Under the pieces are notes generated by a model. That model did not search any database and was not told the DNA's origin. It worked only from the letters and a program-made list of their open reading frames with translations. Positions 1 through 64,000 of a stretch of DNA of 64,000 nt are shown piece by piece. Position numbers and translations under genes: made by a program. Numbering within the stretch: the first letter of the stretch is position 1; every line of letters begins with the position of its first letter. Source of the DNA: Roseovarius pacificus (GTDB lineage Bacteria > Pseudomonadota > Alphaproteobacteria > Rhodobacterales > Rhodobacteraceae); assembly GCF_900142665.1 (NCBI RefSeq), contig NZ_FRBR01000005.1, positions 124,001-188,000 of the forward strand, in the 5' to 3' direction.

Positions 1-1
1 C

Positions 2-304
2 GAGCATTTCAGCGCCCTGACGGACCATGCGCCGGATTTCGCCGAAGGGTGGCATATGCGCTCTGTCGCCTATTCGCGGGTGGGCCGGTACGGTCTGGCA
101 CTTGCCGATGTCGAACACGCGCTTGCGCTCAACCCCCGCCATTTCAATGCGATTTACGGTCTGGGTGTCATTCTGGAAGAGTTGAACCAGCCCGATCTGG
201 CCCACCGTGCCTTTGCCCGTGTTCTGGCTATACATCCCCATCACGAGGCCGTAACCAAGGCCCTGGAACGACTCGACACTCAGGTGGACGGCTCAGCGCT
301 GTGA
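2..304 (+). CDS. Tetratricopeptide repeat protein, C-terminal part (5' end outside window)
   Basis: An open frame runs in from the left edge and stops with TGA at 302-304, so only the last 100 residues are visible. They contain two helix-turn-helix units with the usual TPR pattern (small residues at A8/G8-type positions, ALALNP and VLAIHP ends), about 34 residues apart. TPR proteins act as protein-binding scaffolds; nothing here shows the partner. The next gene starts 23 bases downstream on the same strand. A start at 56 would remove half of the first repeat, so I treat the gene as truncated by the window edge rather than as a short gene. Confidence 0.8.
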   Translation, partial: EHFSALTDHAPDFAEGWHMRSVAYSRVGRYGLALADVEHALALNPRHFNAIYGLGVILEELNQPDLAHRAFARVLAIHPHHEAVTKALERLDTQVDGSAL

Positions 305-327
305 TCTGACCGGAACGGAGCAAGCCA

Positions 328-3156
328 ATGGCCGAGCAGTCAAGAACCCTGGCGGTTCTGGGGCCGACGAATACAGGCAAGACCCATTTCGCGATCGAGC
401 GGATGCTGGGCTATCGCACGGGGGTGATCGGCCTGCCGCTGCGCCTTTTGGCGCGCGAAGTCTATGACAAGATCGTCGCCTTGCGCGGGCCATCGGTGGT
501 TGCCCTTGTTACCGGGGAAGAGCGGATCGTTCCCGAACGCACCCAATATTGGGTTTGCACGGTCGAAGCGATGCCCGAAGGTCTGGGCGCGGATTTCGTG
601 GCCATCGACGAAATCCAGCTTTGCGCCGATCCCGAGCGCGGCCATGTCTTCACCGACCGCCTGTTGCGGATGCGGGGCCTGCGCGAGACCCAGTTTCTGG
701 GCAGTCAGACCATGCGCGGGGCAATTGCCGCACTGGTGCCCGGGGTCGAGTTCCTGAGCCGTGAGCGTATGTCGCAATTATCGTATTCAGGTTCAAAAAA
801 GATAAGTAAGATGCCTGTGCGAAGTGCGATTGTCGGATTTTCAATTGATAATGTATACGCGATTGCCGAGCTGCTACGCCGCCAAAAGGGGGGTGCGGCA
901 GTGGTTATGGGGGCGCTCAGCCCGCGAACGCGCAATGCGCAGGTGGAATTGTACCAAAACGGCGATGTGGACTATCTGGTGGCGACAGACGCCATCGGTA
1001 TGGGGCTGAATCTGGATATCGACCACGTCGCGTTTTCATCGCTGACAAAGTTCGACGGTCGCCGGATGCGCCCCTTGGCCCCCAATGAACTGGCGCAGAT
1101 CGCAGGCCGTGCAGGACGGGGGATGAGCCACGGCACGTTTGGCGTGACCGGTGAAGCGCCCGAGTTGTCCGGCGAAGTGGCGCAGGCGATTATGGATCAT
1201 CGCTTTACCCCCATTCGCAAGCTGGAGTGGCGCAACTCCGACTTGCCGTTTGGAAACCTCGATGCGCTCATTCAGGCGCTGGAGGCCAGGCCCGACGATC
1301 AGTGGCTGACCCGCGCCCGCGAGGCCGACGACCTTGGGGCGCTGAAAACCCTCGCGCAGGTGGCTGAGGTCCGTACGCGGGCCAGTGACGGGCCTTCGGT
1401 ACGGTTGTTGTGGGATGTCTGCCGGGTGCCCGATTTCCGGGGTATCAGCCACGCCGAACATGCCGGGCTGCTGGAGCGCATCTATTGCGATCTGCACGAA
1501 CATGGACGGGTACCCGACGATTGGCTGGCGCGGCAGGTCAAGAGGATCGACCGGACCGATGGAGATATCGACACATTGTCGAAACATCTCGCCTATATCC
1601 GGACTTGGACGTATGTTGCGCAGCGAAAAGGCTGGGTCGATGACGAAACGCATTGGCGCGGCGCGACGCGCGCGGTAGAAGACCGCTTGTCGGATGCGCT
1701 GCACGAGCGTCTGACCCAGAGATTTGTGGACCGGCGCACATCCGTGCTTTTGCGCCGGCTCAAGCAGAAGGAGGCCATGGTGGCCGAAGTGAACGAAAAC
1801 GGTGATGTGACGGTCGAGGGCGAGTTCGTCGGACGTCTGGAAGGGTTCCGCTTCATGCAGGACAAGGCGTCGGCAGGGCAGGAGACCAAGGCGATTGCAC
1901 AGGCCAGCCTGCAAGCGCTTGCGCCGCATTTCCATCTCAAGGCGGATCGGTTCTATAACGCGCCGGATACCGAGATCGACTTCACCGAACAAGGTGGCCT
2001 GATGTGGGGCGATCAGGCCTTGGGCAAGCTGGTGGCGGGGGCTGATCCCCTCAAGCCGCAGGCCGAGGCCTTTGTGGATGAAGCCGCCGGTACGGACGTC
2101 GCGCAGAAGGTGCAGCGCCGTCTGCAACACTTCATCGACCGCAAGGTCGCCACCCTGTTCGAACCGCTTTTGAACATCCAGCGCGACGAAGCGCTGACCG
2201 GCCTTGCGCGTGGTTTCGGCTTCCGTCTGGTTGAGAATTTCGGCATCATTCCGCGCGGCGAGGTGGCCGAAAACGTCAAGGAACTGGATCAGGATGCGCG
2301 CGGCGCGCTGCGCAAGCACGGTGTGCGGTTTGGACAGTTCACCATTTTCATGCCGTTGCTGCTCAAGCCTGCGCCGACGCGCCTGCGTCTGGTGTTGTGG
2401 TCGCTGGCGCAAGACCTGTCCGACTTCCCCGAAGCCCCCCCACCGGGGTTGGTGACGGTGCCCGCAGGCACGGCGCTGCCGCGTGGTTACCACTCGATGG
2501 CGGGCTATCGCGCAGCCGGCGAGCGGGCGATCCGAATCGATATGCTGGAGCGGCTGGCCGATATGCTGCGCAACGAGGACAGCCGCGCCGGGTTCGAGGC
2601 CAGCGCCGATATGCTGTCGATCACGGGTATGACTCTGGAACAGTTCGCCGATCTGATGCAGGGTCTTGGTTACAAGGCCGAAAAGGGCGAGCGGGAAAAG
2701 GTCAAGCCGGTCGATCAGGCCGTCGCCGAAGCCTCCGCCGAGGAAGCTGCCGAACCGGTAGCGTCTGAACGGGTCGAAGATATCCCCGATGAGGGCGAGG
2801 CGCCTGTCGTTGCCGAGCCGGTCGAACAGACCGAACAACCCGCTGATATTCCCGCTGCGACGGAAGGCGAGGTGCTGCCGGGCGAAACGCCTGCTGCCGA
2901 TCCCGCAGAGCCCGACATCGAGGTGTTTTATACCTTCACCTGGGCCGGGCGCGCAGCGCGTGGCCGACCGCAGGGGCGTGGCAAACCACGCAGTGGCGAC
3001 AAGCCCAAGGGGAAGGGCGGAAAGCCACTCAAGGGCAAGCAGCGCCGCGATCAGGGGCCCAAGACCTTCTCGGCCAAACCGCAGAAAAAGAAAGACCAGA
3101 TCGATCCGGACAATCCCTTTGCCGCAGCCCTTATGGGGCTGAAGGACAAGGGCTGA
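328..3156 (+). CDS. Suv3-like DEXQ-box ATP-dependent RNA/DNA helicase
   Basis: The 942-residue product is an SF2 helicase of the type related to mitochondrial Suv3, probably acting on RNA. Walker A is GPTNTGKT at residues 12-19, the DEIQ box is at 94-97, and motif VI is QIAGRAGRG at 257-265. After the compact helicase core comes a long helical region, then an acidic Ala/Glu/Pro linker (about 810-875) and a very basic Gly/Lys/Arg tail (about 880-942), which probably binds nucleic acid. Bases 772-867 (residues 149-180) are AT-rich and use TTA, TCA, ATA, CGA and GTA codons that the rest of the gene avoids, although the frame stays open and the protein reads like the family. It is followed closely by an S4 protein, so both may act on RNA. 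Confidence 0.88.
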   Translation: MAEQSRTLAVLGPTNTGKTHFAIERMLGYRTGVIGLPLRLLAREVYDKIVALRGPSVVALVTGEERIVPERTQYWVCTVEAMPEGLGADFVAIDEIQLCADPERGHVFTDRLLRMRGLRETQFLGSQTMRGAIAALVPGVEFLSRERMSQLSYSGSKKISKMPVRSAIVGFSIDNVYAIAELLRRQKGGAAVVMGALSPRTRNAQVELYQNGDVDYLVATDAIGMGLNLDIDHVAFSSLTKFDGRRMRPLAPNELAQIAGRAGRGMSHGTFGVTGEAPELSGEVAQAIMDHRFTPIRKLEWRNSDLPFGNLDALIQALEARPDDQWLTRAREADDLGALKTLAQVAEVRTRASDGPSVRLLWDVCRVPDFRGISHAEHAGLLERIYCDLHEHGRVPDDWLARQVKRIDRTDGDIDTLSKHLAYIRTWTYVAQRKGWVDDETHWRGATRAVEDRLSDALHERLTQRFVDRRTSVLLRRLKQKEAMVAEVNENGDVTVEGEFVGRLEGFRFMQDKASAGQETKAIAQASLQALAPHFHLKADRFYNAPDTEIDFTEQGGLMWGDQALGKLVAGADPLKPQAEAFVDEAAGTDVAQKVQRRLQHFIDRKVATLFEPLLNIQRDEALTGLARGFGFRLVENFGIIPRGEVAENVKELDQDARGALRKHGVRFGQFTIFMPLLLKPAPTRLRLVLWSLAQDLSDFPEAPPPGLVTVPAGTALPRGYHSMAGYRAAGERAIRIDMLERLADMLRNEDSRAGFEASADMLSITGMTLEQFADLMQGLGYKAEKGEREKVKPVDQAVAEASAEEAAEPVASERVEDIPDEGEAPVVAEPVEQTEQPADIPAATEGEVLPGETPAADPAEPDIEVFYTFTWAGRAARGRPQGRGKPRSGDKPKGKGGKPLKGKQRRDQGPKTFSAKPQKKKDQIDPDNPFAAALMGLKDKG

Positions 3157-3174
3157 ACCGGGGCCGTATTCGGT

Positions 3175-3555
3175 TTGCACGACACCCCCGCCAAGATCCG
3201 CCTGGATAAGTGGTTGTGGCAGGCGCGTTTTTTCAAAACGCGCAGTTTGTCGGCCAAGCTGGTTTCGGGCGGGCATGTGCGTGTGAACAGCGCCAAGGTG
3301 TCGAAACCGGCCCATTCGGTCGGGCCCGGCGATGTGCTGACCTTTCCGCAGGCGCGTGCGACGCGGGTGATCCGTATCGTCGCCGTCGGAGAGCGGCGCG
3401 GCCCGGCCGCTGAAGCGCAGGCGCTTTATGAAGACCTGAGCCCCCCGGCAGAGCGGCCAAATGTCCCATCTGCGCCGAAATACGAAGGAAAAGGTCGTCC
3501 AACCAAGCGGGATCGGCGCAAACTCGATCTCAACCGTCCGGATACGCTTGATTGA
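3175..3555 (+). CDS. S4-domain RNA-binding protein (Hsp15-like)
   Basis: This 126-residue protein begins with an S4 fold (IRLDKWLWQARFFKTRS, then a second strand with SGGHVRVNSAKVSKPAH), as in the heat-shock protein Hsp15, which binds stalled 50S subunits. The C-terminal third is basic and low in complexity. The frame opens just after the helicase stop and contains no ATG before the S4 motif, so the TTG at 3175 is the best start. It lies 18 bases after the helicase gene and is probably in the same transcript. A role in ribosome rescue is known for E. coli Hsp15 and is only an inference here. Confidence 0.82.
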   Translation: MHDTPAKIRLDKWLWQARFFKTRSLSAKLVSGGHVRVNSAKVSKPAHSVGPGDVLTFPQARATRVIRIVAVGERRGPAAEAQALYEDLSPPAERPNVPSAPKYEGKGRPTKRDRRKLDLNRPDTLD

Positions 3556-3607
3556 TACCCGTGGCTGGATTAGGTGAGGCCAAGACCGGTAAAGGTGAGA
3601 GACTGAA

Positions 3608-3946
3608 ATGACCTATGTCGTGACGGATAACTGCATCGCATGCAAATATACCGATTGTGTCGAGGTGTGCCCCGTGGATTGTTTTTACGAGGGTGAGAAC
3701 ATGCTGGTGATCCACCCCGATGAATGCATCGACTGCGGCGTGTGCGAACCCGAATGTCCCGCCGACGCCATCCGTCCGGATACCGAACCGGATATGGAAC
3801 AATGGGTCGAATTCAACCGCAAGTACTCGGAAGCATGGCCGGTGATCATCACCAAGAAGGATCAGTTGCCCGAGGCCGAAGAGCGTGACGGCGAAGAAGG
3901 CAAGCTGGACAAGTATTTTTCAGAAGCGCCGGGCGAAGGCGGCTGA
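3608..3946 (+). CDS. fdxA: 7Fe-8S ferredoxin FdxA
   Basis: This 112-residue electron carrier shows the classic cluster ligands near the N-terminus: [17 protein letters not shown] followed by [12 protein letters not shown]. Together these bind one [3Fe-4S] and one [4Fe-4S] cluster. The extended C-terminal half with an aromatic stretch and acidic tail is typical of the alphaproteobacterial FdxA family. The ATG follows a GGTGAGAGACTGAA leader with a weak ribosome site. Position between the S4 protein and carD matches the conserved order in this bacterial group (from memory). Confidence 0.95.
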
Positions 3947-4044
3947 TTCGCGCAGCTGCGGGGATTTTTGATCAAATATCGGGGCGAAGATAGGTGTAAC
4001 GCCCTGATATAAAATTAAAAATCAGGTTCATGAATGCGTGCCAC

Positions 4045-4073
4045 TTCCGAAAGCACGTATTTTGTGCTATATT
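4045..4073 (+). promoter_or_regulatory. Possible sigma-70-type promoter for carD
   Basis: In the AT-rich 278-bp gap before carD there is TTCCGA at 4045-4050, 17 bases, then TATATT at 4068-4073. TG sits one base before the -10 box (extended -10). The leader would be about 145 nt. The -35 box is poor and no start site is known. Confidence 0.3.
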
Positions 4074-4224
4074 ATTGTTACAAATGTAGAACGCTGCCAG
4101 ATATCCATTCCCCACGGCGCTGCCGGGTGTGTGGGTACTTTTGCGCTTGAGGCCAGATTTCGTCGGTTAGCCGTTGGAAGCAAGGCGACGAGTTTTGGCC
4201 AGCAGCCCTGTGAGGAAGAACTGA

Positions 4225-4734
4225 ATGAGCAAAGCGAAAAAGCTTGAATTTCGCCCCAACGACTACGTTGTATATCCGGCCCACGGTGTTGGCCAGATCG
4301 TCTCGATCGAAGAGCAGGAAATTGCCGGCATCACACTCGAGCTGTTTGTCGTATCCTTCGAGAAGGACAAGATGACCCTGCGCGTGCCGACCAACAAGGC
4401 CACTGAGGTGGGGATGCGCTCTTTGTCCAGCCCCGATGTGGTGTCCAAGGCGATGACCACGCTGAAAGGCAAGGCCAAGGTCAAACGGGCGATGTGGTCG
4501 CGCCGGGCTCAGGAATACGAACAGAAGATCAACTCGGGCGATCTGATCGCGATTGCCGAGGTGGTGCGCGACCTGCACCGCACGGACGATCAGCGCGAGC
4601 AAAGCTATTCCGAGCGTCAACTGTACGAAGCCGCGCTGGAGCGGCTGACCCGCGAAGTGGCCGCTGTCAGTGGCGGTGACGAGGTGCAGGCCGCCAAGAA
4701 GGTGGACGACGTCCTGGTGTCGCGCGCGGCCTGA
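4225..4734 (+). CDS. carD: CarD/CdnL-family transcriptional regulator
   Basis: The 169-residue product has the CarD N-terminal Tudor-like RNA polymerase interaction domain (residues 10-70, beginning NDYVVYPAHGVGQIV) and a helical C-terminal DNA-contacting domain with conserved basic and aromatic residues (AMWSRRAQEYEQKINSGDL). CarD-type proteins bind the RNAP beta subunit and stabilise open complexes, notably at rRNA and growth promoters. The start has a good AGGAAG ribosome site 7 bases upstream. It is transcribed from its own AT-rich leader and ends at a strong terminator, so it appears to be a single-gene unit. Confidence 0.95.
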   Translation: MSKAKKLEFRPNDYVVYPAHGVGQIVSIEEQEIAGITLELFVVSFEKDKMTLRVPTNKATEVGMRSLSSPDVVSKAMTTLKGKAKVKRAMWSRRAQEYEQKINSGDLIAIAEVVRDLHRTDDQREQSYSERQLYEAALERLTREVAAVSGGDEVQAAKKVDDVLVSRAA

Positions 4735-4759
4735 TCCGGGCGCAATTCGACTGATGACC

Positions 4760-4792
4760 GGCCGTACCCATGAGGGTGCGGCCTTTCTTTTC
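4760..4792 (+). terminator. Rho-independent terminator after carD
   Basis: A 10-bp stem (4760-4769 with 4774-4783, one G-U pair) with a four-base loop is followed by TTTCTTTT. It lies 25 bases after the carD stop and just before the convergent cobS stop. Confidence 0.88.
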
Positions 4793-4795
4793 GAC

Positions 4796-5554
4796 TTAGG
4801 TTATGAGTGTGAAAAGTACCGTGATTTCCGTGACTTGCTGACAGGCGCCCAGGATGTCACCGGTTTGCCCGCCGATCTTGGCGCGGGCAATCAGGGCGAC
4901 GCTCAACGCGGCTAGCCCGGCCCAGACGACTGCTCCGATCCCGGAGAATCCCAACAGCAATACCGCCAGCCCTGTCGCAATGACGATGGCCAGCCATGCC
5001 GTGCGCGCGGACGGGCGGCCGGTGGCGTGGGACAGGCCGGCGTTGCGGGCATTGGGCAGGGTGGCCATGAGGGCTGGCAAGGGCGCGCGTGATAGCGTTG
5101 CCGCGGCCAGAATGCCAATAAAAGCAAGGCCTGCGCCACTGTTGAACAAGGTCCACAGGGCGGCCCATCTGGCGGTGAAGCTGAACAGCAGGGCCAGAAC
5201 GCCATAGCTGCCGATATGGCTGTCCTTCATGATCTCCAGCCGCCGGGCGCGATCCCATCCGCCCCAAAGGCCATCGGCGCTGTCGGCAAGGCCGTCTTCG
5301 TGCATGGCGCCGGTCAGGACGGTCAGAAAAGACAGTGAAATCAGTGCTGTAACAGCGGTCGGCAGCCCCAACCAGAAAGCGATAAGGCCCGCCATTGCGG
5401 CCAGCGAGCCGACCATTACCCCGACCAGCGGATAGGCCCAGGCGGCGCGGGCGCCGCGGTCGAAGCGGCTTGCGTGGATGGGCAGGCGGGTCAGGAGGGC
5501 CAGTGCGAGGGGAAAATCCTCAGCCATGACAAGGGGTTGGTCGTTTTTTGCCAT
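4796..5554 (-). CDS. cobS: Adenosylcobinamide-GDP ribazoletransferase (cobalamin synthase)
   Basis: This 252-residue polytopic inner-membrane protein has the CobS pattern: LLTRLP near the start, [18 protein letters not shown] (metal-binding Asp/Glu cluster, about residues 82-100), and several hydrophobic spans. It joins adenosylcobinamide-GDP to alpha-ribazole in the last steps of B12 assembly. It is divergent from cobT with 78 bases between the start codons, so the two B12 loop genes probably share control. The ATG at 5554 has AAAAGG upstream and is preferred over the internal ATG at 5527. Confidence 0.93.
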
Positions 5555-5632
5555 TGCAGTGGCCTTTTTCGGCTGCGCCCAAATCCTTGGCTGCGATACA
5601 TGGTGGCAAGGTTAGCACGCAATAGGTACGAC

Positions 5633-6649
5633 ATGCAGCAGGATTTTGCCACGATTTCTGAATTTGTTGATATTCTTCAAAGGCTTCCCGCATCGGATGC
5701 CGGGGCGTGCGCCGCCGCGCGAGAGCGGGACGGGCAGTTGACCAAGCCGCCCGGATCGCTTGGCCGGTTGGAGGATCTGGCGGCGTGGTATTGCGGATGG
5801 CGGGGTGATCCGAAGCCCCGGATCGAACGGCCACAGGTCATAGTTTTCGCGGGAAATCATGGGGTTACGGCCCAAGGAGTCAGTGCGTTTCCGCCCGAAG
5901 TGACCGTGCAGATGGTGGCGAATTTTCAGGCGGGCGGGGCGGCTGTGAATCAGTTGGCCGAGACCGTTGGCGCGACAATGGATGTGCATGCCTTGGCGCT
6001 GGAAACCCCGACCGAAGACTTTACCCAAGGGCCCGCGATGGACGAGGCCGAACTGGTGGAGGCCTTGTACGTGGGGTGGCAAGCTGTTGATTCAAAAGCA
6101 GATTTACTGGTTGTCGGTGAAATGGGGATCGGCAATACGACCAGTGCTTCAGCGATTTCGCTGGCGTTGTTCGGGGGAACGGCGGGGGACTGGACGGGGC
6201 GCGGGACCGGGATGGAGGGCGATGCCCTGACCCATAAGGCGCAGGTCGTGGCGCAGGCGGTCGAGGTAAATAAACAATGTAAAACCAATGGGTTGGAGAT
6301 TTTGCGCTGCCTTGGCGGACGCGAGTTGGCGGCGATGGCCGGGGCCATGGTGCGCGCCAGAATGTTGCGTATCCCGTTGATTTTGGACGGTTTTATTTGC
6401 ACGTCGGCGGCGGCCTGCCTTGAGCGGGCACAGCCGGGGGCGTTGGATCATGCGGTGGCGGGTCATGTCAGCGCCGAGGTGGCGCATCCCAAGTTGTTGA
6501 AAGAAATGAATAAAAACCCCATTCTGTCGCTCGGGATGCGGTTAGGGGAAGGCACGGGCGGGGTCCTGGCCATGGCCATCCTGAAAGCTGCGATGGCCTG
6601 TCATTCGGGCATGGCGACCTTTGCCGAGGCGGGGGTTTCGGACGGCTGA
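5633..6649 (+). CDS. cobT: Nicotinate-nucleotide--dimethylbenzimidazole phosphoribosyltransferase
   Basis: The 338-residue cytoplasmic enzyme activates dimethylbenzimidazole as alpha-ribazole phosphate for the lower ligand of B12. Family signatures are [13 protein letters not shown] near residue 40, [30 protein letters not shown], and the C-terminal [13 protein letters not shown]. The length is normal for CobT. The frame is open further upstream to 5474, but that part lies over the divergent cobS start; ATG 5633 places the protein N-terminus where the family begins. The stop codon is directly followed by a GTAC-rich repeat. Confidence 0.95.
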
Positions 6650-6650
6650 G

Positions 6651-6730
6651 TTTTGTACGAAACGTACGAAGTGTACGCGCGTTTTGTACGAAACTCCGGG
6701 GGTCTCACCGGACTTGCGTCCGTCATGGAC
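6651..6730. repeat. GTAC-rich intergenic element, copy A
   Basis: Directly after the cobT stop lies a run of TTTTGTACGAA-like units. A 30-base block (6664-6693) is identical to one at 62903-62932. After a 20-base spacer comes a 17-base tail (6714-6730) that differs from the tail at 62953-62969 by one base and forms a small inverted repeat around TCATGGAC. Spacing is the same in both copies. It lies between convergent cobT and the antiporter gene. Confidence 0.8.
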
Positions 6731-6735
6731 GCACC

Positions 6736-8655
6736 TCAGCCGCCGGTGCCCGAGCGCGGCACCTCCGCCGCGGTTTCTTCGAGCTGTGACAGAAGCATTG
6801 TCTGAAGCTCTTTTTCCAGTTCCTTGGCGCGGGCGATATATTCCTTGTTTTCGACTGTCGGGATGTCGGGATTCCAGAGCGTCGCCAGATCGCGCACCGA
6901 TTGCCTGTCGTGCTGGTAGAAGGTTTTCTCGAGTTCGGCGGCCTCGAATTCGGTCAGGCCCATATTCTCGAGAACGTAACGTCCGGCGCGCAGAGAGCTG
7001 TCGAAGAGTTCGCGCACGATGTCATTTGCCCCGGCCTTGTAGAGGCGGAACACATGGGTGCGGTCGCGGGCGCGGGCGATGATGTGCAGATCGGGCCGTT
7101 CGCGGCGGGCATAGGCGACAAGGCGGGTCGTGGCCTCGGGGTTGTCGAGGGCGGCGACCAGAACGCGGGCCTTGTCCAGACCGGCGGCGCGTAGCAATTC
7201 GGGCCGGGTGGGATCGCCGAAGAAGCCCTTGACGCCGAAACGGCGCATTCGCTGGATCGCGGCAAGGTCGTGATCCAGCAAGACGGTGTTGAACCCGCTG
7301 GAGCGCACCAGCCGGTTGACCACCTGGCCGAAGCGGCCGATGCCCGCCACGATGACCGGCGCCTGCCGGTCGATATGGTCGGCCTCCTGCGGTTCGACGA
7401 TGTCTTCGACCCGGCTGGAGAGCCAGTCATAGAGGATGAACAGCAAGGGTGTGATCAGCATGGTCAGGGCGATGACCAGCAAGAGCATCTCGGACATCGC
7501 GGGGGGCAGGACGTTCTGTTGTGCCGAGAACGAGATCAGCACGAAGCCGAATTCACCCGCCTGCGCCAGCGACAGGGTGAAAAGCCAGAGGCTGCGCCCG
7601 CGCAGGCCGAAGACCCGCCCGAGCACATAGAGCACCGTGCCCTTGAGCAGGATCACCGCCGCTGCCAGGCCAAGCACGGCAAAGGTATCGCGGGCGAGAA
7701 CCGAGAAATTTATGCCCGCGCCCACGGTGATGAAGAACAGGCCCAGCAACAGGCCCTTGAACGGGGCGATGTCGCTTTCCAGTTCGTGGCGGAATTCGGA
7801 GTTGGCCAGAACCACGCCCGCCAGAAACGCACCGAGCGCAGGCGAGAGCCCCACCAGCGTCATCACGAAGGCAATGCCGATCACGATGAGCAGGGCCAGT
7901 GCGGTATACATCTCGCGCAGGCGGGCGGTGTGGATATAGCGGAACACCGGGTTGATCAGGTAGAACCCGGCGAGGATGATCGCCGCCACGGCGGCCAGCG
8001 TCACCAGTGTGACGCCCCAGCCCGGAAGGTTGCCGATGAAGTATGCGGCGGCCTCGTGTGCGGGTTGCGGGGTGTTTTCGGCGGCGGTGGTTGCGCTCAT
8101 CCGTTCCAGCGTTTCGCCAAGCACCACGCCCGGCGGTTTGGGCAGGGCCAGGAGCGGCAGCAGGGCGAGCATCGGGATCACCGCGATGTCCTGTGTCAGC
8201 AGCACGGAGAAGGCCGAGCGCCCTCCGCCGGTTTGCATCAGCCCCTTTTCCGACAGGGTTTGCAGCACGATGGCCGTCGAGGACAGGGCGAAGATCAGGC
8301 CAATGGCCAGCGCGATGCTGGCAGGCTGACCCAGGAAGATCGCACCGGCCATGACCGCCAGTGTCGTCAGCGCGATCTGAAGCCCGCCCAGACCCAGAAG
8401 GCGGTGGCGCATGTTCCACAAGGCGCGGGGTTCCAGTTCGAGGCCGATGAGAAACAGCATCATGACAATGCCGAATTCGGCGAAATGCTGAAGTTCCTGC
8501 GTTTCGTGCCCGACGACAAGCCCGAGCACAGGCCCGATCACGATTCCGGCGGCGAGATAACCCAGCACCGAGCCGAGACCGAGCCGCGAGGCCAGCGGCA
8601 CCGCGATCACCGCGGCGGCCAGAAAAACCGAAGCCTGAAACAGGAATCCTTCCAT
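6736..8655 (-). CDS. Monovalent cation:proton antiporter-2 (KefB/KefC-like) with TrkA-N domain
   Basis: The 639-residue inner-membrane protein has an N-terminal Na+/H+ exchanger domain with about 12 hydrophobic spans (residues 1-400). A cytosolic RCK/TrkA-N domain follows (about 425-560; IVAGIGRFGQVVNRLVRSSG is the nucleotide-binding Rossmann start). This is the CPA2 arrangement of K+ efflux systems gated by ligand and redox state. The C-terminus is a charged tail. No KefF/KefG-type partner lies next to it. It converges on cobT. Ion specificity cannot be told from sequence. Confidence 0.9.
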   Translation of the reverse strand: MEGFLFQASVFLAAAVIAVPLASRLGLGSVLGYLAAGIVIGPVLGLVVGHETQELQHFAEFGIVMMLFLIGLELEPRALWNMRHRLLGLGGLQIALTTLAVMAGAIFLGQPASIALAIGLIFALSSTAIVLQTLSEKGLMQTGGGRSAFSVLLTQDIAVIPMLALLPLLALPKPPGVVLGETLERMSATTAAENTPQPAHEAAAYFIGNLPGWGVTLVTLAAVAAIILAGFYLINPVFRYIHTARLREMYTALALLIVIGIAFVMTLVGLSPALGAFLAGVVLANSEFRHELESDIAPFKGLLLGLFFITVGAGINFSVLARDTFAVLGLAAAVILLKGTVLYVLGRVFGLRGRSLWLFTLSLAQAGEFGFVLISFSAQQNVLPPAMSEMLLLVIALTMLITPLLFILYDWLSSRVEDIVEPQEADHIDRQAPVIVAGIGRFGQVVNRLVRSSGFNTVLLDHDLAAIQRMRRFGVKGFFGDPTRPELLRAAGLDKARVLVAALDNPEATTRLVAYARRERPDLHIIARARDRTHVFRLYKAGANDIVRELFDSSLRAGRYVLENMGLTEFEAAELEKTFYQHDRQSVRDLATLWNPDIPTVENKEYIARAKELEKELQTMLLSQLEETAAEVPRSGTGG

Positions 8656-8805
8656 GTGCAGTCATGCCTTGTCTGTGTAAATATGTCGGGGTCTTGAACA
8701 TAGCGTAGTCGGAGCCTGTGACAGCCGCAATGCAGCCCCGTTGCGGGGAGGTGTTTTTCACCGGATTGTTGTCGGGATGCGCGTGGCGTGCGCAGGATCG
8801 GGGCG

Positions 8806-11280
8806 TCAGCCGCGCGGCATGCGCAGGACGATGCTGCGCCCGCGTTTCTGATAGTGCAGCTCGCTGTCGCCGATGGCGGCGACCTGTCCGCCATCGAGGC
8901 GGTCGCCCACCTTGACCTTCTGATAGCGTCCGTTGGCCAGCCGGACGAGCGCGCGGCGGTTCGACGGGCTGCCATAGACGCCGATCAGGTTCACCTGCCG
9001 CATCGAGATCACGTTCTTGTCGGTGGCGGCACGGGCCACGGTGGTGGTGGTGGGTGCGTTCGGCGTCACCTTTTGCGAGGCGCTGACCGGCGCGGCGCGG
9101 GCGGCCTGGGTGGTGCGGGCCACGACCTTGTCGAAGTTGCGCGGCCGTGAATTGGGCTTGAGCGAGGCGCTGACGGCCTGTTCCGTGGCCGAGGCAAAGG
9201 GATCGGGGGCCTGGACGGCTTCGGCCAGGGCGGCGGCGACGGCCTGGGGGTCGGTCGCGGCGGCTGTTTCGGCTGTTTCGGCTGTTTCGGTGGCTTCGGC
9301 CGCGGCGGCCTGAGCGGCGGCTATGGCGGCCTCTTGTGCGCTTTCGGGGCGCAGGCGCGGGCGCAGGGCGGCCAGTTCGACGCGGGTGCGCCCGCCAAGG
9401 CCAAGGCTGCCGCGTTCGTTCTGTTCGCTCAGGGTGTCGGGGCGCAGGCGCGGGCGGACGCCCATCAGGTGCAGCACCTCGTCGTTGGGCAGATCGGTGA
9501 CGATGGCCTCGGGGCGGTCGGGCAGTTGCGGCGGGATCAGCGCGGGACGTCCGGCATAGACGGGCACGCCTTGCGGAGTCAGCGCGCCGTTCGGAGTGGC
9601 CACGACCAGCCCGCGATCGTCAAAGCGAAAACGGGTGCCCGCAGCGGGCGGATCGCCGGGGGTTTCCGGGCGCGTATCGGCGGGTGTGCGGGATGGGTCG
9701 GGCAGGGCGACCGCGTCGGAGGATTTGACCTGGCTGTCGATCGAGGTCTGGTAGAAATCGTCGAGCGTCAGGACGCCCGGCGCGGTGGGGGCGTCGGGAG
9801 CCATTTGCCAGATGCCGGTGGCGGCATAGCGTGTGCGCACCTCGTCGGGGGAGAGGTCCGCCGGGGCGGCGATGGTTTGCGGGGCGGGCTCTTCGGCCTC
9901 GGCGGGCGGCTCTGTGGGCTGGTCGTCGGGGTGTGTGAGCGCGGCGTCGGCCTGTGCCTCGGGGTCGTCCTCGGGGAGGTCGATATCGGGCGTGGCGACG
10001 ATCTGGCGCTGGTCGTCCTTGCGGAACAGGCTGGCGATGCCGTCGTCCAGAAAGACCGACGCCCAGGCGGCCACGGCCACCAGGAACAGCAGCAGAATGG
10101 CGGTCAGGATCAGGCCCAGATAGCGTGACCTGCCGCGATTGGTGGCGGGTTCGCGCGCGCCGAAGACCGTCATGCGCTGTTTTTCGTCGCCCGGAGGCGG
10201 GGGCGTGGGGGCCGTTGCCTCGATCCGCGCGCTGCGGCGGGTGAAGAAGGCGGAAACCGGGGAGTCGTCCTCGGCGGGCGATGCGCGGTCGGGTGTTTCA
10301 TCCGCTTCGGTGGCGGTGAGCGAGGCGGCGAGATCGGCCACGGCGGCGTCCGACATGGCGTCTTGCGGTGTGCCGGTAACCGGCGGTGCGGCGGAGGTCT
10401 CGCTGTTGGCGGTGCCGGGCGCAACCGGGGTGAAGCCGCGCGCGGCCCCTTCGAGGCGGCGGGGGGCCGAGGGCGGGGGATCGCCCCGGCTGGCGCGAAT
10501 CGAGCGGAAGGCGGTGGCCGGGGTGTCGTCCGGCGTGTCGGGGGCGGGGGTGTCGTCCTGCGGCGATCCGGTGTCGGGGGCGTCATCCCCGGCGGTTGCC
10601 GGTGCGTTGTCATCGGCGTCTGACGGCGGCGGCGCTGCGGCGGGCGTTTCGGGGTCGGGCGGAGTTTCGGCAGTGGGGGGCGTTTCGTCTTCGGCGGCTG
10701 TCTGTTGCGTGGCGTCGGGCACGGGGGCCGGGCCGATTATGCGGACCGGGGCGGTGTCGCGTTCGAGCGTGTCGCCCTCGGGGAGGTGTCGGGCGGCTTG
10801 CGCGGTTTCCCCGAACCACGGTTCGCCCACGAAACGGCCCTGCGCGGGGCGGGCCACGAAGCTGACCGGGGCGAAACCGTGCAGCGTTGCGAAACTTTCG
10901 GCCTCGGCCAGCGTCTCGCGCGCCACGGCGGCGACGTGGACCTGCCCGGCCTCGAAGGACCAGTCATAGGCCAGATCGTCGAGCGCATAGGGCGTTGCGC
11001 CGTCCAGATGGGTGCGCACGGCCTGTTCCAGGGCGTCGCCGGTCAGCCCTTCGCCATCGAATGTCAGGTATTTGATCTGCGCGTCCGGGATCACCAGCTT
11101 GCAGATCATCGGCGATGCGGTAAGCGTCTGTGCCCGTTCCCGCAATGCGGTGAGTTCGGCGGGCAGATCCTCGGCCTCGAGCGATACCTCACCGACATCG
11201 TGCCAGCCGGGAAAGGCACGATGCAGAAGGCGGATGCCTTCGAACGACAGGGACAGGGCAAAATTCGGTTTCATTTCCAC
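8806..11280 (-). CDS. GspL/PilM-like N-domain, membrane span and GspC/PilP-like C-domain in one protein
   Basis: An 824-residue protein not assigned to a named gene. Residues 1-160 resemble the actin-like cytoplasmic half of GspL/PilM (IPDAQIKYLTF, then an EQAVRTHLDGATPYALDDLAYDW region). Residues 160-380 are Pro/Asp/Thr-rich and disordered. One membrane helix sits at about 385-408 (LGLILTAILLLFLVAVAAWA). The rest is a long periplasmic Ala/Glu/Pro-rich linker. The last 65 residues (IGVYGSPSNRRALVRLANG, then KVGDRLDGGQVAAIGDSELHY) look like the HR/PilP domain of GspC. Such proteins are sometimes labelled translation initiation factor 2, probably because of the linker composition. A role in envelope assembly is inference. 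No secretion or pilus genes are adjacent. Confidence 0.7.
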   Translation of the reverse strand: MEMKPNFALSLSFEGIRLLHRAFPGWHDVGEVSLEAEDLPAELTALRERAQTLTASPMICKLVIPDAQIKYLTFDGEGLTGDALEQAVRTHLDGATPYALDDLAYDWSFEAGQVHVAAVARETLAEAESFATLHGFAPVSFVARPAQGRFVGEPWFGETAQAARHLPEGDTLERDTAPVRIIGPAPVPDATQQTAAEDETPPTAETPPDPETPAAAPPPSDADDNAPATAGDDAPDTGSPQDDTPAPDTPDDTPATAFRSIRASRGDPPPSAPRRLEGAARGFTPVAPGTANSETSAAPPVTGTPQDAMSDAAVADLAASLTATEADETPDRASPAEDDSPVSAFFTRRSARIEATAPTPPPPGDEKQRMTVFGAREPATNRGRSRYLGLILTAILLLFLVAVAAWASVFLDDGIASLFRKDDQRQIVATPDIDLPEDDPEAQADAALTHPDDQPTEPPAEAEEPAPQTIAAPADLSPDEVRTRYAATGIWQMAPDAPTAPGVLTLDDFYQTSIDSQVKSSDAVALPDPSRTPADTRPETPGDPPAAGTRFRFDDRGLVVATPNGALTPQGVPVYAGRPALIPPQLPDRPEAIVTDLPNDEVLHLMGVRPRLRPDTLSEQNERGSLGLGGRTRVELAALRPRLRPESAQEAAIAAAQAAAAEATETAETAETAAATDPQAVAAALAEAVQAPDPFASATEQAVSASLKPNSRPRNFDKVVARTTQAARAAPVSASQKVTPNAPTTTTVARAATDKNVISMRQVNLIGVYGSPSNRRALVRLANGRYQKVKVGDRLDGGQVAAIGDSELHYQKRGRSIVLRMPRG

Positions 11281-11660
11281 CGCACTAGCATCGGGTTTGG
11301 GGCGAGTGGAGTCAGCCCCTGAACTGATCCGATTTTATAGCAGCTTCCCGCCGAGGGAAAGGGACGTGACAGGGGACAGGCCGGAGAGGTGCACAGGCAA
11401 AGCGGGCAGGAAGGTTTCAGCCCGTAACGATCCACAGATTACCGCGTCAGTGCTGCATATCGCGGTTTCGAGCGAGCGGGGAATCGTCGTCGAAGCCTTG
11501 GAAGGCGCAGCGGAGGCAGGTGTCTGGCCTCACCGGAACAAAAGATTTCGTCGATTGAAGACGGATCAACGGATAGCACGATTCTGAAGCCGGCGGATGC
11601 GTCGTGAGGGTTTGTTGGGGGCCGGTGAGGTTCTTCGGCAGACTGTTCCGCGCCCAAGAA
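11281..11660. other. Gap of 380 bases without a clear gene
   Basis: I find no convincing ORF here. A TATAAA box on the minus strand (bases 11334-11339), about 53 bases before the start codon of the upstream large protein, could serve as a -10 for that gene, but its -35 is weak. The rest shows no repeat or RNA structure that I recognise. Confidence 0.5.
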
Positions 11661-11686
11661 AAAACCGGGCCATGTGGCCCGGTTTT
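11661..11686 (-). terminator. Bidirectional terminator after metY
   Basis: A perfect 12-bp stem (11661-11672 with 11675-11686) with a two-base apex and A/T tracts on both sides lies 23 bases beyond the metY stop. It can work on both strands, but only metY ends here. Confidence 0.9.
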
Positions 11687-11708
11687 CGGTTCTCTGCGCG
11701 GCATTGGT

Positions 11709-12989
11709 TCAGCCCGCGGCCCTGGCAAGCCCCTGATCGAGGTCGGCGATGATGTCCTCGGCGTTCTCGATCCCGATGGAGATGCGCACCACGTTGGGCG
11801 ACGCGCCCGCCGCGATCTGTTGTTCCTCGCTCAGCTGGCGGTGGGTGGTCGAGGCCGAGTGGATGATCAGCGAGCGCGTATCGCCGAGATTGGCGACGTG
11901 GCTGAACAGGTCGAGACTGTCCACCAGCTTGACGCAGGCGTCATAGCCGCCCTTGAGCGCCACGGTAAACAACCCGCCCGCACCCCTGGGGCAAATCCGC
12001 TGTACCCGGTCGTGATAGGGCGAGGAGGGCAGCCCGGCATAGGTGACGGATTCGATCCGGTCGTCGTTTTCCAGCCATTGCGCGACCTTCATGGCGTTTT
12101 CGCAATGGCGTTCCATCCGCAGCGACAGGGTTTCGATGCCCATCAGCGTGTAATGCGCCGCCTGGGGGTTCAGTGTCATGCCCAGATCGCGCAGGCCGAT
12201 GGCGATGCCGTGGAAGGTAAAGGCCAGCGGGCCGAAGGTTTCGTGGAACTTGAGCCCGTGATAGGCCGGTTCCGGTTCGCTGAGCGAGGGGAACTTGCCG
12301 CTGGCGGACCAGTCGAATTTGCCCGAATCCACGACCACGCCGCCGGTGACGGTGCCATTGCCGGTGAGGAACTTGGTCATGGAATGCACGACCAGCGTCG
12401 CGCCGTGTTCGATGGGGCGGCACAGGTAGGGCGTGGCCGAGGTGTTATCGACGATCAGCGGCAGGCCGACCTTGTCGGCCAGCTTGGCCAGGGCATCCAG
12501 ATCGGCGATATGGCCGCCCGGATTGGCGATGGATTCGCAGAACACGGCGCGGGTGTTGTCGTCGATCGCGGCCTCGACGGCGTCGAGATCGTCGATATCG
12601 ACGAACCTGGCCTCCCAGCCGAAGCGCTTGATCGTCTGGCTGAACTGGGTGATCGAACCGCCGTAAAGCCGGGTGGACACCACCACGTTGAGGCCCGGAC
12701 CCATCAGCGGGAACAGCGCCATGATCTGCGCCGCGTGGCCCGAGGAGCAGCAGACCGCCCCGGCGCCGCCTTCCAGCGTGGCGACGCGTTCCTGAAGGAC
12801 GGCCACGGTGGGGTTGGTGAGGCGCGAATAGATATAGCCCACCTCTTGCAGGTTGAAGAGCGCGGCGGCGTGTTCGGCATCGCGGAACACATAGGCCGTG
12901 GTCTGGTAAATGGGGGTCTGGCGTGCGCCGGTGGCCGGATCGGGACGGGCGCCCGCGTGAATCTGCAATGTGTCGAAGCCGTATGCCAT
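11709..12989 (-). CDS. metY: O-acetylhomoserine sulfhydrylase (MetY-type)
   Basis: The 426-residue PLP enzyme of the Cys/Met-metabolism fold makes homocysteine from O-acetylhomoserine and sulfide. The Schiff-base lysine is K206 in HSMTKFLTG. Other signatures are YSRLTNPTVAVLQERVATLE, the SSGHAAQ phosphate-binding turn, and DNTSATPYLCRP. The N-terminal DTLQIHAG and the roughly 430-residue length fit MetY rather than the shorter MetZ also present in this window. The ATG at 12989 has a strong GGGAGG ribosome site; the frame continues upstream but without family sequence. I looked for and did not find a SAM-II motif in its leader. Confidence 0.93.
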   Translation of the reverse strand: MAYGFDTLQIHAGARPDPATGARQTPIYQTTAYVFRDAEHAAALFNLQEVGYIYSRLTNPTVAVLQERVATLEGGAGAVCCSSGHAAQIMALFPLMGPGLNVVVSTRLYGGSITQFSQTIKRFGWEARFVDIDDLDAVEAAIDDNTRAVFCESIANPGGHIADLDALAKLADKVGLPLIVDNTSATPYLCRPIEHGATLVVHSMTKFLTGNGTVTGGVVVDSGKFDWSASGKFPSLSEPEPAYHGLKFHETFGPLAFTFHGIAIGLRDLGMTLNPQAAHYTLMGIETLSLRMERHCENAMKVAQWLENDDRIESVTYAGLPSSPYHDRVQRICPRGAGGLFTVALKGGYDACVKLVDSLDLFSHVANLGDTRSLIIHSASTTHRQLSEEQQIAAGASPNVVRISIGIENAEDIIADLDQGLARAAG

Positions 12990-13213
12990 CTGGATGGTCC
13001 TCCCTGAGGTAATCGTTCGGGAAATGTGTAGGGCATCGGCCGGAAGGGAACAACTGGCATGGCGGGGGTGGCGTGTTTGTTCCGGTTTTCCCGTGCCGTG
13101 ACGGATGGTGTTCCGGTTCGGTGCGGTATGCGGGGAATTATGGCCGGATTTGCGGCCGTGAGGCGGATTGCGGTGACGGTTCCCGGCATGTCCCGTGGTG
13201 GAAAATCGCGGGC

Positions 13214-13588
13214 TTATCCGTCGCGCGGCCCCTTGAAGCGGCCCTTGAGCGGCGGTGCGGTGCCGGTGAGCAGGAAGATCACCAGTGCCAGAAGCCGCCG
13301 CCACCATGGCAGGTGCGGTGCGTCTTCGGGCGCGGTGTCCGGCGTGGCGGGCCGGTCGAGCGCGTCGAGAAAATGCGCGGCCTCGGCGGCCTGATCGCTG
13401 CGGACCATGACGGGGATGCCGCCAAAGGCCACGGCCATGTGGGGGATGGTGTTATGGGTGTGATAGCCGGGCACGAACACCTGAAACCCGGCCCCTTCGA
13501 GGGCGGCGACGGTCAGCGCCGCGTCGATGGGCGAGTAGACTTGTGCGATGCGGGTCAGGCCGCTGCCGGTGGAGGGGGAGTCCGACAT
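13214..13588 (-). CDS. DUF2007-type small protein with membrane anchor
   Basis: The 124-residue protein carries a ferredoxin-like DUF2007 domain (residues 10-80: ARI..VYSPIDAALTVAALEGAGF, then IPVMVRSDQAAEAAHFLDAL). This fold is annotated as a putative signal-transducing domain. A hydrophobic helix follows near the C-terminus (WWRRLLALVIFLLTG). Its start codon overlaps the stop of the upstream glycosyltransferase-like gene by one base, so the two are translationally coupled. The function is unknown. Confidence 0.75.
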   Translation of the reverse strand: MSDSPSTGSGLTRIAQVYSPIDAALTVAALEGAGFQVFVPGYHTHNTIPHMAVAFGGIPVMVRSDQAAEAAHFLDALDRPATPDTAPEDAPHLPWWRRLLALVIFLLTGTAPPLKGRFKGPRDG

Positions 13589-14595
13589 CAGCGCATCCAG
13601 AAGCCGTTGCGCTTGATCGTGTTGCGAATGGCCTGTTCCTTGCGAGGGAGATCGTCGCGATCGAACAGCGCGCGCACCTTCCGGCCGCGCCCGTGATAGA
13701 TCATGAACTTGATCGCGTCATAGGATTTCAGGACTTTCTTGAGCTTGTTCGGGGCGCTGACCTGTTCCAACACCTCGACCACGCGATCCGATTCGCGGGC
13801 GTAGAGCAGGGGCAGCAGGCGGTAATGGCAGGTGACGTCGCCATCCAGCAGCCCCGCAGGCAGGGTATCGCGCCCGCCGCCGAGGGAATGGATCACCAGC
13901 GGCAGCGCCACCTGATCGAGCCATGGGTCGAGCGACTGACAGACCAGTTCGGCGGGCGGGTCGTCGCGGATCGCCAGGGCGTAGTCGAGGAAGCGCTGAC
14001 CGAAGATGTGCGGGCATTTGTAAAAGAAGAACCCGGCGTTGAAATACAGGTATCTGCGCCAGAATTCATCGGGCCAGGCCGGGTCGAGCGAGGAGTCGAA
14101 ATCGAGCCCGAACTTGTCGTAGAGCGATTTCCAGGTGGCGGTGTAGCCGGGGCCGTAGAGTTCGATTTCGGGCCATGTGTCTTCGCGGCGCAGCGAGGCG
14201 GTGGGGCGGGCGAAATCGAAGGGCACCGAGGTGATATCGCCGGTGACCAGCGTATCGGTGTCGAAGAACACGAAGGGGTCGCCCTTGGGCAGGGCGAACA
14301 GGGCTTCGATCTTGTTGCCATAGGGGTAGGCCTGCCCGAGATGGCGCGAGTCGAAGGGGATGATTTCGGCGCCCAGATGGGTGAGCAGGTCGCGGGTATC
14401 CTGCCCGCGAATGGAGGGATCGTTCTGCCAGAGCGGGCCGGGCCGGGGCTCGGCCACGATCAGGCGGCCTTTGAAACCGGGGGAACTGGCGCGCAGCGAG
14501 GCGGCAAAGAGAACCGCCTCGTATTGCAGCCGACCGCCCTGGCCGACGATCAGGATATTGTAGGGTTTGGGGGTCTTCTTTGCCTTGGCGGCCAT
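13588..14595 (-). CDS. Glycosyltransferase-like protein with DxD motif
   Basis: The 335-residue soluble protein begins with a Rossmann-like strand (YNILIVGQGGRLQYEAVLF) and has a DTD motif at residues 112-114 inside VFFDTDTLVTGD. That is the usual metal/nucleotide-sugar site of GT-A glycosyltransferases such as family 8. A later FNAGFFFYKCP and WLDQVALP arrangement also fits that fold. The donor and acceptor cannot be deduced. It is coupled to the DUF2007 gene. There are no other polysaccharide genes around it, which argues against a role in a local capsule or LPS cluster. Confidence 0.6.
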   Translation of the reverse strand: MAAKAKKTPKPYNILIVGQGGRLQYEAVLFAASLRASSPGFKGRLIVAEPRPGPLWQNDPSIRGQDTRDLLTHLGAEIIPFDSRHLGQAYPYGNKIEALFALPKGDPFVFFDTDTLVTGDITSVPFDFARPTASLRREDTWPEIELYGPGYTATWKSLYDKFGLDFDSSLDPAWPDEFWRRYLYFNAGFFFYKCPHIFGQRFLDYALAIRDDPPAELVCQSLDPWLDQVALPLVIHSLGGGRDTLPAGLLDGDVTCHYRLLPLLYARESDRVVEVLEQVSAPNKLKKVLKSYDAIKFMIYHGRGRKVRALFDRDDLPRKEQAIRNTIKRNGFWMR

Positions 14596-14743
14596 TACTC
14601 ACACTCTGCCCGGTTCTGCCTGCGCGCACAGTATAGGGAGGATGGCGCGCGGGCAGAAGGGGGAAGACGGGCATTCTTGCGGGATGGCGTGAGCAAGTTG
14701 TTTGGCTTGCTTTTGGGTTTGGCAAGTGATAATGCTTGCGGCC

Positions 14744-15346
14744 ATGTTTGCAGTTCTGACTGGCGATATCGTGGACTCGACCAGCTTGAGCGTCGGGGAG
14801 TTGGAGGCGACGCTGAAGGCGATCGGCGCGGCCTCCGATGCGATTGGCGCATGGCCGGGGGTTACGGAGGTCGGGTTTGCCCGGCGCGGCGGGGATGCCT
14901 GGCAGATGGCGTTCGATGCGCCGGTCTTCGCCTTGCGCGCTGCGCTTTATGTCAATGCCTGCATCCGGCGGCTGGACAAGGCGCGGGCCTCGCGCATGGC
15001 GATGGCCACGGGGGCGGGGCAGATGCCGGGGCAAGATCCCAACGCGGCGCATGGCGCGGCCTTCACGGCGTCGGGCCGGTTGCTGGACAGTCTGCCGTCG
15101 GGGCGTCATCTTGATCATGCGGCGGGCGGGGCCGAGGCGGCGACGGCGCGGCTGGCCGATCATATCGCGCAGGGCTGGACGCAGGCGCAGGCGCGTGCGC
15201 TGGCCGAGCAACTGCCGCCCGGTGCGGGCACGCGGGCCGAGGCGGCGGGGCGATTGGATATCTCGCGCCAGGCGGTGGATCAGGCGCTGTGGGCGGCCGG
15301 GTTTCCGGCCATCGAGGCGGCGTTGAGCGCGCTGGAAACAAGGTGA
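14744..15346 (+). CDS. SatD-family protein
   Basis: The 200-residue product starts FAVLTGDIVDSTSLS, the SatD-type N-terminus, and carries a helix-turn-helix-like segment at the end (LDISRQAVDQALWAAGFPAIE), which suggests DNA binding. It is followed by a DUF3307 membrane protein; SatD and DUF3307 genes are often neighbours. An in-frame ATG at 14732 adds four residues, and neither start has a clear ribosome site. Function is unknown; a nucleotide-dependent regulator of its membrane partner is a guess. Confidence 0.65.
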   Translation: MFAVLTGDIVDSTSLSVGELEATLKAIGAASDAIGAWPGVTEVGFARRGGDAWQMAFDAPVFALRAALYVNACIRRLDKARASRMAMATGAGQMPGQDPNAAHGAAFTASGRLLDSLPSGRHLDHAAGGAEAATARLADHIAQGWTQAQARALAEQLPPGAGTRAEAAGRLDISRQAVDQALWAAGFPAIEAALSALETR

Positions 15347-15386
15347 GGCAAGTGAAAATGCTTTCTTTTTCGACAGGCAAGCTGAA

Positions 15387-16118
15387 ATGATTGCCGTGAC
15401 GGCGCCGATGCTTCAGAGTTTCGCCGCGCTTTTGCTGGCGCATGTGCTGGCGGATTTCGTGTTTCAATTCAACTGGATGATCGAAAGAAAGCGCCAGTTC
15501 GGCGTGTTTCTTCTGCATATCGCGATTGTCGCTGCACTGAGCCTCGCGGCGCTGGGCGGGGCGTGGCAACTGGCGCTGCTGGTTGCGGGGGCGCATCTGG
15601 CGATCGACGCGATCAAGACCTATGCGCTGCCTGATGGGATGCGCGCGACGTTCGGGGCGTTCATGGCCGATCAGATCGCGCATCTGGCCACGATCATTGC
15701 CGCCGCCCTGTGGTGGCCCGGCGCGGCGGCTGCGGGGGTGTGGGCCGGGTGGCTGCCGCTGTTGCTGGCGCCGGCGCTGATCCTGTCGGGGTTCATCCTG
15801 ACGGTGCGTGCCGGGGGCCATGCGGTGGGTCTGATCACCGCGCCATATGCGCAGGCGTTCAAGAAACAGGGCCTGCCCAAGGCCGGGCAGATGATCGGCC
15901 AGTTGGAGCGCGCGGTGATTTTCCTGCTGATCCTGATCGGGCAGCCCACGGGAATCGGGTTTCTGATCGCGGCCAAATCGCTGTTGCGATTCGAGGCGAC
16001 CAAGGAACAGCGCGCCAGCGAATACGTGATTATCGGGACGCTGACTTCGTTCGGCTGGGCGCTGGCGATCAGCAGCGCGACCGTGGCGCTGATCGCGTTG
16101 GCGGGCCGGGTCGGATAG
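15387..16118 (+). CDS. DUF3307 integral membrane protein
   Basis: The 243-residue protein has the DUF3307 start (LLLAHVLADFVFQFNWMIERK), then a HLAIDAIKTYAL segment with conserved His/Asp in a membrane helix, and six or so hydrophobic spans. The role of the family is not established. It lies 40 bases after the SatD-type gene on the same strand, so the pair probably forms an operon. An internal ATG at 15408 is the alternative start and would remove seven residues before the first helix. Confidence 0.75.
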   Translation: MIAVTAPMLQSFAALLLAHVLADFVFQFNWMIERKRQFGVFLLHIAIVAALSLAALGGAWQLALLVAGAHLAIDAIKTYALPDGMRATFGAFMADQIAHLATIIAAALWWPGAAAAGVWAGWLPLLLAPALILSGFILTVRAGGHAVGLITAPYAQAFKKQGLPKAGQMIGQLERAVIFLLILIGQPTGIGFLIAAKSLLRFEATKEQRASEYVIIGTLTSFGWALAISSATVALIALAGRVG

Positions 16119-16166
16119 GCGCAGCCGGGCCTGTGCGGCGCGAATACCATTTCCAGAGGGGGAAAA

Positions 16167-16250
16167 TGGTGGGCGACCTAGGAATCGAACCTAGCGTGCG
16201 TCTCCGCGAGGGAGTTACAGTCCCCTGCCACACCTTGCGGCCTGTCGCCC
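16167..16250 (-). tRNA. tRNA-Tyr (GTA)
   Basis: On the minus strand the sequence folds as a class II tRNA. It has a 7-bp acceptor stem (16244-16250 with 16171-16177), a short D arm, an anticodon loop CTGTAAC giving GTA, a long variable arm with a GCG-GAGA-CGC hairpin, and a T arm with TTCGATT. Discriminator A is followed by an encoded CCA at 16167-16169. The mature body is 16170-16250. Confidence 0.95.
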
Positions 16251-16385
16251 ACTGCCGGAAGCATTCAGGATGCTCCGAAGCGTGAGGGCGTATTTAGGAA
16301 AGCCATGGTGCAGCGTCAACCGGAAAATGCCTTGCGCGGGGCGCTGTGCGCGCGCATTGTCGCGCCGCGCAAGGAAAGGACCGGA

Positions 16386-17174
16386 ATGGCCCAGAAAAAA
16401 CCCCGTTGGGTGATCGAGAAAGAGCAGGCGAAAAAGGCGGCCGAGGCCGAAACCGTGTGGCTGTTCGGGCTGCATGCGGTGCGCGATGCGCTGATGAACC
16501 CGGCGCGCGAGAAACTGCGGCTGATCGTCACCAGGAACGCCGCCGACAAACTGGCCGAGGCGATTGCCGCAAGTGGCGTCGCACCGGAAATGGCCGATCC
16601 GCGCAAGTTTTCCGCGCCGCTGGACCCGCAATCGGTGCATCAGGGCGCGGCGCTGGAGGTGAAACCGCTGGACTGGGGGCGGCTGGAGGATATCTGCGCC
16701 GCCCCGCCGGGCGAGGCCGCGCCGCGCGTGGTGCTTCTGGACCGGGTGAGCGATCCGCATAACGTGGGGGCGATCCTGCGCTCGGCCGAGGTGTTCGGGG
16801 CCTGCGCCGTGATCGCGCCGCGCCACCATTCAGCGCCGGAAACCGGCGCGCTGGCCAAGACGGCCAGCGGTGCGCTGGAGCGGCAGCCCTATCTGCGGGT
16901 CACCAACCTGGCGCGCGCCATCGAGGCGTTGCAGGGGATGGGCTATACCGTGCTGGGGCTGGCGGGCGAGGCCGGGGATACCATCGACGCGGCGCTGGAG
17001 CGACGGCGCGATCAGCCGGTCGCGCTGGTTCTTGGGTCCGAGGGGCCGGGATTGCGCGAAAAGACGCGCGAAACCTGCGACCAATTGGTGCGAATCGGGT
17101 TTTCGGGCGATTTCGGATCGCTCAACGTCTCCAATGCGGCGGCGGTTGCCCTATATGCCTCGAGAACGGATTGA
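16386..17174 (+). CDS. rlmB: TrmH/SpoU-family 23S rRNA (guanosine-2'-O-)methyltransferase, RlmB type
   Basis: The 262-residue protein has a SpoU substrate-binding domain (WLFGLHAVRDALMNPAREK) and the deep trefoil-knot SAM domain with its three motifs: LDRVSDPHNVGAILRSAEVF, ALVLGSEGPGLREKTRETCD and FGSLNVSNAAAVALY. This is the pattern of RlmB, which methylates G2251 in the peptidyl-transferase P loop. The usual IPM before motif 3 is changed to FSGDF, so exact target specificity is less certain. The longer frame from 16305 lies over the tRNA leader; ATG 16386 has a GGAAAGGACC site. Confidence 0.85.
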   Translation: MAQKKPRWVIEKEQAKKAAEAETVWLFGLHAVRDALMNPAREKLRLIVTRNAADKLAEAIAASGVAPEMADPRKFSAPLDPQSVHQGAALEVKPLDWGRLEDICAAPPGEAAPRVVLLDRVSDPHNVGAILRSAEVFGACAVIAPRHHSAPETGALAKTASGALERQPYLRVTNLARAIEALQGMGYTVLGLAGEAGDTIDAALERRRDQPVALVLGSEGPGLREKTRETCDQLVRIGFSGDFGSLNVSNAAAVALYASRTD

Positions 17175-17187
17175 GCGCCGAGGAGAC

Positions 17188-17520
17188 ATGGGCCCCAAGA
17201 TCGCGACATGCAGTTATTGTGGAACGCGCGCCGCGCTGGTTCTGGACCGGGGGCGCCATGAATTGACCTGTTCGGCCTGCGGGGCGCCGTTGCATGACAT
17301 GAAGGCGATGCCGCAATCGCCTGCAAAGACAGCGAAAAAAGCCCCCATGAGCGCGCCGGTGCAGCCCCGGCGGCGGCGCAAGGCCCATGACGAGCACGAG
17401 CGCGAAAGCTGGTTCGGTCATGGCGGGCAGGCGCGCCGAAAGCCGCGCAAGCGGCGCAAGCCGATGGCCCGCAGGATGCTGGAAGAGCTGTGGGATGTGG
17501 TCGAGGATATTTTCGATTGA
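17188..17520 (+). CDS. Zinc-ribbon protein of unknown function
   Basis: The 110-residue product has a four-cysteine zinc ribbon at the N-terminus (CSYCGTRA and, 17 residues on, CSACGAPLH). A strongly basic Lys/Arg-rich middle and an acidic C-terminus (LEELWDVVEDIFD) follow. It starts 13 bases after the rlmB stop with a GAGGAG ribosome site, so it is probably co-translated with rlmB. A role in RNA binding is plausible from the charge and neighbour only. Confidence 0.7.
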   Translation: MGPKIATCSYCGTRAALVLDRGRHELTCSACGAPLHDMKAMPQSPAKTAKKAPMSAPVQPRRRRKAHDEHERESWFGHGGQARRKPRKRRKPMARRMLEELWDVVEDIFD

Positions 17521-17595
17521 GCCGGACCAGGCGGGCCGATCACATCCTGTTGAGCGCCCCCTTTTTATTCGCAAACGCGCCCCTATCTATGGATC

Positions 17596-17686
17596 AGAAA
17601 CGTCGATACGGAACATCGGCGTTTCACTTCACTGTCCCTCGTTCCGCGACTGGCGCCCAGGGCTTTCGCCTTGGGCGCTTTTTTCT
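17596..17686 (+). ncRNA. Candidate small RNA ending in an intrinsic terminator
   Basis: Between the zinc-ribbon gene and the CoA-binding gene there is an 11-bp stem with a 7-base loop (17597-17607 with 17615-17625). A roughly 27-base unpaired stretch follows, then a terminator hairpin. TATCTAT at 17584-17590 would place a transcript start near 17596. This hairpin, single-strand, terminator order is common in trans-acting sRNAs. It could also be the 3' end of the upstream operon; no -35 box is clear. Confidence 0.35.
17653..17684 (+). terminator. Rho-independent terminator
   Basis: An 11-bp stem (17653-17663 with 17668-17678, one mismatch-type pair) with a TTTC loop is followed by six T. It ends the rlmB/zinc-ribbon unit or the candidate sRNA above it. 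Confidence 0.9.
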
Positions 17687-17714
17687 TTGCCGCAAGGGGA
17701 GTAGGTTGTGACCC

Positions 17715-18188
17715 ATGAGCAATGACTATTCCGACGCCTATCTGCGCGATATCCTGACCCGCACCCGCCGCGTGGCGGTGGTGGGCGTGTCGATGAACCC
17801 GGTGCGCCCCAGTTATTACGTGGCGCGCTACCTGAGCCTGAAAGGGTTCGAGGTGGTGCCCGTCAATCCCGGCCATGCGGGGGAAACCGTGTTCGGGGCC
17901 AGGGTGGTCGCCAGCCTGAGCAAGATCGAGGGCGGGGTGGACATGGTGGATATCTTCCGCCGCCCCGAGCATGTGCCGCCCATCGTGGACGAGGCGCTGG
18001 AGGCGTTCCCGGATTTGCAGACGATCTGGATGCAGATCGGCGTGGTGAACGAGGAAGCCGCCGAAAAGGCGCGGGCGCGGGGCGTGGACGTGGTGATGGA
18101 TCGCTGCCCCAAGATCGAGTATCAGCGCCTGTTCGGAGAGCTGCGCATGGGCGGGTTCAACACCGGCGTGATTTCATCGAAATTGTGA
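17715..18188 (+). CDS. CoA-binding domain protein (YccU-like)
   Basis: The 157-residue cytoplasmic protein is a single Rossmann CoA_binding_2 domain: VAVVGVSMNPVRPSYYVARYL at residues 17-37, VVPVNPG, VDMVDIFRRPEHVPPIVDEAL, IWMQIGVVNEEAAEKARARG and the final MDRCPKIEYQRL. Members bind CoA in structures, but their cellular role is not settled. The upstream gap holds a terminator, so it likely has its own promoter. The ATG has a weak site after GTGACCC. Confidence 0.88.
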   Translation: MSNDYSDAYLRDILTRTRRVAVVGVSMNPVRPSYYVARYLSLKGFEVVPVNPGHAGETVFGARVVASLSKIEGGVDMVDIFRRPEHVPPIVDEALEAFPDLQTIWMQIGVVNEEAAEKARARGVDVVMDRCPKIEYQRLFGELRMGGFNTGVISSKL

Positions 18189-18202
18189 AATGCGGTCGGG
18201 GC

Positions 18203-18282
18203 TGGCGCTATTTGGGGGGCGTTGCCCCCATCGCCGCAAGCGGCGATTCCCCCAGGATATTTTCAGCAAGAAGAAGGTGTAA
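18203..18282. repeat. GC-rich intergenic repeat (CCCCC/GGATATTTT type), copy 1
   Basis: Between convergent genes lies a block with two nested hairpins (a GGGGGC/GCCCCC pair, and ATCGCCGC/GCGGCGAT), ending with CCCCCAGGATATTTTCAGCAAGAAGAAG. I recall the same ending as widespread between genes in Roseobacter genomes. A related block in the other orientation lies at 38243-38296. It may act as a bidirectional terminator. Confidence 0.55.
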
Positions 18283-18297
18283 CGGCTGTTCGCCGGA

Positions 18298-18588
18298 TCA
18301 GGCGCTTTCGATGTCGGCGGCGATGCGCATGTCGCGCAGGGGTTTGACCAGTTCGATGCCGCGCGCATAGGCCGGGTGGGCCTTGTAGGCGTCCAGATCG
18401 GCCTGCGTGTCGAATTCGGCATAGACCACGTAATCGACCTCGGCCCCGGTCAGGCGGTCGGCATGCAGATTGCGGCCCACCTCGAAGTGGCGCGAATGGG
18501 GGATTTGCGACAGCGTTTCGAGCCCCTCGCGGATGCGGTCGAGGTCCTTGGGGTCGCGGGCGGTGAAAAAGACGATGTGACGGATCAT
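18298..18588 (-). CDS. Dabb (stress-responsive alpha/beta barrel) protein
   Basis: The 96-residue protein begins [13 protein letters not shown] and carries the dimeric ferredoxin-like Dabb fold, with VDYVVYAEFDTQADLDAYKAHPAY as the most typical segment. Such proteins are small dimeric enzymes or stress proteins of mostly unknown function. Its start overlaps the hisE stop by four bases (ATGA), so it is the last gene of the hisF-hisE transcript. A direct link to histidine synthesis is not known. Confidence 0.85.
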   Translation of the reverse strand: MIRHIVFFTARDPKDLDRIREGLETLSQIPHSRHFEVGRNLHADRLTGAEVDYVVYAEFDTQADLDAYKAHPAYARGIELVKPLRDMRIAADIESA

Positions 18589-18896
18589 TTCGGGCGGGAT
18601 GCCTTTTCCTGAAGGCCGGATTGCGATTGGCGGCGGGAGAGTTCCTGCATCACGTCGGCGATCCTGACGCCACGGGCGTGCAGCATGACGAGCAGGTGAA
18701 AGAGGACGTCGGCGGCCTCGGACGTCAGGCGTTCGGGGTCGTTCCGGACGGCTTCGATCACGGCTTCGATGGCTTCTTCGCCGAATTTCTCGGCGGCCTT
18801 TTCGGGGCCTTTGGCGAGCAGTCTGGCGGTCCAGCTTTCGTCCGGGTCGGCCTGTGCGCGGGCGGCGATGATCTGTTCGAGGTCGTCGAGGGTCAT
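18585..18896 (-). CDS. hisE: Phosphoribosyl-ATP pyrophosphatase
   Basis: The 103-residue all-helical enzyme hydrolyses phosphoribosyl-ATP to phosphoribosyl-AMP, step two of histidine synthesis. The conserved metal-binding helices are visible: [21 protein letters not shown] and [14 protein letters not shown]. It is a stand-alone HisE, not fused to HisI. It overlaps hisF by four bases upstream and the Dabb gene by four bases downstream, which indicates tight translational coupling. Confidence 0.95.
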
Positions 18897-19657
18897 GCGC
18901 CTGTCCTCATCGGGATGCCGGCGGCGGCCATGTGATCCTTGGCCTGCTGGATCGTGTAGTCGCCGAAGTGGAAGATCGAGGCGGCCAGCACGGCGGAGGC
19001 GCCGCCCTTGGTCACGCCTTCGACGAGGTGGTCGAGATCGCCCACGCCGCCAGAGGCGATGACGGGGATATCGACGGCGTCCGAGATCGCGCGGGTGAGC
19101 GGCAGGTTGAAGCCCGCGCGGGTGCCGTCGCGATCCATCGAGGTGAGCAGGATTTCACCGGCGCCCTTTTCCTCGACCAGTCTGGCGAATTCGACGGCGT
19201 CGATGCCGGTGGATTTGCGCCCGCCATGGGTGAAGATTTCCCATTTGCCGGGGCTGACGGTTTTCGCGTCGATGGCGACGACGATGCACTGGCTGCCGAA
19301 CTGGTCGGCGGCGCGGCGCACCACGTCGGGATCGGCCACGGCGGCAGAGTTGAAGCTGACCTTGTCCGCGCCCGCGAGCAGGAGGGCGCGGACATCGTCC
19401 ACCGTGCGCACGCCGCCGCCCACGGTGAGCGGGATATAGCATTGCTCGGCGGTGCGGGTGACGACATCGAGCATCACGCCCCGGTTTTCATGGGTGGCGT
19501 GGATGTCGAGAAAGCACAGCTCGTCGGCGCCTGCGGCGTCATAGGCCTTGGCGGCGTCCACGGGATCGCCCGCGTCGCGCAGGTTGACGAAATTCACGCC
19601 TTTGACCACGCGGCCGTCGGCCACGTCGAGGCAGGGGATGATGCGGATCTTCAACAT
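18893..19657 (-). CDS. hisF: Imidazole glycerol phosphate synthase subunit HisF
   Basis: The 254-residue (beta/alpha)8 barrel is the cyclase half of IGP synthase and receives ammonia from HisH (also in this window). Catalytic Asp residues lie in [12 protein letters not shown] near residue 11 and in VVAIDAKT near residue 130. Phosphate-binding glycines are in TVGGGVR and ASGGVG. The gene is 4 bp overlapped with hisE. It is separated from hisA and hisH by several unrelated genes, so the his genes are clustered but not one compact operon. Confidence 0.97.
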
Positions 19658-19739
19658 GGGGGTGAGGTAGCCTGAAACACTGCCCCTTGAAAAGGTCTGA
19701 CCTGCATGGCGCGGCGTTTTTGCATGCGGCGCGGATCGT

Positions 19740-20645
19740 TTAGCGCCGGGCGAGCCGCAGCGACATGATCCCCGAGGCGAGGATCACGCCGAGCCCGATC
19801 AGCGACAGGGTGTCGGGCCAGTCGCCGAAGGCCAGCCAGCCAAGGATCGTGGCGGCCAGCAACTGGGTATAGATCAGCGGTGCGATGACCGAGGCCGGGG
19901 CGTTGCGGTTGGCGGTGGCCAGGAGGAGATTGCCGAGCGCCGAGCCGAAGGCGCTGACCCCGAAGAGAAGCCAGAGCCAGGGAGTCATCGCCGGTGCGCC
20001 GATGGCGAAGGCCACGGGGGCCAGGAGGACACTGCCGACCAGCAATTGCGAAATCAGCAGGAACCGGGGCCGGAAGCTGCTGGCGAGCCAGCGCGTGGCG
20101 GTGAGGAAGGAGCCGAAGAACAGCCCTGCCAGGAGTGCGAACCCCATGCCCGCGCCCGCGCCGAAGCCCGGTTTGACGACCAGCAGCACCCCGCCGAACC
20201 CCAGCCCCAGAAGCACGCTGCGCAGGGGGGTGATCCGTTCGCCCAGGATGAGCGCGGCCAGAACGTAGGAGATCACCGGGCCGATGAAGAACGCGCCGAA
20301 GACATCGGCCATGGGTTCGGTTCGCAAGGCGGTGAGGATCGACGAGACGACGCCGACGATCAGCGCCCCGCGCAGCAGGATGCGCCAGTCGAGAAGGCCG
20401 GGCAGTTCTGCCCGTGACAGGCCGCTGAACGGCAAGAGCACCAGTGCGGCCATGGCGAAGCGCGCCCATGCCACGAAAAACGGATGCGCCCCGGCGGCGG
20501 TCAGTTCCTTTCCGGCGGTGTCGCCCAGAACGATGCTGAACATGGCCGTGACCACCATGATCAGGACCACCCATAGCGGCGCGCCCGCGATGGCACGGGG
20601 CGCAGGGGGCTGCGCTGACGCGGCTGAGGGGGGAGGTCTGGACAT
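19740..20645 (-). CDS. DMT-superfamily (EamA) exporter
   Basis: The 301-residue protein has ten hydrophobic spans in two EamA repeats (about residues 25-155 and 165-298), with the typical [21 protein letters not shown] border. It is probably an inner-membrane exporter of small metabolites; the substrate is unknown. It lies between hisF and the divergent DUF302 gene with an 82-bp gap to hisF, so it may be transcribed with hisF but no link to histidine is shown. Confidence 0.85.
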
Positions 20646-20746
20646 GAAATAGCCGATCTTCTGGAACTCACGGTTTTGTTTATGGGCAAAGCGGGCGGGT
20701 TACCAGAGGATGGGGCGCGTTAGCGTATTCGGGAAGGGGGATTACG

Positions 20747-21202
20747 ATGAAACGGATTTTGACCGCATTGGTCTTGGGGCTGGCGGCACAGGGGGCGTCG
20801 GCCTCGGAGGACGATATCCGCAAGGTGCGGGCCGCTGGCGATGTGGCCGCCACGATGGATGCGCTGGAATCGGCGGTGACCGGGGCGGGGGCCACGGTAT
20901 TTGCGCGCGTCGATCATACGAGCGGTGCGGCCGGCGTGGATATGGATCTGGCGCCGTCGCAATTGTTGATATTCGGCAATCCGATGCTGGGCACGCCCGC
21001 CATGCAGGCGAATCCGCTGGCGGGGTTGTACCTGCCGCTCAAGGTGCTGGTTTACGAGGACATGCAGGGGCAGGTCTGGCTGGCCTATGAAGACCCCGAG
21101 GAAACGCTGGACGATCTGAACGGCATTGACGATGACGCCGCATATATTGCCAGGATGCGGGGCGCGTTGGGCAATTTGACGGCCACGGCGGCGGGCGGCT
21201 GA
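20747..21202 (+). CDS. Secreted DUF302 protein
   Basis: The 151-residue protein has a clear signal peptide (ILTALVLGLAAQGASA, cleavage near residue 20) and a DUF302 domain (AATMDALESAVTGAGATVFARVDH, then PSQLLIFGNPMLGTPAM, then LPLKVLVYED). The fold is known from structures, but no enzymatic role is established. It runs opposite to the his genes and converges on hisA with seven bases between stops. Confidence 0.88.
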   Translation: MKRILTALVLGLAAQGASASEDDIRKVRAAGDVAATMDALESAVTGAGATVFARVDHTSGAAGVDMDLAPSQLLIFGNPMLGTPAMQANPLAGLYLPLKVLVYEDMQGQVWLAYEDPEETLDDLNGIDDDAAYIARMRGALGNLTATAAGG

Positions 21203-21209
21203 CGGCGGA

Positions 21210-21932
21210 TCAGGCTTTCATCACCGCAAGCGCCTCGGCCAGGTCGATCGCGCCGTCATAGAGTGCGCGGCCCGAGATCGCGCCGTTGAGCGGCGCGCCG
21301 CAGGATTTGAGCGCCCTGAGATCGTCGATAGAACTGACCCCGCCCGAGGCGATCACCGGGATCGACACGGCATTGGCCAGCGCGGCGGTTTCGGCCACGT
21401 TGGGGCCCTGCATCGCGCCGTCGCGGTTGATGTCGGTGTAGATGATCGCCGCCACGCCTGCGTCCTCGAACGAGCGGGCCAGATCGGTGGCCAGCACATC
21501 GGTTTCCTCGGCCCAGCCCTTGGTGGCGACGCGGCCATTGCGGGCGTCGATGCCGACGGCGACCTTGCCGGGGAACTCACGCGCCGCCTGACGCACGAGA
21601 TCGGGGGTTTCCACGGCCACGGTGCCAAGGATAACGCGGGCCAGCCCCTTGGACAGCCAGCGCTCGATCGTGGCCATGTCGCGGATGCCGCCGCCCAGTT
21701 GGGCGGGCACCTGCGTGCGTTCGAGGATGGCCTCGACCGGGGCGGCGTTGACCGGCTCTCCGGCGAAGGCGCCGTTGAGGTCCACCAGATGCAGCCATTC
21801 GCAGCCCGCCTCGACGAATTCCATCGCCTGCGCGGCGGGATCGTCGTTGAAGACGGTGGCCTTGTCCATTTCGCCCTTGAACAGGCGGACGGCCTGACCG
21901 TCCTTGAGGTCGATGGCGGGGTAGAGGATCAT
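21210..21932 (-). CDS. hisA: ProFAR isomerase HisA
   Basis: The 240-residue (beta/alpha)8 isomerase opens the ribose ring of ProFAR before the HisF/HisH step. Catalytic Asp lies in [14 protein letters not shown] (residue 7 or 8) and in [10 protein letters not shown]; the phosphate sites are LGGGIR and ASGGVS. The reading frame extends to 22148, but ATG 21932 gives the normal HisA N-terminus. The leader lies next to the divergent DUF2147 gene, so the two promoters probably share 139 bases. Confidence 0.97.
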
Positions 21933-22071
21933 GGGCCCAAATCCTTGTTGGCTGCGTTGTTGGCCGTTTGGCACGGGGGCCGCGGAAATGCAACGCGACC
22001 CGACGTCAGACTTGATTTCAAGCCGGGACGCGCGCCAGACTTGCACAGATATCCGAGGGAGGAGGACCCCC

Positions 22072-22458
22072 ATGAAACGAATGGCGATGGCCGCGATGGC
22101 ATTGGTGGCAAGCGCGGGGATGGCGATGGCCGATCCGGTGCTGGGCACATGGAAGACCGAAGTCGACGACGGGTCTTATGCGTATGTGGAAATGCAGAAA
22201 TGCGGTGCGAATATCTGCGGGACGATTGCGCGGACGTTCAAGGATGGCGGCGAATACAAATCGCCCAATATCGGCAAGATGCTGGTGCGCAACATGGCCC
22301 CGCAGGGGAACGGACAATACGAAGGCAAGGTCTGGCGCCCGTCGAACGACAAGATCTATATCGGCAAGATCGACCTCCAGGGCAATTCGCTGAAGCTGCG
22401 CGGCTGCGTGGCCGGCGGGCTGATCTGCGCCAGACAGACATGGACTCGGGTGCAGTAA
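22072..22458 (+). CDS. Secreted DUF2147 protein
   Basis: The 128-residue protein has a signal peptide ([17 protein letters not shown], cleavage before DPVLGTW) and a DUF2147 beta-barrel-like domain ([61 protein letters not shown]). Four cysteines are placed for two disulfides. The ATG has a strong GAGGGAGGAGG ribosome site. Function is unknown; a periplasmic location is inferred. Confidence 0.88.
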
Positions 22459-22511
22459 AGGCGAAGGGGCGGGCCCGGCCCGCCCCCTGCAATGTCCGGT
22501 CGCGGGGGCGA

Positions 22512-23180
22512 TCAGGCCGCGCGTGACCTGCGGCGCAAACGAAGCGCGCCAAGCAATGCGAAGGAACTCAGCACAAGAGGTGCGCCCGCAGGCAGGGGAA
22601 TCGCCGACGGCTGCACCTGCACGTCGTCGAGCTGGAACGCATACCCGCCGCGGGTGCCGCCCTGACCGGTGACGCTGAAACTTGTCAGATTGGTGAAGCC
22701 GCTGAACAGGACGGTTTCGAAATCCGTCGCGGGCGAGTCGGAGGCGATGCCGTCGAAGGCGAAGTTCAGCGAAACGGTCGAGCCGTCGGCGCGGGTTCCC
22801 ATGATGTCGATGGCGGTTGATGCGAAATCGGCGAAGAAGCGGCCCTGATTGCGGCCCTCGGAGGCGCGGAAGCTGAGCAGGTCGAAGGTGCTGCCGTCCT
22901 CTGCGGCGAAGGTGAGCGAGGAGTTGACCGGCGTCGGCGCGTTGGGGTTGTTGCTCATGCCGATGCTGGTGGAGCCGCTTTCCGGCACGGTGGGAACACT
23001 GCCGGCGGAATAGGCGAGCATGTCGCCCGAAGTAGCGGTGACGCTGAAACCCTGTGTCGTGAAATGGGTGCCAAGCTGCTGAAAGCTGGTGAATTCCTCG
23101 AAGTCGAGGGTTGCCGCCGAGGCCAGGCCGGGCAGGGCGCAAAGCGCGGTGGCGACGAAAGCGGATTTGAAATAACGCAC
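22512..23180 (-). CDS. Exported protein with VPLPA-CTERM-type sorting tail
   Basis: The 222-residue product has a signal peptide (AFVATALCALPGLASA) and a beta-rich body beginning TLDFEEFTSFQQLGTHF, similar to PEP-CTERM secreted proteins. A C-terminal tripartite tail follows: IPLPAGAPL, a hydrophobic helix, and RLRRRSR. That tail is the VPLPA-CTERM variant processed by an exosortase in Rhodobacterales. No exosortase gene is in the window. I chose the GTG at 23180, which has AAGGA upstream and places the signal peptide at the N-terminus, over the ATG at 23216. It sits inside the his cluster, between hisH and hisA. Confidence 0.82.
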   Translation of the reverse strand: MRYFKSAFVATALCALPGLASAATLDFEEFTSFQQLGTHFTTQGFSVTATSGDMLAYSAGSVPTVPESGSTSIGMSNNPNAPTPVNSSLTFAAEDGSTFDLLSFRASEGRNQGRFFADFASTAIDIMGTRADGSTVSLNFAFDGIASDSPATDFETVLFSGFTNLTSFSVTGQGGTRGGYAFQLDDVQVQPSAIPLPAGAPLVLSSFALLGALRLRRRSRAA

Positions 23181-23310
23181 GGAATCAATCCTTTCTATGG
23201 AACGGGGTGCGTCCACAGAGTAGGGCGGGTTTGTATCAGTTCGTTGAAAGGCCGCCGGTTATCGGCGAACCGGCGGCGAACCTGTTGCAGCGCCGGGGCG
23301 GATGCGGTTT

Positions 23311-23949
23311 TCAGGGGGTCCAGTTCAGGAAATTGCCGATGATCCGCAGTCCGGTGGACTGGCTTTTTTCCGGGTGGAACTGGGTGCCGACGATATTGTC
23401 GCGTCCCACCACGGCGGTGATCGGCCCGCCGTATTCCACATGCGCCAGCAGGTCGGCGGGATCGTCCACGCGGAAGTGGTAGGAATGCACGAAATAGGCG
23501 TGATCGCCGGTTGAGATGCCGTCGAACACCGGATGCGGCTGGTCGATCACCAGATCGTTCCAGCCCATATGCGGCACCTTGAGGCTGTCGTCCGAGGGCG
23601 CGATGCGTTCCACCGTGCCGCCGATCCAGTCGAACCCGGCGGTTTCGCGGTATTCCAGCCCGCGCGTGGCCAGCATCTGCATTCCGATGCAGATGCCCAT
23701 GAAGGGGCGGCCCTTGGCGATCACGGTCTCTTCGATGGCTTCGAACAGGCCGCGGTGATCGTAGAGTTCGTCCCGGCAGGCCGGAAAAGCCCCGTCGCCT
23801 GGCAGCACCACGCGGGAGGCTCCGCGCACGACATCGGGGTCGGACGTGACGGTGACCTTGCCCGCGCCGGCCTCGGACGCCATGCGCTGAAACGCTTTTT
23901 CGGCCGAGTGCAGGTTGCCGGATTCGTAATCGACGATAACGGTGGTCAT
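23311..23949 (-). CDS. hisH: Imidazole glycerol phosphate synthase glutaminase subunit HisH
   Basis: The 212-residue class I glutamine amidotransferase supplies ammonia to HisF. The catalytic triad is visible as C87 in FMGICIGMQ, and H192 and E194 in QFHPEKS. The N-terminus VIVDYESGNLHS is typical. The gene starts five bases before the hisB stop position on the same strand, so it is coupled to hisB. The CTERM protein gene follows after 130 bases. Confidence 0.97.
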   Translation of the reverse strand: MTTVIVDYESGNLHSAEKAFQRMASEAGAGKVTVTSDPDVVRGASRVVLPGDGAFPACRDELYDHRGLFEAIEETVIAKGRPFMGICIGMQMLATRGLEYRETAGFDWIGGTVERIAPSDDSLKVPHMGWNDLVIDQPHPVFDGISTGDHAYFVHSYHFRVDDPADLLAHVEYGGPITAVVGRDNIVGTQFHPEKSQSTGLRIIGNFLNWTP

Positions 23950-23954
23950 GCCGC

Positions 23955-24542
23955 TCACAGTGCCCCTTTGGTGGAGGGGACCGCATCGGATTTGCGCGGA
24001 TCGGTTTCGACCGCCTCGCGCAGGGCGCGGGCGACGGCCTTGAACGCGGCCTCGGCGATGTGGTGGCTGTTGATCCCGTGCAGGGCATCGACATGCAGGG
24101 TGATGCCGCCATGGGTGCTGAGCGCCTGGAAGAATTCGCGCACCAGTTCGGTGTCGAAACTGCCGATCTTCTGCGTAGGCATTTCGGCGTTCCACACAAG
24201 GTAGGGACGGCCCGAGAGGTCGAGCGCGGCGCGCACCAGCGCGTCGTCCATCGGCAGCAGGCAGGCGCCGTAGCGGCGAATCCCGCGTTTGTCGCCAAGC
24301 GCCTGCGACAGGGCCTGACCGAGGGCGATGCCCACGTCCTCGACGCTGTGGTGATCGTCGATATGGGTGTCGCCCGTGCAGCGGATCGTCATGTCGATCA
24401 GCGAATGGCGCGCAAGCTGGTCCAGCATGTGATCGAAAAAGCCGACGCCGGTCTGGTTGTCGTAAACCCCTGTGCCGTCGAGACCGATCTCGACGCTGAT
24501 GTCGGTTTCGGCGGTCTTGCGTGTGATCGTGGCGCTGCGCAT
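23955..24542 (-). CDS. hisB: Imidazoleglycerol-phosphate dehydratase
   Basis: The 195-residue monofunctional HisB dehydrates IGP. The two manganese-binding signatures, [13 protein letters not shown] with [17 protein letters not shown] and the later [19 protein letters not shown], are intact. It lacks the N-terminal phosphatase domain of the E. coli bifunctional enzyme. It is the first gene of this leftward his group. The start is ATG 24542; the open frame upstream carries no family sequence. Confidence 0.97.
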
Positions 24543-24679
24543 GCGATGTGCCTCTTGCTGATATGCCGCGCCCTTATATGCGGGTGCGCGGGCCGCGCCA
24601 AGAGGCGGCGCAGCGAATGCGCGCGACTGCATCGCCTGTGTAACAGGCGGTTACGGCAACCGGTTGGGGGAAGAGAAAT

Positions 24680-24754
24680 TGGAGCGGGTGATGAGATTCG
24701 AACTCACGACATTTACCTTGGCAAGGTAACGCTCTACCCCTGAGCTACACCCGC
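24680..24754 (-). tRNA. tRNA-Gly (GCC)
   Basis: The minus strand folds into a standard class I tRNA: acceptor stem 24748-24754 with 24684-24690, a D arm with AGCTCAGGGGTAGAGC, an anticodon loop with GCC, and a T loop TTCGAAT. Discriminator T and an encoded CCA (24680-24682) follow. The mature body is 24683-24754. Confidence 0.97.
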
Positions 24755-24860
24755 GTCCTTGGGTAGGGCGGGATGTATAAATTCTTGGCGGTGGCTGCAA
24801 GAGCAAATTTCGGGAAAAGTGAGAAAAAAGTATACGGCGACCGGATGCGGGCGATCCTTG

Positions 24861-24992
24861 TTATCTGAAGCGCAGGGCAAGTTCCGCGTAAACAAGGGCC
24901 GAAGACAGCAGCAAGACGCCCAAAAGCACCAGTTTGCGGGCGGGGGGGCGCCGACGGGGGCAGGATGGCGGGCGGTGAAGAGGGTGTGACAC
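24861..24992 (-). CDS. Possible 43-residue single-span membrane protein
   Basis: A short frame begins with GTG at 24990-24992, eight bases after an AGGAG ribosome site, and stops with TAA at 24861-24863. The product has a Pro/Arg-rich N-terminal part and then one hydrophobic helix (KLVLLGVLLLSSALVYAELA) ending LRFR, which suits a small inner-membrane protein with a basic cytoplasmic end. It is on the same strand as the tRNA-Gly gene 107 bases downstream. It was found by eye and has no assigned family; homologues would be needed to accept it. Confidence 0.4.
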   Translation of the reverse strand: MSHPLHRPPSCPRRRPPARKLVLLGVLLLSSALVYAELALRFR

Positions 24993-25155
24993 GCGGAATG
25001 CTCCTGAACTGAAGGTCGGGATTGCAAGCGGTTACTCGTGACGCACAACTTATGGTAGAGGCTGGTAAAGGTCCGGGCAAGCGAGTCGGCGATCCGGGCG
25101 GCAAGTCGCCGGTTTTCTGCCTGAATATGTGCGAAAAATTGCCGGTGCGGGCCGG

Positions 25156-25956
25156 TCAGGAATATGTGCGGGCCTCGGTGCGGGGCAGGTCGAAGTCCTC
25201 GGTATGCACGACCACGCCGTCGGGGCCGATCAAAAGCAGGCCATAGGCGCCCGGTTCGTCCACCGACAGGTGGGGGCTTTGATCGCCCAGGATCAGGGGC
25301 ATCTGGTGGCAGGGGCTTTTGAAGACGGCATTGGGAATGCCGCCCGCCGCGCCCTGCATCGTGCGGTGGATATGGCCCGAGACGATCTGTGCGACCGGCC
25401 CGTGGGTGTGCAGCGTGTCGATCAGCGCGTCGCTGTTGCGCAATCCGATCCGGTCCATCCCGCCGAACCCGGTGCGAAAGGCCGGGTGATGGGTGAACAC
25501 CACGGTTGCGCGGCCCTGCGCCCCGGCCAGCGCGTCGGCCAGCCATGTCAGGCGGGAAGGGCAGAGATAGCCGCTGTGCAGGTCCGGGGCCTGTTCGTCC
25601 AGCGTGTCCAGCAGGATCAGGCGGGCGTGATCAAGATCTTGTATTTGCTGGATGAATCCATCCCCGGTGCGCGGCGTGCCGGGGAAGGCGGCGGCAAAGG
25701 GCGCGCGGCGGTCGTGATTGCCGAGCATCAGGCTGACAGGCAGGGGGCAATCGGCCAGAAGGGCGCGCAGGCGGGCATATTCGGCGCCTTTGCCGTGATG
25801 GGTCAGGTCGCCGGTGATGACGATGCGCGCGGCGTCGGGGTGGTGGTGCAGGGCATGGGCCAGCCCCTGAGCGAAGCGCGCGGAGGGGTCGAGCCCGATG
25901 ATCGTTTCGCCCTCGGGGAGGATGTGGAGATCGGTGAAGACGATGATTTTCTGCAT
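25156..25956 (-). CDS. Metallophosphoesterase, class III cyclic-nucleotide phosphodiesterase type (CpdA-like)
   Basis: The 266-residue calcineurin-fold protein carries all metal-site blocks: FTDLHI (D8, H10), VITGDLTHHG, MLGNHDRR, VVFTHHPAF and VSGHIHRT. The spacing fits the CpdA/GpdQ group, which act on cAMP or glycerophosphodiesters. Substrate cannot be fixed. It stands alone; upstream is a long non-coding region with repeats. Confidence 0.82.
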   Translation of the reverse strand: MQKIIVFTDLHILPEGETIIGLDPSARFAQGLAHALHHHPDAARIVITGDLTHHGKGAEYARLRALLADCPLPVSLMLGNHDRRAPFAAAFPGTPRTGDGFIQQIQDLDHARLILLDTLDEQAPDLHSGYLCPSRLTWLADALAGAQGRATVVFTHHPAFRTGFGGMDRIGLRNSDALIDTLHTHGPVAQIVSGHIHRTMQGAAGGIPNAVFKSPCHQMPLILGDQSPHLSVDEPGAYGLLLIGPDGVVVHTEDFDLPRTEARTYS

Positions 25957-26444
25957 GGGAGTCGCCGCGTTGTTGCCGGGGGCAGGGTAGGGGATTTCGG
26001 GCGGTTTGAAAGGGGGATGGGCGAATCGGGGCCAAGTCCTTGGTTAACAGGGAAAACACCGGTCTGTAACGTATCGGTATCACGTCGGTATCGCGTCGGT
26101 GTCTTTTGCCGCAACCGCGCAGGTTAACAGGGTGTGCGGTGCGTTTCGTACGTTTTGGAGGTCAGTTTTGTACGCACCGGTACGGGCAAGGAGGGAGTGC
26201 GGGAAGGGGGGCATGTATAGTTTTAAGAGAAGAGCCGTGCATTGCTGGGCCGCGGTGCGGCGATGCAACCTTTGGTTTGAGGCACTTTATGGTCGCCAAA
26301 TCATGAAAAGATCAGAGCATGGTCCTTGCATCAACCAAATCGCCGTGCCGGGGGGGCGGCCCGGCGATGCGCGGCGGCCTGCGGCCGCTATTTCGCGCTT
26401 GGGAGCGAACGCAACGGGCTCCCCCATCGGAAAGGCCCGAAGAA
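25957..26444. other. Long non-coding gap with repeats, no clear gene
   Basis: The GGTTAACAGGG motif occurs twice (about 26042 and 26122). Between them is a degenerate tandem of CGGTATC/CGTCGGT units (about 26073-26105). GTAC motifs follow: TTTCGTACG near 26143, TTTTGTACG near 26165 and GGTACGG near 26178, which resemble the units of the 67-bp element found elsewhere in this window but without its tail. Short frames here have no coding signature. The region lies 5' of the phosphodiesterase gene and 3' of pyc. Confidence 0.55.
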
Positions 26445-26476
26445 AAAAGGCCCCGGAAACTTCTCCGGGGCCTTTT
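26445..26476 (-). terminator. Rho-independent terminator of pyc
   Basis: A perfect 13-bp stem (26445-26457 with 26464-26476) with a six-base loop and flanking A/T tracts lies five bases beyond the pyc stop. Confidence 0.93.
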
Positions 26477-26480
26477 GCCA

Positions 26481-29400
26481 TCATTCGAACTCGACGAGGA
26501 GGTCCTTGGCGTCGATCTGGCCGCCGGGCTGGACGTGGACGGCCTTGACGGTGGCGTCGCGTTCGGCGTGGATGCCGGTTTCCATCTTCATCGCCTCGAT
26601 GGTCAGCAGCATGTCGCCTTCCTTGACGGTCTGGCCCGCGTTGACGGCGACGCTGGCGACGACGCCGGGCATTGGTGCGCCGACATGGTTGGGATTGCCC
26701 TGTTCGGCCTTGGGCCGGGCGGCGGTGGTGGATTTCACCAAACGGTTGGGCACCCGGATCACGCGGGGCTGGCCGTTGAGTTCGAAGAACACCTTGACCT
26801 CGCCGTTCTCGTCGGTTTCGCCCACGGCTTGCAGGCGGATTTCGAGGATCTTGCCAGGGTCGATCTCGGCGCTGATTTCCTCGCCCGGTTCCATGCCGTA
26901 GAAGAAGGTGCGCGTGGGCAGGGTGCGCACCGGGCCATAGTTGCGGTGGCGGCCCATGTAATCGAGGAACACCTTGGGATACATCAGGTATCCGTTGAGA
27001 TCCTCGTTATCCACGGACTTGCCTTCGAGCTGTCCGACAAGATCGGCACGGGCCGCATCCAGATCGACCGGCGCAAGATGCTTGCCGGGGCGTTCGGTGT
27101 TGGGCTTTTCGTCCTTCAGGACCTTCTGAACGATGTTGTCGGGGAAGCCGCCCGGCGGTTGGCCGAGATTGCCGCGCATCATGTCGATGACCGAGTCGGG
27201 GAAGGCCACATCGGTGTCGGGGTCTTCCACCTGTTCGCGGGTCAGGCCCTGAGAAACCATCATCAGCGCCATGTCGCCCACCACCTTGGAGGATGGCGTG
27301 ACCTTCACGATGTCGCCGAACATCTGGTTCACGTCGGCATAGGTTTTCGCCACTTCGGGCCATTTTTCCTCGAGCCCGAGGCTGCGGGCCTGTGCCTTGA
27401 GGTTGGTGAACTGGCCGCCGGGCATTTCGTGCAGGTAGACTTCGGACGCGGGGGCGGCGAGGCCGGATTCGAAGGCGACATATTGCGCGCGGACATGTTC
27501 CCAGTAGTTCGAGATTTCGCGGATGCGCTCGATATCCAGGCCGGTGTCGCGTTCGGTGTGCATCAGGGCCTCGACGATGGAGCCGAGGCAGGGCTGCGAG
27601 GTGCCGCCCGAAAACGCGTCCATTGCCGCGTCCACGGCATCGACGCCTGCATCGCTCGCCGCCAGGATGGTGCCGCCCGCGATGCCGCTGGTGTCATGGG
27701 TGTGGAAATGCACGGGGATCGTCAGCTCGTCCTTGAGGGCCTTGACCAGCGCCCGCGCGGCGGCGGGTTTCAGCAGGCCCGCCATGTCCTTGAGGCCGAG
27801 GATATGCGCGCCTGCGGCTTCCAGCTCTTTGGCCATCGAGACATAGTATTTCAGGTCGTACTTGGCGCGGTCCGGGTCGAGGATGTCGCCGGTATAGCAG
27901 ATCGTGCCTTCGCAGATCCTGCCGGTGTCGATCACTGCGTCCATCGCGACGCGCATGTTTTCCACCCAGTTGAGGCTGTCGAACACGCGGAACACATCGA
28001 CGCCGGTTTCGGCGGCCTGACGGACGAATTCCTGCACCACGTTGTCGGGGTAGTTGGTGTAGCCCACACCGTTGGAGGCGCGCAGCAACATCTGGGTCAG
28101 AAGGTTGGGCATGGCGGCGCGCAGGTCGCGCAGGCGTTGCCACGGGCATTCCTGAAGGAAGCGGTAGGCGACGTCGAAGGTGGCCCCGCCCCAGCATTCG
28201 ACCGAGAAGAGTTGCGGCAGGTTGGCGGCATAGGCCGGGGCGGCCCTGACCATGTCGATCGAGCGCATCCGCGTGGCCAGAAGCGACTGATGCCCGTCGC
28301 GCATGGTGGTGTCGGTCAGCAGAAGCTGTTTCTGCCCGAGCATCCAGTCGGCCACGGCTTTGGCGCCTTTTTCCTCGAGCAGGGTCCTGGTGCCGGGAGC
28401 CGGATCGCCGATCAGGCGTGGCGGGCGCGGGGGCTTGGCATCGGCGGCGGGTTTCGCGCGGCCCGTGGTTTCGGGGTGTCCGTTCACGGTGATATCGGCG
28501 ATATAGGTCAGAACCTTGGTGCCGCGGTCGCGCCGCTTGGCGAACTGGAACAGTTCGGGGGTCTCGTCGATGAATTTGGTGGTGTATTCGTTGCCGAGGA
28601 AGGTCGGGTGTTTCAGCAGGTTTTCCACGAAGGCGATATTGGTGCTGACGCCGCGAATACGGAATTCGCGCAGGGCGCGGTCCATCCGGGCGATGGCGGC
28701 CTCGGGGGTTTGCGCATGCGCCGTGACCTTGGTGAGCAGGCTGTCGTAATAGCGCGTGATCACCCCGCCCGCATAGGCCGTGCCGCCATCGAGGCGAATG
28801 CCCATGCCGGTGGCCGAACGATAGGCGGTGATGCGGCCGTAATCGGGGATGAAGTTGTTGAGCGGGTCTTCGGTGGTGATCCGGGTTTGCAGGGCGTGGC
28901 CGTTCAGCGTGATGGCGTCCTGGCTGGCCTTGCCGGTGGCCTCCTGGATGGTCCTGCCTTCGGCGATCCTGATCTGGGCCTGCACGATGTCGATGCCGGT
29001 CACTTCCTCGGTGACGGTGTGTTCGACCTGCACGCGGGGGTTCACCTCGATAAAGTAGAACTGGCCGGAGTCCATATCCATCAGGAATTCGACCGTGCCG
29101 GCGCATTCGTAGTTCACGTGCTTGCAGATCTTGTAGCCCAGCTCGCAGATCTCGGCGCGCTGAAGCTCGCTCAGATACGGGGCGGGGGCGCGTTCGACGA
29201 CCTTCTGGTTGCGGCGCTGCACGGTGCAGTCACGCTCGAACAGGTGATACATGTTGCCGTGCTTGTCGCCGAGGATCTGGACCTCGACATGGCGGGCGCG
29301 GGTGATCATCTTTTCGAGATAGCCCTCGCCGTTGCCAAAGGCGGCTTCGGCCTCGCGGCGGCCTTCCATGACCTTTTCGGCCAGTTCGTCGGGGCCGTTG

Positions 29401-29921
29401 ATCGGGCGCATCCCGCGCCCGCCGCCGCCCCAGGACGCCTTGAGCATCAGCGGATAGCCGATCTCATCCGCGTCCTTGCGGATGGCCTCCATGTCGTCGC
29501 CCAGAACTTCGGTGGCGGGAATCACGGGTACACCGGCCTCGATGGCGACCTTGCGGGCGCTGGCCTTGTCGCCGAGGGCGCGCATGGTTTCGGCCTTGGG
29601 GCCGATGAAGGCGATGCCGTTGGCCACGCAGGCATCGACGAAATCGGGGTTCTCCGACAGCAGCCCATAGCCGGGATGGATCGCGTCGGCGCCGCTTTCC
29701 CTGGCGACGCGGATGATCTCGTCGATCGACAGGTAGGCGGCCACGGGGCCGAGCCCTTCGCCGATGCGATAGGCCTCGTCGGCCTTGAACCGGTGCAGGC
29801 CCAGTTTGTCTTCTTCGGCGAAGACGGCGACGGTGCGTTTGCCCATCTCGTTGGCGGCCCGCATGATGCGGATCGCGATCTCGCCGCGGTTTGCGATAAG
29901 GATCTTTTTGAAGTCGCTCAC
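26481..29921 (-). CDS. pyc: Pyruvate carboxylase
   Basis: The 1146-residue biotin enzyme makes oxaloacetate from pyruvate. Domains in order are: biotin carboxylase (IANRGEIAIRIMRAANE at the start, ATP-grasp GGGGRGMR near 140, EVNPRVQVEHTVTEE near 285), carboxyltransferase barrel (TTMRDGHQSLLATRMR near 545, KDMAGLLKP), and the biotin carboxyl carrier with lysine about 1112 in EAMKMETG. The alpha4-type single chain is full length. I prefer the GTG at 29921 (VSDFKKILIANRG), eight bases after a G-rich site; an ATG 12 codons upstream (29954) is the alternative. It fits an anaplerotic role in a heterotroph. Confidence 0.96.
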   Translation of the reverse strand: MSDFKKILIANRGEIAIRIMRAANEMGKRTVAVFAEEDKLGLHRFKADEAYRIGEGLGPVAAYLSIDEIIRVARESGADAIHPGYGLLSENPDFVDACVANGIAFIGPKAETMRALGDKASARKVAIEAGVPVIPATEVLGDDMEAIRKDADEIGYPLMLKASWGGGGRGMRPINGPDELAEKVMEGRREAEAAFGNGEGYLEKMITRARHVEVQILGDKHGNMYHLFERDCTVQRRNQKVVERAPAPYLSELQRAEICELGYKICKHVNYECAGTVEFLMDMDSGQFYFIEVNPRVQVEHTVTEEVTGIDIVQAQIRIAEGRTIQEATGKASQDAITLNGHALQTRITTEDPLNNFIPDYGRITAYRSATGMGIRLDGGTAYAGGVITRYYDSLLTKVTAHAQTPEAAIARMDRALREFRIRGVSTNIAFVENLLKHPTFLGNEYTTKFIDETPELFQFAKRRDRGTKVLTYIADITVNGHPETTGRAKPAADAKPPRPPRLIGDPAPGTRTLLEEKGAKAVADWMLGQKQLLLTDTTMRDGHQSLLATRMRSIDMVRAAPAYAANLPQLFSVECWGGATFDVAYRFLQECPWQRLRDLRAAMPNLLTQMLLRASNGVGYTNYPDNVVQEFVRQAAETGVDVFRVFDSLNWVENMRVAMDAVIDTGRICEGTICYTGDILDPDRAKYDLKYYVSMAKELEAAGAHILGLKDMAGLLKPAAARALVKALKDELTIPVHFHTHDTSGIAGGTILAASDAGVDAVDAAMDAFSGGTSQPCLGSIVEALMHTERDTGLDIERIREISNYWEHVRAQYVAFESGLAAPASEVYLHEMPGGQFTNLKAQARSLGLEEKWPEVAKTYADVNQMFGDIVKVTPSSKVVGDMALMMVSQGLTREQVEDPDTDVAFPDSVIDMMRGNLGQPPGGFPDNIVQKVLKDEKPNTERPGKHLAPVDLDAARADLVGQLEGKSVDNEDLNGYLMYPKVFLDYMGRHRNYGPVRTLPTRTFFYGMEPGEEISAEIDPGKILEIRLQAVGETDENGEVKVFFELNGQPRVIRVPNRLVKSTTAARPKAEQGNPNHVGAPMPGVVASVAVNAGQTVKEGDMLLTIEAMKMETGIHAERDATVKAVHVQPGGQIDAKDLLVEFE

Positions 29922-30187
29922 GGGCTTCAGCCCCCCTGTCTGTCGCATGTTGTCTGGCCGGCGCGTGCGGTGCGCGGTTGCTGCGGTGCAGCGCCGGTGC
30001 GGCCAGTTTGTAGGAATTGTGAAGGGTTTGCGCAATGCCGCTGCGACGTCTTTCACCGTAACGCGACATTTCCCGCCCGAACGGGTAGCCGCACCACCCT
30101 GCCGGGCAGTGGGTGTTATGCGTTTTGTTTCAAGGGTTTGGCATTTTGCGTGCTATTGGGGTGCCGTGTGGCGGGTGTATAGGTTTC

Positions 30188-31327
30188 CTATGGGGCGGGA
30201 ATCATCCGGCCGCGTGCCCCGGACAGGGCGGACAGGCCGAGCTGGCCCATGTTGGCCTGAAGGTCGAGCGAGAGGATTTCGCACAGATGGGCCGGTCCAT
30301 CGGCCCCGAGCGCGCCGAGCGCATAGTGCCAGGGCCGCCCCATCATCACGAAATCCGCCCCGAGCGCGATGGCGCGCAGGATGTCGAGCCCGCCCTCGAA
30401 CCCGCCGTCGATCAGCACGGGTTTCGAGGTGGCGGCGCGGATGGCGGGCAGCACCTCGATCGTGGCGGGGGCGGCGTCGAACTGCCGCCCGGCATGGTTG
30501 GAAATCCAGACCGCATCGACGCCCTCGGAGTCGAGCCGCTTTGCATCGCGCGCTTCCATGACGCCCTTGACGATCATCGGCCCGTCCCACGCTTCGCGCA
30601 GCCAGCGCAGGTAATTCCAGTCCGGTGCGGTGCGCAGCAGGTAGCCCGCGTGTTTGGTCGAGGGCAGGCCGCTGACATTGCCGGCATATTCGTCGATCAG
30701 CTTCATCCGGGGCATGCCGCGCTGCGCGATGCCGAGCGCCCAGGCCGGGCGGCACGCGACCTGCGCCAACAGGCGCGGCGTCAGTTTCGGTGGGGTGGTC
30801 AGACCCGAGCGCACCTGCCGTTCGCGACGGCTGGGCACCGGGACATCGACCGTCAGGACCAGCACGCCAAACCCCGCATCGCGCGCCTTTTGCAGCATGT
30901 CCTTGCGAATGTCGGGATCGCGGGGCGGATACATCTGGAACCAGGCGTGGTCGCCCAGGTCGCCCTTGAGGTCGGCGGGGGTCCGGGTGGCGACGGTGGA
31001 CAGGCAATAGGGAATGCCCGCCTGTGCCGCGGCGCGCGCCAGCAGGTGTTCGGCCCCCGGCCAGATCATGCCCGACATGCCAAGCGGCGCGATGCCGAAG
31101 GGCAGCGGCAGGGTGTGGCCGAACAGCTGCGCCGACAGGTCGGGCGCGACCTCGCCATGCAGGGCCGAGGGCATCAGCAGAACCTCGTCCAGTTTGCTGC
31201 GGTTGCGGGCGGTCGTGGCCTCGGACCCTGTGCCGCTGTCGAGATATTCCCAGACGAAATGCGGGATGCGGCGGCGGGCGCGGGCGCGCAGGTCGCCGAG
31301 CGCCGGGTATCGGGAATGCAGATCCAT
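30188..31327 (-). CDS. FMN-dependent alpha-hydroxy-acid dehydrogenase (LldD-like)
   Basis: The 379-residue TIM-barrel flavoenzyme oxidises an L-2-hydroxy acid such as lactate or glycolate. Landmarks are FVWEYLDSGTGSE, PFGIAPLGMSGMIWPGAE, FQMYPPRD, VLTVDVPVPSRRERQ and the catalytic block ISNHAGRQFD, where the family usually has SNHGGRQLD, so Gly is replaced by Ala. Then comes IDGGFEGGLDILRAIALGADFVMMGRP. The substrate is uncertain. It is transcribed away from uvrD with 120 bases between the starts. ATG 31327 is chosen because the fold begins there. Confidence 0.88.
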   Translation of the reverse strand: MDLHSRYPALGDLRARARRRIPHFVWEYLDSGTGSEATTARNRSKLDEVLLMPSALHGEVAPDLSAQLFGHTLPLPFGIAPLGMSGMIWPGAEHLLARAAAQAGIPYCLSTVATRTPADLKGDLGDHAWFQMYPPRDPDIRKDMLQKARDAGFGVLVLTVDVPVPSRRERQVRSGLTTPPKLTPRLLAQVACRPAWALGIAQRGMPRMKLIDEYAGNVSGLPSTKHAGYLLRTAPDWNYLRWLREAWDGPMIVKGVMEARDAKRLDSEGVDAVWISNHAGRQFDAAPATIEVLPAIRAATSKPVLIDGGFEGGLDILRAIALGADFVMMGRPWHYALGALGADGPAHLCEILSLDLQANMGQLGLSALSGARGRMIPAP

Positions 31328-31447
31328 GGCGCGACTGTAAGCGCGTCCCCGGTATTGTCCAGTGGCGGGCGGGACAGGCGTAAAGCCTTGGAACAATCCC
31401 TGAACATTCTCTTTAACTCGAAATTAACCCTCGCTATTCTGAGCGGC

Positions 31448-34024
31448 ATGAGCAGTTATGACGAATCCGACGCCTTCGAAGGCGCCAGCCTGTCCGCGCG
31501 CGCCATGGCGGCGCGGCCGATGCCCTATCTCGACGATCTCAACCCCGAGCAACGCGCGGCGGTCGAGGCGCTGGATGGCCCCGTGTTGATGCTGGCCGGG
31601 GCAGGGACCGGGAAGACCAAGGCGCTGACCACCCGTATCGTGCATCTGCTGAACACCGGCTCGGCCCGTCCGAACGAGATTCTGGCGGTGACATTCACCA
31701 ACAAGGCGGCGCGCGAAATGAAAGAGCGCGTGGGCCGGATGCTGGGCGAGGCGGTGGAGGGGATGCCGTGGCTGGGCACGTTCCACTCGATCTGTGTGAA
31801 ACTGCTGCGCCGCCATGCGGAACTGGTCGATCTGAAATCGAACTTCACCATTCTGGACACCGACGATCAGGTTCGCCTGCTCAAGCAGTTGATTCAGGCG
31901 GCGGGCATCGACGACAAACGCTGGCCCGCGCGGCAACTGGCGGGGATCATCGACAACTGGAAAAACCGTGCCTGGACGCCGGATACGGTACCTGCCGGAG
32001 AGGCATCGGCGTTCGATGGCAAGGCCCCGGCGCTGTATCGGCAATACCAGACCCGCCTGCGTGAACTGAACGCGGTGGATTTCGGTGACCTGCTGTTGCA
32101 TGTGGTCACGATTTTCCAGCAGCATGCGGATATACTGGCGCAGTATCAGCGCTGGTTCCGTTATATTCTGGTGGACGAGTATCAGGATACCAACGTCGCG
32201 CAGTACCTTTGGCTGCGGCTGCTGGCGGGGGGGCACAGGAATATCTGCTGCGTGGGGGACGACGATCAGTCGATCTATGGCTGGCGCGGCGCCGAGGTGG
32301 GCAATATCCTGCGGTTCGAAAAGGATTTTCCCGGCGCCACGGTGATCCGGCTGGAGCAGAATTACCGCTCGACCCCGCATATTCTGGCGGCTGCGGGGGG
32401 GGTGATCGCGGCCAACAAGGGGCGGCTTGGCAAGGAGTTGTGGACCGACGCGCCCGAGGGCGAAAAGGTGCGCCTGATCGGCCATTGGGACGGCGAGGAA
32501 GAAGCCCGCTGGATCGGTGAAGAGATCGAGGCGATGCAGCGCGGCACGCGCGGGATGCGGCCCATCGGGTTGGACGAAATGGCGATTCTGGTGCGCGCCT
32601 CTCATCAGATGCGGGCCTTCGAGGATCGGTTCCTGACCATCGGCCTGCCTTATCGGGTGATCGGCGGGCCGCGGTTTTACGAGCGGATGGAGATCCGCGA
32701 TGCCATGGCCTATTTCCGGCTGGTGGTCAGCCCGGCGGACGATCTGGCCTTCGAGCGGATCGTGAACACGCCCAAGCGCGGGCTTGGCGACAAGGCGCAG
32801 CAAACGATCCAGCGGCTCGCGCGGGAGAATGGCGTGTCCTTGCTGGACGGAGCGGCCCTGGCGGTGGAGCAGGGCGCGATCAAGGGCAAGGGTGGTGCCG
32901 CGCTACGTGAACTGACCGAAAGACTCGCTGTCTGGCAGCATTTGAATCGAAGTGTAGGAGACAAGGCAGAGATAGATAGGTTTCGTGAACAAATTCGGGA
33001 AAATGAGATTCTATTGGATCAAGCGACCGAAGAGTTATCGAACCTTCAATCTACAGATATTCAAGAATTTTCGACCGATGAAGAACGCGAGGAACAACTA
33101 GCGCGCATTTCCGAATGTGAGTTGGTGGTGCAGCAGCATCGTTCAAGAATTGAAGTGATCGAGCGATACATTGAAGTTCTACAAGGTAATCACGTTGTTT
33201 TTGCCGAAATCATCCTGGACGAATCCGGCTATACGGAGATGTGGCAGAACGACAAGACGCCCGGGGCTCCGGGGCGTCTGGAGAACCTCAAGGAACTGGT
33301 GAAGGCGCTGGAGCAGTTCGAGAACCTTGGCGGGTTTCTGGAGCATGTCAGCCTGATCATGGACAACGAAAGCGAGGAAGGCGATCAAAAAGTCACCATC
33401 ATGACCCTGCACGCCGCCAAGGGGCTGGAATTTCCCGCCGTGTTCCTGCCGGGGTGGGAAGACGGGCTGTTTCCCTCGCAGCGTTCGATGGACGAAAGCG
33501 GGCTGAAAGGCATCGAGGAAGAGCGGCGGCTGGCCTATGTGGGTATCACGCGGGCCGAGGAACTCTGCACGATTTCCTTTGCCGGGAACCGCCGGGTCTA
33601 TGGGCAGTGGCAATCGCAATTGCCTTCGCGGTTCATCGACGAATTGCCCGAGGCGCATGTCGAGGTGCTGACCCCGCCGGGATTGTATGGCGGGGGCTAT
33701 GGCGCGGCGGCGGGCGGTGCGGCGCAAAGCGGGCTGGAGCAGCGCGTGGCCGAGGCCAATGTCTATAATTCGCCGGGGTGGCGGCGGTTGCAGGAACGTG
33801 CCGCCGATCGGCCCGCCAGCCAGCCGCGCGGGGCGAAATCCAGCGTGATCGACGCGCAGGCCGTCAGCGCCCATACGGTGGGTGAGCGGGTGTTTCACCA
33901 GAAATTCGGCTATGGCGCGATCATCGGAATCGAGGGCGACAAGCTGGAGATCGATTTCGAAAAGGCGGGCGTCAAGAAAGTGGTGGCGCGATTCGTCATG
34001 GGCACGGACGACGTGCCGTTCTGA
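31448..34024 (+). CDS. UvrD/PcrA-family DNA helicase with an extra coiled-coil insert
   Basis: The 858-residue SF1A helicase has Walker A AGAGTGKT (about 48-55), DEYQD (about 242), GDDDQSIYGWRGA, QNYRST, TLHAAKGLEF (about 652) and YVGITRAEE, plus a C-terminal Tudor-like RNAP-binding module (VFHQKFGYGAIIGIEGDKLEIDF, about 815-850). It acts in repair and collision clearance. Residues about 493-587 (bases 32925-33210), in the 2B subdomain, are an AT-rich highly charged stretch with heptad character (EIDRFREQIRENEILLDQA and on). Its codons (ATA, CTA, TTA, AGA, CGA, AGG) are unlike the rest. The frame resumes as normal 2B sequence at ILDESGYTEMWQND. Family members that I recall are about 70 residues shorter. 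Confidence 0.93.
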   Translation: MSSYDESDAFEGASLSARAMAARPMPYLDDLNPEQRAAVEALDGPVLMLAGAGTGKTKALTTRIVHLLNTGSARPNEILAVTFTNKAAREMKERVGRMLGEAVEGMPWLGTFHSICVKLLRRHAELVDLKSNFTILDTDDQVRLLKQLIQAAGIDDKRWPARQLAGIIDNWKNRAWTPDTVPAGEASAFDGKAPALYRQYQTRLRELNAVDFGDLLLHVVTIFQQHADILAQYQRWFRYILVDEYQDTNVAQYLWLRLLAGGHRNICCVGDDDQSIYGWRGAEVGNILRFEKDFPGATVIRLEQNYRSTPHILAAAGGVIAANKGRLGKELWTDAPEGEKVRLIGHWDGEEEARWIGEEIEAMQRGTRGMRPIGLDEMAILVRASHQMRAFEDRFLTIGLPYRVIGGPRFYERMEIRDAMAYFRLVVSPADDLAFERIVNTPKRGLGDKAQQTIQRLARENGVSLLDGAALAVEQGAIKGKGGAALRELTERLAVWQHLNRSVGDKAEIDRFREQIRENEILLDQATEELSNLQSTDIQEFSTDEEREEQLARISECELVVQQHRSRIEVIERYIEVLQGNHVVFAEIILDESGYTEMWQNDKTPGAPGRLENLKELVKALEQFENLGGFLEHVSLIMDNESEEGDQKVTIMTLHAAKGLEFPAVFLPGWEDGLFPSQRSMDESGLKGIEEERRLAYVGITRAEELCTISFAGNRRVYGQWQSQLPSRFIDELPEAHVEVLTPPGLYGGGYGAAAGGAAQSGLEQRVAEANVYNSPGWRRLQERAADRPASQPRGAKSSVIDAQAVSAHTVGERVFHQKFGYGAIIGIEGDKLEIDFEKAGVKKVVARFVMGTDDVPF

Positions 34025-34137
34025 TCCCATTCTCACAAGCTGCGGAATATTTCGAAATGGACGGTGGTTGCGGCATGTCGGTGACGGGCCGGAAATGGCG
34101 GTTTCACAGCTTGCAAGATATCGAGGATTGCGCCACA

Positions 34138-34306
34138 GTCAGGCTCCGAGGTGCCCGCATCATGCGGGAGAATTGGGAAGCCGGTGAAACTCCGGCGCTG
34201 CCCCCGCAACGGTAAGGATGGGGGATGCGGCACAAGGCCACTGGACGCGTGAACAGGTCCGGGAAGGCGCTGCATCCGATCCCGCCAAGCCCGGAAACCA
34301 GCCTTG
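34138..34306 (+). promoter_or_regulatory. Cobalamin (B12) riboswitch
   Basis: The segment has the conserved core of the class. AGGCT at 34141-34145 pairs with AGCCT at 34300-34304 (P1). GAGGTGCCCGC, GGGAAGCCGGTGAAACTCCGGCGCTGCCCCCGC (split across the P4-P6 junction), the ACGGTAAGGA end, the GCCACTGG box and CCCGGAAACCAGCC are all present. It reads plus-strand and lies 120 bases before the start of a 90-residue gene, not before a B12 synthesis or transport gene. Confidence 0.95.
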
Positions 34307-34364
34307 GACAAACGTCAAGCTGCGGAGGGCGGTGCGGACGAGGGAAACCGGGCGTCCGGTTTCG

Positions 34365-34426
34365 TTTCGTTCACAAGGTCCTTTGCCCCAGATTGGCCCG
34401 GGGTGTGGCCGAAGGAGTGAACGAAA
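34365..34426 (+). promoter_or_regulatory. Start-covering hairpin, likely riboswitch expression platform
   Basis: A 10-base arm at 34365-34374 is perfectly complementary to 34417-34426, which covers the end of the GGAG ribosome site and the A of the ATG at 34426. Inside the loop, TCCTTTGCC and GGCCGAAGGA can extend the pairing over the whole ribosome site. This suggests control of translation initiation by B12. Confidence 0.65.
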
Positions 34427-34698
34427 TGAGTGCAGGTCGCATTCTGAGCGGATTGGAAACCAGCGACGCAACCGGGGCCGAGGCCGAGGCGGTGGCGCGC
34501 ATGGGATTTCTGGAATGGGTTTTCGCGGAACCGGACGCGGTGACCGCACGGGCGGCGCGGGTCGCGCTGGACTGTCCGGAGGCGCGCAATGCCGTCAGCC
34601 CGGCGGCGCAGGCCTTTGTCGGGTTTCTGAAACAGGCCGGAAACGGCGGCGCCGCGCGCCCGGTGCGCCGCAGGCGGCGGGCGATGGCCCTGCATTAA
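34426..34698 (+). CDS. B12-riboswitch-controlled small protein of unknown function
   Basis: The 90-residue product starts at ATG 34426 behind a GGAG site. It is mostly helical: an acidic first third (SDATGAEAEAVARMGFLEWVF), an Ala-rich middle (VTARAARVALDCPEARNAVSPAAQAFVGFL), and a basic tail (RPVRRRRRAM). There is no signal peptide, membrane span or cysteine pair, and one Cys in the middle. I do not recognise a family. Its leader is a full cobalamin riboswitch, so its synthesis should depend on B12. Its stop overlaps the stop of the convergent deacylase gene by three bases. It may be a B12-independent substitute, a chaperone or a regulator; none of these is shown. Confidence 0.75.
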   Translation: MSAGRILSGLETSDATGAEAEAVARMGFLEWVFAEPDAVTARAARVALDCPEARNAVSPAAQAFVGFLKQAGNGGAARPVRRRRRAMALH

Positions 34699-35996
34699 CC
34701 GCCGATCTGTCGCAATCCGCACCAGTCGGCGATGAACAGGGCGATCACCTCGGTGCAGCGTTGCATCGAGGCGAGGTTCACCTTTTCGTCAAAGCCGTGG
34801 ATGCTGTCGGCTTCGGGGCCGTAACACAGGCTGGGGATGCCGTGGTAGAGCCCGTAAAACCGCGTGTCGGTCAGGGCCGTCCATGACTGATCTTCGGGCT
34901 TGGCCTCTCCCGTGGCGGCGGCATGGGCGCGGGCCAGCGCGGCCTCGGGGGCGTCGGCGTTTTCGAGCGCGTAACCATCGGCCATGAACCCGGTCCATTC
35001 GATTTCGGGCGGGGTGTCGCGCAGGAAGGGGTGGTTGGCGGCGGCTTTTTCGACGGTTTCGACGATTTGCGCGCGGCGCGCGTTCACGTCATCGCCCGGC
35101 AGCAGGCCCATGCGGCAATCCACGTCACACCAGGCGGGCAGGCTGGAGGTCCAGTCGCCGCCCCTGATCATACCGGCGTTGAAATTCAGCGGATGCGCGA
35201 CATCGCGGTAATACGGGTGATTGGCGGCCTCGGCATTCCAGTCGCTCTCCATGTCCTGAAGCGCGTTGATGAGGTGCATCGCGGCGGTGATCGCGCTGGA
35301 ACCGGTGCCGGCATAGGCCACATGGGCCGGTCGCCCGCGCACCTTGAGGCGGAACCAGATCGCGCCGACCTGCGCGCGCACCAGCCCGAGGCCGGTGGGT
35401 TCGGGGATGAAGGCGCAATCGGCGCGATAGCCGCGCGCCAGGGTGGACAGCGCGCCGAGGCCCGAGCTTTCCTCTTCGACGACCGAATGGTAATGCACCC
35501 GGCCCGCCGGGGCATGGCCCGCCCGGCGCAGGGCATCGACGGCGAACAGGGCCGCGACCTTGCCCGCCTTCATGTCGCCCGCGCCGCGCCCGTACATCCA
35601 TCCGTCGCGGATTTGCGGATCATAGGGGGGCGTTGCCCACATTTCATGCGGGCCTTCGGGAACGACATCGAGATGCCCTTGCAGAATCAGCGAGCGCCCG
35701 TTGCCGGTGCCGGAGTCCAGCGTGCCGACCACCGAGCGGATATGCGTGACCTCGCCGTTGCAATCGCAAAAGCCGGGCTGGTCCCGCAGCGCGGTTGTCG
35801 GGACGGTCCAGTCATCCACGTCCCAATGCCGTTCCTTCAGGGCCTTGGCCATGAAGTCGAGCGCGGGGTCTTCCTGTCCGCGTGTGCTGGGGATGCGGGT
35901 GAAATCGGCGAGAAATTCGGTTTGCCGCTCAAATCCATCGGCGACGGCGTCGATGATGTCCTGACGGATCGAAGGGGTGTCGGCGGAAAGGCTCAT
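34695..35996 (-). CDS. M20-family ArgE/DapE-type deacylase
   Basis: The 433-residue zinc amidohydrolase has the M20 metal motifs: LILQGHLDVVPEG (His and Asp), GRGAGDMKAGKVAALFAVDAL (bridging Asp), VVEEESSGLGAL (general base and metal Glu), PEPTGLG, and the closing His in DSIHGFDEKVN. It belongs to the group called acetylornithine deacetylase or succinyl-diaminopimelate desuccinylase-like; the substrate is uncertain because these annotations are often wrong. Start ATG 35996 is chosen over an upstream ATG at 36053 that runs into the sRNA terminator region. Confidence 0.85.
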   Translation of the reverse strand: MSLSADTPSIRQDIIDAVADGFERQTEFLADFTRIPSTRGQEDPALDFMAKALKERHWDVDDWTVPTTALRDQPGFCDCNGEVTHIRSVVGTLDSGTGNGRSLILQGHLDVVPEGPHEMWATPPYDPQIRDGWMYGRGAGDMKAGKVAALFAVDALRRAGHAPAGRVHYHSVVEEESSGLGALSTLARGYRADCAFIPEPTGLGLVRAQVGAIWFRLKVRGRPAHVAYAGTGSSAITAAMHLINALQDMESDWNAEAANHPYYRDVAHPLNFNAGMIRGGDWTSSLPAWCDVDCRMGLLPGDDVNARRAQIVETVEKAAANHPFLRDTPPEIEWTGFMADGYALENADAPEAALARAHAAATGEAKPEDQSWTALTDTRFYGLYHGIPSLCYGPEADSIHGFDEKVNLASMQRCTEVIALFIADWCGLRQIGG

Positions 35997-36060
35997 GTTT
36001 GCTGTCCCGTGTTGTTCGCCGGGATACGAGCAGGTCGGGCCACTCTCCGTCAAGTGTCTG

Positions 36061-36110
36061 GCACAAAAAAGAAAACGGCGACGCCAGGGAGGAGGAGAGG
36101 CGCCGCCGTT
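36061..36110 (-). terminator. Terminator at the end of the CcsR-type array
   Basis: On the minus strand the fourth hairpin is directly followed by TTCTTTTTTG (plus-strand bases 36064-36073), giving an intrinsic terminator for the DUF1127-sRNA transcript. Confidence 0.8.
36074..36110 (-). ncRNA. ccsR4: CcsR4-like sRNA hairpin
   Basis: A 12-base arm 36074-36085 pairs with 36099-36110 (one mismatch). The loop on the minus strand reads TCTCCTCCTCCCT, the CCUCCUCCC motif of Rhodobacter CcsR sRNAs. It is the last of four in the transcript, and the stem is followed by a T-rich run, so it doubles as terminator. Confidence 0.85.
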
Positions 36111-36123
36111 CCATCTTACGAGC

Positions 36124-36146
36124 GGCCCAGGGAGGAGGAGAGGGCC
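36124..36146 (-). ncRNA. ccsR3: CcsR3-like sRNA hairpin
   Basis: A shorter GC stem, 36124-36128 with 36142-36146, presents the same 13-base loop with CCTCCTCCC on the minus strand. The next 45 bases contain a further small stem (36161-36165 with 36172-36176). Confidence 0.75.
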
Positions 36147-36186
36147 TATCGCAATCTTGTGGGTCTGGATCGACCCGGGTCTTTAG

Positions 36187-36225
36187 GGCGGCGGCTCCTA
36201 AGGGAGGAGGAGGGGAGCCGCCGCC
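36187..36225 (-). ncRNA. ccsR2: CcsR2-like sRNA hairpin
   Basis: A perfect 12-bp stem, 36187-36198 with 36214-36225, has a 15-base loop reading CCTCCTCCTCCCTTA on the minus strand. Confidence 0.85.
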
Positions 36226-36230
36226 ATTGA

Positions 36231-36263
36231 CAGGTGCTTCAGGGAGGAGGAGAGAAGCACCTG
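36231..36263 (-). ncRNA. ccsR1: CcsR1-like sRNA hairpin
   Basis: A perfect 10-bp stem, 36231-36240 with 36254-36263, carries a 13-base loop TCTCCTCCTCCCT on the minus strand. It begins 15 bases after the DUF1127 stop codon, as in the CcaF1-CcsR arrangement described for Rhodobacter sphaeroides. Confidence 0.85.
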
Positions 36264-36277
36264 AACTCGAAAAATCT

Positions 36278-36499
36278 TTAGTTCTGAATGCCGTATACGG
36301 CTTCCAGTGCGGCCGAGCGCAGGCCCGAGCGGTGCAGGCCAAGATCGGCCAGCGAACGGTCGTCGAGCTTCTGCAATTCGTTCAGAGTGGCGCGATAGAT
36401 GCGGTAGTCGGAAAAGCGTTGCATCAGGTGATGCAGAGCGGCACTGATTTCCAGTCCGAGGCCGGTTTCCGTTGCGCGGGTGTAGTTTGCGAAAGTCAT
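36278..36499 (-). CDS. ccaF1: DUF1127 small protein, CcaF1-like
   Basis: The 73-residue protein ends with the DUF1127 helix pair (RATLNELQKLDDRSLADLGLHRSGL). In R. sphaeroides the DUF1127 protein CcaF1 (RSP_6037) binds RNA and helps mature the CcsR1-4 sRNAs cotranscribed behind it; the same order of one DUF1127 gene and four CCUCCUCCC hairpins is seen here. By that analogy the locus would respond to heat and oxidative stress. ATG 36499 is the start; the frame extends upstream to 36604 but the promoter-like boxes lie there. No strong ribosome site is visible. Confidence 0.88.
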   Translation of the reverse strand: MTFANYTRATETGLGLEISAALHHLMQRFSDYRIYRATLNELQKLDDRSLADLGLHRSGLRSAALEAVYGIQN

Positions 36500-36537
36500 C
36501 GTCTTGCGTCCGAATTTGAGTGGTGAACACCGTTTGG

Positions 36538-36563
36538 GTGTATGTCTTTCTGTTGACCTCAAG
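36538..36563 (-). promoter_or_regulatory. RpoH-like heat-shock promoter for the DUF1127-sRNA locus
   Basis: On the minus strand CTTGAGG (36557-36563) is followed after 11 bases by ACATACAC (36538-36545). This resembles the alphaproteobacterial RpoH consensus CTTGAAA and CCCATNT. The start codon lies about 35 bases after it. Control of CcaF1-CcsR by RpoHI/RpoHII is known in Rhodobacter. Confidence 0.55.
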
Positions 36564-37946
<1,383 letters not shown>

Positions 37947-37949
37947 GCG

Positions 37950-38234
37950 ATGCGGGCGGGGCCAGCGATTGCAGGCCTTGCCGTGCTGTTCGTCAGTGCC
38001 GCCACGCCGCTTGCCGCGCGGGATATAACCAGGCCGCGCGGATCGGACCGCCGGGCCAGGGTAGGCCGCTTTCCGCGATTCCGTATCTGCCGGGCCCGAC
38101 AGGGTTTTTGAAGATACACGCCCAAGGCTGGCGGACCTCGACGGCGCCGGGCTGACGCGGGACAGATCATCGCGCGCGATCTCGGTCCTTATGCCGGACC
38201 GGACAGCATGACCGCCGCGCACTCCTGCCGCTGA
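37950..38234 (+). pseudogene. Decayed FG-GAP/VCBS-repeat secreted protein gene
   Basis: Three bases after the ferredoxin stop, an ATG begins a signal peptide (AGLAVLFVSAATPLAA), then the frame soon loses sense. In another frame the text continues as DRVFEDTRPRLADLDGAG, which resembles the first FG-GAP repeat of secreted beta-propeller proteins found after this ferredoxin in related genomes (from memory). It stops 38 codons later. The signal peptide and repeat lie in different frames and the usual length is missing, so I read this as a frameshifted and deleted remnant. Confidence 0.5.
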
Positions 38235-38242
38235 TCTTCACC

Positions 38243-38296
38243 GTTCCGGAAATACTCCGGGGGTGCGGGGGCTGGCCCCCGCGATATCCGTGGTCA
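38243..38296. repeat. GC-rich intergenic repeat, copy 2
   Basis: GGAAATACTCCGGGGG followed by a GCGGGGGC-TG-GCCCCCGC hairpin lies between the pseudogene and the convergent bestrophin gene. It resembles the reverse complement of the block at 18203-18282. Confidence 0.5.
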
Positions 38297-39187
38297 ACTC
38301 AGGTAATAGTTGTCGGGTTTCAGAGGAGGCGGGGCCTCGACCCCCAGATGCGGGGCCATGCTGATTTCGATCGTGCGGCACATGGCATCCAGCGGCAGGC
38401 CGTTCACCGTTTCCCCGAAGGGGTGGGCCAGTTCCTCGGTTACTTCGGCCAGACCGAAGAACACATAGGCCACCAGGCAGACGAAAAGCGGGGTCAGCCA
38501 GCCAGCGGTGTCCATCAGCGCGAAAGGCAGCAGAAGGCAATAGAGATAGGTCGTGCGGAACACGAGCAGCGAATAGACGTAGGGCAGCGGCGTGGCGGCG
38601 ATGCGCTCGCACCCGGCCTGCGCCAGGGCGATGCTGGCCATGCGTTCGCCAAGCGCCTTGAGGCCGAAGCCGTCGGTTTCGCCTGCGGTCCTGGCGGCCT
38701 GCAATTCCTGCGCCATGCGGTTCAGCGCGCCGCAGGGCGGGTGCGGCGCGGTGCTGAAGTTTTCGGCAGACCAGTCCTCCACGCCGCTGTGGTCGCTGAG
38801 CCCGCGCAACTGAATGCGGTGGTGATGGATGAAAGCCAGCGCCAGCCGCTGAATGCGTTCCCGCCGGGCGGGGCTTTCGATGAAAAGCTCGGTTTCGCGG
38901 GCCAATGTCCGCATATCGGCCACCAGTTGCCCCCATAACCGGCGCCCTTCCCACCAGCGTTCATACGCGGCGTTGTTGCGAAAGCCCAGAAACAGCGACA
39001 GCGCTATGCCGAACACCGCAAAAGCGGCGGGGTTGGTATGAACCAGAGTGAAAACGTACTGGTCTATCGCAACCAGCCCTGCCGCGATCAGCGACAGGCT
39101 CAGGATGCGGGGCAGGATGGCGGGAAGGACCGAGCCGCGCAGCGCAAAAAGCAGCTGCATGATGCCCGGCTTGTCACGCAGGATCAT
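38294..39187 (-). CDS. Bestrophin-family ion channel
   Basis: The 297-residue membrane protein matches the prokaryotic bestrophin/UPF0187 layout: an early hydrophobic pair, FRNNAAYERWWEGRRLWGQLVADMRTLARE as the strongest signature, then ALMDTAGWLTPLFVCLVAYVFFGLAEVTEELAHPFG (second membrane pair, with the acidic cytoplasmic gate). Bacterial members form pentameric anion or cation pores. It overlaps purD by four bases at its start. Ion preference is not predictable. Confidence 0.88.
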   Translation of the reverse strand: MILRDKPGIMQLLFALRGSVLPAILPRILSLSLIAAGLVAIDQYVFTLVHTNPAAFAVFGIALSLFLGFRNNAAYERWWEGRRLWGQLVADMRTLARETELFIESPARRERIQRLALAFIHHHRIQLRGLSDHSGVEDWSAENFSTAPHPPCGALNRMAQELQAARTAGETDGFGLKALGERMASIALAQAGCERIAATPLPYVYSLLVFRTTYLYCLLLPFALMDTAGWLTPLFVCLVAYVFFGLAEVTEELAHPFGETVNGLPLDAMCRTIEISMAPHLGVEAPPPLKPDNYYLS

Positions 39188-40449
39188 CCAAGCGCACGCC
39201 AGCCGATGTCGCGGCGGCAGAAGCCTTCGGGCCAGTCGATGCGGTCGACCATGGCATAGGCGCGGTCACGGGCCTGTTCGAGCGAGGCCCCGCGCGCGGT
39301 GACGTTCAGCACCCGACCGCCCGAGGCCAGGATCTGCCCGTCCTTTTCGGATGTCCCGGCGTGAAAGACCATGTGGAAACTGTCCTCGGCGCAATTGTCC
39401 AGCCCCTTGATCACGCTGCCCTTTTCATAGGTGCCGGGATAGCCCCTGGCGGCCATCACAATGGTTATGGCATGATCGTTGGCCCAGTTGACTTGCGTTT
39501 CGGCGATCCGTCCTTCGGCGGCGGCCTGCATCAGGTCCAGCGCCTGCGCGCCGAGGCGCATCATCAGCACCTGGCATTCCGGATCGCCGAAACGCACGTT
39601 GTATTCCACCAGACGGGGCTGGCCGTTTTCGATCATCAGCCCGGCATAAAGCACCCCCTGATAGGGCGTGCCGCGCCGGGCCATTTCGGCCAGCGTGGGT
39701 TTGACGATTTCGTCGAGCGCCTTTTGCGCGATCTCGTCGGTCAGCACCGGGGCGGGGGAATAGGCCCCCATGCCGCCGGTATTGGGGCCGGTATCGCCCT
39801 CGCCGACGCGCTTGTGGTCCTGCGCGGTGCCGATGGGCAGGGCGGATTCGCCATCGCAGAGCACGAAAAAGCTGGCCTCTTCGCCGGTCATGAATTCTTC
39901 GATCACCACCTCGGCACCCGCCGCGCCGAACTCGCCGCCGAACATATCGTCGATGGCGGCCAGCGCCTGATCTTCGGTTTCGGCCACGATCACGCCCTTG
40001 CCGGCGGCCAGCCCGTCGGCCTTGACGACGATGGGCGCGCCCCGGGATCTGACATAGGCTTTGGCGGCTTCGGCATCGGTGAAATGGGCATAGGCCGCCG
40101 TGGGGGCGTTTGCCGCATCGCAGATGGCCTTGGTGAAGCTTTTCGAGGCTTCCAGCTCCGCTGCGGCCTGCGAGGGGCCGAACACCAGCAGCCCGGCATC
40201 GCGCAGCCGGTCGCTGACGCCTGCGGCCAGAGGGGCTTCGGGGCCGACGATGACGAAGTCGATGGCGTTGGCCTCGCAGAAATTGACCACAGCCGCGCCG
40301 TTTTCCACATCGAGGCTGGCGCATTCGGCGATCTGTGCGATCCCGGCATTGCCCGGCGCGACGATCAGCTTGTCGCATTTGGGGTTCTGCATCACCGCCC
40401 AGGCCAGCGCATGTTCGCGCCCGCCGCCACCGAGGATCAGGATATTCAT
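39184..40449 (-). CDS. purD: Phosphoribosylamine--glycine ligase
   Basis: The 421-residue ATP-grasp enzyme performs the second step of purine synthesis. It begins MNILILGGGGREHALAWA and shows VIVGPEAPLAAG, KADGLAAGKGVIVA, the DHKRVGEGDTGPNTGGMGAYSP block and EYNVRFGDPECQV. The length is normal. It is divergent from xseA with 73 bases between the starts. The bestrophin start overlaps its stop, which suggests cotranscription of the two. Confidence 0.97.
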   Translation of the reverse strand: MNILILGGGGREHALAWAVMQNPKCDKLIVAPGNAGIAQIAECASLDVENGAAVVNFCEANAIDFVIVGPEAPLAAGVSDRLRDAGLLVFGPSQAAAELEASKSFTKAICDAANAPTAAYAHFTDAEAAKAYVRSRGAPIVVKADGLAAGKGVIVAETEDQALAAIDDMFGGEFGAAGAEVVIEEFMTGEEASFFVLCDGESALPIGTAQDHKRVGEGDTGPNTGGMGAYSPAPVLTDEIAQKALDEIVKPTLAEMARRGTPYQGVLYAGLMIENGQPRLVEYNVRFGDPECQVLMMRLGAQALDLMQAAAEGRIAETQVNWANDHAITIVMAARGYPGTYEKGSVIKGLDNCAEDSFHMVFHAGTSEKDGQILASGGRVLNVTARGASLEQARDRAYAMVDRIDWPEGFCRRDIGWRALG

Positions 40450-40522
40450 GCCGCCACTCTCCTGCTTGGCCTTGCCTGACAGGCGTTCTAAGGTGGCGCG
40501 CAGGCAGACACAAGGCGCAGGC

Positions 40523-42109
40523 ATGTCCGATCTGATCGACGATCCCATGGAAGGCGAAAACGCCCCGGAATTTTCAGTCTCCGAGATTTCGGGGGCGGTG
40601 AAACGCGTGATCGAGGGTGAATTCGCCCATGTCCGGGTCAAGGGTGAGGTCGGGCGCGTCAGCCGCCCGCGCTCGGGGCATGTGTATCTGGACCTCAAGG
40701 ACGATCGTGCGGTGCTGGCCGGGGTGATCTGGAAAGGGGTCGCGTCGCGTCTGTCGGTACAACCCGAGGAAGGCATGGAAGTGGTCGCCACGGGCCGGCT
40801 GACCACGTTTCCGGGGCAGTCGCGCTATCAGATCGTGATCGAGGATATCAAACCGGCGGGCATGGGCGCGCTGATGGCCATGCTGGAAAAACGCAAGGCG
40901 CAACTGGCCGGTGAGGGGCTGTTCGCGCCCGAGCGCAAGCGCCCCCTGCCGTTCCTGCCCGAGGTGATCGGGGTGGTGACTTCGCCTTCGGGGGCGGTGA
41001 TCCGGGATATCCTGCACCGGCTGCGGGATCGTTTTCCGCGCAAGGTGTTGATCTGGCCCGTTGCCGTGCAGGGCGAGAAATGCGCACCCGAGGTGACGCG
41101 CGCCATTGAGGGGTTCAACCGGCTGACGCCCGGCGGTGCGCTGCCGCGTCCCGACCTTCTGATCGTGGCGCGGGGCGGGGGCAGTATCGAGGATCTGTGG
41201 GGGTTCAACGAGGAATCGGTGGTGCGCGCGGCGGCGGCCAGCGAGATACCGCTGATTTCCGCCGTCGGGCACGAAACGGATACGACCCTGATCGACTTTG
41301 CCGCCGATCAGCGCGCGCCGACGCCCACGGCGGCGGCGGAACTGGCGGTTCCGGTGCGGCTGGACCTGCTGGCGTGGCTGGATAATCAGGAGGCGCGTCT
41401 GACCCATGCGCTGACCTCGGGCGTCACGGCGCGTGGCCAGCGGCTGCGCGATCTGGCGCGCGCCTTGCCCCGCCCCGAGCGTCTGCTGGACGGGCCGCGC
41501 CAGCGTCTCGATGCGTGGTCGGATCGGTTGCCTGCCGCGTTGACGCGTACCGTGCAGACCCGCCGGGTGCGGCTCTACGAGGCGTCGGGGGCCTTGCGCC
41601 CCGGTACGCTGCAATCGCGGCTGAGCGGGCGGCAGGACTGGTTGAAATCGTGGGGTGCGCGGCTGGACCCGGCGCTGCTGCGCGGCGTTGCGGCCAAGCG
41701 CGAGGCGCTGGATCGCCGGGCTGACCGGCTGAATCTGCGGCCCATCGAGCGCGATATCGCGCAAAAGAAGGTTCAGCTTGGGCAGATCAACCAACGATTT
41801 TCGGATGCGGCCACGCGGCAGACCAAGGGGTGGCGCGACCGGATTGGCGGATTGGACCGGCTGCGCGAAACGCTTGGCTACAAGGCGACGCTGAAGCGGG
41901 GTTATGCGGTGGTGCGCGGCGATGGCGACGTGGTGACCACCAAGGTTGCCGCATCCAGGGCAGAGGCTTTGGAGATCGAATTTTCCGATGGCCGCTTGTT
42001 GCTGGACCGGGAGGCCGGGGCTGAAACCTCGGGGACGAAACCGGCACGCAAGGCCGCGAAACCGGCCAAACCGAAAGCCGATCCGCCGGATCAGGGCAGT
42101 TTGTTCTGA
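40523..42109 (+). CDS. xseA: Exodeoxyribonuclease VII large subunit
   Basis: The 528-residue protein has an N-terminal OB fold (FAHVRVKGEVGRVSRPRSGHVYLDLKDD), the catalytic domain (GVVTSPSGAVIRDILHRL, IVARGGGSIEDLWGFNEE, SAVGHETDTTLIDFAADQRAPTPTAAAE), a long coiled-coil middle, and a C-terminal beta strand that binds XseB. A Lys/Pro-rich tail follows. With XseB it degrades single-stranded DNA. XseB is not next to it. Confidence 0.96.
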   Translation: MSDLIDDPMEGENAPEFSVSEISGAVKRVIEGEFAHVRVKGEVGRVSRPRSGHVYLDLKDDRAVLAGVIWKGVASRLSVQPEEGMEVVATGRLTTFPGQSRYQIVIEDIKPAGMGALMAMLEKRKAQLAGEGLFAPERKRPLPFLPEVIGVVTSPSGAVIRDILHRLRDRFPRKVLIWPVAVQGEKCAPEVTRAIEGFNRLTPGGALPRPDLLIVARGGGSIEDLWGFNEESVVRAAAASEIPLISAVGHETDTTLIDFAADQRAPTPTAAAELAVPVRLDLLAWLDNQEARLTHALTSGVTARGQRLRDLARALPRPERLLDGPRQRLDAWSDRLPAALTRTVQTRRVRLYEASGALRPGTLQSRLSGRQDWLKSWGARLDPALLRGVAAKREALDRRADRLNLRPIERDIAQKKVQLGQINQRFSDAATRQTKGWRDRIGGLDRLRETLGYKATLKRGYAVVRGDGDVVTTKVAASRAEALEIEFSDGRLLLDREAGAETSGTKPARKAAKPAKPKADPPDQGSLF

Positions 42110-42190
42110 ATGGTCTGAATTGTGCGGTTTTTGTAAGAATTTTGCGTATAGCTGTGGATGTGAGCGTATTTAAGATCGCATATGTGATGC

Positions 42191-42589
42191 TCAAACGCCG
42201 ATTTCAGGGCCTGGACATTCCAGTGGTTCCGCACTTTTCTCGACTTCGTACAGTTCGGTTTCGCTGTCTTCCGACACGAACCGGGCGATCAGGCCCGAGG
42301 CGCTTTGCGTGAAGCTCCAGCATTGCGGCTCGAGGCGGTCTTCGTAGACGAAACAGATCAGCCCGTCCTGTTCGAACCAGCGCCCGTCCTTGCATTCGCC
42401 GTCCAGAAACGACCAGCGCACGCGGCGGTCGGACAGGTATTCCTCGGCCCCATAGGGCGCGCCCTGACTGGCGTAGTAAAAGGTCTTGCCACGGGTGTAG
42501 GCATCGAACGCCTCGGCGCTCATAACGGGATCGGCGCGCAAGGGCGTGGCGGACAGGAGCAGGCAACAGGCGAGTGCGGTTCGTTTCAT
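42191..42589 (-). CDS. Secreted protein of unknown function
   Basis: The 132-residue protein has a signal peptide (ALACCLLLSATPLRA) and a small body with four cysteines (ECKDGRWFEQDGLICF, QCWSF and ECPG), likely two disulfides. It resembles uncharacterised periplasmic proteins with AFDAYTRGKTFYY...YGAEEYLSDRRVRW. I cannot name a family function. It converges on xseA. The ATG at 42589 begins the signal peptide; the open frame upstream does not fit. Confidence 0.78.
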   Translation of the reverse strand: MKRTALACCLLLSATPLRADPVMSAEAFDAYTRGKTFYYASQGAPYGAEEYLSDRRVRWSFLDGECKDGRWFEQDGLICFVYEDRLEPQCWSFTQSASGLIARFVSEDSETELYEVEKSAEPLECPGPEIGV

Positions 42590-42805
42590 GCGGCCAGTCT
42601 GGCAGAGAGATCGCCCGCAGGCCAGATATTTGCAACAGTTGAGCGGGGGTAGGCAGAATGACCCCGATATGCGCATTATAGGAAACACCGTATAGGATTT
42701 CGCCTCTGCGCGAACGCTTCCAGTAGCGCAGGTGTCGCTTTTGATCAGGCGAATGGATGGCCGGGGCGGTATCTGATGGCTCGAACCGGATCAGGGAACA
42801 GGCAA

Positions 42806-44491
42806 ATGGCATTGGATGATCGCAAGGGCGTCTGGAAGTCGGGCAAGGGCAAGGGGCGTGTCACGCCCAAGGGCCGCCAGTTGGACGATCAGGCGATAGA
42901 CGATCTGCGCGCCCTGGTGGGCGATGGCCCGCTGCGCCGTGATCTGCTGATCGAGTACCTGCACCTGATTCAGGACGAATACGGCCATTTGTCCGCAGCC
43001 CATTTGCGCGCTCTGGCCGAGGCGCTGCGCATCGCACAAGCCGAAGTTTACGAGGTGGCGAGTTTCTACGCCCATTTCGACGTGGTGAAAGAGGGCGAGA
43101 CCCCGCCGCCCGCCCTGACGATTCGGGTGTGCGATTCGCTGAGTTGCGAGCTGGCGGGGGCCGGGCAATTGCAGCAGGCGCTTGAGCAAGGCCTGGACCC
43201 GGCACAGGTGCGGGTGCTGCGCGCGCCGTGCATGGGCCGCTGCGATACGGCGCCGGTGCTGGAGATCGGCCATAACCATATCGACCACGCCACGCCGGAA
43301 AAGGTGCAGGCGGCGATTGCGGCGGGCGACACCCATGCGCATGTGCCGGAGTACGAGGGGTTGGAGGCCTATCGCGCGGAGGGTGGGTATGACGTGCTGT
43401 CCCGGCTGCGCGAGGGCGGGGATTTCGAGACCGTGCAGCAGGAACTGCTGGATGCGGGCCTGCGCGGGCTTGGCGGTGCGGGCTTCCCGTCGGGGCGCAA
43501 ATGGGGGTTCGTGCGGGCCGAGCCGGGGCCGCGTTATTTGGCCGTGAACGGTGACGAGGGCGAGCCGGGCACCTTCAAAGATCGCTTTTACCTCGAGCGG
43601 CAACCTCATGTTTTCCTTGAGGGAATGCTGATTGCCGCTTGGGCGGTCGAGGCCGAGACATGTTTTATCTACATGCGCGATGAATATCCCGCTGTTCTGG
43701 ACATCCTGCGCCGTGAGATCGCCGCGTTGGAACGGGCCGGGATCGTCGAGCCGGGTTATATCGAACTGCGCCGCGGCGCGGGCGCTTATATCTGCGGCGA
43801 AGAATCCGCGATGATCGAATCGATCGAAGGCAAGCGCGGCCTGCCGCGTCACCGTCCGCCCTTCGTGGCGCAGGTGGGGATTTTCAATCGCCCGACCCTG
43901 GTGAACAATATCGAGACGCTTTATTGGGTGGCGCGTGTACTGCGCGAGGGCGGCGAGATCCTGTCCGGCGTCGAAAAGAACGGGCGCAAGGGGTTGCGCT
44001 CTTACTCGGTGTCGGGGCGGGTGAAAAATCCGGGCGTGCATCTGCTGTCGGCCGGGTCGACCATCACCGATATCATCGAGGCCGCCGGGGGCATGGCGGA
44101 TGGGCACAGGTTCAAGGCGTATCAGCCGGGCGGTCCGTCCTCGGGGCTGCTGCCCGCGTCGATGAACGATATCCCGCTGGATTTCGATACGCTGCAACCG
44201 CATGGCACGTTCATCGGGTCGGCGGCCGTGGTCGTTCTGTCGGACCGGGACAGCGCGAAACAGGCGGCGCTGAACATGCTGCGGTTCTTCGAGGATGAAA
44301 GCTGTGGGCAATGCACGCCCTGCCGGGTGGGCTGCGAAAAGGCGGTCAAGCTGATGCAGGCTGACAGTTGGGATCAACCGCTGCTGGAAGAACTGTGCCA
44401 GGCGATGGGCGATGCGTCGATCTGCGGTCTGGGGCAGGCCGCGCCCAATCCGATCCGGCTGACGATGAAGCATTTCCCTGACGAGATATGA
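42806..44491 (+). CDS. fdsB: NAD-dependent formate dehydrogenase beta subunit (NuoE-NuoF fusion)
   Basis: The 561-residue protein joins a NuoE-like thioredoxin [2Fe-2S] domain (about 20-150; CDSLSCELAG and CMGRCDTAP supply the ligands) to a NuoF-like FMN/NADH domain. That domain shows GLRGLGGAGFPSGRKWGF, NGDEGEPGTFKDR, GAGAYICGEESAMIESIEG and the [4Fe-4S] set CGQCTPCRVGC with a distal Cys in SICGLG. This is the FdsB layout. The molybdenum alpha subunit normally follows, but here the next gene is YhhN and then ftsY. An ATG at 42776 would add ten residues. Its start overlaps the end of no gene; the YhhN start overlaps its stop by four bases. Confidence 0.85.
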   Translation: MALDDRKGVWKSGKGKGRVTPKGRQLDDQAIDDLRALVGDGPLRRDLLIEYLHLIQDEYGHLSAAHLRALAEALRIAQAEVYEVASFYAHFDVVKEGETPPPALTIRVCDSLSCELAGAGQLQQALEQGLDPAQVRVLRAPCMGRCDTAPVLEIGHNHIDHATPEKVQAAIAAGDTHAHVPEYEGLEAYRAEGGYDVLSRLREGGDFETVQQELLDAGLRGLGGAGFPSGRKWGFVRAEPGPRYLAVNGDEGEPGTFKDRFYLERQPHVFLEGMLIAAWAVEAETCFIYMRDEYPAVLDILRREIAALERAGIVEPGYIELRRGAGAYICGEESAMIESIEGKRGLPRHRPPFVAQVGIFNRPTLVNNIETLYWVARVLREGGEILSGVEKNGRKGLRSYSVSGRVKNPGVHLLSAGSTITDIIEAAGGMADGHRFKAYQPGGPSSGLLPASMNDIPLDFDTLQPHGTFIGSAAVVVLSDRDSAKQAALNMLRFFEDESCGQCTPCRVGCEKAVKLMQADSWDQPLLEELCQAMGDASICGLGQAAPNPIRLTMKHFPDEI

Positions 44492-45111
44492 TCGGTGTGC
44501 TGGCGTCCGTCAGCGGAGTCACCGCTCTGCTCTATGGGGGATGGTTTTGTTTTCGTGACCCGTCGCTGTTGCGTTCGGCCATAAAAACTGGGGCCATTGG
44601 GGCGCTTGCCGTGTTGGCATCGTTGCATGGGGCCCCTGTTTTGCTGGTGTGCGCTCTGGCCCTGTCCGCGGTTGGCGATCTGGCCTTGTCGCGGTCGGGC
44701 GAGCGCGCCTTTCTGGTTGGCCTGTGCAGTTTCGCCCTGGCGCATGTCGCCTATATCGCGCTGTTTGCCGGGTTGGGGAGCGGGCTGCCGCCGCTTTTGC
44801 CCGCAATCGGGCTGATCCTCTATGCGATCGCGTCGGAAATCTGGCTGGCCCCCCATACCGGTGACATGAAATGGCCCGTGCGGGTTTACGTGGTGCTGAT
44901 CACCCTGATGGGGCTGGCCGCGCTGACGCTTCCCGGCGGGCTGAACGTGGCGTTGATCGGGGCGGGGGCGTTCATTGCGTCGGATACGCTTCTGGCCGTT
45001 CAGTTGTTTTGCCTCGATCCGGCCAGCCCGTTGCACCGGATTATCAGCCCGGCCTTGTGGGTGTTGTATTACGGCGCGCAGGGGCTGATCCTCTGGGCGG
45101 TTCTTGGCTGA
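44488..45111 (+). CDS. YhhN-family (lysoplasmalogenase-like) membrane protein
   Basis: The 207-residue protein has seven or eight hydrophobic spans with the YhhN hallmarks SAVGDLALSRSGERAFLVGLCSFALAHVAYI and GAFIASDTLLAV (conserved Asp pairs). Human TMEM86 relatives hydrolyse lysoplasmalogens; bacterial function is unproven. Its ATG overlaps the fdsB stop (ATGA), so it is coupled to a formate dehydrogenase gene with which it has no known link. Confidence 0.85.
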   Translation: MIGVLASVSGVTALLYGGWFCFRDPSLLRSAIKTGAIGALAVLASLHGAPVLLVCALALSAVGDLALSRSGERAFLVGLCSFALAHVAYIALFAGLGSGLPPLLPAIGLILYAIASEIWLAPHTGDMKWPVRVYVVLITLMGLAALTLPGGLNVALIGAGAFIASDTLLAVQLFCLDPASPLHRIISPALWVLYYGAQGLILWAVLG

Positions 45112-45170
45112 GTCTTCCATCTGCCGCCGTTCCGCATTAGGTGAAAGAAAAGCATCGGTGTGGGGGACGC

Positions 45171-46547
45171 ATGGCGTTTTTCAAGAAACTCAAGGATCGG
45201 TTGTTCAAGTCGTCGTCGAAGATCGAGGACGGTCTGGACGCGATTGTCGAAGACGGCGGGGAAGAGGAAGAGGCTGAAACCCCGGTTGCCGCGCAGCCCG
45301 AGCCCGAAACGCCCCCCGAACCCGACCCTGAACCTGACCCCGAGCCGACGCCGGAGCCAGAACCGGTGCCCGAACCGGAACCGGAACCCGAGCCCGCACC
45401 AGAACCTGCGCCGCAACCGGAGCCGATGCCCGTACCGCCCCCCGAACCGGCACCGCAACCGGAACCGGCCCCCGAGCCGCGCCCGCAGGAAGTGCCTGCG
45501 CCGCCTTCGGAAGTTCCCGCGCCTGCGCCAGCCGAGATGCCGGATGCCACCCCTCAGGAAGCCCCGGTCCGGGCGCCCGAACCGCAGCCCACGCCTGCGC
45601 CGCTGGAAATTCCCATTCAGACGCCGGAGAGCGATGTCTCAACGGCCAAGGCGGAAAAACCGGGTATTCTGGGCCGTCTTCTGGGGCGCAAGGAGGCAAA
45701 GACCGTCATTCGCCGTGTGCTGGATGACGACATGCTGGAACAGCTGGAAGAGTTGCTGATCACCGCCGATATGGGCGTGGATACCGCCCTGCGCGTCACG
45801 GCCAACATGGCCGAGGGGCGCATGGGCAAGAAACTGTCCACGCAGGAGATCAAGGAACTTCTGGCCGGGGAAATCAGCCGCATCATGGAGCCTGTGGCGC
45901 GGCCCATGCCGCTTTATCCCAGGACGCCGCAGGTGGTGCTGGTCGTGGGGGTCAACGGATCAGGCAAGACAACGACGATCGGCAAGTTGGCCAGCCAGTT
46001 CAAGGCCGCCGGGAAATCCGTGGTGATCGCTGCGGGCGATACGTTTCGCGCCGCAGCGGTGGAACAATTGCAAATCTGGGGCGACCGCGCCGGAGTGCCG
46101 GTGCTGACCGCGCCGGAGGGTTCGGACCCGGCGAGCCTGGCGTTTGACGCGATGGAAAAGGCGCAGGCGGACGGGGCCGATCTGTTGATGATCGATACGG
46201 CGGGCCGTTTGCAGAACCGCGCCGACCTGATGGAGGAACTGGCCAAGATCGTCCGCGTCATCCGCAAGAAAGACGAAACCGCGCCGCATAATACGCTGTT
46301 GGTGCTGGACGCCACGACGGGCCAGAATGCGCTGAGCCAGGTCGAGACCTTCCAGAAACTCGCCGATGTCAGCGGTCTGGTCATGACCAAGCTGGACGGC
46401 ACCGCCAAGGGCGGGGTTCTGGTGGCGCTGGCCGACAAGTTCGGTCTGCCCATTCACGCCATTGGCGTGGGCGAGCAGATCGACGATCTGGCCCCGTTCG
46501 ACCCCGAAGAGTTCGCCGCCGCGCTGACGGGACTGGAGCGGGAATGA
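45171..46547 (+). CDS. ftsY: Signal recognition particle receptor FtsY
   Basis: The 458-residue GTPase docks ribosome-SRP complexes at the membrane. A short basic start (FFKKLKDRLFKSSSK) suits membrane binding. Residues about 40-150 are an extreme Pro/Glu (PEPEP) linker. The N domain begins near 165 (ILGRLLGRKEAKTVIRRVLDDDMLEQLEELLI). The G domain has GVNGSGKTTTIGKLA (about 260-274), DTAGRLQNRADLMEEL and TKLDGTAKGG. The start is the ATG at 45171; the in-frame codon at 45141 gives no family sequence. It converges on the MgtC gene with one base between stops. Confidence 0.97.
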   Translation: MAFFKKLKDRLFKSSSKIEDGLDAIVEDGGEEEEAETPVAAQPEPETPPEPDPEPDPEPTPEPEPVPEPEPEPEPAPEPAPQPEPMPVPPPEPAPQPEPAPEPRPQEVPAPPSEVPAPAPAEMPDATPQEAPVRAPEPQPTPAPLEIPIQTPESDVSTAKAEKPGILGRLLGRKEAKTVIRRVLDDDMLEQLEELLITADMGVDTALRVTANMAEGRMGKKLSTQEIKELLAGEISRIMEPVARPMPLYPRTPQVVLVVGVNGSGKTTTIGKLASQFKAAGKSVVIAAGDTFRAAAVEQLQIWGDRAGVPVLTAPEGSDPASLAFDAMEKAQADGADLLMIDTAGRLQNRADLMEELAKIVRVIRKKDETAPHNTLLVLDATTGQNALSQVETFQKLADVSGLVMTKLDGTAKGGVLVALADKFGLPIHAIGVGEQIDDLAPFDPEEFAAALTGLERE

Positions 46548-46548
46548 G

Positions 46549-47061
46549 TCACTCCGGGGGTGTCGGGTTGTTGGTGCCCAGCCATTTTTCGAACAATCTG
46601 AGCACCAGCAGCACGACCAGCACAATCAGTGTTGCCATAACGGCCAGGGGAATCTGCCCCGATCCGCAAGCCAGGCCGATGGCCCCGGCCAGCCACATGG
46701 AGGCACCGGTTGTGATGTTGTGCACCTCGCCCCTGGACGTGAAGATGGTCCCGGCGGCCAGAAAGGCGACACCGGCGGTCACCGCCTCGATCAGGCGCAA
46801 GGGATCGACGCGCAGGGCTTCGTCGTCGCCGAACGGGATCGTGGCCAGTTGCTGGCTGACGATGATGAACAGGCAGGCGGCCATCGACACCAGCATGTGC
46901 GTGCGCAGCCCTGCCGGTTTGCGCAGCCATTCGCGCTCCATCCCGATGATGCCCCCCAAAAGCAGGGCCGCCGTCAGGCGCGCGGCGGAAACAACCGGGG
47001 GCACGCCGGAAAATGTGCCGGTGAATTCATTGGTGAAAGCGTCGAATGAAAATTCGTACAT
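46549..47061 (-). CDS. MgtC/SapB-family membrane protein
   Basis: The 170-residue protein has the MgtC N-terminal domain: RLTAALLLGGIIGMEREWLRKPAGLRTHMLVSMAAC, then AGVAFLAAGTIF and TTGASMWLAGAIGLACG, with about five membrane spans. MgtC in pathogens inhibits the F1Fo ATPase and helps survival at low Mg2+; free-living relatives are less known. It lacks the C-terminal ACT-like domain. It is divergent from a DMT transporter gene. Confidence 0.9.
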   Translation of the reverse strand: MYEFSFDAFTNEFTGTFSGVPPVVSAARLTAALLLGGIIGMEREWLRKPAGLRTHMLVSMAACLFIIVSQQLATIPFGDDEALRVDPLRLIEAVTAGVAFLAAGTIFTSRGEVHNITTGASMWLAGAIGLACGSGQIPLAVMATLIVLVVLLVLRLFEKWLGTNNPTPPE

Positions 47062-47130
47062 GCGGCCTCGAAATCGTGGTCATGGCAGGATCTGGCAACC
47101 CTATCACGAAATGCAAGGGGTGGCAGCGAC

Positions 47131-48039
47131 ATGACGCTGAGCGACTGGCTGCTCTCGCTGGAAGGGACGGAGGCAGGGCATCAACTGGCCCTTGCCCTGG
47201 CCGTGCTGGCGGCGCTGTTGCATGCGGTTTTCGGGGCCTTGCAGAAGGGGAAGCATGATCCGTGGCTCAGCCGTGGCGCCATCGACGGAAGCTATGGGAT
47301 CATGGCCGCGCCTTTCGCCCTGTTCGTGGTGCCGTGGCCGGAGCCGCATATGTGGCCGATCTTCGGCTGGGTGTTCCTGATCCATCTGAGTTACAAGATC
47401 CTTCAGGCACAGGCCTATACCAAGGGGGCCTACACGGTGGTCTATCCGGTGGTGCGCGGCACCAGCCCCTTGTTCACGGTGGTCGCGGCGTACCTGCTGT
47501 TTTCCGAAATCTTCACGCCGGTGCAATGGCTGGGCGTTGCGGTATTGCTGTCGGGGATATTCGGGCTGGCCGTCTATAACCTGCGCTATCTCGAGGTGAA
47601 CCGCGAAAACCTGCCGTCGGCTCTGATGCTGGCCGTGGCGACGGGGTTGTTCGTGGCGCTTTACACGACATATGACGCCTATGGCATCCGCGCTGCCGCC
47701 GATCCGTTTACCTTTCTGGCGTGGTTTTTCATGCTCGACGGGGTGGTTCTGCCGATCTATGCCTTTCTGCGGTGGCGGGCGATGCCTGCGCGGCCTGCGC
47801 CGGGGCCATTGTTCCTGCGCGGAATCGTGGGCGGTGTGGTGGCGTTCTTTTCGTTCGGGTCGATCCTGATGGCCACGCGGCTGGACAAGGTGGGAGAGGC
47901 GGCGGTGTTGCGCGAAACCTCGACCGTGTTTGCGGCCCTGATCGGCTGGCTGGTGCTGAAGGAAACAGTGGGACCGCGCCGGATCGCGTTGATGACGTTG
48001 ATCGCGGCTGGCGCTGTGATAGTTGAAATGGGCGGATAA
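47131..48039 (+). CDS. DMT-superfamily (EamA) transporter
   Basis: The 302-residue protein has ten hydrophobic spans in two repeats; characteristic parts are TVVYPVVRGTSPLFTVVAAYLLFSEIFTPVQWLGVAVLLSGI and, in the second half, LRETSTVFAALIGWLVLKE. It is probably an inner-membrane drug/metabolite transporter of unknown substrate. It precedes the YciB-type gene by 14 bases and likely shares its transcript. Confidence 0.87.
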   Translation: MTLSDWLLSLEGTEAGHQLALALAVLAALLHAVFGALQKGKHDPWLSRGAIDGSYGIMAAPFALFVVPWPEPHMWPIFGWVFLIHLSYKILQAQAYTKGAYTVVYPVVRGTSPLFTVVAAYLLFSEIFTPVQWLGVAVLLSGIFGLAVYNLRYLEVNRENLPSALMLAVATGLFVALYTTYDAYGIRAAADPFTFLAWFFMLDGVVLPIYAFLRWRAMPARPAPGPLFLRGIVGGVVAFFSFGSILMATRLDKVGEAAVLRETSTVFAALIGWLVLKETVGPRRIALMTLIAAGAVIVEMGG

Positions 48040-48053
48040 CAAAGAGGCCGGAC

Positions 48054-48659
48054 ATGAGCGAGCGCAAGATCAACCCGATGCTGAAAACAGGGCTGGAACT
48101 GGGCCCGATCCTGGGCTTTTTCGCTGCTTACCTGTGGCTCAAGGATCGGATTTTTACCATCGGCGGAACCGAATACGAGGGGTTCATCGTCGTTACCGCA
48201 GGGTTCATTCCGGTATTCCTTCTGGCGATGGGGCTGTTGTGGTGGCTGACCGGGCATTTGTCGAAAATGCAGGTGGTCACGGCGGTGCTGATCGTGGTGT
48301 TCGGGGGCATGAGCGTGTGGTTCAACGATCCGCGGTTTTTCAAGATGAAGCCGACGATCATCTATGTGCTGTTCGGCGGCGTTCTGATGGCCGGATTGTT
48401 GCGTGGCCAATCCTGGCTGCAATACGTGATGGAGGGCGTCATGCCGCTGACCGATCAGGGCTGGATGATTCTGACCAGGAGGCTGGCAGCGTTCTTTTTC
48501 GGCCTTGCGATTGCCAACGAACTGGTCTGGCGCCTGATGAGCGAAGAGGCCTGGGTTTATTTCAAGACGTTCGGCCTGACGGCGGCGATTTTCCTGTTTT
48601 TCATGGGGCAGGGCCGGTTGTTTCGCGATCATGGAACGCAGACGGACGATAACGGCTGA
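48054..48659 (+). CDS. yciB: YciB-type inner-membrane protein (septation protein A family)
   Basis: The 201-residue protein has five or six membrane spans with the family blocks LELGPILGFFAAY, IYVLFGGVLMAGLLRGQSWLQYVM, LTRRLAAFFFGLAIANELVWR and FKTFGLTAAIFLFF. YciB/IspZ proteins affect cell division and envelope synthesis in E. coli. An AAAGAGGCCGGACATG start gives a good ribosome site. Confidence 0.9.
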   Translation: MSERKINPMLKTGLELGPILGFFAAYLWLKDRIFTIGGTEYEGFIVVTAGFIPVFLLAMGLLWWLTGHLSKMQVVTAVLIVVFGGMSVWFNDPRFFKMKPTIIYVLFGGVLMAGLLRGQSWLQYVMEGVMPLTDQGWMILTRRLAAFFFGLAIANELVWRLMSEEAWVYFKTFGLTAAIFLFFMGQGRLFRDHGTQTDDNG

Positions 48660-48749
48660 CGTTACGTCACTTGCGGGCGGCTGTGAATTTCGTGGAAAAC
48701 TCACACGCTGGTCGGGATTTCGCCAGATTTCGCCCGTATCGCGAGAGGT

Positions 48750-49385
48750 ATGATTAAATCGACCTCCACCCGGTTGTGGTTCGCCGCCACCTCGATTCCG
48801 CCAATCCGGCCGGAGAATCTCCTTCCCCTCGTCATGATGCTGATCCTCTGGATCGTCATGCGCCAGACCGGCTTTTCCGAAGAGCGCGCATTTGTATCGT
48901 CGGTCGTGCTGGCCGAGGTCTACACGATCTGGCGGAACCTGCCGAATGCAGCGTATAGCTTGCGCAAGGTGCGTGAAGGCAGGCCCGCTCTGCTGCTCTG
49001 GCCGGTGCTGATCATGGTTTTGCTGGCAGGTGTGCAACTGGCGTTGAATGATCCTTTGGTGACGCAGCGCGTGGTGACGGGCTTTTGCTGCTTTTTCCTG
49101 ATCATCATGTTTCTTGGTATGCGGCGTGAACAGGATCTGCTGGAGCGTATCGTGCCGACACAGGGGGCCAATGCGCAACCGGTTCAACGGGTCAGCCTGT
49201 TGCGGGTGAATGCGCTTGCCGCGGCGGTCGTGATCATCGTCAATGAAATGCTGGTCGCTACGGAAACCCTGGCCGTCTGGATCACGGTGATCCCGGTGTT
49301 CGTGCTGTTCCTGCATGCATTCTACTGGTTCATGGTCCTGATGGTGCTGCCCATGGAAGAGCCGCTGGACGAAGGGGCGGCCTAG
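48750..49385 (+). CDS. Membrane protein of unknown function
   Basis: The 211-residue protein has six likely membrane spans (for example LLPLVMMLILWIVM, LLLWPVLIMVLLAGVQLAL, VVTGFCCFFLIIMFLGM, AVWITVIPVFVLFLHAFYWFMVLMVL). A cytoplasmic loop RREQDLLERIVPTQG is notable. I recognise no family. Its stop overlaps the convergent hydrolase stop by three bases. A promoter is likely in the 90-bp gap after yciB. Confidence 0.7.
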   Translation: MIKSTSTRLWFAATSIPPIRPENLLPLVMMLILWIVMRQTGFSEERAFVSSVVLAEVYTIWRNLPNAAYSLRKVREGRPALLLWPVLIMVLLAGVQLALNDPLVTQRVVTGFCCFFLIIMFLGMRREQDLLERIVPTQGANAQPVQRVSLLRVNALAAAVVIIVNEMLVATETLAVWITVIPVFVLFLHAFYWFMVLMVLPMEEPLDEGAA

Positions 49386-50350
49386 GGAAGGGCCGCCGTT
49401 TCCGGCGTTGCCACGGGCAGGATGCGCGGTGCAAGTTCCCGCAGCCGCGTCCAGTGCGGATCGGGCTGGTATGGCAGGGCGGTGCGCAATTTGCTTATCG
49501 GCCAGTCGTCGGGGTGGCGCAGAATGTCACGGTAAAACGGAAATACTCCGGGTCGCAGATAGGCGGACCAGTGACAGATGCGCGTTTTGGCGGGGGCGAT
49601 CGAAAACCCTGCCCGTGACAGCCGGGTCAGCGTCGCGGGATGATCCAATTGCAGGTTCAGTGTGTTGGGCAGGTCAGGCAGGCCACGCCCCAGGCTGCGG
49701 TTCTCGCGGAAACGGGCAGGCGGGATCAACCGCTCCAGCAGGAAGTCGAACAGGTCGTTTTCGCGTGTCGTGACATTGATGATTTCGGCGGTGCGCCCGG
49801 CATCCGTGGACAGCGCGGCCTTTGCGGTTTCGATGTACTCCGCGCCACACAGGAGGATCGCGCGCCTTATGCTGTCCTCTGGCAGATCGTGCAGGGCGCT
49901 CAGGACGACGCGGGCACCAAGAGAGTGCGCGATCAGGTGGATGGGCCTGCCGGGTGCGATTTGATGAATCATGTGGATCAGGCGGGCCAGGGAGTGACCT
50001 GCATTTCTGGCCTGTCGGTAGGCCTGCCAGATCGTGCCGCGCCCGGCCCAGCCGAAGGCGATGCCAAGACCTTCGCCGCGATGGCCTGCACCATAGCCAA
50101 GGTAACGTGGCCAACTGAGCGTTTTCCAGCACCGGCTGAGTGGCGAAAGCGACAGGATGTGATTATGCGGGCAATCCAGCCCTTGTCCGGGGGCGAACTT
50201 GAATCCGTGTGTCATGATGATGATTGGCCCCTGTGCGCGCAAGGCCTGCGTCAGGGATGGACGCAAGGGCCGGGGCGTTCCGTGCAAGGCTGGCCCCTCG
50301 GGTCCGGCATTGATTTGCAAAAACGGCATGCGATCAGGTTCCCACAACAT
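49382..50350 (-). CDS. Alpha/beta hydrolase
   Basis: The 322-residue protein has an alpha/beta-hydrolase core: the oxyanion-hole strand PIIIMTHGFKFAPG, then HLIAHSLGARVVLSAL with nucleophile elbow AHSLG (Ser). ILLCGAEYIETAKAAL and a probable Asp/His pair follow later (ENDLFDFLLERL; CHWSAYLRPGVFPFYRDILRH). It may be an esterase or lipase; the substrate is unknown. The ATG at 50350 has GAGAGG eight bases before; an ATG at 50329 is possible. Confidence 0.72.
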   Translation of the reverse strand: MLWEPDRMPFLQINAGPEGPALHGTPRPLRPSLTQALRAQGPIIIMTHGFKFAPGQGLDCPHNHILSLSPLSRCWKTLSWPRYLGYGAGHRGEGLGIAFGWAGRGTIWQAYRQARNAGHSLARLIHMIHQIAPGRPIHLIAHSLGARVVLSALHDLPEDSIRRAILLCGAEYIETAKAALSTDAGRTAEIINVTTRENDLFDFLLERLIPPARFRENRSLGRGLPDLPNTLNLQLDHPATLTRLSRAGFSIAPAKTRICHWSAYLRPGVFPFYRDILRHPDDWPISKLRTALPYQPDPHWTRLRELAPRILPVATPETAALP

Positions 50351-50449
50351 CTTGTGGCCTCTCGATAGGAAACACATACGAAACTTTCTTGAAGCGCAGG
50401 TTAAACCCGCGTGACGGTGTTGACCTGCAACAGCAGGGCCGCTAATCCG

Positions 50450-50508
50450 GTTCGCGTGGCGATTTGTTACCGGATTGCGGGCCACGTTAAACAACACCGC
50501 TAAAGAGG
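50450..50508 (+). promoter_or_regulatory. SAM-II riboswitch
   Basis: CGTGGC at 50455-50460 pairs with GCCACG at 50481-50486 (P1). Between them lie GATTTGTTACCGGATTGC, and after them TTAAACAACACCGCTAAAGAGG, matching the SAM-II pseudoknot class typical of alphaproteobacterial met genes. The 3' end includes an AAAGAGG ribosome site. It precedes metZ, so SAM should repress methionine synthesis. Confidence 0.9.
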
Positions 50509-50513
50509 TCAGG

Positions 50514-50597
50514 ATGAAAGCCCCCTTTCGCTTGACCGCGTCGGGGGTTTTTTTATTGGGGCCTGCATGGCCCATGGAGATCGGATATGGACAGTGA
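50514..50597 (+). CDS. Possible 27-residue leader peptide before metZ
   Basis: An ATG five bases after the SAM-II GAGG site opens a 27-codon frame (MKAPFRLTASGVFLLGPAW and on) that ends with TGA at 50595-50597, 11 bases inside metZ. The coding stretch also spans a terminator-like hairpin. It could couple translation from the riboswitch to metZ or be accidental. Confidence 0.35.
   Translation: MKAPFRLTASGVFLLGPAWPMEIGYGQ
50517..50554 (+). terminator. Terminator-like hairpin between SAM-II and metZ
   Basis: A 9-bp stem, 50517-50525 with 50543-50551 (one G-U pair), is followed by a T-rich run, 33 bases before metZ. It may give SAM-II a transcription-termination output. Confidence 0.65.
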
Positions 50598-51780
50598 ATG
50601 GAAAGCACGCACCAAACTGGTGCATGGCGGTACGCGGCGCAGCCAGTGGAACGAGGTCAGCGAAGCGATTTTCCTGACGCAAGGGTTCGTTTACGAAACG
50701 GCCGAGCAGGCCGAGGCGCGTTTTCTGAACGCGGGACCGGATGAGTATATCTATGCCCGGTATGGCAATCCCACCGTGGCCATGTTCGAGGAGCGGATCG
50801 CGGCCCTCGAAGGGGCCGAAGACGCCTTTGCCACGGCCAGCGGCATGGCGGCGGTCAGCGGCGCGCTGACCTCGATGCTCAGGGCCGGGGATCACGTGGT
50901 TTCGGCGCGGGCGCTGTTCGGATCGTGCCTATATGTTCTGGAGGAAATCCTGACGCGCTATGGCGTCGAGGTGACATTTGTCGACGGCACCGATCTGGAG
51001 CAGTGGCGCGACGCCATCCGCGAGGACACCACGGCGGTATTTTTCGAATCGGTGGCCAACCCGACATTGGACGTTGTCGATTTGCAGGGCGTCGCGGAAA
51101 TTGCCCATGCGGTCGGGGCGACCGTCATTGTGGACAATGTCTTTGCCACGCCGGTGTTTTCGCGCGCGATCGAACAGGGGGCCGATGTGGTGGTCTATTC
51201 GGCGACCAAGCATATCGACGGGCAGGGCCGCGCCCTTGGCGGCGTGATCCTTGGCACGCGCGACTTTATTCGCGGCACGCTCGAGCCCTACATGAAGCAC
51301 ACCGGCGGGTCGATGTCGCCGTTCACGGCGTGGATCATGCTCAAGGGGCTGGAAACGATCTCGCTGCGGGTCCGGGCGCAGGCCGACAGCGCATTGGCCA
51401 TTGCCGAGGCGTTGCAGGGGCAAGCCGGGCTGGCACGGGTGATTTATCCGGGGCATCCGTCGCATGCCCAATACGATCTGGTGCAGCGTCAGATGGGCAA
51501 GGGCGGCACGGTGATCGCACTGGAGCTTGAAGGCGGGCAACCGGCGGCGTTCCGGTTCCTGAATGCGTTACAGATCGTTCTGATCTCCAACAACCTTGGG
51601 GATGCCAAATCCATCGCGACCCATCCCGCAACCACCACCCATCAGCGGTTGCCCGATGACCAGAAAGTGGCGCTTGGCATCACGCCGGGGCTGGTGCGCT
51701 TGTCGGTGGGGATCGAAGATACCGAAGACCTGGTGGCCGATATCGTGCAAGCCGTGGCCGCCGCGCAGGCCGGGAAATGA
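50587..51780 (+). CDS. metZ: O-succinylhomoserine sulfhydrylase
   Basis: The 397-residue PLP enzyme makes homocysteine from O-succinylhomoserine and sulfide. The lysine is K208 in YSATKHIDGQGRALGG. Other blocks are YARYGNPTVAMFEERIAALEGAE, ATASGMAAVSGAL, DNVFATPVFSRAIEQGAD and the C-terminal TTTHQRL. The start ETAEQAEARF and the length fit MetZ rather than MetY. The ATG has GGAG eleven bases before. Its SAM-II leader points to methionine control. The window therefore has both sulfhydrylase types. Confidence 0.95.
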   Translation: MDSEWKARTKLVHGGTRRSQWNEVSEAIFLTQGFVYETAEQAEARFLNAGPDEYIYARYGNPTVAMFEERIAALEGAEDAFATASGMAAVSGALTSMLRAGDHVVSARALFGSCLYVLEEILTRYGVEVTFVDGTDLEQWRDAIREDTTAVFFESVANPTLDVVDLQGVAEIAHAVGATVIVDNVFATPVFSRAIEQGADVVVYSATKHIDGQGRALGGVILGTRDFIRGTLEPYMKHTGGSMSPFTAWIMLKGLETISLRVRAQADSALAIAEALQGQAGLARVIYPGHPSHAQYDLVQRQMGKGGTVIALELEGGQPAAFRFLNALQIVLISNNLGDAKSIATHPATTTHQRLPDDQKVALGITPGLVRLSVGIEDTEDLVADIVQAVAAAQAGK

Positions 51781-51876
51781 TCCGGAGTGTCGGTTCCGGC
51801 GTACTTCCTTTCGAAATTGGAAATACGCCAGCGGCGTGATTAGATATCACGGGCACCATAGAGCAAGGGGCCGGAA

Positions 51877-52977
51877 ATGAACGTTCATACGCGGGAACCG
51901 TCGGATATGCCGGATCGTGAAGAAGCCAGGGCGGCGCTTGAGCGTCTGCGCGCGTGGGCCGAAAAGGTCACGCCCGAAGAGGTGGCCGATCTCGACCCGG
52001 CCATCGCGCGCCTTTTGCCGGGGCGGCAAAGCGTGAACTATCCCGATCTGGTACGTGTGTATGACGACGGGTTCGAAGCGGGCGATGCCTACAGGGCCAC
52101 GATGCCCGATTTGCAGAATGGCCCCAGCTCGCTGATCCGTGGCGCGAAAAAGCAGTTGCAGCATGTCGGCATCTCGAATTTCCGTCTGCCCATCCGTTTC
52201 CATACCCGCGATGATGGCGACCTGTCGCTGGAAACCAGCGTGACGGGTACGGTCAGCCTTGAGGCCGGCAAGAAGGGCATCAACATGTCGCGCATCATGC
52301 GCAGCTTTTACCGCCATGCGGAAAAGACCTTCAGTTTCGAGGTGATGGAGGCCGCGCTGGACGATTATATCAGCGATCTGGAAACCATCGACGCGCGCCT
52401 TCAGATGCGGTTTTCCTACCCGGCCAGGGTGAAATCCCTGCGCTCGGGGCTGGAGGGCTATCAGTATTACGATATCGCGATGGAACTGGTCGAACGGGAC
52501 GGTCAGCGGCGCAAGTTCATGCATCTGGATTATGTCTATTCCTCGACCTGCCCGTGTTCGCTGGAACTCAGTGAACATGCCCGGCAGGCGCGTGGGCGGC
52601 TGGCGACACCGCATTCGCAGCGTTCGGTTGCGCGCATTTCGGTCGAATCCAAAGGCGATGACATTTTGTGGTTCGAAGACCTGATCGACATCGCACGCAG
52701 CGCGGTGCCGACCGAAACGCAGGTCATGGTGAAGCGCGAAGACGAACAGGCGTTTGCGGAACTCAACGCCGCGAATCCGATCTTCGTCGAGGATGCCACC
52801 CGGCTGTTTTGCGAGAAACTGCACAATGAGCCGCGTATCGGGGATTTCCGGGTGATCGCCAGCCATCAGGAAAGCCTGCACAGCCATGATGCCGTCAGCG
52901 TCCTGACCGAAGGCACGACCTTTGCCGCCGACAGCATCGACCCCAAGCTGTTCAATACGCTGTTTCACGTCGGCTAG
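51877..52977 (+). CDS. folE2: GTP cyclohydrolase FolE2 (type IB)
   Basis: The 366-residue enzyme makes dihydroneopterin triphosphate for folate. Family blocks are SVNYPDLVRVYDDG, GKKGINMSRIMRSFYRHAEKTFSF, YSSTCPCSLELSEHAR (catalytic Cys in CPCS) and HNEPRIGDFRVIASHQESLHSHDAVS. FolE2 can use metals other than zinc. A TTGGAA-N18-TAGATA stretch in the 96-bp leader could be a promoter. No Zur box was recognised. Confidence 0.96.
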   Translation: MNVHTREPSDMPDREEARAALERLRAWAEKVTPEEVADLDPAIARLLPGRQSVNYPDLVRVYDDGFEAGDAYRATMPDLQNGPSSLIRGAKKQLQHVGISNFRLPIRFHTRDDGDLSLETSVTGTVSLEAGKKGINMSRIMRSFYRHAEKTFSFEVMEAALDDYISDLETIDARLQMRFSYPARVKSLRSGLEGYQYYDIAMELVERDGQRRKFMHLDYVYSSTCPCSLELSEHARQARGRLATPHSQRSVARISVESKGDDILWFEDLIDIARSAVPTETQVMVKREDEQAFAELNAANPIFVEDATRLFCEKLHNEPRIGDFRVIASHQESLHSHDAVSVLTEGTTFAADSIDPKLFNTLFHVG

Positions 52978-53172
52978 GTCGTTTTCAGAACCTCGTTTTT
53001 CCGGTTTGCCCGGTTTTTGTGCCATGGAGCGCATTCTTGCGTTTGAAATGGGCGTCTGGCGGTTCTGTCGACCGGCGGAATGGTGCGCGTGGGCGGGACC
53101 GGGCCGGTCTGCGTTACCGTTTTGTCATCCGGTGCGGATACGCGTCGGAATGGGCATAACAGGGAAAGGATC

Positions 53173-53562
53173 ATGACCATGACCCAACTTATCACGCCTT
53201 TGGCAATATCGGCTGCCGGAATGCGATTGGCAGGGTATGTCATCGAAACCCATATACGTGTGGCGCAGGAATTTGGCCGTGCCGCCATTGGCGCCAATCC
53301 TTTCATTCCGGTAACCAAAACGGCGCGCCCAACCGCGAAGGCCGCAGAAACCGCCAGGCCGGCCGCCCCGAAGGTCAAAGCGAAACCACCGGCCCCCAAG
53401 GCCGAACCCGCTGTGGCCAAGCGCTCCGGGACGGCGACCGCTACCAAAGCCGAGCCGGACAAACCGGTTGCCGATACCGTAAAACGCCCGCGTCAACCTT
53501 CGCCGCCTCCGGCGATGCCTGCCCCGGCGGCCAAGGCCGCAACCACGCCGGGCAAGAGCTGA
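53173..53562 (+). CDS. Small protein with Ala/Pro/Lys-rich tail, unknown function
   Basis: The 129-residue product has a short N-terminal helical part (LITPLAISAAGMRLAGYVIETHIRVAQEFGRAAIGANPF) and then a long low-complexity tail of Lys, Pro and Ala. The N-terminal helix is amphipathic, as in phasin-like or DNA-compacting proteins, but I cannot assign it. ATG 53173 follows GGGAAAGGATC. The frame extends upstream to 53080 without coding signature. Confidence 0.55.
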   Translation: MTMTQLITPLAISAAGMRLAGYVIETHIRVAQEFGRAAIGANPFIPVTKTARPTAKAAETARPAAPKVKAKPPAPKAEPAVAKRSGTATATKAEPDKPVADTVKRPRQPSPPPAMPAPAAKAATTPGKS

Positions 53563-53655
53563 TACCGCGATGTGCGGATTGCGCGAGGTGCAACGCAGGC
53601 ATGACCAATTGGCGATTGTAAGGTCAGCTTTGATGACCTAACTTCGGGTCAGGGA

Positions 53656-53685
53656 GGAAACCTGAAAGCCGAAAGCGAGGTTTCC
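53656..53685 (+). promoter_or_regulatory. Hairpin covering the ribosome site of the second DUF1127 gene
   Basis: GGAAACCT at 53656-53663 pairs perfectly with AGGTTTCC at 53678-53685, ending one base before the ATG at 53687 and burying its GAGG ribosome site. The loop is 14 bases. This is the shape of a start-site switch or RNA thermometer. Confidence 0.5.
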
Positions 53686-53686
53686 A

Positions 53687-53914
53687 ATGGCAACACTGAC
53701 CACAAATATTTCCGAGGCACCTGCTGCCCTGCGCAACTGGTTGGCATCAATCGGTACGGCACTGCAATGCGGGCTCGAAGCGCATATGAATGCAGCCTCT
53801 CGCCGCGACAAGATCGAAGCGCTCGAAGCGAAAAGCGACGAGGAACTGGCGCAAATGGGTCTGACGCGCGATCAGATCATTCACTATGTCTATCGCGATC
53901 TCTTTTACACCTGA
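53687..53914 (+). CDS. DUF1127-type small protein
   Basis: The 75-residue protein ends with a DUF1127 helix pair (RRDKIEALEAKSDEELAQMGLTRDQIIHYVYRDLFYT). Such proteins in alphaproteobacteria bind RNA and respond to stress or phosphate. Unlike the CcaF1-like protein at 36278-36499 it is not followed by CCUCCUCCC hairpins, but a long 11-bp inverted repeat lies 22 bases after its stop. Its own ribosome site is inside a hairpin. Confidence 0.82.
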   Translation: MATLTTNISEAPAALRNWLASIGTALQCGLEAHMNAASRRDKIEALEAKSDEELAQMGLTRDQIIHYVYRDLFYT

Positions 53915-53935
53915 TCGGTGTTGATCGTATGAGAT

Positions 53936-53988
53936 GCGGGGCGGCCCCGGCGCTGTGGTTGCAAATGCGACATGGCTGGCCGCCCCGC
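53936..53988. repeat. Long inverted repeat after the DUF1127 gene
   Basis: Arms 53936-53946 and 53978-53988 are perfectly complementary over 11 bases, with a 31-base loop and no T-run. It may be a 3' stabilising stem or a processed RNA element. Confidence 0.5.
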
Positions 53989-54122
53989 CCGTGCTCCCGG
54001 CACGAGGCCGACGATCCCGCGCAGGTCCGCCCGTGGCGCTGACAGCGCTTGTCCGTATTGTCCTTTGTGGCGCGGCAACTGGCGCTTGACACTCTGCCGG
54101 GCCAAGGCCAACTCTGCGCCTC

Positions 54123-55571
54123 ATGTTGGATTTGCGCCCTGTTGGATATGTGGTGGGATTATTGGTTGCGACCCTCGGTCTGACCATGTTCTTCCCCATG
54201 CTCGTCGATATCGCCGAGGGGCGCGAGCACTGGCCCGTTTTTGCCGAAAGCGCGATCCTGACGATCCTTGTGGGCGCTCTGGTGTCGGTCGCTTGTCACA
54301 ACCGGGTGGCCGATGCGCTGAATATCCAGCAGGCGTTTTTGCTGACCGTAGGGGTCTGGGTGATCCTGCCCGCGTTCGGAACGCTTCCGTTCATGCTGGG
54401 CGAGACGCAGGCCAGTTTTACCGATGCCATGTTCGAGGCCATGTCGGGCCTGACCACAACGGGATCGACCGTGTTCGTGGGGTTGGATGAGTTGCCCAAG
54501 GGGTTGTTGCTGTGGCGCGGTATCCTGCAATGGCTGGGTGGCCTGGGGATCGTGATCGTCGCCCTGGCCTTTTTGCCCGTGATGCGCGTGGGCGGGATGC
54601 AGTTTTTCCGCTCGGAGGGGTTCGATACCTTCGGCAAGGTGCTCCCGCGGACCATCGACATTTCCAAGGGTGTGCTGAACGTCTACCTGGCGCTCACGCT
54701 GATGTGCGCGGTCAGCTATATCCTGTTGGGGCTCGATCCGTTCGAGGCCACGGTACATGCCCTGACCACCGTATCGACGGGCGGATTTTCAACCAGAGAC
54801 GATTCCTTTGCCGCCTTTCCGGGGCTTCCGCAATATGCCGGTATCGTTTTCATGGTTCTGGCCAGCATGCCCTTTGTGCGCCTGATGCAGGGGATGCGGG
54901 GCGACCTCAAACCGTTTTTTGCCGACTCTCAGGCGCGGGCGTATTTTCGATGGATTTTCTACGCCTGCGGGGCAATCGTTTTCTATGAATTTCTGGTGTC
55001 TAAAACCCTGAGCGAGGCGGCGGTGCGTGAACGTCTGTTCAACGTCGTGTCGATCTTTTCGGGCACGGGCTATGGCGATGGCGATGTCACGGCGTGGGGG
55101 GGGATGCCCTTTGTGGTGCTGATTATCGTCGGGGCGATTGGCGGGTGCACCGGATCGACCGGATGTTCGATCAAGGTGTTCCGCTATCAGCTTCTGTTTC
55201 GCGCGGTGGGGATGCAGGCGGCACGGATTTTCAGCCCTCACAAGGTGACCATTCTGCGTCATGACGGGCGTGCCGTGGGCGATGATGTGTTGCAGTCGGT
55301 GATCCTGCTGTTCACCACGTACATTCTGTTCTTCGGGCTGTTCTCGGTCGCGCTGGCACTGACGGGGCTTACGATGTCGGATGCGCTGACCGGGGCATGG
55401 ACCGCGATTTTCAATATCGGTCCGGCCTTCGGGGAACTGGTCGGCCCTACCGGAGCTTTGAATGCCTATCCATCCGAGTCGAAATGGATCATGATCATGG
55501 CCATGCTGATGGGACGGCTGGAGGTGGTTGCGGTCGTCGTTCTGTTCATGCCCGTTTTCTGGCGCGACTGA
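54123..55571 (+). CDS. trkH: TrkH-family potassium uptake protein
   Basis: The 482-residue membrane protein has the four-fold pore pattern: MSGLTTTGSTVF, TVSTGGFSTRDDS, SGTGYGDGDVTAWG and NIGPAFGELVGP supply selectivity-filter glycines. GGCTGSTGCSIKVFRYQLL is typical of TrkH. It moves K+ inward with a TrkA gating subunit, which is not in the window. The K+-linked antiporter at 6736-8655 is far away. Confidence 0.94.
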   Translation: MLDLRPVGYVVGLLVATLGLTMFFPMLVDIAEGREHWPVFAESAILTILVGALVSVACHNRVADALNIQQAFLLTVGVWVILPAFGTLPFMLGETQASFTDAMFEAMSGLTTTGSTVFVGLDELPKGLLLWRGILQWLGGLGIVIVALAFLPVMRVGGMQFFRSEGFDTFGKVLPRTIDISKGVLNVYLALTLMCAVSYILLGLDPFEATVHALTTVSTGGFSTRDDSFAAFPGLPQYAGIVFMVLASMPFVRLMQGMRGDLKPFFADSQARAYFRWIFYACGAIVFYEFLVSKTLSEAAVRERLFNVVSIFSGTGYGDGDVTAWGGMPFVVLIIVGAIGGCTGSTGCSIKVFRYQLLFRAVGMQAARIFSPHKVTILRHDGRAVGDDVLQSVILLFTTYILFFGLFSVALALTGLTMSDALTGAWTAIFNIGPAFGELVGPTGALNAYPSESKWIMIMAMLMGRLEVVAVVVLFMPVFWRD

Positions 55572-55625
55572 ATATTTCGGTTCCGACGCCTGCGATTTTG
55601 CGACGAATGACAGGAGTGCTCATAG

Positions 55626-57224
55626 ATGACGATGTCTTCTCGCGGAGCGACACGCCCGCTTGGTGCCCAGATCAGCCATATGTTGAAATCGCGGGGTGTC
55701 GATACGGTGTTCGGCATTCCCGGTGTTCACAATCAGGAAATGTATCGTGGAATTGACGAAGCCGGAATCACCCATGTTCTGGCCCGTCACGAACAGGGGG
55801 CGGGCTTCATGGCCGATGGCTATGCCCGTGCCAGCGGCAGGCCGGGGGTGGCCTATGTGATCACCGGGCCGGGCCTGTGCAATATCATGACCCCCATCGG
55901 GCAGGCCTATTCGGACAGTGTGCCGCTATTGGTGATTTCGTCCTGTCTGGATGAAACGGCGGCGCGGCGCGGGCAGCTTCACCAGATGAAGGATCAGGCC
56001 GGGGCGGGGCGCTGTGTAGCGGACTGGTCGGAAACGGCGTTGTCTCCGGGTGCGGCCTATGCGCTGATCGACCGCGCCCTGTCCGAGTTTGAAACGACGC
56101 GCAAAAGGCCCAAGCAACTGTCGGTTCCCATTCGCGTGCTGGAGGGCGAGGCACAGGCCGCTGCGCCGACACGGGCGGTTCTGGCGCGGCCTGTTCCGTC
56201 AGCGGACGAGATCGCGGCGGCGGCAGATGCGTTGCGCGGCGCAAGGCGCCCTTTGATCATTGCCGGCGGCGGCGCGCGACATGCGGCGGAGGCGCTGAAT
56301 ATGTTGCGGGACCGGCTGGGGGCGGCGGTAATGACCACCTATGCCGGTCGCGGGATTTTCCCGCCCGATTGCCCCCTGTTCTACGGCAGTTTCCTGATGC
56401 GGCCCGGTTCGGTCGACGAGATCGCGAAGGCCGATGTGGTTCTGGCCGTGGGCACGGAACTGGCCGAGGTCGATACGTGGCGGGGGCATCTGGGGCACAC
56501 GGGGACAATGATCCGTGTCGATCTGGATGCCGAGGTGCTGGCCGATCAGCAACGCGCCGAAATCCCCGTGGCCGCCGATTCCCTGCTGGCGGCGGAGGCG
56601 TTGTGCGATGCGTTGCCGGAGATGCAGGGCAGCGATTGGAGCGCCGAGCAGGTCGCGGCAAGGCGTGCAGGCTGGCGGGCCGAGGTCGACTCCCGCCTGC
56701 CCGGAATCGGGGCCGTCTGCGGACATCTTCAAAACAGTTTGCCGCCCGAAACCATGATGTTTTCGGACATGACGCAGTTTGCCTATGCCGCGAATGAAAT
56801 ATGGGACATACCGCGCCCCGGCCATTGGCATCATCCCAGCGGGTTCGGCACGTTGGGCTATGCTTTGCCTGCGGCTATCGGCGGGGCGGTCGCCCGACCG
56901 GGGTTGCCGACCATGTGCATCGCCGGGGATTACGGGTTTCAGTACACGTTGCCGGAACTTGGCGTCGCGGTCGAACTGGGACTGCCGTTGCCGATCCTGC
57001 TTTGGGACAATGGCAAGCTGAGAGAGATCGAACAGCACATGATCAGCTCTCAGATCGCGCCCAAGGCGGTCGTGGCGCGGAATCCGGATTTCCCGGCTTT
57101 GGCCAGGGCCTATGGCGCCGGGGCCGAGCAGCCGGACAGTCTCGACGCCCTGTCAGGGGCGATCCTCAGGGCGTTCAAGGCCGATGGGCCGACCCTGATC
57201 CGGCTCACGCCCGATATCGCCTGA
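55626..57224 (+). CDS. ThDP-dependent decarboxylase, 5-guanidino-2-oxopentanoate decarboxylase type
   Basis: The 532-residue enzyme has the three domains of the acetolactate-synthase fold. The catalytic Glu is in LARHEQGAGFMADGYARASGRPGV, the middle domain has a LIIAGGGARHAAEALNML segment, and the ThDP motif begins CIAGDYGFQYTLPELGVAVELGLPLPILLWDNG. It resembles proteins named 5-guanidino-2-oxopentanoate decarboxylase (AruI, arginine transaminase route), but that name covers several activities. It lacks a small regulatory subunit, so it is not a normal acetolactate synthase. It is 54 bases after trkH. Confidence 0.65.
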   Translation: MTMSSRGATRPLGAQISHMLKSRGVDTVFGIPGVHNQEMYRGIDEAGITHVLARHEQGAGFMADGYARASGRPGVAYVITGPGLCNIMTPIGQAYSDSVPLLVISSCLDETAARRGQLHQMKDQAGAGRCVADWSETALSPGAAYALIDRALSEFETTRKRPKQLSVPIRVLEGEAQAAAPTRAVLARPVPSADEIAAAADALRGARRPLIIAGGGARHAAEALNMLRDRLGAAVMTTYAGRGIFPPDCPLFYGSFLMRPGSVDEIAKADVVLAVGTELAEVDTWRGHLGHTGTMIRVDLDAEVLADQQRAEIPVAADSLLAAEALCDALPEMQGSDWSAEQVAARRAGWRAEVDSRLPGIGAVCGHLQNSLPPETMMFSDMTQFAYAANEIWDIPRPGHWHHPSGFGTLGYALPAAIGGAVARPGLPTMCIAGDYGFQYTLPELGVAVELGLPLPILLWDNGKLREIEQHMISSQIAPKAVVARNPDFPALARAYGAGAEQPDSLDALSGAILRAFKADGPTLIRLTPDIA

Positions 57225-57239
57225 CAGGGCTGGCGATCC

Positions 57240-58988
57240 TCAATCCCAGCAGCTGACCAGAACCGTCATCCCCTTGGCGTGGTCGGTCAGGGCCTCGGGT
57301 TGCAGCGGTGCGCGTGCTGCGGGAGATGCCGGGTTGATCCCGGCCTCTTCCAGCACTTTGCGCAATGCCCCGGCGTCCAGGGCAAAGCGCACGCCTTCCG
57401 GCAGGGTGCGCCCGTTGCCGCCATCGGGCAGCAGCATCCCCAGCACGGACCCGGCGGCGTCCACGACCGGGCCACCAATATCGCCGTCCAGAGCGTTCAG
57501 CGCCAGCCGGTTTATTCCGCTTTCCCCGTCGAGCCCCTTGAGATCGGCCAGTTGCCCGAACGTCACGGTCGGCGCGCCCAGAATGCCGCCGTAGGAATAG
57601 CCGGCAACAGCGATTTCCGATTGCAGGCGCGGAACGGCGTTCTGCAACGTGGCCACGGCCAGCGGCGCGAGCGTTTCCAGAGGGCGCAGAACCGCGATTC
57701 CAAGGCCGTCCTGTTGAGTGGCGATTTCGGCCTCGTGATCCTGATCTATGGTGATCCGGCGGCAATCCCGAACCACGTCGGCGGTGGTGACGACCATGCC
57801 GTTGCCGTCCACGTAAAACCCCGACCGCGACAGGCGCGGCTTGCGGATTTCCAGACCAGAAACAAGGTCGATACTTTGCGTGCCCGCGTTGCCTGCGGTG
57901 GGGGCCAGGGCCCCGTCGAGGCGGGCGAAACTTTCCTGCATTTCCCCCAGCAGGCGCGTGCGGCGCTCTTCGTCACCGGCGGGCCAGATCAGGGTAAAGC
58001 CCTTGATCTCTCCATCCTGTAGCCAGGCCTGTGTATGCGAGATTACAAGGGCGCTTTCCCCGATCAGGGTGAACGCGTCGTCGTTCAGAGAGCGTGGACC
58101 GGTTTCGGGCACGATCTCCAGCGTCTGCATGATGTCATACAGCCCGGCCAGCGTGTTGTTGTCGCCCCGTTGGCTGATCAGCAGAACGCGCGCGTCAACG
58201 TCGCCGACTGGCGTGTAATGGGCAAAGGGCGGTTCGTATTTTTCGAACCCGACAATATCGGTGGGCAGTTTGATTTCGATTCCAGCCTCGGGGTCGCGCA
58301 CGATATCCAGCCCAAGGTCGGCCAGAACGGCATTGTAGTCCTGCAAAAGCTCGGCACGTTGCCGGGTGGTCAGGATACCGGTGCTCTGATAGCCCTGCGC
58401 CGCCTGCCAGCGGGCCATCGCCCCGCGCGTGCCCCGGCCAAAGGCCGCGTCGATGCCGCCGTCGTAGAAACCGGCCCATTTCAGCGCTTCCTGCAACTCG
58501 GCGCGGTCTTCGCGGGTCAGGATGCGCTCGCTGGCGCGGGCCTCAGCCGGGGTTTCGTCGATCGGGTCGGGGTCGGGAAGGTCGGGAATCGCGGCGTTTT
58601 CGGGCGGTGTATCGGATGCGGGCGGCGTAGGAACCAGCGCAGGGCTGGTCAGGAAGTTCGCGCCGATGGGCCAGAATTGTTGGCGATAGTCGTTGTTGTC
58701 GGCGATATAACTGTCGCGCGGGATCACGCCCTCGGCGCGATAGACCTGCAGGACACGCGCCGCATCGTCGGGGGAATAGGGGCCAAGCGCGATGGCATAC
58801 CATCCTCCGCCCAACGAGAACCCGTTCACATCCTCAAGCCGGGTGGCATAGCCGCGGATGCTGTTGCGGGCCTGAGCAAGACTGGGCTGCGCTTCGATCT
58901 GGACCCATGCGGTCGGGCCCTGCTGTTGCGCCTGCGCCGTTCCGATCATCAGGATTGCAAACAGCGTTGCCCAAAAAATGCGTGTCAT
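57240..58988 (-). CDS. Exported trypsin-like-fold protein lacking catalytic residues, with PG-binding domain
   Basis: The 582-residue protein has a signal peptide (FAILMIGTAQA). A SPOR-like part follows (about 25-95: WVQIEAQPSLAQARNSIRGYA...GWYAIALGPY), then a PG_binding_1 domain (about 160-215: REDRAELQEALKWAGFYDGGIDAAFG), a middle domain, and a C-terminal chymotrypsin-like fold (about 385-560). In that fold the catalytic His position reads VVTTADVV and the Ser position reads LDGDIGGPVVDAAGSVLG, so both are replaced. It is probably a cell-wall-associated binding protein rather than a protease. Confidence 0.8.
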   Translation of the reverse strand: MTRIFWATLFAILMIGTAQAQQQGPTAWVQIEAQPSLAQARNSIRGYATRLEDVNGFSLGGGWYAIALGPYSPDDAARVLQVYRAEGVIPRDSYIADNNDYRQQFWPIGANFLTSPALVPTPPASDTPPENAAIPDLPDPDPIDETPAEARASERILTREDRAELQEALKWAGFYDGGIDAAFGRGTRGAMARWQAAQGYQSTGILTTRQRAELLQDYNAVLADLGLDIVRDPEAGIEIKLPTDIVGFEKYEPPFAHYTPVGDVDARVLLISQRGDNNTLAGLYDIMQTLEIVPETGPRSLNDDAFTLIGESALVISHTQAWLQDGEIKGFTLIWPAGDEERRTRLLGEMQESFARLDGALAPTAGNAGTQSIDLVSGLEIRKPRLSRSGFYVDGNGMVVTTADVVRDCRRITIDQDHEAEIATQQDGLGIAVLRPLETLAPLAVATLQNAVPRLQSEIAVAGYSYGGILGAPTVTFGQLADLKGLDGESGINRLALNALDGDIGGPVVDAAGSVLGMLLPDGGNGRTLPEGVRFALDAGALRKVLEEAGINPASPAARAPLQPEALTDHAKGMTVLVSCWD

Positions 58989-59165
58989 GAATTTCCCTTA
59001 ATCCTTGCCCGATCGTGTTTTCCGCGCCTCTATTGCGCTTGAGAGGTGTTTTAACAAATCTGTATCTGCGTGCACCCAAAATATGCCCGGTCATGCAATT
59101 GACCCTGCCGGATCGGAGCCGTAGGTAAGAGCGGCGATTTCGACGGCCCGAGCCCGGAGACGACC

Positions 59166-60095
59166 ATGGCGGACAAGACAAGCAAACCACGCAGTTTTCA
59201 GGAAGTCATCCTGCGGCTTCAGACCTACTGGGCCGGGCAGGGCTGTGCCATGATGCAGCCCTATGACATGGAGGTGGGCGCCGGTACGTTCCATCCGGCC
59301 ACCACGCTGCGCTCGCTTGGGTCGAAACCCTGGGCGGCGGCCTATGTGCAGCCCTCGCGCCGCCCCACCGACGGGCGTTATGGGGAAAACCCCAACCGGT
59401 TGCAGCACTATTACCAGTACCAGGTCCTGATCAAACCCAGCCCGCCCAACCTGCAAGAGCTGTATCTCGGCAGCCTCGAGGCCATCGGCATCGATATGGC
59501 CCTGCACGATATCCGTTTTGTCGAGGATGACTGGGAAAGCCCCACTCTGGGAGCCTGGGGCCTTGGCTGGGAAGTCTGGTGCGATGGAATGGAAGTCAGC
59601 CAGTTCACCTATTTCCAGCAGGTCGGCGGCCATGACTGTCAGCCCGTTTCGGGCGAGTTGACCTATGGTCTGGAGCGTCTGGCAATGTACGTCCTGGGGG
59701 TCGATCACGTGATGGAGATGCCCTTCAACGATCCCGATGCGCCGATTGCGCTGTCGTATGGCGATGTGTTCCGCCAGACCGAGCAGGAATACAGCCGCTG
59801 GAATTTCGATGTGGCCAATACCGATGTCCTCTTGAAACAGTTCGAAGAGGCCGAGGCCGAATGCGAGGCGATCCTGAGTCACGAACATGAAGACCCCAAG
59901 ACCGGCCATCGGATCATCATGGCGCATCCCGCCTATGATCAGTGCATCAAGGCCAGCCATCTCTTTAACCTGCTGGATGCGCGCGGTGTGATTTCCGTGA
60001 CCGAACGGCAGGCTTATATCGGCCGGGTGCGTGCGCTGGCCAAGAAATGCGCCGACGCCTTCGTTCAGACCGAGGCCGGGGGGCATGCGGCGTAA
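59166..60095 (+). CDS. glyQ: Glycine--tRNA ligase alpha subunit
   Basis: The 309-residue catalytic subunit of the alpha2beta2 GlyRS starts with [17 protein letters not shown] and has [32 protein letters not shown] and [22 protein letters not shown]. It forms the active site for glycyl-adenylate. Its stop overlaps the next start (TAATG). tRNA-Gly GCC is also in this window. Confidence 0.97.
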
Positions 60096-60619
60096 TGGGA
60101 AAATTTCTGGCGGGGCTGATCTTGGTTACGGCAATCGTCGCGGGTGCGGCGCTTTATTATCTCCAAATCTATGCGTTTTATGACGAGGTATCGGGCAACG
60201 GTACCGATGACGTTCTGATGACCTCGATGGTGTCCGGCCAGCCCGAGCCGGTGCTCTATGACGATTTCCGTGCGATCGATTCCGACAGTTCGCCCATCCG
60301 CTACCGGGCCTGCTTTACCACCACCATGAGCCAGGCCATGCTGACGGAAACCTATGAACCCTACGAGCGGGCCGAGCCTTTGGTCGCGCCGGGCTGGTTT
60401 GATTGTTTCGACGCCGATGCGCTTGGTGCTGCTCTGGAAGACGGTCGCGCACTGGCCTTTCTGGGTCAGAAGGACATCGAATACGGCATCGACCGGATCG
60501 TCGCCATCACCGAAGACGGTCGCGGTTATGTCTGGCACCAGATCAACCATTGTGGCGAGGTCGTCTTTGACGGCCAGCCTGCGCCCGAAGACTGCCCTGA
60601 ACCCCCGAATGGGAACTGA
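60095..60619 (+). CDS. DUF6446-type protein between glyQ and glyS
   Basis: The 174-residue product has an N-terminal membrane anchor (FLAGLILVTAIVAGAALYYLQIYAFYDEV) and a periplasmic domain with several cysteines (RACFTTTMSQAM, WFDCFDADAL, HCGEVVF, DCPEPP). I recognise it as the small gene inserted between glyQ and glyS in Rhodobacterales, annotated as DUF6446; the function is unknown. Its start overlaps the glyQ stop by one base and glyS begins six bases after its stop, so it is coupled in the operon. Confidence 0.8.
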   Translation: MGKFLAGLILVTAIVAGAALYYLQIYAFYDEVSGNGTDDVLMTSMVSGQPEPVLYDDFRAIDSDSSPIRYRACFTTTMSQAMLTETYEPYERAEPLVAPGWFDCFDADALGAALEDGRALAFLGQKDIEYGIDRIVAITEDGRGYVWHQINHCGEVVFDGQPAPEDCPEPPNGN

Positions 60620-60624
60620 CCGAT

Positions 60625-62880
60625 ATGCCTGATCTCCTGATCGAACTGTTTTCCGAGGAAATCCCCGCCCGCATGCAGGCCCGTGCCGCGGATGATCTGC
60701 GCAAGCGCATGACTGACGGTCTGGTCGAGGCCGGTCTGACCTATGCCGGTGCGCAGGCCTTCTCCACACCGCGCCGCCTGACGCTGGCGGTCGAGGGGCT
60801 GCTGGCCGAAAGTCCGACCATCAAGGAAGAACGCAAGGGGCCGCGTGTGGACGCACCGGAAAAGGCGATCGAGGGCTTTTTGCGCGGTGCAGGCGTTTCG
60901 CGTGATGATCTTGAGGTGCGGGACGAAAAAAAAGGGCAAGTGTATTTCGCCACCATCACCAAGCCGGGCCGTCCGGCGGATGCCATCGTGGCCGAGGTTC
61001 TGGAGAGTGTGGTCCGCAACTTCCCGTGGCCGAAATCCATGCGGTGGGGATCGGGCAGCCTGCGGTGGGTGCGGCCTTTGCATTCGATCCTGTGCATTCT
61101 GACGGATGATGCGGGTGAGGCGCGGGTGGTCGATCTGGATGTCGATGGCATCAAGGCGGGCAACACCACCGAGGGGCACCGTTTCATGGGCGGTGGCCGC
61201 TTTGCCGTGACCTCGTTCGAGGATTACGAGGCCAGGCTGAAGCGCGCCAAAGTTATCCTCGACCCCAGGGAGCGCGCCGATCACATCTGGCAGGACGCAA
61301 CCAATCAGGCCTTTGCCGCCGGGCTGGAAGTCGTGGAAGATCAAGGGCTTCTGGCCGAGGTGTCCGGGCTGGTCGAATGGCCCGTGGTCCTGTTGGGCCG
61401 GATCGACGACGAGTTTCTGGAACTGCCGCCCGAGGTTTTGCAGACCTCGATGAAGGAACATCAGAAGTTCTTTTCGGTACGCAACCCCAAGACCGCGCGG
61501 ATCGAATCCTTCGTGACCGTGGCCAATATCGAAACCGCCGATCATGGCGCGACCATTCTTGCGGGCAACCAGAAGGTTCTGTCGGCACGATTGTCGGACG
61601 CAAAATTCTTTTGGGAGAATGACTTACGCGTTGCCCGCTCCGGTATGGATGCGTGGATCGAGCAGTTGGGCAATGTCACGTTCGAGCGTCAGTTGGGAAC
61701 GCAGGCGGCGCGGATCGTCCGGATTGCATCGCTGGCGCAGGAGATCGCGCCGGAGGTCGGGGCCAGGCCCGATCTGGCAGGACAGGCCGCGCGGGTGGCC
61801 AAGGCCGATCTGAGTTCCGAAATGGTCTATGAATTCCCGGAATTACAAGGGCTTATGGGGCGTTACTATGCCGAAGCGGCGGGCCTGCCCGCCGAGGTGG
61901 CGGCGGCCTGTGAAGAGCATTATGCGCCGCTTGGGCCATCCGACGATGTGCCGACCGCGCCGGTTTCGGTGGCAGTGGCGCTGGCGGACAAGCTGGATAC
62001 GCTGACGGGGTTCTGGGCGATCGACGAAAAACCGACCGGATCGAAAGATCCGTTCGCGCTGCGTCGCGCGGCCTTGGGGGTGATCCGCATCATTCTGGAT
62101 GGCGGATATCGCGTCAAACTGGACAGATATATTGATGCACAACTGCTGCGCCACAAGATAAGCCTCAATCACGCCCGTGCGAGCGAAGGCGAAATCGACA
62201 CGCTGGAGGAGATTCTGGAAGAGGTTGCGGAGCGCGGGGTGTTCGGGGCGGCGTTTCATGCGGTGATGGATCGGTTGCAGGGAAAGGACGGTGCGCCGGA
62301 TACGGGCGAGGGCAGTTTGCTGCGCACGGTGGGCGATCTGGTGCCGGATCTGAGCACCGATCTGCTGGCGTTCTTCCATGACAGGCTGAAAGTTTACCTG
62401 CGTGATCAAGGGCTTAGGTATGACGTGATCGACGCTTGCCTGACGCTGGACGGGGGCGACGACCTGAGCCTGATCGTGTCGCGGGCGGGGGCGTTGAACG
62501 ATATTCTGAAAACGGAAGACGGTGAAAACCTGGTGCAGGGGTTCAAGCGGGCGAACAATATCTTGACCCAGGCCGAGGAGCGCGACGGGGTGGAATACTC
62601 GTTCGGGGCCGATCCGAAATTCGCGGAAGTCACTGAAGAAAAAGACCTTTTCGCCGCTCTCGACACGGCCGAATCCGAGATCGCCAAGGCCAACGAGGCC
62701 GAGGATTTTGTGGGGGCGATGGCTGCGATGGCTGCGATGCGCCCGGCGGTGGATGCGTTTTTCGAGGCGGTGCAGGTCAATACGGAGAACGAGATCGTTC
62801 GCCGTAACAGGCTGAATTTGCTTGGAAAAATCCGTGACATTTGCCTGAAAGCCGCCGATCTGACCAGGCTGGAGGGCTGA
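60625..62880 (+). CDS. glyS: Glycine--tRNA ligase beta subunit
   Basis: The 751-residue beta subunit begins MPDLLIELFSEEIPARMQ and has FSTPRRLTLAVEGL, KEHQKFFSVRNP, an HD-like middle and a C-terminal anticodon-binding DALR region (FFEAVQVNTENEIVRRNRLNLL). It recognises tRNA-Gly and assists the alpha subunit. The length is slightly above average. Its stop is followed by the second GTAC element. Confidence 0.97.
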   Translation: MPDLLIELFSEEIPARMQARAADDLRKRMTDGLVEAGLTYAGAQAFSTPRRLTLAVEGLLAESPTIKEERKGPRVDAPEKAIEGFLRGAGVSRDDLEVRDEKKGQVYFATITKPGRPADAIVAEVLESVVRNFPWPKSMRWGSGSLRWVRPLHSILCILTDDAGEARVVDLDVDGIKAGNTTEGHRFMGGGRFAVTSFEDYEARLKRAKVILDPRERADHIWQDATNQAFAAGLEVVEDQGLLAEVSGLVEWPVVLLGRIDDEFLELPPEVLQTSMKEHQKFFSVRNPKTARIESFVTVANIETADHGATILAGNQKVLSARLSDAKFFWENDLRVARSGMDAWIEQLGNVTFERQLGTQAARIVRIASLAQEIAPEVGARPDLAGQAARVAKADLSSEMVYEFPELQGLMGRYYAEAAGLPAEVAAACEEHYAPLGPSDDVPTAPVSVAVALADKLDTLTGFWAIDEKPTGSKDPFALRRAALGVIRIILDGGYRVKLDRYIDAQLLRHKISLNHARASEGEIDTLEEILEEVAERGVFGAAFHAVMDRLQGKDGAPDTGEGSLLRTVGDLVPDLSTDLLAFFHDRLKVYLRDQGLRYDVIDACLTLDGGDDLSLIVSRAGALNDILKTEDGENLVQGFKRANNILTQAEERDGVEYSFGADPKFAEVTEEKDLFAALDTAESEIAKANEAEDFVGAMAAMAAMRPAVDAFFEAVQVNTENEIVRRNRLNLLGKIRDICLKAADLTRLEG

Positions 62881-62886
62881 GCGCCG

Positions 62887-62969
62887 CGTTTCGTACGGTT
62901 TTGTACGAAGTGTACGCGCGTTTTGTACGAAAATCGGGGCTCCGGCGCGAAATTGCGTCCATCATGGAC
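62887..62969. repeat. GTAC-rich intergenic element, copy B
   Basis: The second copy begins six bases after the glyS stop. Its 30-base block (62903-62932) is identical to 6664-6693. After a 20-base spacer of different sequence comes the 17-base tail (62953-62969), one base different from the tail of copy A. An additional TTTCGTACG unit precedes the block. It lies in the gap before the PEP-binding protein gene. Confidence 0.8.
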
Positions 62970-63066
62970 CTTTGCGCCGTCCGGTCACCTGCCGCCCGTG
63001 ACCGGCTTTCCCTTGCCATGAGCGGGCGGGCGCGTATTCTGCGGCCACGCAGCGAAAGGTGCCGCA

Positions 63067-64000
63067 GTGCAGCATAACGACCCGGATATCACCCTGATCA
63101 CCCCCTCGGCCCCGATGGCGGCGGAAACGCATGGCGGGCGCGCCAAGTGTCTTCAGCGGCTGGTGCGGCTGGATCTGCCGGTGCCGCGCACCATCGCTTT
63201 GTCGTTCCGGGCGGTTCACGGAATCGCCGCGGGCGAGAGCCCCGACATGACGCGGATGCTGGCGCCGTTTCAGGACGAGGCCTTGCTGTGCGTGCGCCCG
63301 TCTTCGGAAGACCCGGACTGGGGCGGGCCGGGGGCGGTTCTGAATATCGGGATGAACGACGCCAAGTTCGTGGAACTGAGCGATCGTCTGGGCAAGGAGG
63401 CGGCTTCGGATCTGTATCTGCGGTTCGTGCAGGCCTATGCGATTCATGTGGCGCGGCTGGACCCGGACATGTTCGACGAGATTTCCGAAGACCCCATCGA
63501 AGGGCTGGGGCAGGCGCTGCGCGCTTATGAGGACGAAACCGAGGAAGATTTCCCGCAGGATACGGGCGTGCAACTGGCCGAGGTGCTGCGCTCGATGGCG
63601 CGGGCCTGGGAGGGCACGACGGCGCGGCTGCTGCGGCAGGCCAAGGGCGCACCGGCGGATGCGGGGTTGGGCCTTGTGGTGCAGGAGATGGCGTTCGGGC
63701 TGGGGCAGGGCGAATGCGGATCGGGGGTGATCCAGCTTGTGGACAGCCAGACAGGCACGCGCCAGATCACCGGGCGCTACCTGAGCCAGAGCCAGGGGCG
63801 CGAGGCGCTGCATGGCGGGTCGGACGCATTGTATCTGGAGCAGGACCCGCGCGGCCCGTCGCTGGAGGAACTGGCGCCCGAGGCGTTTGCGGCGCTCAAG
63901 GAGTATACCGCCCTGATGCGCGTCAAGCTGCGCGAGGAAATGCAGGTGGAGTTCACCATCGAGAACGGCGCGGTGTTCGTTCTGGACGGGGTGCGCGTGG
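63067..64000 (+). CDS. PEP/pyruvate-binding (PPDK-like) protein, N-terminal part
   Basis: An open frame from GTG 63067 runs off the right edge (311 codons visible). It begins QHNDPDITLITPSAPMAAETHGGRAKCLQRL and continues with an ATP-grasp-like nucleotide-binding domain of pyruvate phosphate dikinase or PEP synthase: LLCVRPSSEDPDWGGPGAVLNIGMND, then LGLVVQEMAFGLGQGECGSGV and MQVEFTIENGAVFVLDGVRV. The central His and PEP domains would lie beyond the window. In related genomes a PPDK-like gene often follows glyS (from memory). An AAAGG site lies 8 bases before GTG. Confidence 0.75.
   Translation, partial: MQHNDPDITLITPSAPMAAETHGGRAKCLQRLVRLDLPVPRTIALSFRAVHGIAAGESPDMTRMLAPFQDEALLCVRPSSEDPDWGGPGAVLNIGMNDAKFVELSDRLGKEAASDLYLRFVQAYAIHVARLDPDMFDEISEDPIEGLGQALRAYEDETEEDFPQDTGVQLAEVLRSMARAWEGTTARLLRQAKGAPADAGLGLVVQEMAFGLGQGECGSGVIQLVDSQTGTRQITGRYLSQSQGREALHGGSDALYLEQDPRGPSLEELAPEAFAALKEYTALMRVKLREEMQVEFTIENGAVFVLDGVRV

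Follow-up and report, generated by a model that had tools for sequence, protein, structure and literature searches.

A conserved small protein of no recognised family, usually encoded directly behind a cobalamin riboswitch, in Roseovarius and other Alphaproteobacteria

We analysed a stretch of 64,000 nucleotides from Roseovarius pacificus (hereafter the window), in which a cobalamin riboswitch is followed by an open reading frame (ORF) for a 90-residue protein. Judged by its sequence and its distribution, the ORF is almost certainly a real, conserved gene linked to the riboswitch; comparison of related loci showed the aptamer, a hairpin of the expression platform, the ORF and the linkage all to be conserved. 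The best overall explanation, to which we attach about half of our confidence, is a translational OFF cobalamin riboswitch whose product is an adaptor or regulator acting in trans. Few RNA switches have been studied as thoroughly as cobalamin riboswitches, whose main classes of target are regarded as understood. A target that is conserved and lies outside the named classes would provide a handle on how marine bacteria without a canonical MetE over the cut-off survive B12 shortage, and the recurring pairing of riboswitch and protein suggests an unrecognised part of coping with such shortage.

Riboswitch and gene in the window

The features of the locus are given below in window coordinates.

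34132..34320, + strand: cobalamin riboswitch aptamer RF00174, full length (cmscan, 117.6 bits)
34197..34207, + strand: P5/L5 region GCTGCCCCCGC, from sequence, its loop complementary to the L13 loop
34365..34374, + strand: 5' arm of the 10-bp helix of the earlier note, partner 34417-34426; real in the window, not conserved
34385..34389, + strand: GCCCC, candidate antisequestor for GGGG 34400-34403; near-invariant in 62 loci, pairing inferred
34393..34412, + strand: L13 hairpin, arms 34393-34398 and 34407-34412, loop 34399-34406 CGGGGTGT; covariation in 62 loci, abuts the ribosome site
34412..34417, + strand: Shine-Dalgarno sequence AAGGAG, read by eye
34426..34698, + strand: 90-residue protein P0001, the window member of the family, ATG at 34426 to stop at 34698, by homology

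The window aptamer belongs to the cobalamin riboswitch class. It scored 117.6 bits (gathering score 31.5) and covered all model positions, 1-189 (E 7.8e-29 when the whole window was searched, 1e-30 when 851 bases were searched). The earlier note on this DNA had described a full B12 riboswitch and proposed a covariance search with the Rfam model; that search found the RNA undecayed. The ORF is flanked upstream by a uvrD/pcrA-type helicase gene and downstream by an M20-peptidase-type gene (names by reading). Since the latter, the next gene downstream, is convergent, no other gene in the window could be served by the riboswitch.

Six RF00174 riboswitches were detected in the R. pacificus genome, the window copy included. 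Named by reading translations, two of the remaining five precede btuB-F-C-like sets, one a Rieske oxygenase gene pair, one an nrdH-like gene and one a stretch toward cobW-/cobN-like genes. At C23:218599-219118 of this genome, two cobalamin riboswitches stand divergently (L001, L006, L086), one before the nrdH-like gene and the other before genes for a Rieske oxygenase and a reductase that by reading resemble gbcAB.

Sequence and composition of the protein

The earlier note had assigned the small protein behind the riboswitch to no recognised family, and searches of three family collections agree with it. The best Pfam match of P0001 was TetR_C_18 (E 0.026), and a TetR C-terminal domain identity was rejected at 15.4 bits (cut-off 33.1); NCBIfam and PHROGs each returned 0 matches. 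The known families of B12 transport, synthesis and isozymes gave no Pfam, NCBIfam or PHROGs match over the cut-off either. In the PDB, searched by sequence, the best E-value for P0001 was 0.71. The Pfam and NCBIfam searches were likewise empty for five distant relatives or paralogues, and a Cereibacter azotoformans record annotates its copy as a hypothetical protein.

The protein is acidic and then basic, as had been described, with a pI of 4.65 for residues 1-72 and of 12.0 for residues 73-90. The tail has a pI of about 12 on average, and the last 15 residues of 64 Roseovarius proteins contain a mean of five Arg. Hydropathy gave no membrane segment (maximum KD19 0.66). The invariant residues include a Trp in helix 2. 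A C-terminal His, Asn or Gln was found in 63 of the 64 Roseovarius proteins and was considered as a possible metal ligand; this idea was dropped, as 26 of 40 proteins from other genera end differently.

The ORF was intact in 64/64 Roseovarius loci and encoded 83-95 residues, and 48 of the 62 distinct Roseovarius sequences entered alignment A1. Divergence at codon positions 1, 2 and 3 was 0.35, 0.33 and 0.59, respectively (64 sequences); the third position diverges nearly twice as much as the first two, which indicates selection at the protein level.

Occurrence and linkage to the riboswitch

With the window protein as query, a homologue was found in 64 of 84 Roseovarius genomes (R. pacificus counted), and a wider profile added five among the remaining 20, giving 69/84. 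The other 15 genomes, some of them incomplete, were without the protein, which must therefore be dispensable. Of the 64 first-set loci, 62 (the window plus batches of 20/20, 20/20, 18/20 and 3/3) have a riboswitch immediately before the gene and in the same orientation, as do four of the five loci found with the profile only, giving 66/69 in total. In G022 (L052) and G017 (L083), whose loci are related, the gene has no adjacent riboswitch, and both genomes carry cobalamin riboswitches elsewhere. In G047, no riboswitch was seen in the 4,000 scanned bases of its 4,960-base contig.

Linkage beyond Roseovarius was assessed in a Rhodobacteraceae sample of 394 genomes, about one per genus. Forty-three had a match at E<=5.8e-13, 41 of them outside Roseovarius, and a riboswitch was directly upstream in 37 of these 41 (11/13 and 26/28). 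In G425 and G499 the riboswitch heads genes that precede the protein, and in G199 and G411 the gene has no adjacent riboswitch. The weaker tail of Rhodobacteraceae matches, where sampled, consisted mostly of a glnE-linked paralogue described below.

A class-wide sample of 385 genomes was searched with profile A6, whose sequences included G799 and three outsiders linked to a riboswitch. This yielded 14 likely homologues outside Rhodobacteraceae at E<=1.3e-4. With a covariance model built from 15 aptamers, a riboswitch was found directly upstream in 11 of the 14 genomes, and in eight of the 10 that had not entered the A6 build; three of the 11 riboswitches were also detected with RF00174. The 11 genomes represent four families and seven genera, with four genomes sharing one genus; the weakest of their matches (E about 1e-4) are likely, not certain, homologues. 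In G799, G672 and G632, the gene or a likely homologue has no adjacent riboswitch.

The expectation that orthologues always follow this RNA class thus held in most genomes and not in all. The earlier note had also considered that the ORF might not be conserved in relatives that keep the riboswitch; it is conserved both in Roseovarius and in other genera. The idea of a chance ORF beside a riboswitch that serves another gene has in its favour the absence of a known family and nothing else. Against the intact ORF at every first-set Roseovarius locus and a linkage that holds across other genera and families, we regard its probability as negligible.

Expression platform

The conserved leader element is a hairpin whose 3' arm enters the ribosome site, as found in alignment A3 of 62 Roseovarius leaders (G017 and G022, without riboswitch, were omitted). 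In this L13 hairpin, 91.6% of cells were paired, compared to 60.0% in the best slid control. Compensatory change was seen in five of seven pairs (14 cells), and 0/500 shuffles scored as high. Among 61 distinct rows, its two outermost pairs failed to form in 20 and 15. On this covariation evidence, the conserved expression platform is the hairpin at the ribosome site.

The earlier note had proposed another platform, a 10-bp complement between 34365-34374 and 34417-34426. In the window it is exact and strong (duplex -21.9 kcal/mol, against -10.4 kcal/mol for shuffles). Across the 62 Roseovarius loci, the equivalent pairing reached -14.06 against -14.07 for shuffled sequences (median rank 0.51). 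Being no better than shuffled, the pairing shows no conservation that would mark an expression platform, and we rejected it in that role; a different hairpin is the conserved one, and the 10-bp helix is at best a local feature.

The loop CGGGGTG of the hairpin is complementary to the aptamer L5 loop GCCCCCG, and the GCCCC upstream is able to compete for the same GGGG of the L13 loop. A pattern search located CTGCCCCCGCAAC upstream in 35 of the 40 loci from other genera; a stricter pattern, GCTGCCCCCGCAAC, was present in 52 of 64 Roseovarius loci. An L5/L13 design with translational control is known for the cobalamin riboswitch class. Bound cobalamin would bring L5 (GCCCCCG) into a kissing interaction with L13 (CGGGG), which would lock the hairpin by the Shine-Dalgarno sequence and stop translation. 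When B12 is short, GCCCC 34385-34389 would pair with GGGG instead and the protein would be made. Both pairings are taken from known cobalamin switches and not from covariation, because both are nearly invariant. By analogy, the switch would be of the translational OFF type, and its architecture makes it very probable that the protein is produced at low B12.

Leaders of a long-form subfamily (L174-L203) differ in layout. In many of them, a short upstream ORF (frequently ATGGAC...) lies some 65-70 nt before the gene and is itself preceded by the CGGGGTG loop. The ribosome site of the gene proper frequently has the sequence GCGCGGAGGGCGC, a possible hairpin. Translational coupling is possible in these leaders.

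Gene neighbourhoods

With a crude gene call, no downstream gene was conserved across the 64 Roseovarius loci; any link of the protein to methyl metabolism therefore rests on other genera. The neighbours found in other genera, or in Roseovarius genomes matched by the profile only, were as follows. Five genomes, G388, G453, G094, G057 and G047, have a BtuF-like gene downstream in the same orientation (PF01497 was tested for G388 only; the rest by reading). A split metH is a same-strand neighbour in G250, G373 and G339 (the N-terminal metH part was family-tested in G250; the rest by reading), as is a homocysteine S-methyltransferase gene in G457 (PF02574 tested). A GbcA-like/GbcB-like pair lies upstream in G425, where the GbcA-like protein matched its family at 522 bits, below the cut-off of 670, and downstream behind a second riboswitch in G349; gbcAB-like genes are convergent neighbours in G059 and G079. 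Genes of zinc-transporter type stand directly upstream in G499 (L198) and G047 (L236), with ZnuA tested for G499. Those of G499 stand behind a cobalamin riboswitch; a B12-controlled metal transporter would be unusual.

A search of a plasmid collection gave no match for the window protein and, with a relative as the query, three Cereibacter records. On the C. azotoformans plasmid, the gene precedes one for a DUF1289/DUF6925 protein, and a divergent second riboswitch stands before adjoining cobyrinate and cobyric acid synthase genes. A homologous stretch was found on a Cereibacter sphaeroides plasmid, so that the question can be transferred to a species used in the laboratory.

Taken together, the neighbours point to B12 and methyl metabolism and not to one single enzyme. 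Their diversity in other genera, zinc-transporter genes included, counts against the methyl link. The BtuF-like genes downstream in five genomes, and the cobyrinate/cobyric acid synthase genes with their divergent riboswitch on the C. azotoformans plasmid, are what would be expected of an accessory protein of B12 uptake or salvage working with the Btu system or with a cytosolic cobalamin-binding protein. The lack of a membrane segment by hydropathy speaks against this, as does G070, which retains a riboswitch ahead of btuB-F-C-like genes (by reading) without the protein, and we consider such a role unlikely.

The same neighbourhoods bear on a cis-acting role, in which translation of the ORF and not its product would matter, for example, by coupling or protecting the downstream message. 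In several genera, the gene lies between the riboswitch and metH or btuF-like genes, and the long-form leaders contain a further short ORF upstream. Selection at the protein level, conservation of both head and tail, and the absence of a conserved downstream partner in Roseovarius make a leader function very improbable, and we retain a product that acts in trans as the preferred reading.

Structure models and the basic tail

AlphaFold was applied to the window protein and to a relative that shares 26% identity with it in the wide alignment A4; the two models show a nearly identical order of helices (pLDDT 83.8 and 86.7), with the basic tail less certain. The models suggest a compact helical head and a flexible, arginine-rich tail. 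With Foldseek, neither model had a match at E<=0.001; 1vb5 was first for the window model (E 3.4). The best VIA-align Z-scores were 6.4 for the window model (a designed protein) and 5.6 for the second model, both of which we took as common arrangements.

The latter match was to the eIF2B/MtnA N-terminal helical domain (second model against 9hve_A, Z 5.6, rmsd 3.5, 80 aligned); for the window model, the same domain came up with 6o81_A (Z 4.1, rmsd 6.3) and with 1vb5, the first Foldseek row. The eIF2B rows for the second model ranged from Z 4.5 to 5.6 at 6% identity, below the tool's meaningful level for helical models, and we treat the resemblance as a common arrangement. Searches by PDB sequence, Foldseek and VIA-align thus provided no biochemical hint.

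The composition of the tail could fit a nucleic-acid-binding regulator, in which it would bind mRNA or DNA and extend B12 control to genes that have no riboswitch. The tail pI of about 12 and its five Arg on average are in line with this, and an RRGG motif was present in 34 of 40 other-genus proteins. The same motif was found in only one of the 64 Roseovarius proteins, and no known nucleic-acid-binding fold stood out in the structure searches with both models, which exclude no family. We judge this regulator improbable, about on a par with the uptake role.

A paralogue linked to glnE

A small protein of Rhodobacteraceae encoded beside glnE is related to the riboswitch-linked family (hhalign of A4 against A5: probability 97.6, E 3.5e-12, 63 columns). 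The two have an FLDW-type motif and an RRGG tail in common and differ in the N-terminal part. No riboswitch was found at L138, L139, L141 and L143, the four paralogue loci scanned, and the window gene, unlike the paralogue, is not positioned behind glnE. The glnE motif was found in 21 of 22 paralogue loci (PF03710 tested in one), and the paralogue alignment A5 omits L138. Members (L138, L139, L141, L143, L214-L231) are about 90 residues long and follow the pattern ECRSIFLDWALSLP ... DHPMT ... RRGGxRxR; two had no Pfam or NCBIfam match, and a third had no Pfam match. The position of the paralogue suggests that the fold may serve accessory roles beside more than one system.

Proposed role and relation to known systems

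The product would be a trans-acting adaptor or regulator with a binding partner in B12-dependent methyl transfer or methionine metabolism, and would lower B12 demand or re-route methyl groups. We see an even chance that it is an adaptor or regulator of this kind and not an enzyme or transporter; that the partner lies in methyl or methionine metabolism is a more doubtful proposition. This mode of action would resemble that of MntS-like limitation-induced small proteins, which are made when a nutrient is scarce and adjust the use of that nutrient. The two differ in size, charge and nutrient, and no sequence relation is claimed.

No canonical MetE over the cut-off was found in any of the 84 Roseovarius genomes, 18 of which had partial matches to its C-terminal half; B12 shortage should therefore hurt methionine synthesis. 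A model of class II ribonucleotide reductase (RNR) found a match in 83/84 Roseovarius genomes, exceeding the cut-off in 82, but it did so in 11 of 14 control genomes as well. NrdJ and MetE profiles did not separate Roseovarius genomes with the protein from those without it. We discarded a Fisher test of riboswitch count against protein presence: the count includes the riboswitch of the protein itself, which makes the test circular.

Methionine synthesis has been tied to glycine betaine demethylation in marine bacteria (PMC12478193), a link that puts the metH and gbcAB-like neighbours in context; the protein is not mentioned in the part of that article considered here. The target classes of cobalamin riboswitches, as given in the part of PMC3766115 used, are B12 synthesis, transport of B12 or its precursors, cobalt transport, isozymes of B12-dependent enzymes, and other or unknown; within that part, P0001 matched no named class by sequence. 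Searches of an open-access literature library turned up nothing recognisable as this protein; as 15 Rhodobacterales genomes are covered in PMC3766115, its supplementary material may list the gene as unknown. We tentatively propose, at somewhat less than even confidence, an old and widespread alphaproteobacterial family of small B12-stress effectors, which would form a further riboswitch target class next to synthesis, transport and isozymes and let one riboswitch act in trans on B12-dependent methyl metabolism, with a sister branch beside glnE.

Other features of the window

The uvrD/pcrA-type gene upstream contains an AT-rich in-frame stretch at about 32930-33205 (+), very roughly 85-90 codons long (..IDRFREQIRENEILLDQ..). 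The same position in the relative L126 holds a short RWGRMAGDADVSHMEL, and the stretch looks like an insertion. On the minus strand, a small ORF at 36278-36604 has an end that we take to be DUF1127-like, and the type also occurs in L129 and L134. A SAM_alpha riboswitch was detected at 50446-50524 (+) with 63 bits.
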